Of a stretch of DNA of 64,000 bases, positions 1-64,000 are shown in pieces (position 1 is the stretch's first letter; each line of letters opens with the position of its first letter). The notes below the pieces were generated by a model, which searched no databases, was not told the origin of the DNA, and was given only the letters and a program-made list of their open reading frames with translations. The stretch lies in assembly GCA_026005015.1 (NCBI GenBank), contig BPKG01000001.1:501501-565500 (forward strand), given 5' to 3'. Origin of the DNA: Burkholderiales bacterium (GTDB lineage Bacteria; Pseudomonadota; Gammaproteobacteria; Burkholderiales; UBA6910). A program made the translations under genes and the position numbers.

Positions 1-888
<888 letters not shown>

Positions 889-1959
889 CTAGGAAAAGAG
901 CCGCAGGGCCAGATCGCCGCCGGCAGGAATGCGCCGCGCCTCCATCAAGGCCTGGAGGCGGGCGATTTCCAGGCGGATCTTTTCCAGGCCGGCGTCGGTC
1001 AAGGCCACCCGGTTGTCGTCCACCATGACGCCCCCCAGGGTGGTGGCGAAGGTGCGGGCGAGCTGCACCATCTGCCGGAACGCATCCAGCCCGTCCGTGA
1101 CCCGGGGCAGGTCCAGCTCCAGGGTAAGCCCGTCGGTGGACATCTGGGACAAGGTTTCCGCCCGGAAAGGAACGGCCTGGACGTCGGCCACTTTGAACAG
1201 GGGCTCCCCTCGCTCGTCCACGAGGGCGTAGCGACCGTCGGCCGTGAGCTTCAAACCGTTGGACTCCGCCAGGGCCTTGATCTTGGCGCCGTGGAAGCGG
1301 CGCTCCCCGGGGCTCACCACGTTGATGCCGATCACCACATCCACTTCGGCGCAGAACTGGTCCAGCAGCGCCGCCCGCACTGCCGCTTCGTCGGCATTGG
1401 GCATGGCGACCTGGGCGCCCAGAGCCTGGGCCAGGGCCTGGACCGCGTCCCGGAAGCCCCGCAGCATGACGTCGCTCACCGCCCCGTCCCGGTTGCAGAG
1501 CTGCAAGGCCACCCGCGCCCGGTCGTAGCGCCCTCTCACGCCCAAGTGGACTTCTTTCCAGGCGTCTTCCTGGGGGTCATAGACCGCGATCGAGACTGGC
1601 TTGCCGAATTCCGCTTTGCGTTGCACCAGGGGCGCCAGAGCGGCGGGTTCGATCGGGGCGGAAAAGGCGAGCTCCGCCACGAAGTCGATGTCATCGTCGA
1701 GCTGGACCGTATCGGGCTGGACGGCGGAGGCCGGCGCCGGCTCCAGGCTCGGCTCGGTTCGCGTTTCCGCCACCGGCACCGGTTCTAACCGGGGCTCCAC
1801 CCGGGTCGGCTGGGCCTTGAGCAGCACGTCCTCGTGGCGATTGCCGAAGGCGCGCTCGGCCTGGCGGCGCAGCCGGCGCTGCTGGACTAGGTTGAACACG
1901 TACACGCCCGCCACCACCAGCGCGCCGACCACCAGCAGTCCCAGTTGCAGCTCGCTCAT
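889..1959 (-). CDS. zipA: Cell division protein ZipA
   Basis: A 356-residue ZipA-type division protein, which anchors FtsZ to the inner membrane at midcell. Seen: a short N-terminal membrane segment (LQLGLLVVGALVVAGVYVF, residues 4-22) followed by basic residues, a variable acidic and proline-containing linker to about residue 110, and a C-terminal globular region of the ZipA FtsZ-binding type. The linker is poorly conserved in this family, so recognition rests on topology, the C-terminal domain and position between smc and ligA. It lies 61 bp downstream of smc on the same strand. Confidence 0.88.
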   Translation of the reverse strand: MSELQLGLLVVGALVVAGVYVFNLVQQRRLRRQAERAFGNRHEDVLLKAQPTRVEPRLEPVPVAETRTEPSLEPAPASAVQPDTVQLDDDIDFVAELAFSAPIEPAALAPLVQRKAEFGKPVSIAVYDPQEDAWKEVHLGVRGRYDRARVALQLCNRDGAVSDVMLRGFRDAVQALAQALGAQVAMPNADEAAVRAALLDQFCAEVDVVIGINVVSPGERRFHGAKIKALAESNGLKLTADGRYALVDERGEPLFKVADVQAVPFRAETLSQMSTDGLTLELDLPRVTDGLDAFRQMVQLARTFATTLGGVMVDDNRVALTDAGLEKIRLEIARLQALMEARRIPAGGDLALRLFS

Positions 1960-2020
1960 CGCGTTTCCATGTTAACGCCCGGCGGCTCCGGTCTCCAGGG
2001 CGCCGGGATTGCACGCCCGC

Positions 2021-5000
2021 TCAGGCGGCAGCAGCGTCCCGCAGGCGCATCGCCTCTTCCACGTCCACGGCCACCACCCGGGAGACCCCTTGCTCCTGCA
2101 TGGTGATGCCGATCAGCTGGTGGGCGATCTCCATGGTGAGCTTGTTGTGGCTGATGAAGATGAACTGGGTCTGCTGGGCCATGCGCTTCACCAGTTGGCA
2201 GAAGCGCTCGGTGTTGGTGTCGTCCAGGGGCGCGTCCACCTCGTCCAGCAGGCAGAAGGGCGCCGGGTTGAGCTGGAACAGGGAGAACACCAGGGCCAGC
2301 GCGGTGAGGGCCTTCTCTCCCCCCGAGAGGAGGTGGATGGAGGTGTTCTTCTTGCCCGGCGGTTGGGCGATGACCTGGAGCCCAGCGTCCAGGATTTCCT
2401 CCCCGGTGAGGACCAGCCGGGCCTGCCCCCCGCCGAAGAGGGTCGGGAACAGCTCGGCCAGGTGGTTGTTCACCTGGTCAAAGGTGCTCATCAGGCGCTC
2501 CCGGGTTTCCCGGTCGATGCGCCGGATGGCGTTCTCCAGGGTTTCCACCGCGGCCCGGAGATCTTCCGACTGGGCGTCCAGGAAGGCTTTGCGCTCCTCG
2601 GCGGCCTTGAGTTCCTCCAGAGCCGCCAGGTTGACCGCCCCCAGCTCCGCGATCTCGTTGTTGAGCCGGGTGATCTCCCCCTGCAGCGACGAGGCCCGGG
2701 GTTTCTCGCCCAACTGGGCGGCCAAGGCCTCCTCGTCGGCGCCCATTCCCCGGAGCTGCTCCTCGAACTGGGCCACCGTGAGCCGCGCTTCCTGTTCCTT
2801 GAGCTGGGCCTCGGCGAGCTTCTGGCGCAAGGGCTCGAGCCCCTGCTCGATGGTCAGCCGGCTCTCCTCCAGGGAGCGCAACCGGGCGCTCGCCTCTTCC
2901 AAGGCGTCCCGCGCCTGGGCGAGGGACTCCTCCCGGGACTGGCGCTCCTCCAGGGCGGCCTGCAAAGCGGCCTCGATGGGGGCAGGATCCAGCCCGGACA
3001 GTTCTCCTTCGAGGGCTTCCAGGGAGGCCCTGGCCGACGCCATGTCTTGATCTATGACTCTAAGAAGATCCTCAAGCTCATTGATTTTGCTTGACGCGAG
3101 CTTCTCGTGATAGACGGCCTCCTGGGCTTCGTGGAGGGCCTGCTGATGGGCCTGCCGCCGTTCCCCCAGGCGGGTCTCGGCCGCCCGGCATGCTTCTTCC
3201 AGGACGCTCTCCGCCTGCTTCGCGGCGGCGATCTCTCCCGCGATTTCCTCCAGCCGCTGGATCGCCGCCTCCCGGCGGCTCTTTTCCGTCCGCTCCTGGG
3301 CGTCGATCTCCTCCAGCTCGGCGGCGATTTGCCGGCTGCGGGCCCTCACCCGCTCCGCCGCCTCGGCCGCCTTGAGGGCCGCCATTTGGACCTCATGCCG
3401 GCGCTGGCGGGCCGCGGCCAGGGCCGAGCGGTCTTCCTCCAGGGCCGCCTCCAGGGCCCGCACCTGCTCCTCCTCCTGGGCGACGGCCCTGGCCTGCGCC
3501 TCGATGGCGGCGCGCTGGGCTATTCCCTCCCGGGCCAGGGCCTCGATCTCCCGCTCCCGGGCCAGCACCCCGTGCAGCCCGGAGTCGGGAACGTAATAGG
3601 TGATGCTCGCCCGAGTCACCAGGTGCCCGCCGGGGAGCACGAAGGCCTGCCCCGGTTGGAGCAGGTGCCGACGCTCCAAGGCGGCCTCCAAGGACTGCGC
3701 CAGGAAAACCCCCGCCAGCCAGTCGTCCAGGGCCGCCGCCACCCCCTCGTCCCGGCAAGTCACTTGGGCGCGGAGGCGGGGAGCCGGATCCGGGTCCGGG
3801 GCCAAAGAAGGCACCGTTTCGGCCCTGGGCTCGAAGCAGGCGAGCTTTCCGGGTGGCGGCCCGTCGCTCCAGCGACCGGCCTCGTCCAAGGCCTCCAGCG
3901 CCACCGCGTTGAGCCGCTCCCGCAGCACCGCCTCCAGGGCGTCTTCCCAGCCCTCGCCCACCGCGATCGCCTGCCAGAACCGGGAACGGCCCTGGAGCCC
4001 CTGGACGGAAAGCCAGGCGGTGAGCCTCTCGTTGCTCTCGAGCCGCCGCTGGAGCTCTTCCAACGCCGCCCGCCGGGCCTCCACCTCGGTCAAGCGCTGC
4101 TCCTGGGCCTGGAGCCCCTGGCGGGCGGCCTCCAGGGCCGCCTGGGCGGCGGGCAGCCGCTCCATGCCCTGGGCCAGGGCCGCCTCCTGCTGCGCGATCC
4201 GGCGGTCGATGTCCTCCAGCTCCCGCGCCAAGCGCTCGCCTTCGTCCGGATTCCCTTGGGGCAGCCCCCGCCACTCCTCCTCCAGGCGCTCGCGCCGAGC
4301 CGCCAACTGGGCCAGCACCCTCTCGGCGTGGCTCAGATGGGTTTGTTCCACTTCCCGGGCCTGCTCGGCCCGCATGCGCTCCCGCTGAGCCTCGCCGTAA
4401 CGGGCTTGGGCCGCCCGGTGGGCTTCTTCCAACCGGGGCAGGTCCCGGCCCTCCCCTTCGGCTCGTTCCTGGCGCAGGCGCGCCTCCTCGGTGGCCCGCT
4501 CCCGCTCCGCCCGCCAATGGGCGAGCCCCGCCTGGGCGTTGGCCCGGCGCTCTTCGTGCTGGGCCAAAAGATTCCTCGTGGTGCCCAGTTGCTGCTCGAT
4601 GCGGCTGCGGCTCGCCCGCAGGTGCTGGAGCTGCTGCTCCAGCCGGGCCACTTCCGCGTTCGCCTGGTACAACGCCCCCTGGGCGCCGTGGAGCGCATCG
4701 CTCAAGCCGTAGTGGCGCTCCCGGGCTTCCTCCAGGTGGCGCTCGGCTTCCCGCAGCCGGGCGATCTCCCCTTGCAGCGCCGTCTCCAGGCGTTCCATCT
4801 CCCGCGCGAGCCGCTCCCGGGCCGCCGCGGCTTCCTGCCTGCGGGTGAGGGCAAGCAGGGCCTGGACGGTGCGCAGCCGCGCCTGGAGCTCGTGATAGCG
4901 GGCCGCCACCTGGGCCTGGGCCTGTAGCCGCTCGAGCTGCTTCTCCAGCTCCTGGCGGATGTCGTCCACCCGGGCGAGGTTCTCCCGGGCGTCTTCTAGC

Positions 5001-5548
5001 CGCAGCTCGGTCTCCCGCCGCCGTTCCCGGTACTTAGACACGCCCGCCGCCTCCTCCAGGAACACCCGTAGCTCCTCGGGCCTGGCCTCGATGATGCGGG
5101 AGATCATCCCCTGTTCGATAATGGCGTAGGGACGCCCGCCCAGGCCCGTGCCGAGGAAGATGTCCTGCACGTCCCGCCGGCGCACGTGAAGGTTGTTGAT
5201 GTAGTAGGAGGACTCGCCGTTGCGCTCGATCACCCGCTTGACCGCGATCTCGGCGTATTGGGACCACTGCCCGCCGGCCTTGCCCAGGCTGTTGTCGAAC
5301 ACCAGCTCCACGACCGCCCGGCTCACCGGCTTGCGCTCCAGGGAGCCGTTGAAGATCACGTCCTGCATGGACTCGCCGCGCAAGGCGGAGGCCCGGGATT
5401 CCCCCAGCACCCAGCGCACGGCGTCGATGATGTTGGATTTGCCGCAGCCGTTGGGACCGACGATGCCGACCAACTGGCCCGGGAGCGGAATATGGGTGGG
5501 ATCGACGAAGGACTTGAACCCGGCGAGCTTGATGTGGGCGAGGCGCAA
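2021..5548 (-). CDS. smc: Chromosome segregation protein SMC
   Basis: A full-length 1175-residue SMC ATPase, the core of the bacterial condensin (normally with ScpA and ScpB, not in this window). Seen: Walker A GPNGCGKSN near residue 32, a long Glu/Arg/Ala-rich coiled coil, a globular hinge at roughly 500-660, a second coiled coil, and near the C-terminus the ABC signature LLSGGEKALTALAL with Walker B CLLDEVDAPLDD. The frame is uninterrupted and length is typical. It heads the smc-zipA-ligA run and diverges from queF across 171 bp. A TATAAT at 5568-5573 lies in that gap, but no good -35 box matches it in either direction. Confidence 0.97.
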   Translation of the reverse strand: MRLAHIKLAGFKSFVDPTHIPLPGQLVGIVGPNGCGKSNIIDAVRWVLGESRASALRGESMQDVIFNGSLERKPVSRAVVELVFDNSLGKAGGQWSQYAEIAVKRVIERNGESSYYINNLHVRRRDVQDIFLGTGLGGRPYAIIEQGMISRIIEARPEELRVFLEEAAGVSKYRERRRETELRLEDARENLARVDDIRQELEKQLERLQAQAQVAARYHELQARLRTVQALLALTRRQEAAAARERLAREMERLETALQGEIARLREAERHLEEARERHYGLSDALHGAQGALYQANAEVARLEQQLQHLRASRSRIEQQLGTTRNLLAQHEERRANAQAGLAHWRAERERATEEARLRQERAEGEGRDLPRLEEAHRAAQARYGEAQRERMRAEQAREVEQTHLSHAERVLAQLAARRERLEEEWRGLPQGNPDEGERLARELEDIDRRIAQQEAALAQGMERLPAAQAALEAARQGLQAQEQRLTEVEARRAALEELQRRLESNERLTAWLSVQGLQGRSRFWQAIAVGEGWEDALEAVLRERLNAVALEALDEAGRWSDGPPPGKLACFEPRAETVPSLAPDPDPAPRLRAQVTCRDEGVAAALDDWLAGVFLAQSLEAALERRHLLQPGQAFVLPGGHLVTRASITYYVPDSGLHGVLAREREIEALAREGIAQRAAIEAQARAVAQEEEQVRALEAALEEDRSALAAARQRRHEVQMAALKAAEAAERVRARSRQIAAELEEIDAQERTEKSRREAAIQRLEEIAGEIAAAKQAESVLEEACRAAETRLGERRQAHQQALHEAQEAVYHEKLASSKINELEDLLRVIDQDMASARASLEALEGELSGLDPAPIEAALQAALEERQSREESLAQARDALEEASARLRSLEESRLTIEQGLEPLRQKLAEAQLKEQEARLTVAQFEEQLRGMGADEEALAAQLGEKPRASSLQGEITRLNNEIAELGAVNLAALEELKAAEERKAFLDAQSEDLRAAVETLENAIRRIDRETRERLMSTFDQVNNHLAELFPTLFGGGQARLVLTGEEILDAGLQVIAQPPGKKNTSIHLLSGGEKALTALALVFSLFQLNPAPFCLLDEVDAPLDDTNTERFCQLVKRMAQQTQFIFISHNKLTMEIAHQLIGITMQEQGVSRVVAVDVEEAMRLRDAAAA

Positions 5549-5719
5549 CGGGGTGCCGACCAGTCGTTATAATGTTCGAGAATCAACGGGCATTCGCCGC
5601 GCCGGCGCCGCCCGCCCCCCGGGAGCGCGGCCTGCACCCGCCGGGACGGCGGCCCATCGGGCGGCGACTCCCGCTTGGAGAATGGCCGGCATTTTAACTG
5701 AATTGACGAGCAGGCGAGA

Positions 5720-6139
5720 ATGGCCACACGTCCCTCCAAGCAGCTCGAGACCTTCCCCAACCCGGCCCCGGATCGGGACTACCTGATCCACATGGAGATT
5801 CCGGAGTTCACCTGCCTGTGCCCGAAGACCGGCCAGCCCGACTTCGCCACCCTGATCCTGGATTACATCCCCGACCGGCGGTGCGTCGAGCTGAAGAGCC
5901 TGAAGCTCTACATCTGGTCCTACCGGGATGAGGGTGCCTTCCACGAGGCGGTCACCAACCGTATCCTGGACGACCTGGTGGCCGCCACGGAACCCCGATA
6001 CATGCGGCTGCGGGCCCGCTTCTACGTGCGCGGCGGCATCTTCACCACAGTGGAGGCGGAGCACCGGAAGGCGGGATGGGAGCCCGCCGCGCCGGTCCTG
6101 CTGCCGGAGTTTCCTCGGGAGGCAAGCACACGCGGCTGA
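5720..6139 (+). CDS. queF: NADPH-dependent 7-cyano-7-deazaguanine reductase QueF (short type I)
   Basis: This 139-residue protein reduces the nitrile preQ0 to the aminomethyl compound preQ1 in queuosine biosynthesis. Seen: the nucleophile motif [11 protein letters not shown], with the catalytic Cys at about residue 34 and Asp at 41, and the QueF signature [20 protein letters not shown] around residues 57-76. Its size matches the unimodular YkvM type, not the about 280-residue E. coli type. It starts at ATG 5720, divergent from smc. No other queuosine gene is in the window and I saw no preQ1 riboswitch upstream. Confidence 0.95.
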
Positions 6140-6171
6140 CCGAACGCCCGCCCGGATCGCGGGTCCGCGCG

Positions 6172-6201
6172 TTGGCGCCGATGCCACCCGGCCGATATAA
6201 T
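6172..6201 (+). promoter_or_regulatory. Predicted sigma-70 promoter for dapC
   Basis: TTGGCG at 6172-6177 and TATAAT at 6196-6201 are separated by 18 bp. Transcription would begin near 6208, about 38 bases before the dapC start. It sits in the 106-bp gap after queF, which suggests that the dap run has its own promoter. Prediction from sequence only. Confidence 0.55.
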
Positions 6202-6245
6202 TCGCCGGTTTAACGACAACGACGGCGCCCCACGCCCGATCCTCG

Positions 6246-7460
6246 ATGAACCCCCACCTCGAGCGCCTGCAGCCCTATCCGTTCCAGAAACTCCAGCTTC
6301 TGCTCCAGGGGGCGAGCCCCAACCCCGCCTTCAGGGCCATCGATCTGTCCATCGGCGAGCCGAAGCATGCGACGCCGCCCTTCATTTTGGAAGCGCTGGC
6401 GCAGGCCCTTTCCTCCCTCGCTCGCTATCCCACCACCGCCGGCCAGCCCGCCTTGCGCCTGGCCCTGGCCGACTGGATCGCCCGGCGCTACGCCCTGCCG
6501 GAGATCGACCCGGAGACCCAGGTCCTGCCGGTGAACGGGAGCCGGGAAGCCCTGTTCTCCTTCGCCCAGGCGGTGGTGGATTCCGCGCGCCCCGGCGCCA
6601 CCGTGGTGTGCCCCAACCCCTTCTACCAGATCTACGAGGGAGCGACGCTCCTCGCCGGCGCAACGCCCCAGTTCCTCAACCTGCTGCCCGAAAACGGCTT
6701 CGCCCTGGACTTCGCCCAGCTCCCCGAAGCGGTGTGGCGCCGCACCCAGCTCGTGTACGCCTGCTCGCCGGGCAACCCCACCGGCAGCGTGATGGGCCTG
6801 GACGAGTGGCGCCGCCTGTTCGAACTCTCCGACCGCCACGGCTTCGTCGTCGCCTCCGACGAGTGCTATTCCGAGATCTACTTCGACGACGCCTCCCGGC
6901 CCCTGGGCGCCCTGGAGGCGGCCCACCGGCTGGGGCGCCGGGATTTCCGCGGGCTCGTGGTCTTCTCCAGCCTGTCCAAGCGCTCCAACGCGCCGGGGCT
7001 GCGCTCGGGCTTCGTCGCCGGCGACGCGCAGATCCTGGAGCGTTACCTGCGCTATCGCACCTACCACGGCTGCGCCATGAGCCCCGCGGTGCAGGCGGCG
7101 AGCATCGCGGCCTGGCGGGATGAAACCCACGTGGAGGAGAACCGCCGGCTCTATCGGGCCAAGTTCGACGCCGTGCTGCCCCGGCTCGAGCCCCTAGGGG
7201 CAAGGAGGCCCGACGCCGGGTTTTACCTGTGGCTGCCCACGCCCTTCGACGACACCGCTTTCGCCCGCCTGCTGTACCGCGACTATAATGTGACCGTCCT
7301 TCCGGGCTCCTACTTGGCGCGGGAGGCCCACGGCCTCAATCCCGGGCGCAACTTCGTGCGCGTGGCCCTAGTGGCTCCGCTGGACGCCTGCGTGGAGGCG
7401 GCCGAGCGCATCCGCCGCTTCGCCGCCGAGGGCCGCGGCGGGGCCGCCGCCGCGGGATGA
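6246..7460 (+). CDS. dapC: N-succinyldiaminopimelate aminotransferase DapC
   Basis: A 404-residue class I/II PLP-dependent aminotransferase that converts N-succinyl-2-amino-6-ketopimelate to N-succinyl-LL-diaminopimelate for lysine and peptidoglycan synthesis. Seen: [11 protein letters not shown] (substrate/PLP loop), [10 protein letters not shown] with the PLP-ring aspartate, and [15 protein letters not shown] carrying the Schiff-base lysine. The specific assignment comes from the neighbours: dapD starts 29 bp after its stop and dapE follows further on, so three consecutive steps of the succinylase branch are together. The length is normal for the family. Confidence 0.93.
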
Positions 7461-7489
7461 TAACGTCATCGACCGAGGACCCACTGCCG

Positions 7490-8311
7490 ATGAAACAACT
7501 CCAGAGCATCATCGAGGAAGCGTTCGAGCGCCGCGGCGAGATCACGCCGCGCAACGTGCCCACCAAGGTTCACGAAGCGGTGATGGAGGTGGTGGACCTC
7601 CTCGACAAGGGAAAGCTGCGGGTGGCGGAGAAGATCGACGGCCGCTGGGTGACCCACGAGTGGATCAAGAAGGCCGTGCTGCTGCTGTTCCGCATCGAGG
7701 ACAACAGCTTCATCAAGGGCGGCTTCACCAACTACTTCGACAAGATCCCGTCCAAGTTCGCGGAGTACAACTCCCGCGACTTCCGCGAAGGCGGCTTCCG
7801 CGTGGTCCCCCCGGCGGCCGCCCGCCGGGGCTCCTACATCGCGGCCAACGTGGTGCTGATGCCCTCCTACGTCAACATCGGCGCCTACGTGGACGAAGGC
7901 ACCATGGTGGACACCTGGGCCACCGTGGGTTCCTGTGCCCAGATCGGCAAGAACGTCCATCTCGCGGGCGGCGTGGGCATCGGTGGGGTGCTGGAACCGG
8001 TCCAGGCCAACCCCACCATCATCGAGGACAACTGCTTCATCGGCGCCCGCTCCGAGATCGTGGAGGGCTTGATCGTCGAGGAGGGGGCGGTGATCGGCAC
8101 CGGCGTCTTCCTCTCCCAGAGCACCAAGATTCTCAACCGGGAAACGGGGGAGATTCTCTACGGGCGGGTGCCCGCGGGCTCGGTGGTCGTCTCCGGCAGC
8201 CTTCCCTCCCCGGACGGCAAGTACAGCCTGTACTGCGCGGTGATCGTCAAGCAGGTGGACGCCAAGACCCGCGCCAAGACCAGCATCAACGAGCTGCTGC
8301 GGGGCATCTAG
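7490..8311 (+). CDS. dapD: Tetrahydrodipicolinate N-succinyltransferase DapD
   Basis: A 273-residue acyltransferase that succinylates tetrahydrodipicolinate with succinyl-CoA. I chose ATG 7490 over the in-frame ATG at 7457 because the protein then begins [15 protein letters not shown], matching the usual DapD N-terminus and length, and because the earlier start would overlap the end of dapC. Seen: the N-terminal helical domain, then hexapeptide repeats forming a left-handed beta-helix ([31 protein letters not shown]). Succinyl-CoA demand links it to the TCA genes elsewhere in the window only metabolically. Confidence 0.96.
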
Positions 8312-8356
8312 CGGCGCGCGCCGCGGCGGCGCGGTTGAAGACCCAAGGAGCATCCC

Positions 8357-11596
<3,240 letters not shown>

Positions 11597-11674
11597 CCCA
11601 CCTCCGCCAGGGGCTCGGGAAGGGTGGCCCGACCGGTCCCTACCGGCCCGGGGACCGTGCGCCGTCATAAAACT

Positions 11675-12091
11675 TCATCGTACCGCGGCGGGCTGGCGGC
11701 GGGCCTTCTCTTCCTCGTAGCGGGCGGTCGCATCCCGCGCGATCGCGACCGAGCCCACGACGCTTCCGTCGGGTCCGCGAACGACGGCGAAGCTCATGTC
11801 CACGTATAGGCGCTTGCCGCTCTTGTGCAGCGCGCGGGTGATGGTGGCGCGTCCGCCGAGCCGGGTCGTCCCCGATTCGATGGCGCGGCGAAAGCCCACC
11901 CAATGGGCCCGCCTCAAATGCTCCGGCACGATCAGGTCGAGACTCGCCCCTAGCGCCTCTTCCGCCCCAAAGCCGAAGAGCGCCACGGCGGCCCGGTTCC
12001 AGAAGCGGATCACGCCATCGCCGTCGGCGAAGATCACGGCGTCCGCCGCCTGCTCGAGAATCGAATGGGCGAGTTTCGGGTCTTGCTCCAT
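11675..12091 (-). CDS. Single PAS-domain protein
   Basis: A 138-residue protein that is essentially one PAS domain: AADAVIFADGDGVIRFWNRAA opens it, followed by a typical PAS/PAC core ending SVVGSVAIARDATARYEEEKA. There is no kinase, GGDEF, EAL or DNA-binding output, so it probably senses or binds a partner; ligand unknown. I chose ATG 12091 over ATG 12097 because GAGAGGG lies six bases before it. It follows rluB by 31 bp on the same strand. PAS proteins of this size are common and poorly characterised, so no function is assigned. Confidence 0.75.
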   Translation of the reverse strand: MEQDPKLAHSILEQAADAVIFADGDGVIRFWNRAAVALFGFGAEEALGASLDLIVPEHLRRAHWVGFRRAIESGTTRLGGRATITRALHKSGKRLYVDMSFAVVRGPDGSVVGSVAIARDATARYEEEKARRQPAAVR

Positions 12092-12122
12092 GGTCATCCC
12101 TCTCGGATCTCCGATTCGGAAT

Positions 12123-13019
12123 TCAGCCCCGGAGGCGCGGGGGTCTGCTCCCCCGGGCGGCAGTCCGCCGGTCATCCGGGCGGAACCGTTCCCGCCGCTC
12201 CGGGGAAGCGGCGGGCTGGGAGGCCCGGCGGCTTGCGGGCTTCTTCTTGCCGGCGTCGGCCCGGGGCGAGGGCGCTGGCAAGCCCACCGCCTGGAGCAGG
12301 GCTTCCACCGCCTCCGGCGCCAGCTCCCGCCAGCGGCCCCGCTTCAAGTCGGAAGGCAAGGCGACAGGGCCGAAGCGGATGCGGATGAGCCGGCTCACCT
12401 CGTGGCCCACCGCGGCGACGAGCCGCCGCACCTCCCGGTTGCGCCCCTCCCGCAGGGTCATCCGGTACCACACGTTGCTCCCCGAACCGCCGGCGTCTTC
12501 CAGGACCTCGATCCGGGCCATGCCGTCTTCGAGCCGCACGCCGGAGAGGAGCCGCTGCTTTTCCTCCTCGGTGAGCGCCCCTCGCACCCGCACCGCGTAC
12601 TCCCGCGCCATCGCGTAGCGGGGGTGCATGAGGCGGTGGGCCAGTTCCCCCGAGGTGGTGAGGATGAGCAGCCCCTCCGTGTTGTAATCGAGCCGTCCCA
12701 CGGGCACCCAGCGGCCGCCCCGGGCCGGTGGCAGATGCTCGAACACGCTCGGGCGGCCCTCCGGATCCCGGCGGCTCACGATCTGCCCCGCCGGCTTGTG
12801 GTAGAGGAGCACCCGAACTTCCTGGGCCGGGGACACCCGAAGGGTACGCCCGTCGAGGCGCACCGTGTCTCCCGGCTTGACCCGGGCGCCCAGCACCGCC
12901 GGCCGGCTGTTGACGCTCACCCGTCCCTGGCGGATCCATTCCTCGATCTCCCGGCGGGAACCGAAGCCCGCCCGGGCCAGGACCTTCTGCAGCCGTTCCC
13001 CCTGGGCCGCGCCCGCCAT
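12123..13019 (-). CDS. rluB: Ribosomal large subunit pseudouridine synthase RluB
   Basis: A 298-residue RsuA-family pseudouridine synthase, which modifies U2605 of 23S rRNA in E. coli. Seen: an N-terminal S4 RNA-binding domain (QKVLARAGFGSRREIEEWI), the catalytic motif VGRLDYNTEGLLILT with its Asp, and a C-terminal tail of about 50 residues rich in Arg, Lys, Pro and Ala that probably contacts RNA. I chose the ATG at 13019 because the S4 domain follows directly and it overlaps the recR stop by one base. The frame also reads back into recR, but that extension is out of register with recR and non-coding. Confidence 0.92.
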   Translation of the reverse strand: MAGAAQGERLQKVLARAGFGSRREIEEWIRQGRVSVNSRPAVLGARVKPGDTVRLDGRTLRVSPAQEVRVLLYHKPAGQIVSRRDPEGRPSVFEHLPPARGGRWVPVGRLDYNTEGLLILTTSGELAHRLMHPRYAMAREYAVRVRGALTEEEKQRLLSGVRLEDGMARIEVLEDAGGSGSNVWYRMTLREGRNREVRRLVAAVGHEVSRLIRIRFGPVALPSDLKRGRWRELAPEAVEALLQAVGLPAPSPRADAGKKKPASRRASQPAASPERRERFRPDDRRTAARGSRPPRLRG

Positions 13020-13615
13020 CAGAGGCCCCGCCGCTCCCGCACCGCCTGGGCGAGCGTCCCCGCGTCCACGTGCTCCAGCTCCCCGCCCACGGGCAGTCCT
13101 CGGGCGATGCGGGTGATCTTGAGCCCGTGGCCGCGCAGCAGCTCGCCGATATAGTGGGCCGTGGCCTCCCCTTCCACGGTGAAGTTGGTGGCGAGGATCA
13201 CTTCCCGCACCACCCCGTCCTGGGCCCGCCTGAGCAGCCGATCCAGACCGATCTCCCGCGGGCCGATCCCGTCCAGGGGGGAAAGACGTCCCATCAGCAC
13301 GAAGTAGAGACCCTGGTAGCACTGGGCCTGCTCCATCATGAGGAGATCCCCCGGGGTCTCCACCACGGCCAGCAAAGCGGGGTCCCGGCGGCGGGAGCGG
13401 CACAGCTCGCACACGGGCTCTTCGGAGAAGTTGTTGCAACGTTCGCAGTGGCGGATGCGGGCGAGGGCCTGTTCCAGCGCCTTAGCGAGCCGGGCCGCCC
13501 CCTCCCGGTCCCTCTGCAGCAGGTGATAGGCCATGCGCTGGGCCGACTTGGGTCCGACCCCGGGCAAGCAGCGCAGGGCTTGCACCAGGTCTTCCAGGCT
13601 GGAGACGGGTTTCAT
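13019..13615 (-). CDS. recR: Recombination mediator protein RecR
   Basis: A 198-residue RecR that acts with RecF and RecO to load RecA on gapped DNA. Seen: the N-terminal helix-hairpin-helix [17 protein letters not shown] (residues 17-33), a four-cysteine zinc finger [16 protein letters not shown], and a Toprim domain ([15 protein letters not shown] onward, ending [18 protein letters not shown]). Length is standard. It lies between ybaB and rluB in the same orientation. Confidence 0.96.
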
Positions 13616-13666
13616 GGAAACAAGCGGAAACTGGAGGCGCGCGGCGGACGGAAAGCGCCCCGCCCA

Positions 13667-13686
13667 GCGAAAGGCAGGCCTTTCGC
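13667..13686. other. Perfect 8-bp hairpin between ybaB and recR
   Basis: GCGAAAGG and CCTTTCGC flank a CAGG tetraloop in the 87-bp gap between ybaB and recR. No T-run follows on the minus strand. It could act as a weak attenuator or RNA-stability element; this is only a structural observation. Confidence 0.4.
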
Positions 13687-13702
13687 CGCGGGCGGCGGGG
13701 AT

Positions 13703-14026
13703 TCAGAACAGCTTGAGCCCGGGGGGTAGGGCCATGCCGGCGGTCACGGCGCTCATGCGCTCCTGGATCGTGGCCTCCACCCGCCGCACCGCATCGTTGA
13801 CCGCCGCCGCCACCAGGTCCTCCAGCATGTCCTTGTCCTCGCCGCCCAGCAGGCTGGGATCGATGACGACCCGCTTGACGTCGTGGCGGCAGGTCATCAC
13901 CACCTTCACCATCCCGGCGCCGGCCTGGCCTTCCACCTCCAGGCTCGCCAGCTCTTCCTGGACGCGCTTCAGGTTTTCCTGCATCTGCTGGGCCTGTTTC
14001 ATGAGCCCGGCGATTCCGCCTTTCAT
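13703..14026 (-). CDS. ybaB: Nucleoid-associated protein YbaB/EbfC
   Basis: A 107-residue DNA-binding protein of the YbaB/EbfC family, usually a dimer on the nucleoid. Seen: the Met/Gln-rich start [20 protein letters not shown], the [15 protein letters not shown] core and the [16 protein letters not shown] helix. Its place between dnaX and recR is the classic conserved order. Its ATG at 14026 overlaps, as ATGA, the stop of the unshifted dnaX frame at 14023. Confidence 0.95.
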
Positions 14027-14048
14027 CGGTATGCTCCCGCGTGTGGCT

Positions 14049-15600
14049 TCAGTTGAGCGGCTTGATGGAGGAATCGACCAGTCGCGCGTCGAAGTTCTCG
14101 ATCAGCTCGCGCACGAAGGGGTCCTTTTCGATCGCCTCGATGGCCTTCCGCTGGCGCTCGCGCCGCTCCCGGTTGGCCATTTCGGCCGGGGAGAGGCCGG
14201 CACCGGCGCCGCAAGTGAATTTTACCTTGAGCGGCCGCCCGAAGTGCCGGCGCACGGCCTCCGCCACCCGCTCCTCGTAGCGCTTGTCCAGGAGGTAGCG
14301 GTGGGCCTCCGGCAGGCGAAGGCGAGAGCTCCTGGTCGTTCAGACCCGCCAGCTCGCAATGCTCGGCGAGCTGCTTCGCCATGCCCGAAAGCCCGAGGCT
14401 CGCCACGAGGGCCGGCCAGTCCACCTCCGTCCGGTACGCCGCCCGGCTGGACGCGGCCGCCGGGGCGGGAGCCTCCCCGGCGGCCGGCGGGAGGGAACGG
14501 GCCGGAGGAGTCTCCTCCCCCTGGGGCGCGAAGGCCAGCATGCGCAGCAGCGTCATGGTGAACCCGGCGTACTCGTCCGGGGCGAGATCGAGCTCGCTGC
14601 GGCCGTGGATGGCGATCTGGTAGTAGAGCTGCACCTCCTCCGGGTCGAGGAGGCGCGCCAGGGTCAGCACCTGCTCCCGGTCCGGAACCTCCTCGCCCAA
14701 GGCCCCCGGGGCGGCCTGGGCCAGGGCCACCTGGGTCAGCAGGGCGGCCAGGTCTTGGAGCGCTCCCTCGAAGGAAGCGCCGGCGGCCTCCATTTCGTCG
14801 GCGATGGCCTTCAGCCGGGCGCCGTCGCCCGCCTTCACCGCCGCCAGGATGGCGCCGAGGCCGCCCCCCGCCACCGTGCCCAGCATGGCTCGCACCGAGG
14901 CCTCCTGCACCCGGCCGCCCCCATGGGCGATCGCCTGGTCGAGGAGGCTCAAGCCGTCCCTCAGGCTCCCCTGGGCCGCCCGCGCCAGGAGCTGCACCGC
15001 GGCGGGCTCAAAGGGGATTCCCTCCGCCTCCAGCACCTGGCGCAGCCGCCCGGCCACCTGGGGGGCCGGGATGCGCTTCAGGTTGAACTGGAGGCAGCGG
15101 GACAGCACCGTGACCGGGATCTTCTGGGGGTCGGTGGTGGCCAGCACGAACTTGACGTGCTCCGGCGGCTCCTCCAGGGTCTTGAGCATGGCGTTGAAGG
15201 CACTGCGGGAGAGCATATGCGCCTCGTCGATGATATAGATCTTGTAGCGGCCGCTCACCGGGGCGTAGAGGGCGTTCTCCAGCAGCTCCCGCATGTGGTC
15301 CACCTGGGTGTTGGAGGCGGCGTCCAGCTCGATCAGATCCACGAAGCGGCCGGCGTCGATCTCCCGGCAAGCGCTGCACGCCCCGCAGGGGGTGGCGCTC
15401 ACCCCGCCCTCGCAGTTGAGCGCCTTGGCCAGCACCCGGGCCAGGGTGGTCTTGCCCACTCCCCGGGTTCCGGTCAGAAGATAGGCGTGATGGAGCCTGC
15501 CCTGCTCCAGGGCGTTCGCCAGCGCCCGCACCACGTGCTCCTGCCCCACCAGCTCCTCGAAGCGGCGGGGACGCCATTTGCGGGCCAGGACTTGCGTCAC
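14049..15600 (-). pseudogene. dnaX: DNA polymerase III tau/gamma subunit DnaX, with a +1 frame disruption
   Basis: The clamp-loader ATPase of the replicase. The GTG at 15600 begins VTQVLARKWRPRRFEELVGQ, the usual start; open frame further upstream is antisense to pagL. Seen: Walker A GTRGVGKTT, a zinc module with CGACSAC, DEAHMLSRSAFNAML, and sensor 1 LATTDPQK. After residue 425 an extra T (14325) shifts the frame. The correct tail, which ends [14 protein letters not shown] and SIKPLN and stops at 14049, is in the +1 frame. If the base is removed, a 516-residue protein results. As it stands, about 100 unrelated residues replace the polymerase-binding domain. Probably a sequencing error, but a gamma-like truncated product cannot be excluded. 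Confidence 0.85.
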
Positions 15601-15611
15601 CGGATCAAACC

Positions 15612-16151
15612 CTAAAACCAGTAACCGAAGCGAACCTGATGGAAATTGATGCCGTTGTTGGGGGACTTGATCCCGGCGTTGGACAGGTGCTGGAAGCGAT
15701 AGCTTAGGTCGAAGGCCTGGCGCGGCCCGAAGCGTAGCCCCAGCCCCAAGTGATCGCCGAACTGGAAGCTGGACCCGAAGCGCCGCTGCCGGCTCACCGA
15801 AGTCTCCGACAGGAAGTGGGCCCCGATGCCGCCCTCCAAGTACGGGATGAAGCCGCCGGCGCCCGCCCACTGCAGCCGCAGTACGGGGGTCAAGCCTATA
15901 TCCCACAGCCCCGAGTTGGTCCTGTTCAAGCTATCGTTCATCCAGCGGCCGATCTGCAAGTCCCAATAGCCTCCCAGGGACCAGCCCGCCCGCTCTAGCC
16001 AGTGCACCTTCCAATCCCATTGGGCCGCCACCCGCACGAGGCTCACGTCCGCGTTGGAAGAGTCCGACACCCCCCCTTCGAGGGCGATCCCGTCCACCGC
16101 CCAGACCGGGGCGGCCAGCACCGCGCCCAGAAACGCAGGGATTCTTTTCAC
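15612..16151 (-). CDS. pagL: PagL-type lipid A 3-O-deacylase (acyloxyacyl hydrolase) family
   Basis: A 179-residue predicted outer-membrane beta-barrel enzyme that would remove the 3-O acyl chain of lipid A. Seen: signal peptide MKRIPAFLGAVLAAPVWA, alternating amphipathic strands, and the C-terminal motif FQHLSNAGIKSPNNGIN ending in Trp-Phe, as outer-membrane proteins do. The catalytic His and Ser are at 155 and 157. The third residue of the known triad (Glu, 14 after the His in the Pseudomonas enzyme) is Asn 169 here. It lies 11 bp upstream of dnaX on the same strand, so it may lead that transcript. Confidence 0.82.
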   Translation of the reverse strand: MKRIPAFLGAVLAAPVWAVDGIALEGGVSDSSNADVSLVRVAAQWDWKVHWLERAGWSLGGYWDLQIGRWMNDSLNRTNSGLWDIGLTPVLRLQWAGAGGFIPYLEGGIGAHFLSETSVSRQRRFGSSFQFGDHLGLGLRFGPRQAFDLSYRFQHLSNAGIKSPNNGINFHQVRFGYWF

Positions 16152-16208
16152 TTGTTGGTTCTCCTAACGCTCCCTTCCTCTCCGCCCCCGGGGCAGAGGA
16201 AGGAAGGC

Positions 16209-16235
16209 GGTCAACGGTCGGCAACCCTTGACCGG
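16209..16235 (-). terminator. Possible hairpin terminator after the 4.5S RNA
   Basis: CGGTCAA at 16209-16215 pairs with TTGACCG at 16229-16235 across a 13-base loop, 14 bases downstream of the predicted 4.5S RNA end. On the minus strand it is followed by a pyrimidine tract, CTTCCTTCCTC, not a clean T-run, so termination is uncertain. Confidence 0.35.
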
Positions 16236-16248
16236 CGCGATGAAAGGG

Positions 16249-16346
16249 TGGCGAGCCTGACCCCCGGCACTTGCAGAGAATAGCTGTGGCTGCTTCCTTC
16301 CGGACCTGACCAGGTTCACTATCGTGCAATGCGGGGAGGCCCGCCG
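16249..16346 (-). ncRNA. ffs: 4.5S signal recognition particle RNA
   Basis: The small bacterial SRP RNA that binds Ffh for co-translational membrane targeting. Read on the minus strand, the conserved domain IV is present: GGTCAGGTCCGGAAGGAAGC with the GGAA tetraloop and the asymmetric internal loop. The ends pair: GGCGGGCCT near 16345-16337 with AGGCTCGCC near 16259-16251 (one G-U). Size is about 98 nt, as in other proteobacteria. Exact ends are estimated from the pairing. It lies upstream of pagL-dnaX on the same strand. Confidence 0.93.
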
Positions 16347-16714
16347 TTGATCATGCCCCCGCCCGGGAGCCGTAGCCCGTCGCGGACCCCCGCTCCCCGG
16401 GCCGGGTGGGAAACCCGGAATCCTCCGGGCGTCCGTCCCAAAACGCCCCGTAGGGTACCACATGCGCGCCGCCCCCGCCGCATGACCTGTCCCTGTTTCC
16501 CAATGGTGGGACGATGGCGCTGACGGACCGGAGCTACAAAAAGTCGATAAGTCTTGTGTCTTATATAAGATTAGGGTTAAGGTTATAGGCCAAAAGGCCG
16601 CGCCCGGCCGGAGACGATCGTGGCGCGCGCTTACCGCGCCGCACTAAAATGCTCTAAAACGAAAGAAGCGGCGGCAGGATTTTTCATCATTCCATGACCT
16701 TGAAGGAGGAAGCC
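16347..16714. promoter_or_regulatory. Intergenic region between 4.5S RNA and acs
   Basis: A 368-bp region between the divergent ffs and acs. It holds no convincing small gene. The AT-rich part, 16535-16590, carries the palindrome described separately and must contain the acs control region. A TAAAAT at 16645-16650 could be an acs -10 box, but the matching -35 (TGGCGC at 16621) is poor, so I do not call a promoter. The acs start is decided by AAGGAGG just before ATG 16715. Confidence 0.6.
16559..16570. promoter_or_regulatory. Palindromic operator TCTTATATAAGA upstream of acs
   Basis: A perfect 12-bp palindrome, 145 bp before the acs start. The same sequence occurs upstream of prpC2 (56196-56207), and a one-mismatch copy lies between gntR and mdh (54035-54046). 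Inferred to be the binding site of the GntR regulator at 53245-53988. Confidence 0.6.
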
Positions 16715-18679
<1,965 letters not shown>

Positions 18680-18752
18680 GCCGGCGGGTCTCGTCCGCGG
18701 TCGGCCCTGGACGGCGGGAGCGTCCGACGCGCTGAGCCGGCGGACCCCTGCT

Positions 18753-18796
18753 CCGGCGGGGTACCACTCGAGGGCGCCCCGCCGGTTTTCTCCTTT
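18753..18796 (+). terminator. Rho-independent terminator after acs
   Basis: CCGGCGGGG at 18753-18761 pairs with CCCCGCCGG at 18777-18785 across a 15-base loop, followed by TTTTCTCCTTTT. It would end the acs transcript before the metallo-hydrolase gene. Confidence 0.75.
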
Positions 18797-18811
18797 TACA
18801 AACACTGTCCG

Positions 18812-19768
18812 GTGACGCTGCCCGCCTTGATTCAGTACGACCATGGCATCGCCGCGGTGGACTCGGGCTATTACCGGCCCAACCTGGATGCGATCCACGT
18901 CATCGTGGAGCGGGGCCGAGCGGCTATCGTGGACACGGGCACCAGCCGCTCGGTCCCCGGGCTCCTGGCCGCCCTGGAGGCGCTGGGGGTGGATCGGCAC
19001 GCGGTGGACTACATCCTGGTCACCCACATCCACCTGGACCACGCGGGCGGCGCCGGGCAGCTCGCCCTGGCCCTGCCCCGGACCCCCATCGTGGTCCATC
19101 CCCGGGGAGCGCGCCACCTGGTAGATCCGGGGAAGCTGGTGGCCAGCACCCAGGCAGTCTACGGCGAAGAGGAATTCCGCCGGCTCTACGGCGAGGTGCT
19201 GCCGGTGCCGGCCGAGCGGCTGATCGAAGCCCCCGACGGCTTCCGCCTTTCCCTGGCCGGGCGGGAGCTCGTTCTTCTCGACACCCCCGGCCACGCCCGG
19301 CACCATTACTGCATCTACGACGCGCGCTCCCGCTCGGTCTTCACCGGCGACACCTTCGGCATCTCCTACCGGGAGTTCGACGGGGAGGGGACGGAGTTCA
19401 TCTTCCCCACCTCGACCCCGGCCCAGTTCGACCCCGACGCGGCCCATGTCTCCATCGACCGCCTGGCGAGCCTCGAGCCCAGGCATGCTTTTCTCACCCA
19501 CTACAGCCGGGTGTCCCACGTGGCGCGGCACGCGGCCACCCTGCACCGGCTGCTGGAGGAGTACCGGCGGCTGGCCGAGCAGGCCCGCTCCGCGGGGCCG
19601 GCGCGCCACCGGGTGCTCACCGAGGGCCTGCGGGAGCTGCTGCTCGAGGAGGCCCAGGCCAGCGGCAGTCCTCTGCCGGAGGAGACCGCGGCGCAGCTCC
19701 TCGCCATGGACATCGAGCTCAACGCCCAAGGAATCGAAGTCTGGATGGACGCTAAGGCCAAGGCCTGA
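18812..19768 (+). CDS. Metallo-beta-lactamase-fold hydrolase
   Basis: A 318-residue MBL-fold protein starting at GTG 18812, 15 bases after the acs terminator. Seen: the dinuclear metal motif THIHLDHAGG, further ligands in DTPGHARHHYCIYD and FTGDTFG, and a C-terminal helical extension of about 90 residues. The fold is clear but substrate is not; MBL-fold proteins include thioesterases, glyoxalases and lactonases. Its place between acs and an acetate-type sensor module makes a role in acyl-CoA or ester chemistry conceivable, but nothing in the sequence proves it. Confidence 0.85.
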   Translation: MTLPALIQYDHGIAAVDSGYYRPNLDAIHVIVERGRAAIVDTGTSRSVPGLLAALEALGVDRHAVDYILVTHIHLDHAGGAGQLALALPRTPIVVHPRGARHLVDPGKLVASTQAVYGEEEFRRLYGEVLPVPAERLIEAPDGFRLSLAGRELVLLDTPGHARHHYCIYDARSRSVFTGDTFGISYREFDGEGTEFIFPTSTPAQFDPDAAHVSIDRLASLEPRHAFLTHYSRVSHVARHAATLHRLLEEYRRLAEQARSAGPARHRVLTEGLRELLLEEAQASGSPLPEETAAQLLAMDIELNAQGIEVWMDAKAKA

Positions 19769-19847
19769 ACGGAAGCCGCCCGCCGGGGCGGGGCGGATAC
19801 CAGGTGCTAATATTGGAAAAAGCTCCACCGCCGAAAGGGTTGCCGCC

Positions 19848-20057
19848 ATGAGGGAGAACGTGACCGGGGAGCGGCTGATCGCCGTGTTCCTCGTCGGCTG
19901 CCTGTTGTTCAACTACCCCCTCCTCGACCTCTTCAACAGCGACGCCGAGGTCTTCGGCATACCGCTGCTCTTCGCCTACATCTTCGCCGCCTGGATGCTG
20001 CTGATCGGGCTGATGGCCTGGATCGTGGAGGCGCGTCCGGGCCGGCGGGAGCACTAA
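19848..20057 (+). CDS. Small two-helix membrane protein upstream of the sensor kinase
   Basis: A 69-residue protein starting at ATG 19848 with GAAAGGG eight bases upstream. Two hydrophobic helices are visible: LIAVFLVGCLLFNYPLLDLF and an equally long one beginning IPLLFAYIFAAWML, with an Arg-rich cytoplasmic tail. It ends 9 bp before the transporter-like sensor kinase. Its size and place resemble the small partner of the symporter at 27775, so it may be an accessory subunit of the kinase's transporter domain. I do not recognise a named family. Confidence 0.7.
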   Translation: MRENVTGERLIAVFLVGCLLFNYPLLDLFNSDAEVFGIPLLFAYIFAAWMLLIGLMAWIVEARPGRREH

Positions 20058-20066
20058 GCTCCGCCG

Positions 20067-22916
20067 ATGCTGCAAGGCTCGGTCATCGTCATCGCCTCGT
20101 TCGCCTACCTGGGCATCCTGTTCGCCATCGCCTATTACGCCGACAAGCGGGCGGACGCCGGGCGCTCGGTCATCGCCAACCCCTACATCTACGCCCTGTC
20201 CCTGGCGGTCTACGCCACTTCCTGGACCTTCTACGGGAGCGTGGGGCGCGCCGCCTCCACCGGCATCGGGTTCCTGCCCATCTACCTGGGCCCGACCCTG
20301 ATGGCGGCCCTGTGGTGGTTCGTGATGCTCAAGATCATCCGCATCAGCAAGGCCAACCGCATCACCTCCATCGCCGACTTCATCTCCTCCCGCTACGGCA
20401 AGAGCCAGCTCCTGGGGGGTCTGGTGACCGTGACCGCGGTAATCGTCATCATCCCCTACATCTCCCTGCAGTTGAAGGCGGTGTCCAACACCTTCAGCCT
20501 GCTGCTGCACTACCCGGAAGTCTCCGCCCCGGCGGCGCGCGCTGCCCAGCCGGTGGTGAGCGACAGCGCCTTCTACATCGCCCTACTGCTGGCGGCTTTC
20601 ACCATCGTCTTCGGCACCCGGCACCTGGACGCCTCCGAGCGCCACGAGGGCATGGTGGCGGCCATCGCCTTCGAGTCCCTGGTGAAGCTGCTCGCCTTCG
20701 TCGCCGTGGGGCTGTTCGTCACCTTCGGCCTGTACAACGGCTTCGCCGACATCTTCGACCGGGCAGCGGAGCTGCCCAAGCTGAACGCCCTGCTCACGGT
20801 GGGCGGCGCCGCGGGCACCTACGACACCTGGGCCTCCCTCACCGTGCTGTCCATGCTCTCCATCATGCTCCTGCCGCGGCAATTCCAGATCTCGGTGGTG
20901 GAGAACGTGAACGAAAAGCACGTGCTGAAGGCGATCTGGCTCTTTCCCCTCTACCTTTTCGCCATCAACATCTTCGTCCTGCCCATCGCCTTCGGCGGGC
21001 TCATGCGCTTTCCCGACGGGGGTGTGGACGCCGACACCTTCGTGCTCACCATCCCTATGGCCGAGCAGCAGGAAGCGCTCGCGCTGTTCGCCTTCATCGG
21101 CGGGCTGTCCGCCGCCACCGGCATGGTGATCGTGGAGACCATCGCCCTGTCCACCATGGTGTGCAATGATCTCGTCATGCCGGTGCTGCTGCGGCTGCGC
21201 TGGTTGCGGCTGACCGAACGCCCGGACCTGACCGGGCTGTTGCTCGGCATCCGGCGCGGCGCCATCGTCGCCGTGCTGCTGCTCGGCTACCTCTACTTCC
21301 GCCTCGCCGGGGAAGCGTACGCCCTGGTGTCCATCGGCCTCATCTCCTTCGCCGGCGTGGCTCAGTTCGCCCCGGCGTTCTTCGGCGGCATGTACTGGAA
21401 GGGCGGAACCCGCACCGGCGCCATCGCCGGCCTCACGGCGGGCTTCCTGGTGTGGGCCTACACCCTGCTCCTGCCCTCCTTCGCCCGTTCCGGCTGGCTA
21501 CCCATCTCCTTCCTCGAAGCGGGCCCCTTAGGCATCGAGCTGTTGAAACCCCTGGAGCTTTTCGGCCTGCGGGGTCTCGACCAGAACACCCACTCCCTCT
21601 TCTGGAGCATGCTGGCCAACATCGGCGCCTACGTGGCCGGCAGCCTCCTCACCCGTCCGAGCGTGGCGGAGCACAGCCAGGCGACCCTGTTCGTCGACGC
21701 CTTCAAGAAATCCCCGGAGTCCACCGGATCGCGCTTCTGGCGGGGGTCGGCCACCGTGGACGACCTGCGGCCCGTGCTCAGCCGCTTCCTCGGGGCCGGA
21801 CGGGCCGAGGAGGCGCTGCGCGAGTACGCCCTCCGGCGCGGGCTGGAGGACGTAAGCGACCTGCAGGCCGACGCGGACCTGGTCCACTACGCCGAGACCC
21901 TGCTCGCCGGCGCCATCGGCGCGGCCTCGGCCCGGGTCATGGTGGCCTCCACGGTAAAGGAGGAACCCCTGACCATGGACGAGGTCCTGAACATCCTGGA
22001 CGAGACCTCCCAGATCATCGCCTATAGCCGCCAATTGGAGAGCAAGTCCCGGGCGCTGGAAAGGGCGACCGCCGAGCTCAAGGCGGCCAACGAGCGCCTG
22101 CAGGAGGTGGACCGGCTGAAGGACGACTTCATCTCCACCGTCACCCACGAGCTGCGCACCCCCCTCACCTCGATCCGCGCCCTCACCGAGATCCTGCACG
22201 ACAACCCCGACCTGGACGCGGCCGAGCGCACCCGCTTCCTCGGCATCATCATCAAGGAGAGCGAGCGGCTGACCCGGCTCATCAACCAGGTGCTGGACCT
22301 GGCCAAGCTGGAATCCGGCAACGCTGACTGGCACAACACGGAGCTGGACCTGCGGGAGGTGATCGAGGAGGCGGTCGCCTCCACGGCCCAGCTCTTTAAG
22401 GAGAAGCGGGTCAAGCTGGAGACCCGCCTGGAGGCGAACGTGCCGCGCATCACCGCCGACCGGGACCGCCTGGTGCAGGTCATGCTAAACCTGCTCTCCA
22501 ACGCGGTGAAATTCTGCGAGCCCGAGCGGGGCCGGGTGACCGTCACCTTGAGGCGGGAGGGCAAGACGCTGCGGGTGGACGTGAGCGACAACGGAATCGG
22601 CATCAGTCCCGAGCACCAGAAAGTGATCTTCGAAAAATTCAGGCAGGTGGGGGACACGATGAGGGCCCGGCCCTCGGGCACCGGGCTAGGGCTGCCCATC
22701 AGCCGCCAGATCATCGAACATTTCGGGGGACGGCTGTGGGTCGAGAGCGCGCCCGGGCGCGGGGCGACGTTCTCGTTCACCATCCCCCTCGCCCCCGAGC
22801 GGGTCGCCGCGGCCGCGCGGGCTGGACAAGCCGACGCGAGAACCGGCGCACAAGGGGAAATCGCCGCAACGGAGGAGGCCAAGCATGGGCAAGCGGATAC
22901 TGATCGCCGACGATGA
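20067..22916 (+). CDS. SLC5-type transporter/histidine kinase hybrid (CrbS/MxtR-like)
   Basis: A 949-residue sensor with an N-terminal sodium/solute symporter domain of about 12-13 membrane helices (residues 1-500), a cytoplasmic linker, a coiled coil, then a kinase core. Seen: HisKA motif HELRTPLTSIRAL with the phospho-acceptor His near residue 694, N box NLLSNAVKF, G1 VSDNGIGIS, and G2 SGTGLGLPIS. In Vibrio and Pseudomonas, kinases of this build (CrbS/MxtR) switch on acs. The nearby acs, symporter and DUF294 genes match that context. The response regulator starts inside its last 32 bases. Confidence 0.9.
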   Translation: MLQGSVIVIASFAYLGILFAIAYYADKRADAGRSVIANPYIYALSLAVYATSWTFYGSVGRAASTGIGFLPIYLGPTLMAALWWFVMLKIIRISKANRITSIADFISSRYGKSQLLGGLVTVTAVIVIIPYISLQLKAVSNTFSLLLHYPEVSAPAARAAQPVVSDSAFYIALLLAAFTIVFGTRHLDASERHEGMVAAIAFESLVKLLAFVAVGLFVTFGLYNGFADIFDRAAELPKLNALLTVGGAAGTYDTWASLTVLSMLSIMLLPRQFQISVVENVNEKHVLKAIWLFPLYLFAINIFVLPIAFGGLMRFPDGGVDADTFVLTIPMAEQQEALALFAFIGGLSAATGMVIVETIALSTMVCNDLVMPVLLRLRWLRLTERPDLTGLLLGIRRGAIVAVLLLGYLYFRLAGEAYALVSIGLISFAGVAQFAPAFFGGMYWKGGTRTGAIAGLTAGFLVWAYTLLLPSFARSGWLPISFLEAGPLGIELLKPLELFGLRGLDQNTHSLFWSMLANIGAYVAGSLLTRPSVAEHSQATLFVDAFKKSPESTGSRFWRGSATVDDLRPVLSRFLGAGRAEEALREYALRRGLEDVSDLQADADLVHYAETLLAGAIGAASARVMVASTVKEEPLTMDEVLNILDETSQIIAYSRQLESKSRALERATAELKAANERLQEVDRLKDDFISTVTHELRTPLTSIRALTEILHDNPDLDAAERTRFLGIIIKESERLTRLINQVLDLAKLESGNADWHNTELDLREVIEEAVASTAQLFKEKRVKLETRLEANVPRITADRDRLVQVMLNLLSNAVKFCEPERGRVTVTLRREGKTLRVDVSDNGIGISPEHQKVIFEKFRQVGDTMRARPSGTGLGLPISRQIIEHFGGRLWVESAPGRGATFSFTIPLAPERVAAAARAGQADARTGAQGEIAATEEAKHGQADTDRRR

Positions 22917-23262
22917 GCCCAACATCGTCGTTTCGCTGGAGTTCTTGATGGAGCGGCACGGCTACGAGATCCGGGTCGCCACCGACGGGGAAGAGGTGTT
23001 GCGGGCGGTCGAGGAATTCCGCCCCGATCTGATCCTGCTGGACGTGATGCTGCCGGGCAAAAGCGGGTTCGAAGTCTGCCAGAAGCTGCGGGAGGACCCC
23101 GCCTGGCAGGGGGTGAAAATCGTGATGCTCACCGCCAAGGGGCGGGAGACGGAGGTGGCCAAGGGGCTCGCCCTGGGGGCCGACGCCTACATCACCAAGC
23201 CCTTCTCCACCAAGGAGCTGATCGCCCAGGTGAAGAAGCTTCTGGGGGAACAGGCCGCGTGA
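22885..23262 (+). CDS. Single-domain response regulator
   Basis: A 125-residue CheY-like receiver. Seen: acidic pocket DDE at residues 9-11, phospho-acceptor Asp 53 in LILLDVMLPG, MLTAK with the conserved Thr/Ser position, and TKPFS with the conserved Lys. It has no DNA-binding output, unlike the LuxR-type CrbR/ErdR partner of such kinases, so it must act on another protein. It overlaps the kinase gene by 32 bp and shares GTGA with the next gene, so the three are translated together. Confidence 0.93.
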   Translation: MGKRILIADDEPNIVVSLEFLMERHGYEIRVATDGEEVLRAVEEFRPDLILLDVMLPGKSGFEVCQKLREDPAWQGVKIVMLTAKGRETEVAKGLALGADAYITKPFSTKELIAQVKKLLGEQAA

Positions 23263-25394
23263 GCCGAGGGAGGTTCGTCCTCGTCCTGGCTCTCTGCTAC
23301 GGGGCGACGATGGGCCTGCCCGGGCTGCTGGGCTGGCTCGTCTGGCGGCGGCTCCCCACCGAGCTGCAGGGCCCGGCGCTGGAGGCGCTGGCGGACCAGG
23401 CGGTGCTGTTCGCCATGACGGCCGTGGGCGTCCTGTTCGCCCTGGCGATCCTGCTCGAGCTCCTTTCCAACCTCTACCTGACCCCGATCCGCCGCTTGCG
23501 GGAGGACCTCCAGGTCATGCTGGAGGCCAATCCCGCCCATCGCGCGAGCGCCGAAGGGGCTGCCGACGTGCGCGCCCTGGTGGAAAGCGTCAACCGCTTC
23601 GCCGAGCACTACCACGCCCTGCTGGAACGGGTGGAAGCCCGGGTGGAAGAGGCCAAGCGGGCGGTGGAGGAGGAAAAAAACCGCCTGGCGGCGGTGATCT
23701 CGGAGCTCGCCCAGGGGGTGCTCGTGTGCAACATTGAGGGGCAGATCCTGCTCTACAACAACCGCGCCCGGCAGCTCCTTTCCGCCAATCCCGCGGGATC
23801 GGCGACCGGCGGCCTGGTGGGGCTAGGGCGCTCGGTGTTCGGCGTGATCGACCGGCCGCTGATCCTCCATGCCCTGGACACCATCCACAGCCTGCTCTCC
23901 CAGAAGCGCCCCCATGCGGTGGCCCGGTTCGTCACCACCGCTCCCTCGGGGCAACTCGTGCGGGCGCTGGTGGTGCCGGTGCTCGGCAACGAGGGGCTGA
24001 CCGGGTTCGTCATGACCCTGGAGGACGTGACGCGCACCGTGGAACAGGGCAGCCGTCGGGATGCCCTGCTGCAATCCGTCACGGAGGGCAGCCGGGCGGC
24101 GCTCGCCAGCATCCGCGCCGCGGTAGAGACGCTGCAGAGCTTTCCCGACATGCCGGCCGAGCAGCAGGGGCGCTTTATCGCCGTCATTAGCCAGGAAGCC
24201 AGCCGTCTCTCCGAACGCATCGAGGGCGCCATCCGGGAATTCTCCGACGCCATGAAGGCGCAATGGGTCATGGAGGACATGCTGGGCGAGGACCTGGTGG
24301 CCGCCGCCTGCCGGCGTATCGAGACGCGGCTCGGCCTCGCCGCCAAGGCGGAAATCCTGGCCCCCGACCTGTGGATGCGGGTGGACAGCTTCGCCCTGGT
24401 CCAGGTCCTGGCCTACCTGGCCGCCCGGCTCAAGGAGGAGTTCGGCGTGTGGGAGCTGCGCCTGCGGCTCGCGGGCGAGGGACGGCTCGCCCATCTGGAC
24501 CTGGTGTGGCGCGGCGCGCCCCTTTCGGCGGAAACCGTGTTCGCCTGGGAGAGCGAGCCCCTCACCGCGGGAGGCGAGGACCTGCCCCTTACGGTGAAAG
24601 ACGTGATCGAACGCCACGACGGGGAGATCTGGTACCAGCGGGACCGCCCCGCCCAGGAGTCGTATTTCCGCCTGCTGATCCCGGCCAGCGCCCCGGAAAC
24701 CGCGGGCCTCGCCCTGCCCGCCCCGGCCGGGAGCCGGCCCGAATACTACGACTTCGACCTCTTCCGCCAGCAGCCCTCCAGCCCGGCGCTGGACGAGCGC
24801 AGGCTCACGGAGCTCAAGTACACCGTGTTCGACACCGAGACCACGGGGCTGGAGCCTTCGGCGGGCGACGAGATCATCTCCATCGGCGCGGTGCGCATCG
24901 TCAACGGCCGGCTGCTCCTGCACGAGGTATTCGACCAGTTGGTGGACCCGCGCCGGCCCATGTCGCCCGAATCCATCAAGGTGACCGGCATCGACCCGTC
25001 CATGCTCCGGGGCCAGCCCCCCATCGAGGCGGTCCTCCCGGCGTTCCATCGCTTCTGCGAGGACTCGGTGCTGGTCGCCCACAACGCGGCTTTCGACCTG
25101 CGCTTCCTGCAGATGAAGGAAGCCCAGGCGGGGGTGAAGTTCGACCAACCGGTGCTGGACACTTTGCTCCTCTCCGCCGCGATCCAGCCCAATCAGGAAG
25201 ACCACAAGCTGGAGGCGATCGCCGCACGGCTGGGAGTCCCCGTGGTGGGCCGGCACACGGCCCTCGGGGACGCCATCGTGACCGCGGAAGTGTTCCTCAA
25301 GATGATTCCGCTCCTCGCCGAGCGGGGTATCCACACCCTGCGGCAGGCCCGAGAGGCATCCCAGCGGACCTACTATGCGCGCGTCCGGTACTGA
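23259..25394 (+). CDS. Degenerate sensor-kinase / DEDDh 3'-5' exonuclease fusion
   Basis: A 711-residue protein. Residues 1-75 hold two membrane helices, followed by a HAMP-like and coiled segment, a PAS domain (about 145-270, ISELAQGVLVCNIEGQILLY), a kinase-like dimerisation and ATPase region (about 275-480) and, from about 520, a DnaQ-type exonuclease. The nuclease motifs are intact: FDTETTGLEP (Exo I), VAHNAAFDLRFLQ (Exo II) and HTALGDAIVTAEV (Exo III). In the kinase part the usual HELRTPL is replaced by EGSRAAL, so the phospho-acceptor His is missing, and I see no clear N box. It starts at GTG 23259, coupled to the receiver gene. Function unknown. Confidence 0.88.
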   Translation: MSRGRFVLVLALCYGATMGLPGLLGWLVWRRLPTELQGPALEALADQAVLFAMTAVGVLFALAILLELLSNLYLTPIRRLREDLQVMLEANPAHRASAEGAADVRALVESVNRFAEHYHALLERVEARVEEAKRAVEEEKNRLAAVISELAQGVLVCNIEGQILLYNNRARQLLSANPAGSATGGLVGLGRSVFGVIDRPLILHALDTIHSLLSQKRPHAVARFVTTAPSGQLVRALVVPVLGNEGLTGFVMTLEDVTRTVEQGSRRDALLQSVTEGSRAALASIRAAVETLQSFPDMPAEQQGRFIAVISQEASRLSERIEGAIREFSDAMKAQWVMEDMLGEDLVAAACRRIETRLGLAAKAEILAPDLWMRVDSFALVQVLAYLAARLKEEFGVWELRLRLAGEGRLAHLDLVWRGAPLSAETVFAWESEPLTAGGEDLPLTVKDVIERHDGEIWYQRDRPAQESYFRLLIPASAPETAGLALPAPAGSRPEYYDFDLFRQQPSSPALDERRLTELKYTVFDTETTGLEPSAGDEIISIGAVRIVNGRLLLHEVFDQLVDPRRPMSPESIKVTGIDPSMLRGQPPIEAVLPAFHRFCEDSVLVAHNAAFDLRFLQMKEAQAGVKFDQPVLDTLLLSAAIQPNQEDHKLEAIAARLGVPVVGRHTALGDAIVTAEVFLKMIPLLAERGIHTLRQAREASQRTYYARVRY

Positions 25395-26880
25395 AAAGAC
25401 GCGGCAGGAAACGGCGCCGCCCGGCGGGCGCACCGGCGCGGCGGAACTGCCGCCCATGGACCGCCTGCTCTCCACCCTCGCCCACAAGCCCGTCACCTGC
25501 CCGCCCCACGCTTCCATCGGATCGGTGCTGGAAACCATGCAAAGGCACGGCATCGGCTCCATGATCGTGGTGGACGAGGCCGGCGGGCCCCTTGGTATAT
25601 TCACCTTGCATGACCTGCTGAGCCGGGTCGCCCTGCCCCAACGGAGCCTCGCCGACCCCATCGAGCAGGTGATGACCCGCAGCCTCACCACCCTGCCTTC
25701 CCACGCCACCGCCTACGAGGCGGCCCTGGCCATGGTGCGCCACGGGATCCGCCATCTTCTGGTGGTGGATGCCGGGCGGCTGGTGGGGGTCGTTTCGGAA
25801 AAAGACCTGTTCAGCCTGCAGCGGGTGAGCATGCGCCAGCTCTCCCAGGACATCCGCAACGCCGACAGCCTGGAGAGCCTGCAGCAGTTCAGCGCCGAGG
25901 TGCGCAAGCTGGCCCAGAGCATGCTCGTCCAGGGCGTGGCGGCGGAGCAGCTCACCCAGTTCATCGCCTCGCTGAACGATCTGCTCACCCAGCGGGCGAT
26001 CGACCTGGAGTTCCGCGGCGCGGACCTGGAGCCGATCCGCTGGTGCTGGCTCGCCCTGGGCAGCGAGGGGCGCCTGGAGCAGACCCTAAGCACCGATCAG
26101 GACAACGGGATCCTCTTCGAGGTGCCCCGGGGTACGACCGCAGGGGAGGTGCGCGAGCGGCTGCTGCCGATCGCCCAGCGGATCAACCTGACCCTGGATC
26201 GTTGCGGCTTCCCCTTGTGCCGCGGCGACATCATGGCGGGCAACCCCCACTGGTGCCTGAGCGCGGAGGAGTGGCGGGGGAAATTCGCCGCCTGGATCGA
26301 CAGCGGCAGCCCGGAAGCCCTGCTGCACGGCTCCATCTTCTTCGACTTCCGTCCCCTGCACGGGGAAGCCCGCCTCGCCCTGGAGTTGCGGCAGTGGCTG
26401 CTCCCCCATGCCAGCGCGAACCGCCGTTTCCTGCACCAGATGGCGGAAAACGCCCTGCGCAACCGGCCGCCCCTGGGCTTTTTCCGGGACTTCGCCGTGG
26501 ACGCTAGCGGCGAGCACCGCAACACCATCGATCTGAAGCTGAACGGAGCCACCCTGTTCGTGGACGCCGCTCGCATCTTGAGCCTGCACACCCAGGTGCC
26601 CGCCACTAACACGGCGGAACGGCTGCGGCGCTCGGCGGAAAAGTTGCACCTCCCCCGGGACGAGGTGGAAGCCTGGGTCGAGGCGTTCTACCACATCCAG
26701 CGGCTGCGGCTCCAGCACCAGCACCAGAGAATCCTCGAGGGCCTGCCGCCGAACAACCGCTTGAACCCTTATGCGCTCAACCGGCTCGAGCGTCGCATCC
26801 TCAAGGAGGCGCTGCGGCAGGCGAAAGCCCTGCAGGCGCGCCTGGCCCTGGAGTATCAGGTCTCGGGATTGACCGGCTGA
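25375..26880 (+). CDS. CBS-pair / DUF294 putative nucleotidyltransferase
   Basis: A 501-residue protein with two CBS domains (about residues 28-145, PVTCPPHASIGSVLETMQRHG and the second near TLPSHATAYEAALAMVRHG), a DUF294 nucleotidyltransferase-like domain with the signature GSEGRLEQTLSTDQDNGI, and the DUF294 C-terminal helical domain. The CBS pair probably binds an adenine nucleotide; the GlnD-like centre suggests nucleotidyl transfer to a partner. It overlaps the fusion gene by 20 bp. ATG 25456 (MDRLLSTLAHKP) is a possible later start. Pseudomonas and Vibrio carry this family beside the acetate symporter. Confidence 0.9.
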   Translation: MRASGTEKTRQETAPPGGRTGAAELPPMDRLLSTLAHKPVTCPPHASIGSVLETMQRHGIGSMIVVDEAGGPLGIFTLHDLLSRVALPQRSLADPIEQVMTRSLTTLPSHATAYEAALAMVRHGIRHLLVVDAGRLVGVVSEKDLFSLQRVSMRQLSQDIRNADSLESLQQFSAEVRKLAQSMLVQGVAAEQLTQFIASLNDLLTQRAIDLEFRGADLEPIRWCWLALGSEGRLEQTLSTDQDNGILFEVPRGTTAGEVRERLLPIAQRINLTLDRCGFPLCRGDIMAGNPHWCLSAEEWRGKFAAWIDSGSPEALLHGSIFFDFRPLHGEARLALELRQWLLPHASANRRFLHQMAENALRNRPPLGFFRDFAVDASGEHRNTIDLKLNGATLFVDAARILSLHTQVPATNTAERLRRSAEKLHLPRDEVEAWVEAFYHIQRLRLQHQHQRILEGLPPNNRLNPYALNRLERRILKEALRQAKALQARLALEYQVSGLTG

Positions 26881-26891
26881 GGCCCGAGCGC

Positions 26892-27566
26892 TCAAGAGGC
26901 GTCGCCGTGGTCGAGCTGGTAGCCCCGCCCGTGGAAGGTGCGCACCGTGACGCCGCTATTCTCCAGCTTCTTCCGCAGGCGGTGCACGTAGACCTCGATG
27001 GCGTTGAACGTGACCCCGTCGTCGAAACCGCAGAGCCGCTCCAGAAGCTGCTCCTTGCTCACCACCCGGCCGAAGTGCTGGAGCAGCACCTCGAACACAC
27101 TCACTTCCCGGGGCGATAGGGGCAGCGTCTTGCCCTTCACCTGCAGGGTCCGGGTGACCGCGTCGTAGCTCACCCCCTCCCCCAGCATCTGGGACGGGAG
27201 GCTGTACCGGCTGCGGCGCAGCAGCGCCCGTACCCGGGCCAGGAACTCGTTCACGCTGAAGGGCTTGGCCATGTAGTCGTCGGCGCCCAGGTCCAGGACC
27301 CGGGCCTTGTCGTCCGGCGCGTCCCGGGCCGAAAGGACCAGCACGGGGGTGGCGCTCAAGCGGGCCCTAAGCCGCCGCAGCACCTCGAACCCGTCCACGG
27401 TGGGCAGCCCCAGGTCCAAGATCACCAGGTCGAAGGGATGGCGCTTGAGCACCTGGTCGGCGGTCTCCCCGGTGCCCACCCGGTCCACCGCGTAATTGGA
27501 GATTTTCAAGGCGAATTCGATCGCCTCCCCCAGCACGGGGTCGTCCTCCACCACCAGGATTCTCAC
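26892..27566 (-). CDS. OmpR-family response regulator (QseB/PmrA-like), no adjacent kinase
   Basis: A 224-residue two-domain regulator. Seen: receiver with VVEDD, phospho-acceptor Asp 51 (VILDLGLPTVDGFEVL), SARDAPDD, MAKPFSVNEF, and a winged-helix DNA-binding domain (SPREVSVFEVLLQHFGRVVS, then NAIEVYVHRLRKKLENSGV). No histidine kinase lies beside it, so its partner is elsewhere or is the transporter-like kinase. It converges on the DUF294 gene and diverges from the symporter pair across 208 bp, which contains candidate binding repeats. Confidence 0.93.
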   Translation of the reverse strand: MRILVVEDDPVLGEAIEFALKISNYAVDRVGTGETADQVLKRHPFDLVILDLGLPTVDGFEVLRRLRARLSATPVLVLSARDAPDDKARVLDLGADDYMAKPFSVNEFLARVRALLRRSRYSLPSQMLGEGVSYDAVTRTLQVKGKTLPLSPREVSVFEVLLQHFGRVVSKEQLLERLCGFDDGVTFNAIEVYVHRLRKKLENSGVTVRTFHGRGYQLDHGDAS

Positions 27567-27683
27567 GGCTCCTCCAGCGGTCCTAGGCCCCCAGCGCCCC
27601 CTGCTTCACCGTTTGCCTTTGCCCCGGGCCGTTGCTACATTGAGAGAGCCAAGTTAAGGCCCCCTAGAAAAGGTCCGGCGGGC

Positions 27684-27718
27684 GTAAGGATTCTGTAAGC
27701 TATTCTAGCTTAGGATTC
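27684..27718. promoter_or_regulatory. Direct and inverted repeats between the OmpR-type regulator and the symporter genes
   Basis: TAAGGATTC (27685), TAAGCTATTC (27696) and TTAGGATTC (27710) form degenerate repeats. GTAAG occurs at 27684 and 27695, an 11-bp period typical of PmrA/QseB-type direct repeats. TAAGCTA and TAGCTTA (27696-27712) also form a perfect 7-bp inverted repeat with a TTC spacer. Candidate operator for the neighbouring regulator; inference. Confidence 0.5.
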
Positions 27719-27774
27719 AATAAAAACATCAAGCTACTTCGCCTCATTCAACTGACCGCAAGAGGAGGACGCCC

Positions 27775-28038
27775 ATGCAGCTCACCGAGCGACACCGGGA
27801 GTACTGGCGCAAGAACCTGAGGCTTACAGGAATTCTGTTGTTCATCTGGTTCTTCGTCACCTACGTGATCGGCTTCTTCGCCAAGGGCCTGAGTTCCATC
27901 ACGATCCTGGGTTTCCCGTTCCCGTTCTGGGTGGGCGCCCAGGGAGCCCTGATCATCTACGTGATCATCATCTGGTTTTATGCCCGCTACATGAACAAGC
28001 TCGACCAGGAGTATGGGGTCGCGGAAGGGGAGGAATGA
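27775..28038 (+). CDS. DUF4212 small subunit of sodium/solute symporter
   Basis: An 87-residue membrane protein with two hydrophobic helices (GILLFIWFFVTYVIGFF and GALIIYVIIIWFYARYM) and the family signature FPFWVGAQGAL between them. DUF4212 proteins are the small partner of the VC_2705-type symporter encoded 3 bp downstream. AAGAGGAGG lies just before its ATG. Its promoter should be in the repeat-rich gap upstream. Confidence 0.93.
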   Translation: MQLTERHREYWRKNLRLTGILLFIWFFVTYVIGFFAKGLSSITILGFPFPFWVGAQGALIIYVIIIWFYARYMNKLDQEYGVAEGEE

Positions 28039-28041
28039 CCG

Positions 28042-30121
28042 ATGGCCGTCTCGAGTCAAGCTCAATTTAACCAGGCGCTGAAGAAGTACTACAGCTTCTA
28101 CACCGGCGGTTTCATCGCCTTCGTGATCGTCCTGGCCATTCTGGAAGCCTTGGGCGTTCCGAACCGGGTCATCGGCTACATCTTCCTGTTCGCCACCATT
28201 GCGCTCTACGCCGGCATCGGCATCATGAGCCGCACGGCGGACGTGGCCGAGTACTACGTGGCCGGGCGGCGCGTGCCGGCCTTTTTCAACGGCATGGCCA
28301 CCGGCGCCGACTGGATGTCGGCGGCGTCCTTCATCGGGATGGCCGGCAGCCTTTACCTGTTGGGCTACGATGGACTGGCTTTCATCATGGGATGGACCGG
28401 CGGCTACGTGCTGGTAGCCCTGTTCATCGCGCCCTTACCTGCGCAAGTTCGGCCAGTTCACCATCCCCGACTTCCTGGGGGCCCGCTACGGCGGTCATGT
28501 CCCGCGCCTGATCGGGGTCTTCGCCGCCATTCTGTGCTCGTTCACCTACGTGGTGGCCCAGGTGATGGGGGTGGGCATCATCACCAGCCGGTTCACGGGC
28601 CTGGAGTTCGGCATCGGGGTGTTCGTCGGCCTAGCCGGCATCCTGGTGTGCTCCTTCCTCGGCGGCATGCGGGCGGTGACCTGGACCCAGGTGGCCCAGT
28701 ACATCATCCTGATCATCGCCTACCTGATTCCCCCCATCTGGTTGGCGGCCAAGCAGACCGGCGTGCCGGCCCCGTGGGTGGTCTACGGCTACCAGCTCCA
28801 GAAAGTGACCCAGCTCGAAGACAAGATCCTCGCCGATCCCAAGGAAAACGAAGTCCGGGATATCTTCAAGCAGAAGTCCGAAGCGGCCAAGGCGGCGCTA
28901 AAGGACCCCGCCAAGGCCTATGCGGACGGCAAAGCCGCGCTGGAGAAGCGGCTCGCCGACTTGAAGGCGGCCAACGCTCCGGCGGAGGAGATCGTCAAGG
29001 CCGAGGAAGCGCTCAAGAAGTACCCGGCCACCCTGGAGGCCGCCGTCGAGCAGTGGAAAAAGGATGAGAAGTTGGCTGCTCGGGCGGCGCCGCTCAAGCG
29101 CCACGCCGAGATCTTCGCCGGCAAGGACGAACAGGACGTCGCCGTCAAACGGCGCAATTTCCTGGCCCTCATTTTCTGCCTTATGGTGGGCACCGCGGCC
29201 CTGCCCCACATCCTGATGCGCTATTACACGACGCCGAGCGTCAGGGAGGCAAGGCAATCGGTCTTCTGGTCCCTGTTCTTCATCTGCCTGCTCTATCTCA
29301 CCGCGCCGGCCCTGGCCGTGCTGGTGAAATACGAGGTCTACGCCAACCTGGTGGGCTCGGCCTTCGCCGAGTTGCCCCGGTGGGTGTCCCTATGGCAGGC
29401 GGTGGACCCGACCTTGCTCTTCCTCTCGGATGTAAATGGCGACGGCATCATCCAGCGGGCCGAGATCGCCATCCACGGCGACATCGTGGTGTTGGCAACC
29501 CCCGAGATCGCCGGGCTGCCCTACGTGATCTCCGGCCTGGTGGCGGCGGGGGGCCTCGCGGCGGCCCTCTCCACCGCGGACGGGCTGCTGCTCACCATCG
29601 CCAACGCCCTCTCCCACGACGTCTACTACAAGATGATCGACCCCAACGCGCCCACCTCCCGGCGCCTGGCGGTGGCCAAGACCCTGCTCCTGATCGTGGC
29701 CCTGCTCGCCGCCTACGTGGCGGCGCAAAAGCCGGCCGACATCCTGTTCCTGGTGTCGGCGGCCTTCTCCTTCGCCGCCTCCGCCTTCTTCCCGGCCCTG
29801 GTCCTGGGGGTGTTCTGGAAGAAGGCGAGCAAGCTGGGGGCCATCCTGGGCATGGTGATCGGCTTGGGGGTGTGCTTCTACTACATGGCCACCACCCAGC
29901 CGTGGATGCGGGGCCTGTTCGGGGTCACCGGCCCGATCTCGGACTACATGTGGTTCGGCATCCAGCCCATTTCGGCCGGGGTCTTCGGCATCCCGGCGGG
30001 CTTCATCGCCGCCATCATCGGCAGCCTGATCGCTCCCAACACCAACAAGGAGGTGATCGAGTTGGTGGACCACGTGCGCTATCCGAGCCTGGCGGGGGAC
30101 ATCGATACCCGGGCGACTTGA
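28042..30121 (+). pseudogene. Sodium/solute symporter, VC_2705/ActP-like, with a +1 frame disruption
   Basis: An SLC5-family transporter of the subgroup paired with DUF4212, probably for acetate or a related carboxylate. The first 131 residues (to CCC at 28432-28434) are in frame 28042. An extra T at 28435 then breaks the frame, and the rest (YLRKFGQFTIPDFLGARYGG onward) runs in the next frame to 30121. Without the base it would be 692 residues. Seen: about 12 membrane helices, a Lys/Glu/Ala-rich soluble loop of about 110 residues (28800-29150), and an EF-hand loop DVNGDGIIQRAE at 29429-29464. Either a sequencing error or a real inactivation. Confidence 0.85.
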
Positions 30122-30144
30122 CCTAGGCGGCCAGCCCCACCGAG

Positions 30145-30172
30145 AAAAGGCCCGCGCAAGCGGGCCTTTTCT
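30145..30172. terminator. Strong terminator after the symporter (bidirectional)
   Basis: AAAAGGCCCGC and GCGGGCCTTTT form an 11-bp perfect stem with a GCAA tetraloop, 23 bases after the symporter stop. A-run and T-run flank both sides, so it should also end the convergent TPR gene transcript. Confidence 0.92.
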
Positions 30173-30190
30173 ATTGCGCAACGGGCTCCC

Positions 30191-30781
30191 CTACACCTTC
30201 AAATCCCTCACCAGGTGCGCCAGGTCGGCCCGCTCCGCGTCCCGGATGAGCTGGCGGGTCATCAGGGGATCGAAGCGGAACAGGTGATGCACCACTTCTT
30301 TGACCTTGTCCGGCTTGTGGGTGTGATGGTAGGCCATCCCCAGGGCATACCAGGCATGGGGGTTCATGGGCTGCAGCTCGGCCGCCTGCTGGAACGCCCC
30401 CACCGCTTCCTCGTGCCGGCCCAGCATGGCGTAGCACATGCCCATGCCGTACCAGGCCCGATCCAGCTTGGGATCCAGCCTGACCGCCGCTTGGAAAGCC
30501 TCGATGGCCGGCCGGATGCGGCGCAGTTTCTCCCGCACGAACCCCAGGTCGAAGAGCAGATGGGCGTTTTTCGGGTTGAGCCGCACCGCCTCCTCGAAAT
30601 ACCCCAGGGCCTCCTCGTAGCGCTCCCGCCGGGCGAGCAGATAGCCCAAGGCGCTCACCACCTTGGGGGAACGGGGATCGTAGCGCAGGGCGGTGCGGTA
30701 TTCCCGCTCCGCCTGGTCGTAGCGGCGCAACCGCTCGAACATGCGCGCCCGCAAGTAATAGCGCAGGGTGTCGAAGTCCAT
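30191..30781 (-). CDS. Tetratricopeptide repeat protein
   Basis: A 196-residue protein built from about four consecutive TPR units (for example YDQAEREYRTALRYDPRSP, YEEALGYFEEAVRLNPKNA, IRPAIEAFQAAVRLDPKLD and HEEAVGAFQQAAELQPMNP). No signal peptide or other domain. TPR proteins mediate protein contacts; the partner is not evident from the neighbours. It converges on the symporter terminator. Confidence 0.85.
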   Translation of the reverse strand: MDFDTLRYYLRARMFERLRRYDQAEREYRTALRYDPRSPKVVSALGYLLARRERYEEALGYFEEAVRLNPKNAHLLFDLGFVREKLRRIRPAIEAFQAAVRLDPKLDRAWYGMGMCYAMLGRHEEAVGAFQQAAELQPMNPHAWYALGMAYHHTHKPDKVKEVVHHLFRFDPLMTRQLIRDAERADLAHLVRDLKV

Positions 30782-30931
30782 GGTCCTGGGCGGGCCCCTC
30801 TCAAAAGTCCATTACATTTTCTCCACTGGAACCCGCTCCCGCAAGCGAAAACCTCCCACGCCGCCCATGGCGCGGTGCGGCTCCAGCGCCGCGGGCCGTT
30901 GTGCTATCCTTTTCCCGCTGACGAGACCTCC

Positions 30932-31279
30932 ATGCTCCAGTTTTTCTCCATCCTCAAGCTGCTGTGCGAAATCGTCGGCCTGTCCCTGATCGGCCAGGGA
31001 ATCCTTTACGTGCTGGCGGGGGCCAACCGGGAGAAGAACTTTCCTTATCTCATCCTGCGCACCGTCACCTCTCCGGTCACCCGGGCGGTGCGGTTCATCA
31101 CCCCCCGCTTCATCCTGGACCAGCACGTGGGCTTCATCGCCTTTTTTCTCGTCTTCCTCATCTGGTTCTGGGCCGGGCAACAGAAGCTCAAGCTGTGCCT
31201 GACCGAGTACGCCGGCCACCCGGCTTGCACGGCCATGGTGCAGAAGTACGAGGAGCGGCTCCAGGGCTCCGGGCAGTAG
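30932..31279 (+). CDS. Hypothetical small membrane protein
   Basis: A 115-residue protein from ATG 30932. Two long hydrophobic segments are visible (LLCEIVGLSLIGQGILYVLAG and VGFIAFFLVFLIWFWAG) separated by a basic stretch, TVTSPVTRAVRFITPRFIL, then a soluble tail with two cysteines. I recognise no named family. It stands alone between the divergent TPR gene and tRNA-Ser. Confidence 0.75.
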   Translation: MLQFFSILKLLCEIVGLSLIGQGILYVLAGANREKNFPYLILRTVTSPVTRAVRFITPRFILDQHVGFIAFFLVFLIWFWAGQQKLKLCLTEYAGHPACTAMVQKYEERLQGSGQ

Positions 31280-31365
31280 GGTCGGGCCTTGTTGGGCCTT
31301 TGACAGGCAGCCCGTTCTCCCTTATGTTTGCGGCCTTGGCCCGCCTCCAGGGCCAGCCACGGCAC

Positions 31366-31458
<93 letters not shown>

Positions 31459-31459
31459 C

Positions 31460-32287
31460 GGGCGCGAGACAGACCGGCAAACCTTTGCACGGCAACTAGC
31501 CAACACCGCGCGCTGCCTGATCGAGCTGGAGACCGAGATCCCGCGGGCAAGGGCGCTTCTCGACGAGGCCGAGACGCTGCTCGGAATCGGTGCGCAGGCA
31601 GTCTGTGAGCTGCAATGGGGCCGCGGCCTGCTGGCCCGCTGGCTGGGACGCCCGGAGGAGGCGGCGGCGCGAATCGACTGCGCGCTTGGCCTCGCCCGTA
31701 AAGCAGAGGATCGGTGGCGCGAATACAAATGCCTGACCTGGCTGGCGCTGATCCAGCTCGAGCGCTGTCGCTACCCCGCCGCAAGAGACCTGTGTCGGGA
31801 GCTCCGGGTGGTTGCAGGGCGGCTAGGCGAGACCGAGACACCGCTCGCCGACGCCATAGCGACGCTCGCCGACTTCGCCGAGGCAAGACACCAGGGCTCC
31901 GGCCAGCTGGAGGCGGCGCTCGCGCAACTGCGAGCCGTCGACGACAAGAGCCATCTCGCCTATGCGTTAAACTGGGCGGCGGCCCTGTGTCTCGCCAGGC
32001 ACTGGCCCGAGGCTGCGAAGGCCTATGGGCAAGAAGCTTTGGAAGCGGCCCGGGCCATGCGCCGACAAAACGACATCGCTATCGCCAAGGCGGTGCTGGC
32101 GAGGATCGAGGCCGATCACTCGGGCGAGGCGGCAGCGCGTATCAGACGCCTGTGCAGGGCGGTTGCCGACAACGACCGGTTCAACGCGAGGACGCGTGCC
32201 TTCATCGAGATGGCTGCCTGCGGCCTGGCCGCTTCGGGGGTTGCGCCGCCGCTTTCGGGAGATCGAAAACGCAGGACGAGGAGGTAA
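31460..32287 (+). pseudogene. 5'-truncated helical-repeat gene fragment behind tRNA-Ser
   Basis: An open frame of about 275 residues runs out of the tRNA 3' end with no start codon near its beginning. The translation is an alpha-helical repeat region (PRARALLDEAETLLGIGAQ, CLTWLALIQLERCRYPAARD, LNWAAALCLARHWPEAAKAY), like the C-terminal TPR part of large ATPase-type regulators. The upstream domains are absent, so I read it as the 3' remnant of a larger gene cut at the tRNA. The original function cannot be told. Confidence 0.55.
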
Positions 32288-32290
32288 CGG

Positions 32291-32479
32291 ATGCCGCACA
32301 TCATTGTCGAACGGAGCTTCGAGACGCCCTTGACCGAAGAGGAGTTGAAGGCGACGGAGGCGCGGATGGCCCCGTGCCTCGACCTCTATCAGGTCCGCTG
32401 GATTCGCAGCTACTGGTCGTTGGATCGGAGGCGGATGATCTGCGACTACGGCAGCGTCGACGCCGGTTACGCCCCATAG
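32291..32479 (+). pseudogene. Truncated DUF4242-like protein
   Basis: A 62-residue frame beginning MPHIIVERSFETPLTEEEL and containing IRSYWSLDRRRMICDYGSVD, which resembles the first two thirds of DUF4242 proteins. It stops early; the usual C-terminal third is not found in frame. It starts 3 bp after the helical-repeat fragment, so the two were probably an operon in the source element. Confidence 0.5.
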
Positions 32480-33054
32480 TGGGATGCTCCGTCCAGCAGA
32501 TGACCGCCGCAGCGCAGATTCGCATCGCGTTTGCGACATGCTTCTCTCGGTGCTTTTGGAAGCTAGCCACGTGCTCGAGCCTCCCTTGCTGATCGTGACC
32601 GCACTCCAGGCTTCCATCGGCGTGAGATGCGTTGAGCCGGACATCGCGGCCGACCACGCCCGGCATTGCCTGCTCGGCTTGCAGTGGCAATAGCGCCCAA
32701 AGTCGCCACAGGCCTCACCGCGTGTCGGCAATCTCGACGGCGCCGCAGACGCAGCGTCCAAGCATCTGGCGGTGATCAGCAGCCAGGGTGCGTGGCTCGG
32801 CTGTTCAACTGGGCGTCGGCTGCAGTCGGGCATCGGCCGGTGCTGACCCCGGGGGCTCACTTGGTCCCCACAGCCACGATCGACTCGCACGGGCCTGCAA
32901 CGCCCGTCGAGCATTCGAAAGCCTTGAGTTCCTGTTCGATCTGGGCCCAGGCCGACTTCATCGCGCCCGCCGTCATCGAGGCCGGCTTTCCTCTGCTGCA
33001 GCGCGCCGAGCGATTCCTTCTCGTAAGCGGACGCATGCGGCTTCGACCGAGCGA

Positions 33055-33420
33055 TTAGCTGGACGGGCGCCTAGGTGCCATCGTGCCGGCTGGCTCCGCG
33101 TTCGCGGATAGCGCCCGCTGTGCGAAGTCAGCCTCTTCCAGCTCTCCGGGCACTGCCCCACGCTGTACGGGTTCGCCGGCTGCCCCGGTAGCGGCGGCGG
33201 CAGATTGGCGCTGCAGCGGCTGATCGAGACGGGAATCGTACGAAGAACTTGTTGTTCGCCGCCGGCGCATGGGCACGATGGCCGCAGATCCGGCCACCGG
33301 GGCCCCGCCCTCCGCCAGCCCGGTGTTGAAGTTGGGACCAATATAGGGTGCTACCGGGCCTAAAAGAAAGCCCGCGTAGACGAAAAACCTGTCCGCCGGA
33401 ACGAAGTAAACGCCGAACAC
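33055..33420 (-). CDS. Doubtful hypothetical protein
   Basis: A 121-residue frame starting at GTG 33420. The first 30 residues are hydrophobic and tidy (VYFVPADRFFVYAGFLLGP), then the sequence becomes Arg/Ser/Ala-rich and irregular. There is no good ribosome site and I recognise no family. It may be a remnant of a small exported protein in the decayed region. Confidence 0.25.
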   Translation of the reverse strand: MFGVYFVPADRFFVYAGFLLGPVAPYIGPNFNTGLAEGGAPVAGSAAIVPMRRRRTTSSSYDSRLDQPLQRQSAAAATGAAGEPVQRGAVPGELEEADFAQRALSANAEPAGTMAPRRPSS

Positions 33421-33458
33421 CTGCTACTGGGTGTGGCGAGAGCCCGCCTCGGGTTCGA

Positions 33459-33479
33459 CCACGAAGCACCGCTTCGTGG
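33459..33479. repeat. Hairpin repeat, GC-ACC-GC core (copy 1)
   Basis: CCACGAAGC and GCTTCGTGG form a perfect 9-bp inverted repeat around ACC, preceded by TTCGA. A related hairpin with the same core and the same preceding bases is at 33592-33608. Confidence 0.5.
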
Positions 33480-33591
33480 GACGCCCGCAGGGCGGGCCCG
33501 AGCGCGGCGAGGGATAGGATGGTGGGGCGCCATAAGGCAAGACGTGACCATCCCGCCTGCCGACGTATGGACGAACCGCCGGATTCGACCA

Positions 33592-33608
33592 GCCGAGCAC
33601 CGCTCGGC
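33592..33608. repeat. Hairpin repeat, GC-ACC-GC core (copy 2)
   Basis: GCCGAGC and GCTCGGC form a perfect 7-bp inverted repeat around ACC, preceded by TTCGACCA as in copy 1. It lies about 70 bp beyond the 3' end of prpE, so on the minus strand it could help end that transcript. Confidence 0.5.
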
Positions 33609-33676
33609 CGGGGCGTTACGGGCGCAGCGGAAGACGGGCCCGGGCGGGCCCCAAGCGCCGGGCCCTGGCTTCGGGG

Positions 33677-35593
33677 CTAAGCCGCCTGTACCTTGGCGGC
33701 CGTCACTGCCACCTTCACCTGTTCGATGCCAGCGGGATCGTCCAGGGTGGTCAGGTCCCCTGGATCGCGGCCTTCGGCGATCGCCTGGATGGAACGCCGC
33801 AGCACCTTTCCCGAACGGGTCTTGGGCAACTGGGTGATGAAATGTACCCGGGACGGCCGGGCGATGGCGCCGAGCTGGCTGTCCACCACGCCCATGATCT
33901 CCTTTTCCAGCGCCGTGCGCCCCTCCGGGGTGGCGATGCGGCTCGGGTCCTTGACCACGGCGAAGGCCAGGGGGAGCTGGCCTTTCAGTTGATCCGCCAC
34001 CCCCACCACCGCCACTTCGGCGACGGCGGGATGGGAGCTGATGGCTTCCTCGATCTCCCGCGTGCCCAGGCGGTGGCCCGCCACGTTGATCACGTCGTCG
34101 GTGCGGCCCAGGATGAAGTAGTAGCCGTCCTCGTCCCGCATCCCCCAGTCGAAGGTGGTGTAGATCAAGCGGTCCTTGAAGCTGGAAAAATAGGTGGAGA
34201 CGAAGCGCTCGTCCTGGCCCCAGACGGTGGACATGCAGCCGGGCGGAAGCGGCGGGACGATGCACACCACCCCCTTCTCGTTCGGGCCCACCTCCTCCCC
34301 CGTCTGCTCGTGCAGCAGCCGCACGTCGTAGCCGTAAGCGGGAAAGCTGGGGCTGCCGAACTTGACGGGCGTCTTCTCCACCCCGGGCACCGCGGTCAAA
34401 ATCGCCCAGCCGGTCTCCGTTTGCCAGTAGTGGTCGATCACCGGCACCCCCAGGGCTTCGGCGATCCACCGGGCCGTGGGCTCGTCCAGGGGCTCGCCGG
34501 CGAGGAACAGGTGCTTCAAGGACGAGACATCGTACTTCTTGAGGTAGCTCGGATCCTGTTTCTTCAGCACCCGGATGGCGGTGGGGGCGCTGAACATGAC
34601 GGTGACCTGGTGGTCCTGGACGATCTTCCACCAGATCCCGGGATCGGGCCGGATGGGTACCCCTTCGTAGACCACGGTGGCCATGCCGCGGATGAGGGGC
34701 CCGTACACGATATAGGAATGGCCCACCACCCAGCCGATATCGGAGGTGGCGAAATAGGTCTCGCCCGGCTCGCCGCAGTAGATCCACTTCATGCTGGCGG
34801 CCAGCGCCACCGCGTGGCCTCCCGTGTCCCGCTGAACCCCCTTGGGCCGCCCGGTGGTGCCAGAGGTGTACAGGATGTAGGAAGGCTCGCTCGCCTCAAG
34901 CCAGACGACGGGCACCTGGGCGTCCAGGTGCCGGCTGCGCAGCTCGGCGTAATCCAGATCGCGCCCCGGCGTGAGGGGCATCTGGGGGTCGAGTCCCCGG
35001 TTCACCATGACCACCTTTTCGGGCGGGAACTGGGATAGCCGGAGGGCCTCGTCCACCAGGTGCTTGTAGGGGATCTTGTTCCCCATGCGCATGCCGGCAT
35101 CGGCGGTCACCATGACCTTGGGTCTGGCGTCGTCGATGCGGGCGGCGAGGCTCCCGGAGGCGAACCCGCCGAACACCACCGAGTGGATCGCCCCCAGCCG
35201 CACCGTGGCCAGCATGGCGAAGATCGCCTCGGGGACCATGGGCATGTAGATCAATACCCGGTCGCCCCTGGCGACCCCCAGGCTTCGCAGCACCGCGGCG
35301 CAGCGGTTCACTTCCTGGTGCAGCTCCCGGAAGGAGTAGACCCGTTCCTGGTTCGTTTCGGTGGAGATGTAGATCAGGGCCTTCTGGTCGGCCCGGTCCT
35401 TCAAGTGCCGGTCCACCGCGTTGTAGCAGAGGTTGGTCTCTCCGCCCACGAACCACTTGGCGAACGGCGGGCGGCTGTAGTCCAGGACCTTCTCGAAAGG
35501 CTTGTGCCAGTCCACCAGGGCAGCCTGCTCCGCCCAGAAAGCCTCGCGTTGCTCGATGGAACGCCGGTGAAACTCCTTGTACGTCTCGCCCAT
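33677..35593 (-). CDS. prpE: Propionyl-CoA synthetase PrpE
   Basis: A 638-residue AMP-forming acyl-CoA synthetase that activates propionate. Seen: YTSGTTGRPKGVQRDTGGH (P-loop-like), HYWQTETGWAIL, the YYFILGRTDDVINVAGHR hinge, and PKTRSGKVLRRSIQ with the regulatory lysine. It differs from the window's Acs throughout, has WQTETGWA instead of WQTETGGH and is shorter; with its prpBC neighbours this supports propionate as substrate. It is last in the prpB-prpC1-acuI-prpE run, 70 bp after acuI. Confidence 0.94.
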   Translation of the reverse strand: MGETYKEFHRRSIEQREAFWAEQAALVDWHKPFEKVLDYSRPPFAKWFVGGETNLCYNAVDRHLKDRADQKALIYISTETNQERVYSFRELHQEVNRCAAVLRSLGVARGDRVLIYMPMVPEAIFAMLATVRLGAIHSVVFGGFASGSLAARIDDARPKVMVTADAGMRMGNKIPYKHLVDEALRLSQFPPEKVVMVNRGLDPQMPLTPGRDLDYAELRSRHLDAQVPVVWLEASEPSYILYTSGTTGRPKGVQRDTGGHAVALAASMKWIYCGEPGETYFATSDIGWVVGHSYIVYGPLIRGMATVVYEGVPIRPDPGIWWKIVQDHQVTVMFSAPTAIRVLKKQDPSYLKKYDVSSLKHLFLAGEPLDEPTARWIAEALGVPVIDHYWQTETGWAILTAVPGVEKTPVKFGSPSFPAYGYDVRLLHEQTGEEVGPNEKGVVCIVPPLPPGCMSTVWGQDERFVSTYFSSFKDRLIYTTFDWGMRDEDGYYFILGRTDDVINVAGHRLGTREIEEAISSHPAVAEVAVVGVADQLKGQLPLAFAVVKDPSRIATPEGRTALEKEIMGVVDSQLGAIARPSRVHFITQLPKTRSGKVLRRSIQAIAEGRDPGDLTTLDDPAGIEQVKVAVTAAKVQAA

Positions 35594-35663
35594 GTCTTCT
35601 CTCCTCTGGTGTGTGCTTTGCGCGCAGGAAGAAACCCGCGGCGGGCCCTGAACGGCGCGGAAG

Positions 35664-36659
35664 CTAGCCGCCGGCCACCTCCACCACGGTCCGTCCCTTC
35701 GCCCTTCCCTGGATGAAGTCGTCGAACACGGCCGGCAGCTTCTCCAGCGGCACGGTGTGGGTCATGCTGCGGAGATGAGCCGGCCGCATGTCGGTCTCGA
35801 GACGCGCCCACACCCGGCGCCGCAGCTCCATGGGGCAGTTGACCGAGTCCACCCCCAAGAGGCTCACCCCTCGCAGAATGAAAGGCATCACCGTGGTGTT
35901 GAGATTCGGGCTCAGGGCGAGCCCGATGGAGGCGATGGTGCCGCCGATCTGCATGGTGCTGGCGATCCAGGCCAGAACCTCGCCCCCCAGGTTGTCCACC
36001 GCCCCGGCCCAGGTGGCCTTGTCCAGGGGCCGGATCCTGGTGAGGTCCAGGCTGGAGCGCAGCATCACCTCCGCCGCCCCCAGGCCTTTGAGATATTCCG
36101 TTTCCGCTGCCTTGCCGGTCAGGGCCACTACCCGGTAGCCCAACCCCGCCAGCACGTCGACGGCGATGCTGCCCACGCCGCCGGTCGCCCCGGTCACGAT
36201 GACCGGGCCATTCTGCGGTTTCAATCCTTCGTGCTCCATGCGCACGATCCCTAGGGCGGCCGTGAACCCGGCGGTGCCCAGGGCCATGGCGTCGAAAAGA
36301 CTAAGCCCGGGAGGCAGCGGAACCAGCCAGGCGGCGGGCACCCGGGTGTATTCGGCGTAGCCCCCGTGATGGGATACCCCCAGATCGAAGCCGGTGGCGA
36401 GCACCTTGTCTCCTGGCTTGAACGCCGGGTCCGTGGAGGAGACCACCGTGCCGGAAAAATCGATGCCGCCCACGCACGCCGGGCGCCGCAGGATCTTGCC
36501 TTTGCCGGTGGCGGCGAGGGCATCCTTGTAGTTCACGTCGGAATAGGCCACCCGCACCACCACTTCCCCGGGGTCCAGCTCATCCAGGGTCATGTCGACG
36601 AAGCCGCTGCGGATCTGCTTGCCCGCCTCCTCGATCTTGAACGCTCTGAACTTTTCCAT
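35664..36659 (-). CDS. acuI: Acrylyl-CoA reductase (AcuI/YhdH-type oxidoreductase)
   Basis: A 331-residue zinc-free medium-chain dehydrogenase of the YhdH/AcuI type, which reduces acrylyl-CoA to propionyl-CoA with NADPH. ATG 36659 is chosen for its GAGGAG ribosome site. Seen: YSDVNYKDALAATG near residue 40, VGGIDFSGTV, the NADPH-binding VTGATGGVGSIAVDVLAGLG, and GVDSVNCPMELR. Between prpC1 and prpE it would feed propionyl-CoA from acrylate or 3-hydroxypropionate into the methylcitrate cycle, or remove toxic acrylyl-CoA. Confidence 0.88.
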   Translation of the reverse strand: MEKFRAFKIEEAGKQIRSGFVDMTLDELDPGEVVVRVAYSDVNYKDALAATGKGKILRRPACVGGIDFSGTVVSSTDPAFKPGDKVLATGFDLGVSHHGGYAEYTRVPAAWLVPLPPGLSLFDAMALGTAGFTAALGIVRMEHEGLKPQNGPVIVTGATGGVGSIAVDVLAGLGYRVVALTGKAAETEYLKGLGAAEVMLRSSLDLTRIRPLDKATWAGAVDNLGGEVLAWIASTMQIGGTIASIGLALSPNLNTTVMPFILRGVSLLGVDSVNCPMELRRRVWARLETDMRPAHLRSMTHTVPLEKLPAVFDDFIQGRAKGRTVVEVAGG

Positions 36660-36731
36660 CGCGTCTCCTCTGGTCCGCGCTTGATCCATTCTAGTCCGGA
36701 TATTTCCCGGGGGATAAGGGACGGCTTGCGT

Positions 36732-37864
36732 TCCTCCTACCCCCTCTGTTCGATGGGGACCCAAGGGCGGGGTTCGGGGCCGATGTAGTTCGCGCTCGGG
36801 CGGATGATCTTGCCGTCTTGGCGCTGCTCGATCACGTGGGCCGACCAGCCCGTGGTGCGCGCGATCACGAAAAGGGGCGTGAACATGGGGGTGGGAATGC
36901 CCAGGAGCTCATAGACCAGCGCCGAATACCAGTCGAGATTGGCAAACATCGCCCGCTCCTCGCCCATCACCCGCTCGATCGCCTCCGCCACCGCAAAGCG
37001 CTTGAGCGCCCCAGCCCCCTCGGCCAGCCGCCGCGCAACCGCCTTGATCACCTCATTGCGCGGATCGGCCACCGTATAGACCGGGTGGCCGAAGCCGATG
37101 ATCACCTCCTTGCGCGAAAGCCGCGCCCGGATGTCGGCCGCCGCCTCCTCGGGACCCTCGTAGCGCGCCTGAATCGCCCGCGCCACTTCATTCGCGCCCC
37201 CGTGCTTCGGACCCTTGAGCGCCCCAATGGCCCCGCCAATGGCCGAATAGAGGTCCGCGCCCGTGCCAGCAATCACCCGCGCCGTGAAGGTGGAGGCATT
37301 GAACTCGTGCTCGGCATAAAGGATCAGCGAGGTGTGCATCGCCCGCACCGCCTCGGCCGAGGGCGCGCACCCATGCAGCAGGTGCAAAAAATGCCCCCCC
37401 ACCGAGTCGTCTTCCGTCTCAGGGTCGATGCGCCGCCCGTGGTGGCTGTAGTGGTACCAGTAAAGAAGCATGGAGCCGAAGCAGGCCATCAGCCGGTCAG
37501 CGAGATCGCGCGCCCCCGCCACCGGCCGCTCCTCCGCCTCGGGCAACAGCGCCCCCAGCACCCCACAGCCCACCCGCAGCACGTCCATCGGGTGCGCCCC
37601 CGCAGGCAGCCGCTCCAGCACCGCCTTCAGCGCCGCCGGCAAGCCCCGGTAGCCTTTGAGCTTCGCCTGGTAGCGCGCAAGCTCCGAGCGCGTGGGCAGC
37701 CGCTCGTGCACCAAAAGATGCGCTACCTCCTCAAACTGCGCCCGCTCGGCAAACTCCAAAATGTCATAGCCCCGGTAGTAGAGGTCCCGCCCCGTGCGCC
37801 CCACCGTGCACAGCGCCGTATTGCCCGCCACCACCCCAGAGAGCGCCACCGACTTCTTGGGCTT
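36732..37864. repeat. Inverted duplicate, copy 1 (prpC1)
   Basis: 1133 bp matching 56380-57512 in inverted orientation with four mismatches, all synonymous. Identity begins about 10 codons into the gene and ends five bases past the stop codon. No insertion sequence or terminal repeat borders it. Confidence 0.97.
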
Positions 37865-37894
37865 GCCCGCGGAGTCCAGATCCTGCGCAGTCAT
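36737..37894 (-). CDS. prpC: 2-methylcitrate synthase PrpC, copy 1
   Basis: A 385-residue citrate-synthase-family enzyme that condenses propionyl-CoA with oxaloacetate. Seen: [10 protein letters not shown] and [13 protein letters not shown] (catalytic histidines) and [18 protein letters not shown] with the catalytic Asp. The start overlaps the prpB stop as ATGA. From residue 11 it is identical to the copy at 56347-57507. Codon use is unlike its neighbours: many ATT, TTT and G-ending codons where nearby genes prefer C-ending ones, which suggests a separate origin. Confidence 0.95.
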
Positions 37895-38784
37895 CGACCT
37901 TTCTCCTTCGCGAATAACGCATCCAGCTTGGCTTCGAAAGCGTGATAGTTCAGGACCTGGTAGAGCTCGTCCCGGGTCTGCATCGCCGAAAGCATCCCGG
38001 CCTGGGTACCCTCGCGCCGCAGCATCTCGTAGACGCCCTGCGAGGCCTTCGCCGCCGCACGAAACGCGGACAAGGGGTACAGGGCGATCGCCACGCCGGC
38101 GGAGCGCAGCTCCTCCACCGTGTAGAGGGGCGTGCGGCCGAACTCGGTGATGTTGGCGAGGATGGGCACTTTCACCGCCTCGGCGAAGCGGCGATACTGG
38201 CCGAGCTCCGTCACCGCTTCGGGAAAGATCATGTCCGCCCCCGCCGCCACGAAGGCGCAGGCGCGCTCGATGGCGGCCTCCAACCCCTCCACCGCCAGGG
38301 CATCGGTGCGGGCCATGATGACGAACTGGGGATCGGTGCGGGCGTCCACTGCCGCCTTGATCCGGTCCACCATTTCCTCCACCGAAACGATTTCCTTGCC
38401 GGGCCGGTGGCCGCAGCGCTTGGCCTGCACCTGGTCCTCGATGTGGCAGGCCGCTGCGCCGAACTTGACGAGGGATTTCACCGTCCGGGCGATGTTGAAC
38501 GCGCTGCCGAATCCCGTATCGGCGTCCACCAGCAGGGGTAGCGGGCAGGCATCGGTGATGCGGCGCACATCGGTGAGCACGTCGTCCAGGGTGCTGATCC
38601 CCAGGTCCGGCAGCCCTAGAGAAGCGGCGGCGACGCCGCCCCCGGACAGATAGATGGCGCGATAGCCCGCCCGTTGCGCCAGTAAAGCGGAATAGGCGTT
38701 GATGGCGCCCACCACCTGCAGGGGCTGTTCCGTCTCTAAAGCGGCCCGGAAGCGGGCGCCCGCCGAAGTCAGGTTGTTCATCAA
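37891..38784 (-). CDS. prpB: 2-methylisocitrate lyase PrpB
   Basis: A 297-residue lyase of the isocitrate lyase/PEP mutase family that splits 2-methylisocitrate into pyruvate and succinate. Seen: [12 protein letters not shown] (metal-binding Asp), the catalytic loop [13 protein letters not shown] with its Cys, and [20 protein letters not shown]. Length matches the family. It is first in its run, with a sigma-54-type promoter about 85 bp upstream, divergent from the activator gene prpR. Confidence 0.96.
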
Positions 38785-38867
38785 GTCCTCGTTTTAGTGA
38801 ATTGATTTTATGAAAATGATACCGGTGAAGCGCCCTGCGTCCGGCCTGATCGACCGGCCTTCTCTCT

Positions 38868-38883
38868 GGCAAGGGGCGTACCA
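38868..38883 (-). promoter_or_regulatory. Sigma-54 promoter of prpB
   Basis: On the minus strand TGGTACGCCCCTTGCC matches the -24/-12 consensus TGGCACG-N4-TTGCW with one mismatch in the -24 box, and spacing between GG and GC is correct. The divergent prpR encodes a sigma-54 activator, which supports the call. The start would be near 38857. Confidence 0.82.
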
Positions 38884-38985
38884 CCTTCGGCACAACCTAA
38901 GGTCATACATTAAAAACTGTGGATAGTTGACTGTTAAAAAGAAAAACAAAAAAGAGCGCATCGCCCTCAGCAGCGCCTGCCGGCG

Positions 38986-39030
38986 CAATAGGGGTTCCAA
39001 GAAGGTTTCACTTCTGGAACGACTCTATTG
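38986..39030. promoter_or_regulatory. Candidate PrpR upstream activating site
   Basis: A 45-bp imperfect palindrome: CAATAG and CTATTG outside, GTTCC-A-AGAAG and CTTCT-GGAAC inside, around GTTTCA. Its centre is about 125 bp upstream of the -24 box, a normal distance for a sigma-54 enhancer. It lies in the predicted leader of prpR, so an RNA hairpin role is also possible. Confidence 0.55.
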
Positions 39031-39116
39031 CATGATTAGGACGTCCAAGCTACCCTCGGGCTCATCCCTTTCGATCCTCGTTCTTGCCCCAAACGTCCCG
39101 GCCCCGGGAGGACACG

Positions 39117-41099
39117 ATGGATTTCGCCCCCTTGCCCCCCATCCCGAAGCCCCGCATCTGCGCCATCGGCTCCAGCTTCGTGCGCCTGCTGCCTCCGATT
39201 CTTTCTGACTACGAGCTTCAAGCGGAGGTGCGCATCGTCAACCAGGTGTTCGCCGAGGCGCTGGCTAGCGCCCGAAGCCTCATCCAGGCGGGCGAGGTGG
39301 ACGCGTTCATCTCGGCAGGGGCGAGCGGCGCCTACCTGCGCAGCCGGTTGGAGATGCCGGTGGTCCTGCTTCAGGTCACCGGCTTCGACATCCTCCACGC
39401 CCTGCGGAAGGCCCGGGAAGTCTCCCAGCGCATCGCCATCTTCAGCTTCCAGGCGATCCGGGCCGAGCTGGAGGAGGTGAAGGAACTGCTCAACCTGGAC
39501 ATCGAGCAGTGCTACTACACCACTTCCCAGGATGCCCGGGAGCGGGTGAGGGCTTTGGCCGCCAAAGGCTTTCAGGTCATCGTGGGCTCCAGCATGATCA
39601 CCCGGCTGGCTGAGGAGCAGGGGCTCGCGGGCGTGTTTCTTTACTCCACCCATTCCGCCCGCAAGGCCTTGGAAGACGCGATCGAGATCGCCCGCCTGCA
39701 ACGCCTCCAGGAAGCCCAGCGGGAATGGCTGAACGGCATTCTGCGGCACCTGTACGAAGGGGTGATCGCCGTGGACATGCAAGGTCGGATCCAGTCGGTC
39801 AACCCGGCGATGGAACGGCTGCTGGGGCTCGAGGCGGGGGCGGCCCTGGGCAGGCCGGTGCAGGAGGTCGCCCCCGGGCTGGGGCTGGAGCGCACCCTCC
39901 AGGGGGGCATGAGCGAGCTGGAGCGCATCCAGCGCATCGGCAACCGCACCGTGGTCACCCATTGCATCCCCATCCGCGCCCACGGCACCCAGACCGGGGC
40001 GGTGCTCACCTGCCAGGACTCCAGCGCCATCCAGCGGGTGGACCGCAGCCTCCGTGCCCAGCATCGGCCCCGCAAGTTCGTGGCCAAATACGAGCTGGAC
40101 CGGATCGTGGGCATCTCCCCCGCCCTCGTCCAAGCGAAGCGTCTCGCCGCCCAGTACGCCAGAACCGATGCCACCGTCCTGATCACGGGAGAGAGCGGCA
40201 CGGGCAAGGAGCTGCTGGCCCAGGGGATCCACAACGCAAGCCCCCGCCGGCACCATCCCTTCGTCCCCATCAACTGCGCCGCTTTCCCCGAAACCCTGCT
40301 GGAGAGCGAGCTATTCGGCTACGAGGAAGGCGCCTTCACCGGCTCGCGCCGGGGCGGGAAGATCGGGCTGATCGAATCCGCCCATACCGGTACCCTTTTT
40401 CTGGACGAGGTGGGGGAGATGCCCCTGACCCTCCAGGCCAAGCTGCTGCGGGTGCTCCAGGAGCGGGAGGTGTTGCGCCTCGGGGCCAACGACCCGACCC
40501 CCGTGGACGTGCGGGTCGTGGCCGCCACCAACCGGGACCTGGGGGCGGCGGTGGCGGCGGGCCGCTTCCGGGCCGACCTGTACTACCGCTTGAACATCCT
40601 GCACTTGCACCTGCCGCCCTTGCGGGAGCGCCCGGAGGACGTGCCGGTCCTCGCCGCCCATCTGCTGGAGGAGGCTTCTGCGCGGCTTCGGGCGCCTCGG
40701 CTCGCCGGCGACCTCTTCCAGGCACTGCTCGGGCCTTTCAAGCGCTATCCCTGGCCGGGAAACGTGCGGGAGATGGAAAACGTGATCGAGCGCTTGGCGG
40801 TGCTCTTCACCCATGAAGGGACCCTGGATGCCGCGGGGCTTGCCCGGGTGGCGCCCGAGCTGTTCGCCCCGGACCGAGAATCCTTCCCTACAGAGCGTAC
40901 CGAGCAGGACGTCGCCCTGCGCTCCCTCCAGCGGGCCCACGAATTGGCCCACATCCACCGGGTCCTGGGAGAGTGCGGGGGAAACCTCACCCGGGCCTCC
41001 GCGCGCCTGGGAGTGAGCCGCACCACCCTATGGCGCAAGCTGAAGGCCGGCGGCCTGGGGCAAGGACGAACGAGCGAGCCCCAGAGAGAAAGCTCTTAA
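39117..41099 (+). CDS. prpR: Sigma-54-dependent propionate activator PrpR
   Basis: A 660-residue enhancer-binding protein. Residues about 15-190 form the PrpR N-terminal sensor domain, which binds 2-methylcitrate in characterised homologues. A PAS domain follows ([18 protein letters not shown], about 215-310), then the AAA+ domain with Walker A GESGTGKE, the loop [10 protein letters not shown] (usual GAFTGA, Ser variant as in E. coli PrpR) and Walker [14 protein letters not shown] Fis-type helix-turn-helix ends it ([20 protein letters not shown]). Divergence from prpB and the sigma-54 site between them agree. Confidence 0.95.
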
Positions 41100-41213
41100 A
41101 ACGCAAAGGACGCGGAGGGCGCAAAAGAAAGGGGGGTCTTTTTCCGTCGAAGTTGTCGCACCCTGCGCGCGCTCCGCGGTGAAAATTTTTTCTTTGTTAC
41201 CGGTACCGGGCGG
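41100..41213. other. Convergent gap with short purine-rich repeats
   Basis: The 114 bp between prpR and zapE contain CGCAAAGGACGCGGAGGGCG and a near-repeat CGCAAAAG, then AAAATTTTTTCTTTG. This type of A/G-rich repeat is often seen between convergent genes. A plain hairpin terminator is not evident. Confidence 0.35.
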
Positions 41214-42356
41214 TCAGCGCCGGATGGGCTGGGCCAGATACTCCCGGGTCTGCATCTCCAGCAGGCGGCTCGCCGTGCGGCGGAACTCCTGGCTGTTCAC
41301 CCCTTCCACATAGAGCTGCTCCGGCGCAACCTCCGCCGAGACGATCAGCTTGACCCGGCGGTCGTAGAACACGTCCACCAGCCAGGTCAGGCGCCGGGCC
41401 TCGTTGGCCATAGCGGGCGGCATGCGCGGCACGTTGGACAGTAGCACCGTGTGGAAGCGCATGGCGAGATCCAGGTAATCGGCCTGGGACCGGGGCGAGC
41501 CGCACAGGACCGGGAAATCGAACCACACCACGCCGCCGGCGCGGCGGCGATAGGGGATCCGGCGCCCCTCCACGTCCAGGGAATGGTGCTCGTCTTCCAC
41601 GTCCTTGAGCCGCTCAAAATCCTCGGCGAGGAGCGCCTCCGCTTCGGGACCGAGGGGATGGACGTAGGTCCTGACCCGCCCCAAGGCGAGCTGCCGGTAA
41701 TCCACCGCCCCGTCCAGGGCGATCACGTCGAGCCGCTCCTTGATGTGCTGGATGGCAGGCAGGAAGCTTTCCCGCCGCAATCCGTTCTGGTAGAGCTCGT
41801 CGGGATGGGCGTTGGAGGTCATGCAGAACACCACGCCCCGTGCCGTGAGGGCCGGCAGCAGCCGCCCCAGGATCATGGCGTCGGCGATGTCGCTCACGTG
41901 GAACTCGTCGAAGCAGATGAGCCGGTAGCGCTTGGCCAGCCGCTGGGCCAGGGCCGCCAACGGGTCCGGCTGCCCTTTCAGCGTCTCCAGCTCCCGGTGC
42001 ACTTCCCGCATGAAATGGTGGAAATGGACCCGGCGCTTGCGCGTGAGGGGCAGCACCGCGTAGAAGCTGTCCATGAGGAAGCTCTTGCCGCGGCCCACGT
42101 CGCCCCAGAGATAGGCGCCCCGGGGCAGAGGGGGATGGATCAGCAGCCGGCGCAGCCGGGTGCTGCGACGCGCCTTATAGGCCACCCATTCCTCATAGAG
42201 CTTCTGCAGGTGCTCCACCGCCCGGAGCTGGGCGGGATCGGCGACGAAGCCGCGGCGCGCCAGGGACTGCCGGTAGAGGGTACGCAGGTCCATGCCCGGA
42301 GCCCCGGCCGGGTCCAAGGCGCTTTCCTCCAGGGGCTCGAGGGCGCGATCCCGCAT
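41214..42356 (-). CDS. zapE: Cell division ATPase ZapE (AFG1 family)
   Basis: A 380-residue AAA-type ATPase of the AFG1/ZapE family, which interacts with the FtsZ ring under stress in E. coli. Seen: Walker A WGDVGRGKSFLMD, the HFMREVH motif, Walker B LICFDEFHVSDIADAM, and TSNAHPDELYQNGLRRE. The ATG at 42356 lies 9 bp after lpdA; ATG 42293 (MDLRTLYRQSLARRGF) is also possible and neither has a strong ribosome site. It is last in the long sdh-suc run. Confidence 0.92.
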   Translation of the reverse strand: MRDRALEPLEESALDPAGAPGMDLRTLYRQSLARRGFVADPAQLRAVEHLQKLYEEWVAYKARRSTRLRRLLIHPPLPRGAYLWGDVGRGKSFLMDSFYAVLPLTRKRRVHFHHFMREVHRELETLKGQPDPLAALAQRLAKRYRLICFDEFHVSDIADAMILGRLLPALTARGVVFCMTSNAHPDELYQNGLRRESFLPAIQHIKERLDVIALDGAVDYRQLALGRVRTYVHPLGPEAEALLAEDFERLKDVEDEHHSLDVEGRRIPYRRRAGGVVWFDFPVLCGSPRSQADYLDLAMRFHTVLLSNVPRMPPAMANEARRLTWLVDVFYDRRVKLIVSAEVAPEQLYVEGVNSQEFRRTASRLLEMQTREYLAQPIRR

Positions 42357-42365
42357 GCGGGACGA

Positions 42366-43793
42366 CTACATGTTGAGCGCGCGCTTGTCCACCGCCAGGG
42401 CCGCCTCCCGCACCACTTCCGACAGGGACGGATGGGGATGGCAGATGCGGGCGATATCCTCCGCGCTGGCGGAGAACTCCAGCGCCATGACCGCTTCGCT
42501 GATCAGCTCCGAGGCGTGGGTCCCCACGATGTGCACGCCCAGCACCCGGTCGGTTTGCCCATGGGCCAAGATTTTCACGAACCCGGCCGGCTCCCCCTGC
42601 CCCAGCGCCCGGCCGTTGATGGAGAAAGGGAAGCGGCCGCTGCGGTACTCCACCCCTTCCTGCTTGAGCTGCTGCTCGGTCTTGCCCACCCAGGCGATCT
42701 CAGGAGCGGTGTAGATCACCCAGGGAATGGCGTCATAGTTCACATGCCCGGCCTGGCCGGCGATGCGCTCGGCCACCATCACTCCCTCGTCCTCGGCCTT
42801 GTGGGCCAGCATGGGTCCGCGTACCACGTCGCCGATGGCGTAAACGTTGGGCACCCGGGTGCGGCAGTGCTCGTCCACCTCGATGAAGCCCCGGGCATCG
42901 GTGGAAAGCCCGATCGCCTCCAGCCCCAGGCCGTCCGTATTGGGCACCCGGCCCACGGACACGATGAGCCGGTCGACGCCGAGGGATTGCCGGCCCTTGT
43001 CGTCCTCGTACTCCACCACCACGGTCCTGCCGTTGCGCTGCACTTCCAGTATTTTCACCCCCAACCGGATGTCCAGCCCCTGCTCCCGGGTGAAGAGCTT
43101 CCACGCCTCCTTGGACACCGCCTCGTCCGCCGCCGGGAGGAATTCGGGCAGCGCCTCCAGCAGGGTTACCTGGGCTCCTAACCGGCGCCACACGCTGCCC
43201 AGCTCCAAGCCGATCACGCCGGCCCCGATGACCCCGAGCCGCTTGGGGACCGAATCGAAGCTCAAGGCCCCTTCGTTGTCGGCGATGACCTCCTGGTCCA
43301 CTTCGACCCCCGGGAGATGCCGGGCCTTGGAGCCCGTGGCGACGATCACGTGTCGCGCCTCCACGGTCTGGACGCCATCTTCCCCCGTCACTTCCACCCG
43401 GATGGGATTGCCGCCCGAGACGAAGCGCCCATGCCCCTGGAGCCACTCGATCTTGTTTTTCTTGAACAGGGTGGCGATGCCTCCCGTCATCTTCCCCACG
43501 ATCCGGTCCTTGCGCGCGAGCATCTTGGCGAGATCCACCGTCACCCGCTCCGCCGTGATGCCGTGCTCGGCGAACTTGTGCAGCACCCGCTCGTAGTTCT
43601 CGGAAGACTCCAGAAGCGCCTTGGACGGGATGCAGCCTACGTTGAGGCAGGTGCCTCCCAGGGCGGGCTCCCCCCTCGGCGTCCTCCACCGCTCGATGCA
43701 GCCCACGGAGAAGCCCAGTTGGGCCGCCCGGATCGCCGCGATGTAGCCACCGGGCCCGGCACCGATCACCAGCACGTCAAAGTTCTTGGCCAT
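42366..43793 (-). CDS. lpdA: Dihydrolipoamide dehydrogenase (E3)
   Basis: A 475-residue flavoprotein that re-oxidises the lipoyl groups of 2-oxoglutarate dehydrogenase with NAD+. ATG 43793 opens [20 protein letters not shown], the FAD-binding motif. Seen: the redox disulfide [16 protein letters not shown], the NAD-binding [19 protein letters not shown] motif [21 protein letters not shown], and the C-terminal interface [10 protein letters not shown] with the active-site His-Glu pair region. Directly downstream of sucA-sucB. Confidence 0.96.
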
Positions 43794-43992
43794 GGTTGTT
43801 GTTTCTCCAGGTTGCGGAGTCGAAAACGCGAGGGGCCGCCGGTCCGTACCGGGGCCCCCGATCGATCCTCCGGCAAATGGCTGGCGGACCATTTGCCGCC
43901 GTCCCGTTCCCCTCTCCCCTGGGGAGAAGGCGAACGTCGTCAAGCACTTTTCAACCGAAGCCCTCCGCCATCCCGAGGCACCAGCACCGCCT

Positions 43993-45292
43993 TCACACCT
44001 CCAAGAGCAAGCGGGCCGGGTCCTCCAGCGCCTCCTTGATGGCCACCAGGGTCAGCACCGCTTCGCGGCCGTCGATCAGGCGGTGATCGTAGGAGAGGGC
44101 CAGATAGTTCATGGGGCGAATCGACGATCTGGCCGTTTTCCACCACCGGCCGGTCCTTGGTGGCATGGATGCCCAGGATGGCGCTCTGGGGCGGGTTGAT
44201 GATCGGGGTGGACAGCATGGAGCCGAACACGCCGCCGTTGGAAATGGAAAAGGTCCCGCCCGTCAGCTCCTCAATGGAAAGCTTGCCCTCCTGGGCCCGC
44301 TTGCCGAAATCGGCGATGGTCTTCTCGATCTCGGCCAGCGAAAGCTGGTCGGCGTTACGGATGATGGGCACCACCAGTCCTCGGGGGCTCGCCACCGCGA
44401 TCCCGATGTCGTAGTAGCCGTGATAGACGATGTCGTTTCCGTCGATGGAGGCGTTCACCACCGGGAATTTCTTGAGGGCGTATACGCAGGCTTTCACGAA
44501 AAACGACATGAAGCCCAGGCGCACCCCGTGTTCCTTTTCGAACTTGTCCTTATACCGGCTGCGCAGGTCCATCACCGCCTGCATGTTCACCTCGTTGAAG
44601 GTGGTGAGGATCGCCGCCGTGCGCTGGGACTGGACCAGGCGCTCGGCGACCCGCGCCCGCAGCCGCGACATGGGCACCCGCTGCTCCGGGCGCCCGGCGA
44701 GCAGCGCCTCCACGTTCACGGGCTCGGGCATGGCCGGCTTCGCCGCAGGCGCTGGAGAGGCCCCAGGCGCCGGCTCGGCGGGGCGGCCGGTGAAGCCCAG
44801 CACGTCCGCCTTGGTGACCCGGCCGCCGCGCCCGCTGCCCGGCACGTCCCGGGGCTGCAGGCCCCGCTCTTCGAGCAGCTTCTTCGCCGCCGGCATGGCC
44901 AGCGCCTCGGCTCGCCCACCGGCGACCGCCTGAGCCGCCCCAACCGCCTGGGCCGGGCTCGCCGCCTCGGCTTCCTCCGCTTTAGCAGGCGCCTCGGTTT
45001 TAAGAGGCGCCTCCGCCTTGGCGGGCGCCTCCGCCCTGCCGGCGGGGGGCTTCGCCTCGGTGTCGATGGTGGCGATTACCTCGCCGCTCACCACCTTGTC
45101 GCCGTCCTTCTTCAGGACCTGGGTGAGGACTCCGGCCTCGGGGGCGGGTAGCTCCAGCACCACCTTGTCCGTCTCGATGTCGATCAGGTTCTCGTCCCGC
45201 TGCACGTACTCGCCCGGCTTCTTGTGCCACGCGAGCAGCGTCCCCTCGGACACCGACTCGGAAAAGGTTGGAACCTTGACTTCGATCAGCAT
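43993..45292 (-). pseudogene. sucB: Dihydrolipoyl succinyltransferase (2-oxoglutarate dehydrogenase E2), with a +1 frame disruption
   Basis: The E2 core of 2-oxoglutarate dehydrogenase. Seen: an N-terminal lipoyl domain (ETDKVVLELPAPEAG), an Ala/Glu/Lys-rich linker, the peripheral subunit-binding domain (AMPAAKKLLEERGLQPRDV) and the acyltransferase core (RVAERLVQSQRTAAILTTFN). After residue 390 an extra G (44122) shifts the frame. The proper end, [20 protein letters not shown] to a stop at 43993, is in the other frame and includes the catalytic His and Asp. Without the base, 432 residues result. As written the enzyme would be inactive, which is unlikely for the only E2 copy in sight. Confidence 0.87.
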
Positions 45293-45362
45293 GTCGTTCT
45301 CCGCTTTCTCCTTGCACTCATGTCCGCGGGCGCGGTTCGCCGCCCGTCCCCGGGCCGCCCGT

Positions 45363-48206
45363 TCAATCCAGCTCGAACTTGTCCCGGAACGCTGCGTCGA
45401 TCACGGCCTTCTGCTGGGCCACGTGCAGCGACAGGTACCCGACCGCCGGCGACGCCGACGAGGGCCGCAGGGCGTAGGACAGCTTCTGGTCGGGGCGCAT
45501 GTGGCGTTCGATGTAGTGCTGGATGCGGTGCCATGCACCCTGGTTGCCCGGCTCCTCCTGGCACCACAGGATCTCCTTGGCCTTGGCGTAGCGCTTGATC
45601 TCGGCCTTGAAATCGTCGTGGGGGAAGGGATAGAGCTGGGCGATGCGCACGATCGCCATGTCCTTGATGCCCCGCTCCCGCCGGGCGGCCAGGAGGTCGT
45701 AGTAGATCTTGCCGCTGCAGAAGATCACCCGGCGGACCTTCTTGGGATCGATTTCCGGATCGGTTTCCGGGTTGACCGGCTTGAACCCGGTGCCGGGTCC
45801 CAGCTCCTCCAGGGTCGAGACCGATTCCTTGTGCCGCAGCATGCTCTTCGGAGTGAAGACGACGAGGGGTTTGCGGTACGGTCGGATCATCTGGCGGCGC
45901 AGCAGGTGGAACATCTGGGCCGGGGTCGAAGGAACGCACACCTGCATGTTGTACTCGGCGCAAAGCTGCAGGTAGCGCTCGAGCCGCGCCGAGGAGTGCT
46001 CCGGCCCCTGGCCCTCGTAGCCGTGGGGCAGGAACATCACCAGCCCGCAAATGCGGCCCCACTTGGCCTCCCCCGCCGCGATGAACTGGTCGATCACCAC
46101 CTGGGCGCCGTTGGCGAAATCGCCGAACTGGGCCTCCCAGATGACCAGCTCGTTGGGCTCCGCGGTGGCGTAGCCGTATTCGAAGCCGAGCACCGCCTCC
46201 TCCGACAGGGGCGAATCGATCACCAGGAAGTCGGGCTGGCCTTCCTTGATGTGCTGCAGCGGTATGTAGGTGCCGGCGTCCCAGCGCTCCCGGTTCTGGT
46301 CGTGGAGCACCGCGTGGCGGTGGAAAAAGGTGCCGCGGCCCGAGTCCTGGCCGCTGATGCGCACCGGGTAGCCCTCGTCCAGGAGCGCGGCGTAGGCCAG
46401 GGTCTCCGCCATGCCCCAGTCCAGGGGAAGCTTCCCCTGTCCCATGAGCCGCCGGTCCTCCAGCACCTTCTCCACCCGCGGGTGCAGCTTGAAGCCCGGC
46501 GGCACCGTGGTCACCCGCTCCGCCAGCCACTTCAGGCGCTCCAAGGGCACGCCGGTTTCCGCGGGCTCGGTCCACTTGCGGTTCATGAAGTAGGCCCAGT
46601 TGACCGTATAGGGCGGCTTGTAGTTGGAGAGGATGGTCTTGTTGGTGTGGTAGCCCTTGTCCAGGGCGTCCCGGTAGGTCCTGGCCATCTCCTCCGCCTC
46701 CTCGGGGCGCAGCACGCCCTCGGCGGCCAGCTTGTCGGCGTAGAGCCTGCGGGTCCCGGGATGCTGGTGGACCTTCTTGTACATGAGGGGCTGGGTGACC
46801 ATCGGCTCATCCTGCTCGTTGTGCCCGTGGCGGCGGAAGCACACGAGATCGATGATCACGTCCTTCTTGAACTCGAAGCGGAAGTCGAGGGCCAGCCGGG
46901 TCACGAACAGCACCGCCTCCGGGTCGTCCGCGTTCACGTGGAAAATGGGCGCCTCCACCATCTTCGCCACGTCGGTGCAATAGAGGGTGGAGCGCACGTC
47001 GCGGGGATCGGAGGTGGTGAAGCCGATCTGGTTGTTCACCACGATGTGCACCGTGCCGCCGGTGCCGTAGCCCCGGGTCTGGGACAGGTTCAGGGTTTCC
47101 ATGACCACCCCCTGCCCGGCGAAAGCGGCGTCGCCGTGGATCAGTACCGGCAGCACCTGGGAGCCGTCCCGGTCCTTGCGCCGGTGCTGGCGCGCCCGCA
47201 CCGATCCCTCCACCACCGGGTTCACGATCTCCAGATGGGAAGGGTTGAACGCCAGGGTCACGTGCATCGGGCCCCCGGGAGTGGAGATGTCCGAGGAGAA
47301 ACCCATGTGGTACTTCACGTCCCCCGAGAGCACCGAGGGGTCGTGCTTGCCCTCGAACTCGGCGAACAGGTCCTTGGGCATCTTGCCCAGGGTGTTGACC
47401 AGCACGTTGAGCCGCCCGCGGTGGGCCATCCCGATCACCGTCTCCTTGACCCCCTTGGCGCCAGCCTGCTGCAGCAGGTCGTCCAGCAAGGGGATCAGGG
47501 TCTCCCCTCCCTCCAGGGAGAAGCGCTTCTGGCCCACGTAGCGAGTGTGGAGGTACTTCTCCAGCCCTTCGGCCGCGGTCAGCCGCTCCAGGATGTGGCG
47601 CTTCAACTCCGGGCCGTAGCCCGGGCGCGCCCGCACCGGCTCGACGCGCGCCTGGATCCAGCGCTTCTGGGACGTGTCGTTGATGTACATGTATTCGAAA
47701 CCGATGGTGCGGCAGTAGGTTTCCCGCACCGCCTGCAGGATCTCCCTGAGGGGCGCCTGGTCCAGCCCCATCAGGGAGCCGGTGTCGAACACCGTCTCCA
47801 TGTCCGCCTCGCTGAAGCCATAGTGGGCGGGGTCCAGCTCCGGGATGTAGGGCTTCTCCTGGCGCTTCAGGGGATCGATGTCGGCATGCCGCAGGCCCAG
47901 GAAGCGATGGGCGTTGATGAGCTGCAGCACCTTAGCCTGCTTGCGCTCCAGCTCGGCGAGCCTGAGCTGGATGGCCTGGACCGGCGCCGTCGGGCGGCGC
48001 TTCCCCAGCTCGATGAAGGATTCGATCACCGGCCGGTGGGGCACGTCCCGCTGCGCCGGGCCGGGCTGCCGGGCGAGGGAGTCGAAATAGGAGCGCCACT
48101 CCCCCGGCACCGCCTCCGGGTCTTCCAGGTACTTCTCGTATAGGGCCTCGATGAACGGCGCGTTGGCGCCGAACAGATACGAGTTTCCGAGCATCTCTTT
48201 GAACAT
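45363..48206 (-). CDS. sucA: 2-oxoglutarate dehydrogenase E1
   Basis: A 947-residue thiamine-diphosphate-dependent decarboxylase that begins the conversion of 2-oxoglutarate to succinyl-CoA. Seen: the N-terminal E2-binding segment (MFKEMLGNSYLFGANAPFIE), IGMAHRGRLNVLVNTLGK, the ThDP/Mg motif GDAAFAGQGVVMETLNLS, RHGHNEQDEPMVTQPLMY, and FPHGYEGQGPEHSSARLERYL. Length is typical. It precedes sucB by 70 bp. Confidence 0.97.
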   Translation of the reverse strand: MFKEMLGNSYLFGANAPFIEALYEKYLEDPEAVPGEWRSYFDSLARQPGPAQRDVPHRPVIESFIELGKRRPTAPVQAIQLRLAELERKQAKVLQLINAHRFLGLRHADIDPLKRQEKPYIPELDPAHYGFSEADMETVFDTGSLMGLDQAPLREILQAVRETYCRTIGFEYMYINDTSQKRWIQARVEPVRARPGYGPELKRHILERLTAAEGLEKYLHTRYVGQKRFSLEGGETLIPLLDDLLQQAGAKGVKETVIGMAHRGRLNVLVNTLGKMPKDLFAEFEGKHDPSVLSGDVKYHMGFSSDISTPGGPMHVTLAFNPSHLEIVNPVVEGSVRARQHRRKDRDGSQVLPVLIHGDAAFAGQGVVMETLNLSQTRGYGTGGTVHIVVNNQIGFTTSDPRDVRSTLYCTDVAKMVEAPIFHVNADDPEAVLFVTRLALDFRFEFKKDVIIDLVCFRRHGHNEQDEPMVTQPLMYKKVHQHPGTRRLYADKLAAEGVLRPEEAEEMARTYRDALDKGYHTNKTILSNYKPPYTVNWAYFMNRKWTEPAETGVPLERLKWLAERVTTVPPGFKLHPRVEKVLEDRRLMGQGKLPLDWGMAETLAYAALLDEGYPVRISGQDSGRGTFFHRHAVLHDQNRERWDAGTYIPLQHIKEGQPDFLVIDSPLSEEAVLGFEYGYATAEPNELVIWEAQFGDFANGAQVVIDQFIAAGEAKWGRICGLVMFLPHGYEGQGPEHSSARLERYLQLCAEYNMQVCVPSTPAQMFHLLRRQMIRPYRKPLVVFTPKSMLRHKESVSTLEELGPGTGFKPVNPETDPEIDPKKVRRVIFCSGKIYYDLLAARRERGIKDMAIVRIAQLYPFPHDDFKAEIKRYAKAKEILWCQEEPGNQGAWHRIQHYIERHMRPDQKLSYALRPSSASPAVGYLSLHVAQQKAVIDAAFRDKFELD

Positions 48207-48242
48207 TGGCCTCTCCTCTGGTCGCCCGCCTTGGACCGCCCC

Positions 48243-49541
48243 TCAACCGCGCCGCTCGATGGGGACCACGTCGCGCTGGGTCGCCCCCGTATAGAGCTGC
48301 CGGGGGCGGCCGATCTTCTGCTCCGGGTCGGAGATCATCTCGTTCCACTGGGCGATCCAGCCCACGGTGCGGGCCATGGCGAAAATCGCGGTGAACAGGC
48401 GGGTCGGTATCCCGAGGGCGCTCTGCACGATGCCGGAGTAGAAATCCACGTTCGGGTAGAGCTTGCGCTCCACGAAGTACTCGTCCTCCAGGGCGATTCT
48501 CTCCAGCGCCATGGCGAGCTTGAACAGCTTGTGATCGTGCAGCCCCAGCTCGTTCAGCACCTCGTGGCAGGTCTCCCGCATGAGCTTGGCCCGGGGATCG
48601 TAGTTCTTGTACACGCGGTGGCCGAATCCCATGAGCTTGAACGGGTCGTTCTTGTCCTTGGCCCGCTTGATGTACTCGCCGATGCGCGACACGTCGCCGA
48701 TCTCTTCCAGCATGTGAAGCACCGCCTCGTTGGCGCCCCCGTGGGCTGGGCCCCACAGGCAGGCGATGCCGGCGGAAATGCAGGCGAAGGGGTTGGCGCC
48801 GCTGGAGCCCGCCAGGCGCACGGTGGAGGTGGAGGCGTTCTGCTCGTGGTCCGCGTGGAGGATGAGGATGCGATCCAGGGCGCGCACCAGCACCGGGTTG
48901 GGATCGTAGCGCTCGCACGGCGTGGCGAACATCATGTGCATGAAGTTCGCCGTGTACTCCAGGTCGTTGCGCGGGTACATGAACGGCTGGCCCACGTTGT
49001 ACTTGTACGCCATGGCGGTGATGGTGGGCAGCTTGGCGATCAGCCGGTGGGCCGAGATGTCCCGGTGGTACTGGTCGGAGATGTCCATGGCGTCGTGGTA
49101 GAACGCGGAGAGCGCCCCCACCACCCCCACCAGCACCGCCATGGGGTGGGCGTCGCGCCGGAAGCCGTTGTAGAAGCGCGTCAACTGGTCGTGCACCATC
49201 GTGTGCTTCTTGATGATGCCGACGAACTCCTCCTTCTGCGCCCGGGTGGGCAGCTCGCCGTTCAAGATCAGGTAGGCCACCTCCAGGAAGTCGCACTGCA
49301 CCGCGAGCTGCTCGATGGGGTAGCCCCGGTAGAGCAGGATTCCCTTGTCCCCGTCGATGTAGGTGATGGAGGAGCGGCAACTGGCGGTCGCCATGAATCC
49401 CGGGTCGTAGGTGAAGACCCCGCTCTTCGCGTAAAGCGCGCGGATGTCCACCACGTCGGGGCCCAGGGTCCCGGACAGGACCGGCAGATCCACCGCGGGC
49501 CTGCCGTCGTTGAAGGTGATCGTGGCTGTCTTGGTGCTCAT
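48243..49541 (-). CDS. gltA: Citrate synthase (type II)
   Basis: A 432-residue citrate synthase of the long Gram-negative type. Seen: the N-terminal extension ([20 protein letters not shown]), catalytic His in [12 protein letters not shown] and [26 protein letters not shown], and the catalytic Asp in [19 protein letters not shown]. It is clearly different from the two shorter PrpC proteins, so it is the TCA-cycle enzyme. It lies 36 bp upstream of sucA. Confidence 0.97.
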
Positions 49542-49596
49542 GGATTCCTCCGGCTCTGTGGGTTTCCTGGGCGAGCTCTCGCGGGCGCGCCTGCCT

Positions 49597-49830
49597 TCAG
49601 AGCGATTGTAGCCTGCTCACGATGGGCTGCAGCCGTGCATCGCAACAAGGCCGCCGGCCGCTCACGAGATCCCAAAGCTCGTTGTCCGGATAATCGAGCA
49701 GCGCGGCGAAGCTTTGCAGCTCTTTCTCGCTCAACCGTTCGAGCTCGCGCTCGGCGAAGCGGGACAGGATCAGGTCCAGCTCCAGGAGCCCGCGCCGGCA
49801 GCGCCAGCGCAAACGGTTGAGCTCGCTCAT
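49597..49830 (-). CDS. sdhE: Succinate dehydrogenase assembly factor SdhE
   Basis: A 77-residue protein that assists FAD attachment to SdhA. Seen: the motif [20 protein letters not shown] (residues 5-24), which has the R-G-x-x-E-x-D pattern of the family, and [18 protein letters not shown] 49830 overlaps the sdhB stop as ATGA. Confidence 0.93.
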
Positions 49831-50522
49831 ACCGCGCGCCGGACCATCATTTCCTTGATCTTGCCGATCGCCCGGGTGGGGTTGAGCCCCTTGGGGCAGA
49901 CGTCGACGCAGTTCATGATCGTGTGACAGCGGAACAGCCGGTAGGGATCCTCCAGGTTGTCCAGCCGCTCGTTGGTGGCCTGGTCCCGGCTGTCGGCGAG
50001 GAAGCGGTAGGCCTGCAGCAGCCCGGCCGGCCCCACGAACTTGTCCGGGTTCCACCAGAACGAGGGGCACGACGTGGAACAGCAAGCGCACAGGATGCAC
50101 TCGTAGAGCCCATCCAGCTCCTTGCGCTCCTCCGGCGACTGCAGCCGCTCGGTCTCCGGCGGCGGGTCGTTGTTGATGAGGTAGGGCCGGATGGAGTGGT
50201 ACTGCTTGAAAAACTGGCTCATGTCCACGATCAGGTCGCGGATCACCGGCAGCCCCGGAAGCGGCCGGATTCTCACCGGCTCCCGCAGGTCCTTGACCGG
50301 GGTGACGCAGGCGAGACCGTTGCGGCCGTTGATGTTCATGGCGTCGGAGCCGCACACCCCCTCCCGGCAGGAGCGGCGGAAGCTCAGGCTGTCGTCGATC
50401 GACTTGATCCGCACCAGGGCGTCCAGAAGCATCCGGTCGGTGGGCTCCAGCTCCACCTCGTAGTCCTGCATGTAGGGCTTCTCGTCCACGTCCGGGTTGT
50501 AGCGGTAGATGGAAAAACGCAT
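49827..50522 (-). CDS. sdhB: Succinate dehydrogenase iron-sulfur subunit
   Basis: A 231-residue electron-transfer subunit of complex II. Seen: 2Fe-2S ligands [21 protein letters not shown], the 4Fe-4S group [12 protein letters not shown] and the final [14 protein letters not shown] for the 3Fe-4S and 4Fe-4S clusters. Length is typical. It lies 24 bp after sdhA and overlaps sdhE. Confidence 0.97.
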
Positions 50523-50546
50523 CGGCGGCTCCTCGGGCGCTTTCGC

Positions 50547-52310
50547 TCAGTAGGTGCGGACCTTCAGCGGGAAGGTTTCCACCGTCAGCGGTTTCAGGTG
50601 CACAGGCTTGTAGTCCACGCGCCGGCCCTCCTTGAGGAACAGGCTGTGCTTGAGCCAGTGGTCGTCGTCCCGGTTCGGACAGTCTTCCCGGGCGTGGGCG
50701 CCGCGGCTTTCCTTGCGCGCCTCGGCGCAGATCATGGTGGCCACCGCCACCTCCACCAGGTTGTCCAGCTCCAGCGCCTCGACCCGGGCGGTGTTGAACG
50801 TCTTGCTCTTGTCGGAGATGAAGGTTCGCTGGGCTCGCTCCTCGATTTCCAGGACCTTTTGCACGCCCTCCCTCAGCAGATCGCCGAAGCGGAACACGCC
50901 GCAATGGTTCTGCATCACCTTCTGCAGCTCGGCCCGCACCTCCGGCACCGGCTCGCCGCCGGTGGCGGCTTCCAGCCGGGCCAGCCGGGCCAAGGCCGGG
51001 TCGGCAGCGCCTTTGGGCAAGTCCTTGTGGTGGGGGTTCTCACGGATGAACTGGATCATGGCGTCTCCCGCCGCCTTGCCGAAGACCACCAGGTCGAGCA
51101 GGGAGTTGGTGCCCAGGCGGTTCGCCCCGTGCACCGAAACGCAGGCGCACTCCCCGGCTGCGTACAGGCCCGGCACCACCTCCTCGGGGCCGGTCTTGAG
51201 GGGCGCCACCACTTCGCCGTGATAGTTGGTGGGGATGCCCCCCATCATGTAGTGGCAGGTGGGAACCACGGGGATCGGGTCCTTGATGGGGTCCACGTGG
51301 GCGAACTTGATGGCGATCTCCCGGATGCCGGGCAGCCGCGTCATGATCACTTCGGGCCCCAGGTGATCCAGCTTGAGGAGCACGTGATCGCCCTGGGGGC
51401 CGCAGCCCCGCCCCTCCTTGATCTCGGTGGCCATGGCCCGGGACACCACGTCCCGGCTGGCCAGGTCCTTGGCGTTGGGGGCGTAGCGCTCCATGAAGCG
51501 CTCCCCGTGCTTGTTGAGGAGGTAGCCCCCCTCTCCCCGGACCCCTTCGGTGATCAGCACCCCGGCACCGGCCACCCCGGTGGGGTGGAACTGCCAGAAC
51601 TCCATGTCCTCCAGGGGAATGCCGGCCCGGGCGCACATCCCCAGGCCGTCTCCGGTGTTGATGAAGGCGTTGGTGCTGGACTGGAAGATGCGCCCGGCGC
51701 CGCCGGTGGCGAGCAGCGTCGCCTTGGCCTGCAGGATCATGGCCTCGCCCGTTTCCATCTCCAGCGCCACCACCCCCAGCACGTCCCCCTCCGGGTCGCG
51801 GATCAGGTCCAGGGCCATCCACTCCACCAGGAAAAGGGTGTTGGCCCGCACGTTGCGCTGGTACAGGGTGTGCAGCATGGCGTGGCCGGTGCGGTCCGCG
51901 GCCGCGCAACTGCGCGCCGCCAGGGTCGCCCCGTAGTTCTGGGTGTGGCCACCGAAGGGGCGCTGGTAGATCTTGCCGTTGGGCAGCCGGTCGAAGGGCA
52001 TGCCGAAATGCTCCAGCTCGTAGATGGCCTCGTTGGCCTTGCGCGCCATGAACTCGATGGCGTCCTGATCCCCGAGGTAGTCCGACCCCTTCACGGTGTC
52101 GAACATGTGCCAGTGCCAGTTGTCCTCGGACACATTGGCCAAGGAGGCCGCGATCCCGCCCTGGGCCGCCACGGTGTGGGAGCGGGTCGGGAACACCTTG
52201 GACAGCACGGCCACCTTGAGGCCCGCTTCGGCGAGCTGCAGCGACGCGCGCATTCCGGCGCCGCCCGCCCCCACCACCACCGCGTCAAACCTGCGTACCG
52301 GGATCCCCAC
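50547..52310 (-). CDS. sdhA: Succinate dehydrogenase flavoprotein subunit
   Basis: A 587-residue FAD subunit that oxidises succinate to fumarate. The start is GTG 52310, directly after the sdhD stop. Seen: VVVGAGGAGMRASLQLAEAG (FAD), SHTVAAQGGIAASL with the FAD-linked His, HPTGVAGAGVLITEGVRGEG, the catalytic MATEIKEGRG region, and HGANRLGTNSLLDLVVFGKA near the C-terminal part. Confidence 0.97.
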   Translation of the reverse strand: MGIPVRRFDAVVVGAGGAGMRASLQLAEAGLKVAVLSKVFPTRSHTVAAQGGIAASLANVSEDNWHWHMFDTVKGSDYLGDQDAIEFMARKANEAIYELEHFGMPFDRLPNGKIYQRPFGGHTQNYGATLAARSCAAADRTGHAMLHTLYQRNVRANTLFLVEWMALDLIRDPEGDVLGVVALEMETGEAMILQAKATLLATGGAGRIFQSSTNAFINTGDGLGMCARAGIPLEDMEFWQFHPTGVAGAGVLITEGVRGEGGYLLNKHGERFMERYAPNAKDLASRDVVSRAMATEIKEGRGCGPQGDHVLLKLDHLGPEVIMTRLPGIREIAIKFAHVDPIKDPIPVVPTCHYMMGGIPTNYHGEVVAPLKTGPEEVVPGLYAAGECACVSVHGANRLGTNSLLDLVVFGKAAGDAMIQFIRENPHHKDLPKGAADPALARLARLEAATGGEPVPEVRAELQKVMQNHCGVFRFGDLLREGVQKVLEIEERAQRTFISDKSKTFNTARVEALELDNLVEVAVATMICAEARKESRGAHAREDCPNRDDDHWLKHSLFLKEGRRVDYKPVHLKPLTVETFPLKVRTY

Positions 52311-52658
52311 TCAAACGCTCCACAATACCTGCACCGTCCACACGGCGTAGAACACGAGGGAGAGCACCACGGCGACCTGCAGCGCGAGCCGCAAGCCGGT
52401 CGGGTGCACGTAGTCCATCAGGATGTCCCGCATCCCGACCCATGCATGCAGGAACAGGGAGAGGAAGAAGAGCAGCGTGGCGAAGCGCATCCATTGCTGG
52501 GCGAACAATGCCCTCCATCCCGCGTAATCGAGGGGCGGCGCAGCCACGAGCACCACGGCCAGCAACACAGTATAGACCGCCATGACCACGGCGGAGACCC
52601 GCTGTACCAGCCAGTCCCGCAGCCCGTAATGGGCGCCCACCACCACCCGCTTCACCAT
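52311..52658 (-). CDS. sdhD: Succinate dehydrogenase membrane anchor SdhD
   Basis: A 115-residue hydrophobic subunit with three membrane helices (VSAVVMAVYTVLLAVVLVAA, FATLLFFLSLFLHAWVGM and LALQVAVVLSLVFYAVWTV) that helps bind haem b and ubiquinone. The motif FLHAWVGMRDILMDYVH carries the conserved His and the Asp-Tyr near the quinone site. ATG 52658 overlaps the end of sdhC by 7 bp. Confidence 0.92.
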   Translation of the reverse strand: MVKRVVVGAHYGLRDWLVQRVSAVVMAVYTVLLAVVLVAAPPLDYAGWRALFAQQWMRFATLLFFLSLFLHAWVGMRDILMDYVHPTGLRLALQVAVVLSLVFYAVWTVQVLWSV

Positions 52659-53029
52659 AGGACCACCCCCAGGATCAAGGTGAGCGCCAGGCTCGCCGCC
52701 AGCACCGCCTTGGCGCTGGCGCGGGCCGACGCCAGGTCCACCCCGTAGTGCAGGTCGATGGCCAGGTAGCGGATGCCGGCGAAAAAGTGGTGCAGGAAGG
52801 CCCACAGGAGCCCGATCATCACCAGCTTGACCAGCCAGAAGTCGAGGCTGCGCCGCACCGCCTCGAATCCCTCCGCCGAGGCGAGGCTCGTCTGCAGGAA
52901 GAACAGGAAGACGGGAATGAAAAGGAAGAGAAGCGCGCCGCTCACCCGGTGCAGGATCGAGACGACGCCCGGGACGGGAAGCTTGATGCGCAGCAGGTCC
53001 AGGTACTTGGGGCGCTTTTTCGGGGACAT
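52652..53029 (-). CDS. sdhC: Succinate dehydrogenase cytochrome b556 subunit SdhC
   Basis: A 125-residue membrane subunit. I chose ATG 53029 (MSPKKRPKYLDLLRIKLPVP) because the upstream open frame lacks family similarity. Seen: SILHRVSGALLFLFIPVFLF with the quinone-site Ser/Arg, and LHHFFAGIRYLAIDLHYG with the haem-ligand His. Three helices are visible. It begins the sdhCDAB run, about 150 bp after a good promoter. Confidence 0.94.
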   Translation of the reverse strand: MSPKKRPKYLDLLRIKLPVPGVVSILHRVSGALLFLFIPVFLFFLQTSLASAEGFEAVRRSLDFWLVKLVMIGLLWAFLHHFFAGIRYLAIDLHYGVDLASARASAKAVLAASLALTLILGVVLW

Positions 53030-53185
53030 GGAACAGGGCGTCAAGGGTCGGCGGGATTCGGAACTCGATCGGCCCGCCCGGCGCAGCCCGGGTCGGGTCG
53101 ACGGGAAAGACGACCGGCTCAACCTTGCTGCCATGGCCTGCTTATCATCCTCATGGAAGGGAATCGATGGGGTTCCGGCAGCCAT

Positions 53186-53214
53186 ATTTTAAGCTTTCTT
53201 GCGCGGCGCAGCAA
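53186..53214 (-). promoter_or_regulatory. Predicted sigma-70 promoter of sdhC
   Basis: On the minus strand TTGCTG (53214-53209) and TAAAAT (53191-53186) are 17 bp apart. Transcription would start near 53179, leaving a leader of about 150 bases before sdhC. It lies in the 215-bp gap between gntR and sdhC. No TCTTATATAAGA palindrome is present here. Confidence 0.65.
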
Positions 53215-53244
53215 AACCGCAGTCATGGTAATAAGTTATTGACT

Positions 53245-53988
53245 CTAAGAAATCTTGTTCATGTAATGGAAGGACTTTGTGTTGCACATCGTGCGACGCC
53301 ATTCCACCGGTTTGTCGCCGAAGGTGTAGGCCACCCGCTCGATGCGCAGCAGGGGGGTGCCGGGGGGGATCCCGAGCAGGGTGGCCACTTCCGGCTCCGC
53401 CGCCACCGCCTTGATCTGCTCCGCCACCTGGAGGATGCGCACCCGGTAAGCCGACTCGAACATGCTGTAGAGTTTGCACTGGTACTGGTTGATCTTGGCC
53501 GCGGTGAGGCCCTTGAACAGGGCCGCGGGCAGTCGGACCTCCTCCCAGCACACGGGCTCCTCCCCCACCTTCATGAGCCGCGTGATGACCACCAGGGTCG
53601 CCCCGGCGGGGATTTCCAGGAGCCTCGCCGTGGACGGGTCGGCTTTCATCCGCCGGCAGTCGAGGAGCTCCCCCTTGGGATAGACCCGCTCCCCCTGGTC
53701 GGGGCTCAAGCGCAGGAAGTGGAACTGGCGCTTTTCTTCGGTATGGGAAGCGACGAAAGTGCCCTTGCCCTGCTGGCGAATCAACAGGTTCTCGTCCGCG
53801 AGCTCGTTGATCGCCTTGCGCACCGTACCCTGGCTCACGTTGAAGCGCGCAGCCAGTTCCGTTTCGCTGGGGATCGCCTCGCCCGGGCGCCACTCCCCCG
53901 AGATCAGGCTCTGGGTGATCAGGGTCTTGATCTGCTGGTACAGCGGCCGAAAGGCCGGCGCCGGGCTCCCGTCGCTCATGGTCTTCAT
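53245..53988 (-). CDS. GntR-family regulator, HutC subfamily (UTRA domain)
   Basis: A 247-residue transcription factor. Seen: an N-terminal winged helix (PLYQQIKTLITQSLISGEWR, then IPSETELAARFNVSQGTVRK and GKGTFVASH, residues about 15-82) and a C-terminal UTRA ligand-binding domain (from VYPKGELLDCRRM, ending KPVEWRRTMCNTKSFHY). Its ligand is not shown by sequence. Lying upstream of sdhCDAB and divergent from mdh, and next to a near-copy of the palindrome shared with acs and prpC2, it is a good candidate regulator of acetate, TCA and propionate genes, and probably of itself. Confidence 0.92.
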   Translation of the reverse strand: MKTMSDGSPAPAFRPLYQQIKTLITQSLISGEWRPGEAIPSETELAARFNVSQGTVRKAINELADENLLIRQQGKGTFVASHTEEKRQFHFLRLSPDQGERVYPKGELLDCRRMKADPSTARLLEIPAGATLVVITRLMKVGEEPVCWEEVRLPAALFKGLTAAKINQYQCKLYSMFESAYRVRILQVAEQIKAVAAEPEVATLLGIPPGTPLLRIERVAYTFGDKPVEWRRTMCNTKSFHYMNKIS

Positions 53989-54034
53989 TGTCCCACACTC
54001 GTCCGCGGGCCGTCCATTAAAACGCTATCTTTTA

Positions 54035-54046
54035 TCATATATAAGA
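54035..54046. promoter_or_regulatory. Palindromic operator between gntR and mdh (one mismatch)
   Basis: TCATATATAAGA differs by one base from TCTTATATAAGA found upstream of acs and prpC2. It ends six bases before the -35 box of mdh and lies 47-58 bp before the gntR start, where it could control both genes. Confidence 0.55.
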
Positions 54047-54052
54047 CATGAA

Positions 54053-54082
54053 TTGACAGCGGGCAACGGCGCTTCTTAAAAT
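54053..54082 (+). promoter_or_regulatory. Predicted sigma-70 promoter of mdh
   Basis: TTGACA (54053-54058), an 18-bp spacer and TAAAAT (54077-54082). The start would be near 54089, 85 bases before the mdh ATG. Confidence 0.72.
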
Positions 54083-54173
54083 CCTCCACGCGCGAAGCCC
54101 GCACTAGCGCTTGCGCACGAGGCGGCGCGCCCCTCTCCTTCCTTCCAACCCTCTTGGCCCTGGAGCACGTTCC

Positions 54174-55157
54174 ATGAAAGCCCCCATCCGCGTTGCCGTC
54201 ACCGGCGCTGCCGGCCAAATCGGCTATAGCCTCCTGTTTCGCATCGCCAGCGGCGACATGCTGGGCAAGGACCAGCCGGTGATCCTGCAGCTTCTGGAAA
54301 TCCCCCAGGCGGTGGGGGCGCTCAAGGGCGTGGTGATGGAGCTGGAGGACTGCGCCTTTCCCCTGCTCGCCGGCATCGTGGCCACGGACGATCCCCGCAT
54401 CGCTTTCCGCGACGCCCAGATCGCCCTGCTGGTGGGCGCCCGGCCCCGCTCCAAGGGCATGGAGCGCAAGGATCTACTGGAAGCCAACGCCCAGATCTTC
54501 ACCGTCCAGGGACGAGCGCTGGACGAGGTGGCGGGCCGGGACGTGAAGGTGCTGGTGGTGGGCAACCCGGCCAACACCAACGCCCTGATCGCCATGAAGA
54601 GCGCCCCCGGACTCAAGCCCGAGCAGTTCACCGCCATGATGCGCCTCGATCACAACCGAGCCCTCTCCCAGGTGGCAGCCAAGATCGGCAAGCCCGTGGC
54701 GTCGATCCGCAAGATGGTGGTCTGGGGCAACCATTCGGCCACCCAGTATCCTGACCTGTTCCACGCCGAAGCGGACGGCCAGAAGGTGTGGCCCATGATC
54801 AACGACCAGGCCTGGCTGGAGAACGTCTTCATCCCCACGGTGCAGAAACGCGGCGCCGCCATCATCGAGGCGCGGGGGCTTTCCAGCGCCGCGAGCGCCG
54901 CCAACGCCGCCATCGACCACGTGCGCGACTGGGTGCTCGGCACCCGGGAGGGGGACTGGGTCACCATGGGCATTCCCGCCGACGGCAGCTACGGGATCCC
55001 CGAGGGCGTGGTCTACGGCTACCCGGTCACCTGCAAGGGGGGCAAGTACGCCATCGTTCAGGGCCTGCCCATCAGCGACTTCAGCCGCAGCCGCATGCAG
55101 GCCACCCTTCAGGAGCTGATGGAGGAGCGGGACGCGATCAAGCACCTCATCGCCTGA
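54174..55157 (+). CDS. mdh: Malate dehydrogenase
   Basis: A 327-residue NAD-dependent enzyme that oxidises malate to oxaloacetate. ATG 54174 ([20 protein letters not shown]) is chosen because the NAD-binding strand follows at once. Seen: [19 protein letters not shown] with substrate-binding arginines, [21 protein letters not shown], and the catalytic His in [11 protein letters not shown]. It supplies oxaloacetate for both GltA and PrpC. First gene of the mdh-citE-prpC2-prpD-acnA group. Confidence 0.96.
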
Positions 55158-55176
55158 GCGCCGGGTCCCCGCCGCC

Positions 55177-56172
55177 GTGCCCACAGCGCTCCACCCGGAC
55201 CAGGTCCTATTCCAGGGCGAGAAGCCCTTTCCCTTGCTGCCCGCCTGCGAGCACTACGCGGGCAGCGAGCGCTTCATCCTCAAGGCCCTGGCCCTCCAGC
55301 ACCAGCTCGGCCCCCTGTTCGACGTGAGCTGCGACTGCGAGGACGGCGCCCCCGTGGGCCGGGAGCTGGAGCATGCCCGCATGGTCACCGAGCTGCTGAA
55401 CGCCTCCGCCAACCAGTTCGGCCGCTGCGGCGTGCGCATTCACGGCCCCGCCCATCCCCATTGGCGCCAGGACCTGGAGGTGATCGTCGGCGGGGCGGGG
55501 CACCACATCGCCTACGTGACCCTGCCCAAGGTCCGGTCGGCCGCGCAAGCGCGGGAGATGATCGAGTACCTGGAGCGCCGGGCTCGGGAGCGGGGGCTCG
55601 AGCACCCCATCCCTGTGCACGTGCTGATCGAGACCCACGGGGCGTTGCGGGACGCCTTCGCCATTGCCGCCTTGCCGGGCGTGGAAGCGCTGGACTTCGG
55701 TCTCCTGGATTTCGTGAGCGGCCATCACGGCGCTATCCCCGCCAGCGCCATGCGCAGCCCAGGCCAGTTCGAGCACCATCTCATCCGCCGCGCCAAGGCC
55801 GAGGTGGTGGCCGCGGCCCTCGCCCATGGGCGCGTCCCCTCCCATAATGTGACCCTGGACCTGGACAACCCCTACCAGGTCTACCAGGACGCCCGGCGCG
55901 CCCGCAGTGAATACGGGTTTCTGCGCATGTGGAGCATCCATCCGTCCCAGATCCAGCCCATCGTGGACGCGATGCGGCCGGAGCACGGGGAGATCGAGGC
56001 GGCGGCGGAGATCCTGCTGGCCGCGGAGCGCGCCGAGTGGGCCCCGATCCGCCACCGGGGCGAGCTGCACGACCGGGCGAGCTACCGTTATTACTGGTGC
56101 ATCCTGCGCCAGGCGCGGGCCACCGGCGCGCGCCTTCCGCCGGAGGCGGAAGGCTGGTTCGCCGCGGCATGA
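55177..56172 (+). CDS. HpcH/HpaI aldolase / citrate lyase beta-like protein
   Basis: A 331-residue TIM-barrel protein of the CitE/malyl-CoA lyase family starting at GTG 55177, 19 bp after mdh. Seen: DVSCDCEDGAP (metal region), RIHGPAHPHWRQDLE in place of the usual R-hydrophobic-N motif, LPKVRSAAQAREMIEYLE, LIETHGALRDAF with the metal-binding Glu, and WSIHPSQIQPIVDA. Family members cleave or hydrolyse malyl-CoA, citramalyl-CoA or citryl-CoA. No citrate lyase alpha or gamma subunit is present, so a free-standing acyl-CoA lyase or thioesterase is more likely. Substrate unknown. Confidence 0.85.
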   Translation: MPTALHPDQVLFQGEKPFPLLPACEHYAGSERFILKALALQHQLGPLFDVSCDCEDGAPVGRELEHARMVTELLNASANQFGRCGVRIHGPAHPHWRQDLEVIVGGAGHHIAYVTLPKVRSAAQAREMIEYLERRARERGLEHPIPVHVLIETHGALRDAFAIAALPGVEALDFGLLDFVSGHHGAIPASAMRSPGQFEHHLIRRAKAEVVAAALAHGRVPSHNVTLDLDNPYQVYQDARRARSEYGFLRMWSIHPSQIQPIVDAMRPEHGEIEAAAEILLAAERAEWAPIRHRGELHDRASYRYYWCILRQARATGARLPPEAEGWFAAA

Positions 56173-56195
56173 GTCCGTCCCTTGCGCTTGGCATG

Positions 56196-56207
56196 TCTTA
56201 TATAAGA
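56196..56207. promoter_or_regulatory. Palindromic operator TCTTATATAAGA upstream of prpC2
   Basis: A perfect copy of the 12-bp palindrome seen before acs, followed by an extra half-site TATAAGAT. It ends 10 bases before the -35 box of prpC2. Confidence 0.62.
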
Positions 56208-56217
56208 TATAAGATAT

Positions 56218-56247
56218 TTGACACCGCTAGCAGCGCGGCCCGATAAT
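56218..56247 (+). promoter_or_regulatory. Predicted sigma-70 promoter of prpC2
   Basis: TTGACA (56218-56223), an 18-bp spacer and GATAAT (56242-56247). This gives prpC2-prpD-acnA its own start, about 93 bases before the prpC2 ATG. Confidence 0.7.
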
Positions 56248-56346
56248 TGGACGCCGGCCCGCCGGCGGGGACCGATCCGCTAGGGACGATGCAACGTTGA
56301 TTTGACTTCTCGGCGAAATCGTTTGGCTTGCGCAGGAGAAATCCCG

Positions 56347-57507
56347 ATGAGTGGGGGAATGGAAGTGGAGGCGGTGGCAAAGCCCAAGAAGTCGGTGGCG
56401 CTCTCTGGGGTGGTGGCGGGCAATACGGCGCTGTGCACGGTGGGGCGCACGGGGCGGGACCTCTACTACCGGGGCTATGACATTTTGGAGTTTGCCGAGC
56501 GGGCGCAGTTTGAGGAGGTAGCGCATCTTTTGGTGCACGAGCGGCTGCCCACGCGCTCGGAGCTTGCGCGCTACCAGGCGAAGCTCAAAGGCTACCGGGG
56601 CTTGCCGGCGGCGCTGAAGGCGGTGCTGGAGCGGCTGCCTGCGGGGGCGCACCCGATGGACGTGCTGCGGGTGGGCTGTGGGGTGCTGGGGGCGCTTCTG
56701 CCCGAGGCGGAGGAGCGGCCGGTGGCGGGGGCGCGCGATCTCGCTGACCGGCTGATGGCCTGCTTCGGCTCCATGCTTCTTTACTGGTACCACTACAGCC
56801 ACCACGGGCGGCGCATCGACCCTGAGACGGAAGACGACTCGGTGGGGGGGCATTTTTTGCACCTGCTGCATGGGTGCGCGCCCTCGGCCGAGGCGGTGCG
56901 GGCGATGCACACCTCGCTGATCCTTTATGCCGAGCACGAGTTCAATGCCTCCACCTTCACGGCGCGGGTGATTGCTGGCACGGGCGCGGACCTCTATTCG
57001 GCCATTGGCGGGGCCATTGGGGCGCTCAAGGGTCCGAAGCATGGGGGCGCGAACGAAGTGGCGCGGGCGATTCAGGCGCGCTACGAGGGTCCCGAGGAGG
57101 CGGCGGCCGACATCCGGGCGCGGCTTTCGCGCAAGGAGGTGATCATCGGCTTCGGCCACCCGGTCTATACGGTGGCCGATCCGCGCAATGAGGTGATCAA
57201 GGCGGTTGCGCGGCGGCTGGCCGAGGGGGCTGGGGCGCTCAAGCGCTTTGCGGTGGCGGAGGCGATCGAGCGGGTGATGGGCGAGGAGCGGGCGATGTTT
57301 GCCAATCTCGACTGGTATTCGGCGCTGGTCTATGAGCTCCTGGGCATTCCCACCCCCATGTTCACGCCCCTTTTCGTGATCGCGCGCACCACGGGCTGGT
57401 CGGCCCACGTGATCGAGCAGCGCCAAGACGGCAAGATCATCCGCCCGAGCGCGAACTACATCGGCCCCGAACCCCGCCCTTGGGTCCCCATCGAACAGAG
57501 GGGGTAG
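56347..57507 (+). CDS. prpC: 2-methylcitrate synthase PrpC, copy 2
   Basis: A 386-residue enzyme identical to PrpC copy 1 except for the first dozen residues (here [11 protein letters not shown]). ATG 56347 is chosen for AGGAG eight bases upstream; an in-frame ATG at 56302 lacks a site. All catalytic motifs are present ([32 protein letters not shown]). It shares the unusual codon use of copy 1. It is followed by prpD and acnA and preceded by the palindrome and a good promoter, so it is controlled differently from copy 1. Confidence 0.95.
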
Positions 57508-57512
57508 GAGGA
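56380..57512. repeat. Inverted duplicate, copy 2 (prpC2)
   Basis: 1133 bp matching 36732-37864 in inverted orientation. Mismatches are at 56697, 56698, 57042 and 57054, all synonymous (Leu-Leu, His and Asn codons). The flanks are unrelated. Confidence 0.97.
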
Positions 57513-57587
57513 GTCCGGCCCGCGGGGCCATGCCCCGCGGGATACCGGACCCTGGCCGTCCCTTGCATGAGCCTGCGAAGGAGAACC

Positions 57588-59030
57588 ATGGAAGCACAAT
57601 TCTCAAACGTCCGCCCCGCTCCCGACCAGGAGCTCACAGACATCGCCGATTACGTCACCCGGTATGAGATCAGGAGCGAGGAGGCCTATTCCACCGCCCG
57701 GCTGTGCCTGATGGATACCCTGGGCTGCGGGCTGGAAGCCCTGGGCTATCCGGCCTGCACCAAGCTGCTGGGTCCCATCGTGCCGGGCACGGTGGTTCCC
57801 CACGGTGCCCGCGTCCCGGGCACCCAGTTCCAGCTCGATCCGGTGACGGCCGCCTTCAACATCGGCACCATGATCCGCTGGCTGGACTTCAACGACACCT
57901 GGCTCGCCGCCGAGTGGGGCCACCCTTCCGACAACCTGGGGGGCCTCCTGGCCACCGCCGACTGGCTGTCCCGCACCGCCATCGCCCAGGGCAAGCCCCC
58001 CCTCACCGTGCGCCACGTGCTGGAGGCCATGATCAAGGCCCACGAGATCCAGGGGGTGATCGCCCTGGAGAACAGCTTCAACCGGGTGGGCCTGGATCAC
58101 GTGATCCTGGTGAAGGTGGCCACCACCGCCGTGGTGGCCCGCATGCTGGGGTGCACCCACGAGGAGATCATCAACGCGGTGTCCAACGCCTGGATCGACG
58201 GCCACAGCCTGCGCACCTACCGCCATGCCCCCAACACGGGCTCGCGCAAATCCTGGGCGGCGGGCGACGCCACCAGCCGGGGGGTGCGCCTGGCGCTGAT
58301 AGCGAAGAAGGGTGAGATGGGCTACCCGTCCGCCCTCACCGCCAAGACCTGGGGCTTCTACGACGTGCTGTTCCGCGGGCAGCGGCTCAAGTTCCAGCGG
58401 CCCTACGGCTCCTACGTGATGGAGAACGTGCTGTTCAAGATCTCCTTCCCGGCGGAGTTCCATGCCCAGACCGCGGTGGAATGCGCCATGCAGCTCCATC
58501 CCCAGGTGAAGGACCGGCTCGAGGAGATCGACAGAATCGTGATCCGCACCCACGAGTCCGCTATCCGCATCATCGACAAGAAGGGACCCCTTCACAACCC
58601 GGCGGATCGGGACCACTGCCTCCAGTACATGGTGGCGGTGCCCCTGATCTTCGGCCGGCTGACCGCCGCCGACTACGAGGACGAGGTGGCCGCCGACCCG
58701 CGCATCGACCGGCTGCGGGAGAAGATGGAAGTGGTGGAGGATCCCCAGTTCAGCCGGGACTACCTCGACCCGGACAAGCGCTCCATCGCCAACGGCGTCA
58801 CCGTCTATTTCAAGGACGGGACCAAGGCCGGGGAAGTGGTGGTGGAATACCCCGTCGGCCACCGGCGCCGCCGCAGCGAGGGCATTCCCCTGCTGGAAGC
58901 CAAATTCCGCACCAACCTGGCGCGCCGCTTCCCGCCGAAGCAGGCTTCGGCCATCTTCGCCCTATGCCAGGACCAGAAGGCCCTGGAAGCGACCCCGGTG
59001 CACGAATTCGTCGACATGTTCGTGATCTGA
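57588..59030 (+). CDS. prpD: 2-methylcitrate dehydratase PrpD (MmgE/PrpD family)
   Basis: A 480-residue MmgE/PrpD-family enzyme that dehydrates 2-methylcitrate to 2-methylaconitate. ATG 57588 is chosen for GAAGGAG upstream and because the preceding open frame reads the prpC2 end. Seen: [20 protein letters not shown], a hallmark of Prp[35 protein letters not shown], and [17 protein letters not shown]. Length matches E. coli PrpD (483). No prpF or acnD is present; acnA follows by 67 bp. Confidence 0.94.
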
Positions 59031-59097
59031 CTTGCGTGGCAGCATCGATCCACTTCATACGCGAACCCGGTCAGGGACCGAGAAAGGACTTCAGGCC

Positions 59098-61935
<2,838 letters not shown>

Positions 61936-61957
61936 GCGACACGCCCGTTCACCCCCA

Positions 61958-62011
61958 GGGGCCTGTCCGGCTGTGCCGGGCGGGCCCCTGCCGTTTCCGG
62001 GGCCCGCCCGG
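61958..62011. promoter_or_regulatory. Three-arm alternative hairpin structure between acnA and msrB
   Basis: Arm A (61958-61971) pairs with arm B (61975-61988) over 14 positions with two G-U pairs and a 3-base loop. Most of arm B (61976-61988) also pairs perfectly over 13 bp with arm C (61999-62011) across a 10-base loop. The two stems exclude each other, as in attenuators. No T-run follows either. Confidence 0.6.
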
Positions 62012-62070
62012 GACGGAGTAAAATTCCCGAAACGGCGCAGCGGGCCGGGGCTTTCCAGGAGGTAACACAG

Positions 62071-62472
62071 ATGGCGGAGAAGGTCGTGAAAAGCGACGAG
62101 GAATGGAAGAGACTGTTGACCCCCGAGCAGTACCGGATCACCCGGCATAAGGGCACAGAGCGGGCCTTTACCGGCGAATACTGGGACTGCAAAGAGCCGG
62201 GCCTCTACCGCTGCGTGTGTTGCGGAGCGGCGCTTTTCAGCTCCGAGACCAAGTTCGATTCCGGCACCGGCTGGCCCAGTTTCTGGGAACCCGTTTCGCC
62301 GGACGCGGTGGCGACGGAAGAGGACTATTCCTTTTTCATGCAGCGCACGGAAGTGTTGTGCAGCCGCTGCGACGCCCACCTGGGTCATGTATTCGACGAC
62401 GGTCCCCAACCCACGGGGCTGCGCTATTGCATCAACTCCGCCGCCCTGCGCCTGGACCCCGGGAAGGAATGA
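62071..62472 (+). CDS. msrB: Peptide methionine (R)-S-oxide reductase MsrB
   Basis: A 133-residue enzyme that reduces methionine-R-sulfoxide in oxidised proteins. Seen: zinc ligands in [13 protein letters not shown] and [12 protein letters not shown], the active-site fold TGWPSFWEP, and the catalytic Cys in [16 protein letters not shown] precedes the ATG. A TAAAAT at about 62020 could be its -10 box. It overlaps the next gene as ATGA. Confidence 0.96.
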
Positions 62473-63164
62473 CCAGCCTCACCCAGGCTGCCAGAGTGCT
62501 GCTCGCTGCCCACGAGGCCCGGGGCGGTCAAGGCGAAGGCGCGACACCCGCCCAGTTGATCGAGGCCCTGGAGCAGGCCCTGGCCGCCTTCGCCGCCCTG
62601 GACCGGGCCCACGGCCCCACCGGAGCGCTGGAGGACGAGGACCCCAGCACGCTGGGGGAATACGCCCTGGCGTGCCTGTCCGATCTCAACCTCTGGGTCC
62701 ACTGGTTGGGTTGCAGCGAAGAGCGCCAATGGCTGGATCAGGCCACGCTGGACGTGGCCGACTGGATCGTTCGCCACGGGGGCCAGCTGCGCATCCTGGA
62801 GCCCCTGGTGAACGCCTTCGCCGCCCGGGCGAACCGCCTGCAGGCGCGGGAGGCCCTGGCAGCCTTGTTCGACGCCATGGGCCCCTTCATCGACCGGGTG
62901 GACCTGGCCATCCGGACCGACCCGGACCGGGCCGCGCCCGAGCACCCGTGGCGCATCCTGCTCTTCAACTACGCCATCGTGGCCACCCGCACCCAGGATC
63001 CCGATCGCATGGCCAGGGCCTACCGCCTGATGGAAGCCTGGCTGCCCGAAGCGTGCCCGGAGTTCTTCGAGGAGGCGCTACGCCAATCCCGCAAACCCGT
63101 GTACGGAGACGAGGTGCGGACCCTAGTGCGGGAATACCACCGGCGCTGGACCGTGCGGCATTGA
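62469..63164 (+). CDS. Conserved hypothetical helical protein after msrB
   Basis: A 231-residue soluble protein starting at ATG 62469, which overlaps the msrB stop. It is rich in Ala, Leu, Arg and acidic residues and looks all-helical, with repeats reminiscent of degenerate TPRs ([37 protein letters not shown]). No signal peptide and no motif I recognise. Coupling to msrB suggests a shared condition of expression only. Confidence 0.8.
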
Positions 63165-63247
63165 TCCTCTCGTGCTACAATGCAGCCCCTTGATCCTCCA
63201 CTCGTGATCGCCCGCGACCTCCTGGCCGTCCGGCTGCCGACCCGTTC

Positions 63248-63787
63248 GTGAAGCTCCTGTTCGATCTTTTCCCGGTCATCGTCTTTTTCGTTGCGTTCAA
63301 GCTTCAGGGCATCTACGTCGCCACGGCCGTCGCCATCGCGGCCACCTTCGTCCAGATCGGTTGGGTCTGGTGGCGGCGGGGCGCCGTGGACACCATGCTG
63401 TGGGTGAGCATGGCGGTGATCGTGGTCTTCGGCGGTGCGACCCTTTTGCTCCAGGACGAAACCTTCATCAAGTGGAAGCCCACGGTGCTCTACTGGCTGT
63501 TCGCGCTCGCCCTGGCCGGAGCCCGGGTCTTCTTCGGCAAGAACCTGATCCGGGCCATGCTGGGGGGGCAAATGGCCCTGCCCGACCCGGTTTGGGCCCG
63601 GCTCAACCTGAGCTGGATGGCCTTCTTCGCCGGAATGGGCGCAGCCAACCTCGCCGTCGCCTATACCCTCTCCACCGAAGGCTGGGTCAACTTCAAGGTG
63701 TTCGGCGCCATGGGCCTGCTCCTGCTTTTCGTGCTGGCGCAAGGCGTCGTGCTGGCGAAATACTTGCAGGATGAGCGCGGCGGATAG
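63248..63787 (+). CDS. yciB: Inner-membrane septation protein YciB/IspA
   Basis: A 179-residue integral membrane protein from GTG 63248 with about five to six helices ([59 protein letters not shown]). The start [18 protein letters not shown] and [17 protein letters not shown] are typical of YciB, which affects cell envelope and septation in enterobacteria. A TACAAT at 63176-63181 may be a -10 box. The YciI-like gene follows, as in many proteobacteria. Confidence 0.93.
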
Positions 63788-63794
63788 GGTGCCC

Positions 63795-64000
63795 ATGCTC
63801 TACATGATCTTCGCGGAAGACGTCCCCGGCAGCCTGGAGAAGCGGCTGGCTGCGCGGCCGGCCCACCTGGAGCGCCTGAAGGCCCTGCAGCAGGCGGGCC
63901 GCCTGGTGCTGGCGGGGCCGCTCCCCGCCATCGACAGCCCCGACCCCGGGCCCGCAGGATTTTCCGGCAGCCTCATCGTGGCTGAGTTTCCCTCCCTCGC
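63795..64000 (+). CDS. YciI-family protein, N-terminal part (cut by window edge)
   Basis: The first 68 codons of a YciI-like small enzyme-fold protein, with [20 protein letters not shown] at the start, the conserved [22 protein letters not shown] stretch that contains the His of the family, and the [18 protein letters not shown] strand. ATG 63795 is favoured by comparison with the family; ATG 63771, in the same frame and overlapping yciB, is possible. YciI function is not settled. Confidence 0.85.

Follow-up and report, generated by a model that had tools for sequence, protein, structure and literature searches.

A set of five genes in the window (the whole analyzed stretch of 64,000 nucleotides from a Burkholderiales bacterium) almost certainly represents a conserved system that is found in many bacteria. 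The central protein joins membrane helices, a PAS-like domain, and a degenerate histidine kinase core to an exonuclease, and a functional pairing of this exonuclease with the DUF294 nucleotidyltransferase of the same set is strongly indicated. We tentatively propose, with confidence slightly short of even, that the fusion protein is a membrane-bound, receiver-gated phosphodiesterase that would undo what the DUF294 enzyme attaches.

Composition and Conservation of the Gene Set

The genes of the set, and two neighbors that lie outside the minimal set, are the following.

19848–20057, + strand: small hydrophobic protein of 69 aa, probably located in the membrane; the five-gene set begins here
20067–22916, + strand: SLC5-type transporter-histidine kinase, CrbS/MxtR-like, acceptor His kept (HisKA, E 9.4e-19; HATPase_c, E 5.3e-33)
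22885–23262, + strand: single-domain response regulator of 125 aa with D53 as the phospho-Asp (Response_reg, E 5.3e-30)
23259–25394, + strand: membrane-PAS-pseudokinase-DEDDh exonuclease fusion, 711 aa, one open frame
25375–26880, + strand: CBS-DUF294-DUF294_C nucleotidyltransferase, up to 501 aa (PF03445, E 4.2e-45; PF10335, E 3.7e-47; CBS, E 4.5e-28)
16694–18679, + strand: upstream neighbor, putative acetyl-CoA synthetase (named from its sequence)
28042–30121, + strand: downstream neighbor, VC_2705-family symporter, in two frames in this assembly (second piece: TIGR03648, 535 bits)

The small protein had no match in Pfam or NCBIfam and is 38% identical over 65 aa to a gene adjoining the SLC5 kinase of Paracoccus denitrificans. 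The HisKA and HATPase_c matches of the SLC5 kinase are above their cut-offs, and its transporter part was judged through the Paracoccus cassette gene, which is 57% identical and has a sub-threshold SSF match. In the Pfam search the receiver matched Response_reg only, with no output or DNA-binding domain, and Asp53 and Lys105 are kept in 70/70 aligned receivers. The receiver gene overlaps the start of the fusion by 4 bases, and the longest reading of the DUF294 gene overlaps its end by 20 bases; the true DUF294 start may be further in.

Neighborhoods were counted at 80 named loci, using for each gene only those loci with room for it and taking no account of phylogeny. The receiver gene is directly next to the fusion in 67 of 76 loci, which bears out the genomic side of the coupling to a single-domain response regulator put forward in a sequence-only reading of this DNA. 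The SLC5-type kinase, a linkage raised in the same reading, lies immediately before in 64 of 74 loci. A DUF294 gene follows the fusion at a distance of no more than about 4 kb in 53 of 71 loci and is absent from that span in the other 18. An acs-like gene was found somewhere in 42 of the 58 loci in which the sequence extends 6.5 kb or more ahead of the fusion frame, and a VC_2705-like symporter gene in 38 of the 58 loci with enough sequence. The suggested connection to acetate control is therefore real, as a link to acetate genes, in betaproteobacteria but is not general: neither acs nor a solute:sodium symporter is annotated around the P. denitrificans cassette, in an incomplete gene table covering 3.8 kb before and 9 kb after.

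The gene order varies. The order DUF294-receiver-fusion-small protein-SLC5 kinase is found in loci L214, L219, and L236, for example, whereas the named strain P. denitrificans PD1222 holds the entire set as a single run of overlapping genes (DUF294-small protein-SLC5 kinase-receiver-fusion). Genome G023, rated 100% complete, has kept the fusion and DUF294 and has no SLC5-kinase match at E 1e-60.

A profile match that extends into the kinase-like part was obtained in 46 of 398 phylum genomes, distributed over 12 family codes. This recurrence rules out a fusion created by sequencing error, the outcome that would have undone the earlier reading. Exonucleases encoded as separate genes, the other part of that outcome, do occur beside DUF294 in other lineages. 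Judged by titles and abstract openings, with subscription journals thinly covered, no description of the fusion was found in the literature.

Architecture of the Fusion Protein

The frame opens with a GTG codon at 23259, and the stop codon ends at 25394. The AlphaFold model of the protein (mean pLDDT 80.2, pTM 0.58) was used together with the sequence to delimit the following parts.

23262–23528, + strand: two membrane-type helices, residues 2–31 and 48–90 (AlphaFold helices, hydrophobic sequence)
23679–24044, + strand: PAS-like domain, about residues 141–262 (sub-threshold PAS matches, predicted fold)
24045–24716, + strand: pseudokinase core (DHp-like and CA-like), residues 263–486, with acceptor position E276 at 24084–24086
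24732–24764, + strand: conserved linker SRPEYYDFDLF, residues 492–502, between the pseudokinase core and the exonuclease
24804–25391, + strand: DEDDh (DnaQ-like) exonuclease domain, residues 516–711 (Pfam, catalytic residues, fold)

The model makes anchoring in the membrane likely; its second membrane-type helix is longer than a membrane span. A coil is predicted at residues 102–148, followed after the PAS-like domain by a DHp-like hairpin (258–328) and a CA-like alpha/beta domain (339–476). In the Pfam scan, the PAS models matched below their cut-offs in every case, HisKA was sub-threshold (E 0.0063, 17 bits vs a cut-off of 26.9), and HATPase_c had no match up to E 1. With Foldseek, the model shows the PAS-DHp-CA fold of sensor histidine kinases, matching the WalK model 9a5d (E 4.2e-20, 466 columns) and 4i5s (E 3.2e-16, 416 columns) with TM scores of only 0.2–0.4 and an rmsd of about 19–21 Å across several domains. 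The VIA structure rows for the fusion are exonucleases, so that its remaining parts may have other matches. Within the linker, R493, P494, D498, and F499 are present in all of the 94 aligned homologues, which were chosen partly on exonuclease similarity.

Loss of Autophosphorylation Residues

Alignment to the adjoining SLC5 kinase places E276 at the acceptor His, R390 at the N-box Asn, and W417 at the G1-box Asp. The acceptor His is found in none of the 94 homologues (E 64, D 21, Q 7, R 1, V 1) and neither is the N-box Asn (R 79, K 12, H 1, S 1, T 1), while the G1-box column contains W in 93 and C in 1. R279, at acceptor+3, is kept in 94/94. These alignments show that the kinase core is degenerate and that its autophosphorylation residues are lost. 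The single 711-aa frame with two membrane helices, a PAS domain, and a kinase-like region lacking the acceptor His is thus as the sequence-only reading had described it.

The cores of the pseudokinase and the adjacent SLC5 kinase are homologous (hhalign E 1.4e-13), and their first 60 residues align without a gap. The best non-fusion match of the pseudokinase profile was the SLC5 kinase in 7 of 8 genomes (E 7e-8 to 7e-14), and other kinases gave E 1e-3 or weaker, except for a 606-aa frame in genome G045 (4e-9). From this ranking of sequence matches, the core of the fusion probably arose by duplication of a sensor-kinase core resembling the one in its SLC5-type neighbor. Relative to the copy from the same genus, dN/dS was 0.127 for the DHp part, 0.168 for the CA-like part, and 0.090 for the exonuclease, which is the most constrained part of the protein.

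Exonuclease Domain

RNase_T (PF00929) matched residues 523–679 with E 1.1e-37 (130.6 bits vs a cut-off of 24). The catalytic residues D525, E527, D613, H666, and D671 are present, and all five are found in 94/94 homologues, in agreement with the earlier claim of a C-terminal nuclease with a full set of Exo motif residues. VIA aligned the predicted domain with PolC (9qrn) at Z 24.4 over 196 aa and 2.4 Å. On these grounds the exonuclease is apparently intact, with a putative 3′–5′ activity.

DNA polymerase III epsilon proper was rejected, since the equivalog model TIGR01406 was not reached (108.3 bits vs 222.7); the broad epsilon-family domain model TIGR00573 was nonetheless passed (113.5 bits vs 71.5). 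Genome G000 contains a second, epsilon-sized exonuclease frame of 260 aa. In public records the key protein goes by the name of exonuclease domain-containing protein or by that of DNA polymerase III subunit epsilon; the second name is used in 1 of the 10 plasmid records listed. In an exonuclease tree that did not include the P. putida sequence, a single clade of DUF294-linked exonucleases (L243 left out) was neither shown nor rejected (p-AU 0.265). The tree suggests that differing exonucleases were recruited independently to DUF294, and we do not claim this because the single clade was not rejected.

DUF294 Nucleotidyltransferase as the Partner

DUF294, which the sequence-only reading overlooked, is the firmest partner of the exonuclease and tracks it better than the receiver does. 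Without correction for phylogeny, it is present in all 56 of the 398 phylum genomes that gave strong profile matches, compared with 145 of the 398 overall. Exonuclease-CBS-DUF294 single chains were found in 7 genomes (two confirmed by Pfam), and a stand-alone exonuclease adjoins DUF294 in 30 of 40 loci. Because no such exonuclease was found within the 10 kb covered at the other 10 loci, and a strong profile match is missing from 89 of the 145 genomes with DUF294, the dependence is one-way. In f80, a single family, the exonuclease motifs are lost and the membrane-PAS-pseudokinase part is kept; its genomes have no DUF294 except for weak, GlnD-sized matches.

The motif residues G229, S230, G232, R233, E235, D241, Q242, and D243 are each present in 85/85 aligned rows, one of which duplicates the sequence from the window. 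With VIA, the predicted fold matched GlnE (1v4a, Z 25.1 over 309 aa, 3.1 Å), 3k7d (Z 24.7), and DrrA (6yx5, Z 24.4). The catalytic motif and modeled fold are thus of the polymerase-beta type, and the fold is like that of the protein adenylyltransferases GlnE and DrrA, which are the best among the ranked chains listed, with RNA-tailing enzymes and messenger synthases still candidates. This predicted likeness is one of shared fold and is no proof of activity. The VIA rows for this model are mostly CBS domains, so that other matches of the remaining parts may exist, and the CBS pair resembles AMP-bound CBS structures. A sequence search of the catalytic half against the PDB returned nothing up to E 10. 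DUF294 belongs to the superfamily of polymerase-beta-like proteins (PMC3710099).

Proposed Mechanism

In the mechanism that we propose, a copied sensor-kinase core would have lost autophosphorylation and retained its dimer and receiver-docking scaffold. The SLC5 kinase, by analogy with its family, would sense acetate, pyruvate, or another carboxylate and in response phosphorylate the single-domain receiver. The phospho-receiver would then dock on the dead kinase core, as DivK~P does on DivL, and switch the exonuclease domain. DUF294, GlnE-like and with an AMP/ATP-type CBS pair, would attach a nucleotide to a target from which the DEDDh domain would release it as NMP. The preferred target is a nucleotidylated protein, and the alternative is an RNA 3′ end. 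The two enzymes probably share the same target, and the gating of the fusion by the receiver is evenly balanced. That the target is a protein is doubtful. The whole scheme, in which the five-gene membrane cassette is a two-component system with reversible nucleotidylation as its output, a DnaQ-like fold erases GlnE-like writing, and a phospho-receiver on a dead kinase acts as the switch, is unlikely to hold in every part.

For receiver docking, we take acceptor+3, +4, +7, +11, and +12 to be the contact-type positions. Among 71 fusion-kinase pairs, the fusion and the SLC5 kinase have the same residue at +3 in all 71 and at +11 in 69, but +4, +7, and +12 each differ in all 71. Identity within pairs was clearly above the shuffle expectation only at +17 (27 vs 14.1) and slightly at +23, and no convincing signal of DHp-helix covariation was obtained from these pairs.

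The eraser chemistry may be compared with that of RNase T, a DEDDh 3′ exonuclease. RNase T failed to deAMPylate sodA-AMP in vitro and sucA-AMP in cells, as did RNase E (PMC12663964); this inactivity on SelO substrates weighs against a DEDDh eraser. E. coli epsilon hydrolyzes the p-nitrophenyl ester of TMP (PMC7694242), and the resemblance of this bond to a tyrosyl-NMP would support the feasibility of the reaction. In P. putida, loss of the pp_0353 exonuclease impairs growth on pyruvate and loss of the pp_0354 CBS gene does not (PMC9927547), as expected if loss of the eraser alone leaves the target stuck. Deletion of either gene leaves growth on acetate unaffected (PMC9927547), which counts against the mechanism.

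If the proposal is correct, two-component signaling would have an output in reversible nucleotide attachment, distinct from both transcription and cyclic nucleotides, and erasure would be a second role for a nuclease fold of the proofreading type. The effect of pp_0353, a putative acetate-regulon exonuclease, on growth on pyruvate would then have a possible explanation. In carbon metabolism, the cassette hints at an on/off switch of a kind not yet described. The modest reading by itself delimits a gene set that is widespread and has its key protein recorded under generic exonuclease or epsilon names.

Alternative Explanations

The membrane exonuclease might instead trim specific RNAs of carbon metabolism, either messengers or small RNAs, under signal control, with DUF294 as a co-regulated neighbor or as the 3′ tailer of the same RNA. 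The DEDDh fold and residues are typical for RNA and DNA nucleases, and mRNA decay was proposed for pp_0353 by its authors (PMC9927547). We consider this explanation unlikely, though a serious one: as a mere neighbor, DUF294 would not be expected in 56/56 genomes, in direct chains, and lost with a dead exonuclease, and its best fold rows among the ranked chains listed are protein adenylyltransferases. The prominence of the protein-modifying GlnE and DrrA in those rows also makes it very unlikely that DUF294 synthesizes a nucleotide messenger that the exonuclease degrades, in the manner of synthase-phosphodiesterase pairs, a reading for which the superfamily of DUF294, its match to AMP-bound CBS structures, and the ability of small DEDDh enzymes to cut short oligonucleotides can be counted.

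Direct control of the SLC5 kinase by DHp heterodimerization, with a secondary role for the exonuclease, would fit the 60-residue gap-free alignment, the closeness of this kinase to the pseudokinase, and the f80 proteins, which retain the membrane-PAS-pseudokinase part despite a dead exonuclease. However, the strong constraint on the exonuclease (dN/dS 0.090) and the persistence of the fusion in G023 without an SLC5-kinase match render it quite improbable. A replication proofreading or repair exonuclease is scarcely credible for a protein within a signaling gene set that falls far short of TIGR01406 and has an epsilon-sized exonuclease elsewhere in G000, even though TIGR00573 is passed, PolC and epsilon are the nearest structures, and one plasmid record carries the epsilon name.

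Comparison with Known Systems

The P. putida pp_0354/pp_0353 pair of the MxtR/ErdR (CrbS/CrbR) regulon similarly combines a CBS protein and an RNase_T exonuclease in one operon. This operon is tied to pyruvate use and ActP, and ErdR binds the pp_0354 promoter (PMC9927547; PMC8402216). The relative in P. fluorescens has CBS and nucleotidyltransferase domains (PMC5715377). The P. putida exonuclease is a separate gene, whereas here it is carried on a membrane PAS-pseudokinase beside a single-domain receiver. The two exonucleases may have a common origin.

GlnE and GlnD resemble DUF294 in fold and motif, and their opposing activities in one chain would be paralleled by the exonuclease-DUF294 chains. 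Their erasers, unlike that proposed here, are not DEDDh domains; that of GlnD is an HD domain. The eraser of GlnE is a second nucleotidyltransferase domain, and the nuclease RNase Z takes AMP off proteins (PMC12663964). RNase Z is therefore a precedent for a nuclease as a deAMPylase, but its fold is that of a metallo-hydrolase and it acts on SelO substrates. In the same study, RNase T, which is closer to the domain of the fusion, was inactive (PMC12663964).

As in the CrbS/CrbR acetate switch, an SLC5-type transporter-kinase is found near acs and symporter genes. CrbR activates acs transcription (PMC5715377), whereas the receiver of the cassette has no DNA-binding domain.

DivL of Caulobacter is likewise a His-less kinase that reads a single-domain receiver, DivK, as the fusion may do. 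Arg553 of DivL, at acceptor+3, is required for the binding of DivK~P (PMC4211667), and in the alignment it corresponds to R279, kept in 94/94 fusions, in which the acceptor His occurs in 0/94. DivL differs in having a Tyr at the acceptor position and no nuclease, whereas the fusions mostly have Glu or Asp there and a nuclease attached.

Architecture and Fold of the Fusion Protein

23259–25394, plus strand: membrane-PAS-pseudokinase-exonuclease fusion

The sequence-only reading had taken this frame to join all of these parts in one protein, and the frame was found to be uninterrupted and real. Pfam RNase_T was matched at residues 523–679 (E = 1.1e-37); the PAS matches were weak, HisKA was below threshold, and HATPase_c was absent from the Pfam matches of the fusion. 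The AlphaFold model, built from a 69-row alignment (mean pLDDT 80.2), contains helices 2–31 and 48–90, a coil at 102–148, a PAS-like domain, a DHp-like hairpin (258–328), a CA-like domain (339–476), and the exonuclease (520–711). By Foldseek the middle of the fusion resembles kinases (WalK model, E = 4.2e-20; 4i5s, E = 3.2e-16), with TM values of 0.2–0.4 over several domains. The C-terminal part was aligned (VIA) with PolC 9qrn (Z 24.4, 196 aa, 2.4 Å, 33% identity) and with epsilon 2gui (Z 21.5, 165 aa, 1.6 Å, 36%).

Distribution

Among the 31 relatives searched, the fusion is nearly whole in G001, G003, G013, and G023, as it is in the window's genome, and its second half lies at a contig end in G002. 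The class survey (274 genomes) identified the fusion with a recognizable exonuclease in 11 genomes and with a dead one in two (G081 and G220). Scanning the PAS-kinase part against genome contigs gave at least 596 pattern matches; 497 among those listed encode a relative, and the best 80 of the 497 constitute the named loci. Two fusion paralogues were found in each of G098, G229, and G241; in G098 one adjoins an SLC5 kinase and the other is on a different contig. Locus L033 (1459–2982) encodes a 507-aa membrane-PAS-exonuclease protein that has no kinase-like part and retains a version of the conserved linker.

Degenerate Kinase and Intact Exonuclease

The alignment of 94 fusions comprised the window, four relatives' loci, ten class-survey loci, and 79 of the 80 named loci. 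It left out L006 (partial), L021 (the window itself), L082 (contig end), L032 and L034 (exonuclease without similarity), and L033, L035, L036, and L037 (without the kinase-like part). The phospho-acceptor histidine, described as missing from the window's protein, is present in none of the 94 (E 64, D 21, Q 7, R 1, V 1). The N-box column is R 79, K 12, H 1, S 1, T 1, and the G1-Asp column is W 93, C 1. The Exo motifs are intact as well, with all five exonuclease residues in 94 of 94 rows, a figure that is partly built in because the rows were chosen by similarity to both parts. The dN/dS values against the same-genus copy were 0.127 (DHp part), 0.168 (CA-like part), and 0.090 (exonuclease); the low values for the first two parts indicate that the dead kinase has been retained by selection.

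Eight genomes were searched with a profile built from 18 pseudokinase cores. The best non-fusion match was the SLC5 kinase in seven (E = 7e-8 to 7e-14; frames of 907–1051 aa, positions cross-checked against the SLC5-kinase search); in the eighth, G023, no SLC5 kinase was matched at E = 1e-60. The remaining matches were at E = 1e-3 or weaker, except for a 606-aa frame in G045 (4e-9). The window's pseudokinase core aligns along its length with that of the SLC5 kinase (25% identity, E = 9e-13). These sequence similarities fit descent of the pseudokinase from a kinase of the partner type.

Gene Set and Gene Order

Gene order was determined among the best 80 of the 497 relatives, in loci whose sequence extends far enough on the side concerned. 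The predicted linkage to a single-domain receiver was borne out, with the receiver adjoining the fusion in 67 of 76 loci, as was that to the SLC5 kinase, which directly precedes the fusion in 64 of 74. In 53 of 71 loci, DUF294 begins no more than about 4 kb downstream of the fusion. All nine receiver-less loci are labelled Accumulibacter; the four of these genomes searched (L087, L101, L106, and L130) have, away from these loci, an SLC5-kinase match (divided between two frames for L087) and DUF294.

The proposed link to acetate held only in part. An acs-like gene occurs somewhere in 42 of 58 of these loci and a symporter of the VC_2705 type in 38 of them, but acs is dispensable. On the Paracoccus denitrificans PD1222 plasmid the order is DUF294-small protein-SLC5 kinase-receiver-fusion, in overlapping frames (domains and homology confirmed), and the genes annotated in the preceding 3.8 kb and the following 9 kb include no acs. 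The PD1222 fusion has Glu at the acceptor position and Arg at +3, as in the window. The phylum survey gave a further order, DUF294-receiver-fusion-small protein-SLC5 kinase (e.g., L214, L219, and L236). Since the cassette is found in other orders and without acs, the minimal set is five genes, and the acetate genes are a common but dispensable addition.

Other genes of the window are as follows.

18812–19768: metallo-beta-lactamase-fold hydrolase (PF00753, E = 2.7e-23), immediately after acs
19848–20057: small hydrophobic protein beside the SLC5 kinase, conserved from beta- to alphaproteobacteria; neither a Pfam nor an NCBIfam match
26892–27566, minus strand: presumably an OmpR-type response regulator, located between DUF294 and the symporter; L071, L085, and L088 have similar genes
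28042–30121: VC_2705-type symporter in two frames (28042–29067 and 28550–30121), which suggests a frameshift, either in the gene itself or introduced by the assembly
33677–35593, minus strand: what we take to be another acs/prpE-type acyl-CoA synthetase

DUF294 as the Partner of the Exonuclease

Co-occurrence in the phylum (398 genomes) was scored with a five-row fusion profile (E ≤ 1e-36) and DUF294 (E = 1e-10). All 56 genomes with a fusion-profile match, which span 15 family codes, are within the 145 that have DUF294 (hypergeometric 7e-29, ignoring phylogeny). Not all of the 56 hold full fusions: the match extends into the kinase-like part in 46 (12 family codes); five have frames of 467–512 aa, whose match starts near profile position 494 and which may resemble the L033 protein; in four (G314, G534, G585, and G491) the matched exonuclease shares its chain with DUF294; and one (G306) has a stand-alone exonuclease. 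The pairing is one-way, as 89 DUF294 genomes have no strong fusion-profile match.

In the class survey, 15 of 17 genomes with matches at E ≤ 3e-39 have DUF294; the two without are G081 and G220, whose fusion exonuclease motifs are gone. A search of 15 individually selected genomes found DUF294 in all 15, including ten with named loci that either lack it next to the fusion or leave it out of view. Of the 78 DUF294-bearing genomes in the class, 40 were sampled for one DUF294 locus each: a stand-alone exonuclease frame lay beside DUF294 in 30 and the start of a fusion in one (L188), and nine had neither within the stretch fetched. An exonuclease-CBS-DUF294 single chain occurs in seven genomes (L036, L037, and L238–L242; two confirmed by Pfam).

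In the 95-row exonuclease tree, a branch (87/91, not starred) sets apart the fusions, the exonuclease-DUF294 chains, the PAS-exonuclease of L033, and L035. A second group (99/93) consists of thirty stand-alone exonucleases adjacent to DUF294, and L243 clusters with exonucleases taken as unlinked (98/89). A single clade of all linked exonucleases minus L243 was not rejected (p-AU 0.265). Exo II Asp is replaced by Glu in 24 of 32 rows of the stand-alone DUF294-adjacent exonucleases (L161–L200).

The pseudokinase part is present in all four genomes found for family f80, the family of the G081 and G220 fusions. Three f80 fusions (L032, 509–2737; L034, 1339–3510; L202, 1462–3537) are full length and retain the membrane-PAS-pseudokinase with Exo motifs I, II, and III lost; the fourth, L201, has an internal stop upstream of the exonuclease domain, in a genome 79% complete. 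No DUF294 was found in the four genomes beyond weak, GlnD-sized matches in two (28.6 and 28.8 bits, barely above the Pfam cutoff; frames of 888 and 896 aa). We have taken these for GlnD; an E. coli control was also positive at this threshold. The steady pairing, the direct fusion, and the loss of both in one family together indicate that the exonuclease and DUF294 serve one function.

All 85 aligned DUF294 rows, which count the window's protein twice, agree at eight motif residues. The DUF294 AlphaFold model (pLDDT 91.9) matches the GlnE N-terminal domain (1v4a; Z 25.1, 309 aa, 3.1 Å, 15%), the GlnE C-terminal domain (3k7d; Z 24.7, 306 aa, 3.1 Å), and DrrA (6yx5; Z 24.4, 294 aa, 3.6 Å), all ranking above CBS rows. 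PMC3710099 places DUF294_C alongside GlnD/GlnE, in a row that also names DrrA. For the P. fluorescens relative, PMC5715377 predicts nucleotidylation as the action and describes a mutant without phenotype.

Proposed Mechanism and Relation to Known Systems

DUF294 would transfer nucleotides and the exonuclease would release NMPs, so opposition is the simplest relation between them. Epsilon hydrolyzes an aryl ester of TMP (PMC7694242), a reaction that serves as an assay (PMC4822814), which shows by analogy that the exonuclease fold can cut a bond like that of a tyrosyl-NMP. However, RNase T failed to deAMPylate either sodA-AMP in vitro or sucA-AMP in cells (PMC12663964). In P. putida the exonuclease (pp_0353) mutant was impaired on pyruvate and the CBS (pp_0354) mutant was not; on acetate neither was impaired (PMC9927547). 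These phenotypes fit a writer/eraser pair and other readings too; the authors' own is mRNA decay.

Single-domain receivers require a protein target. The natural one here would be the dead kinase core, since it is adjacent and related to the receiver's probable kinase. DivL provides a precedent, in that an Arg change at acceptor+3 weakened DivK~P binding (PMC4211667). The counterpart in the fusion, R279, is invariant. Other contact-type positions of the pseudokinase, however, differ from those of the SLC5 kinase, and no clear covariation between fusion and SLC5 kinase was found across pairs of loci except at position +17; we therefore consider that the receiver is about as likely to gate the fusion as not.

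The literature search returned no publication that we recognized as describing the fusion, and the public records shown for its relatives read exonuclease domain-containing protein or DNA polymerase III subunit epsilon. Each part is of a known kind; what is new is their assembly, with a nuclease on a receiver-linked pseudokinase.
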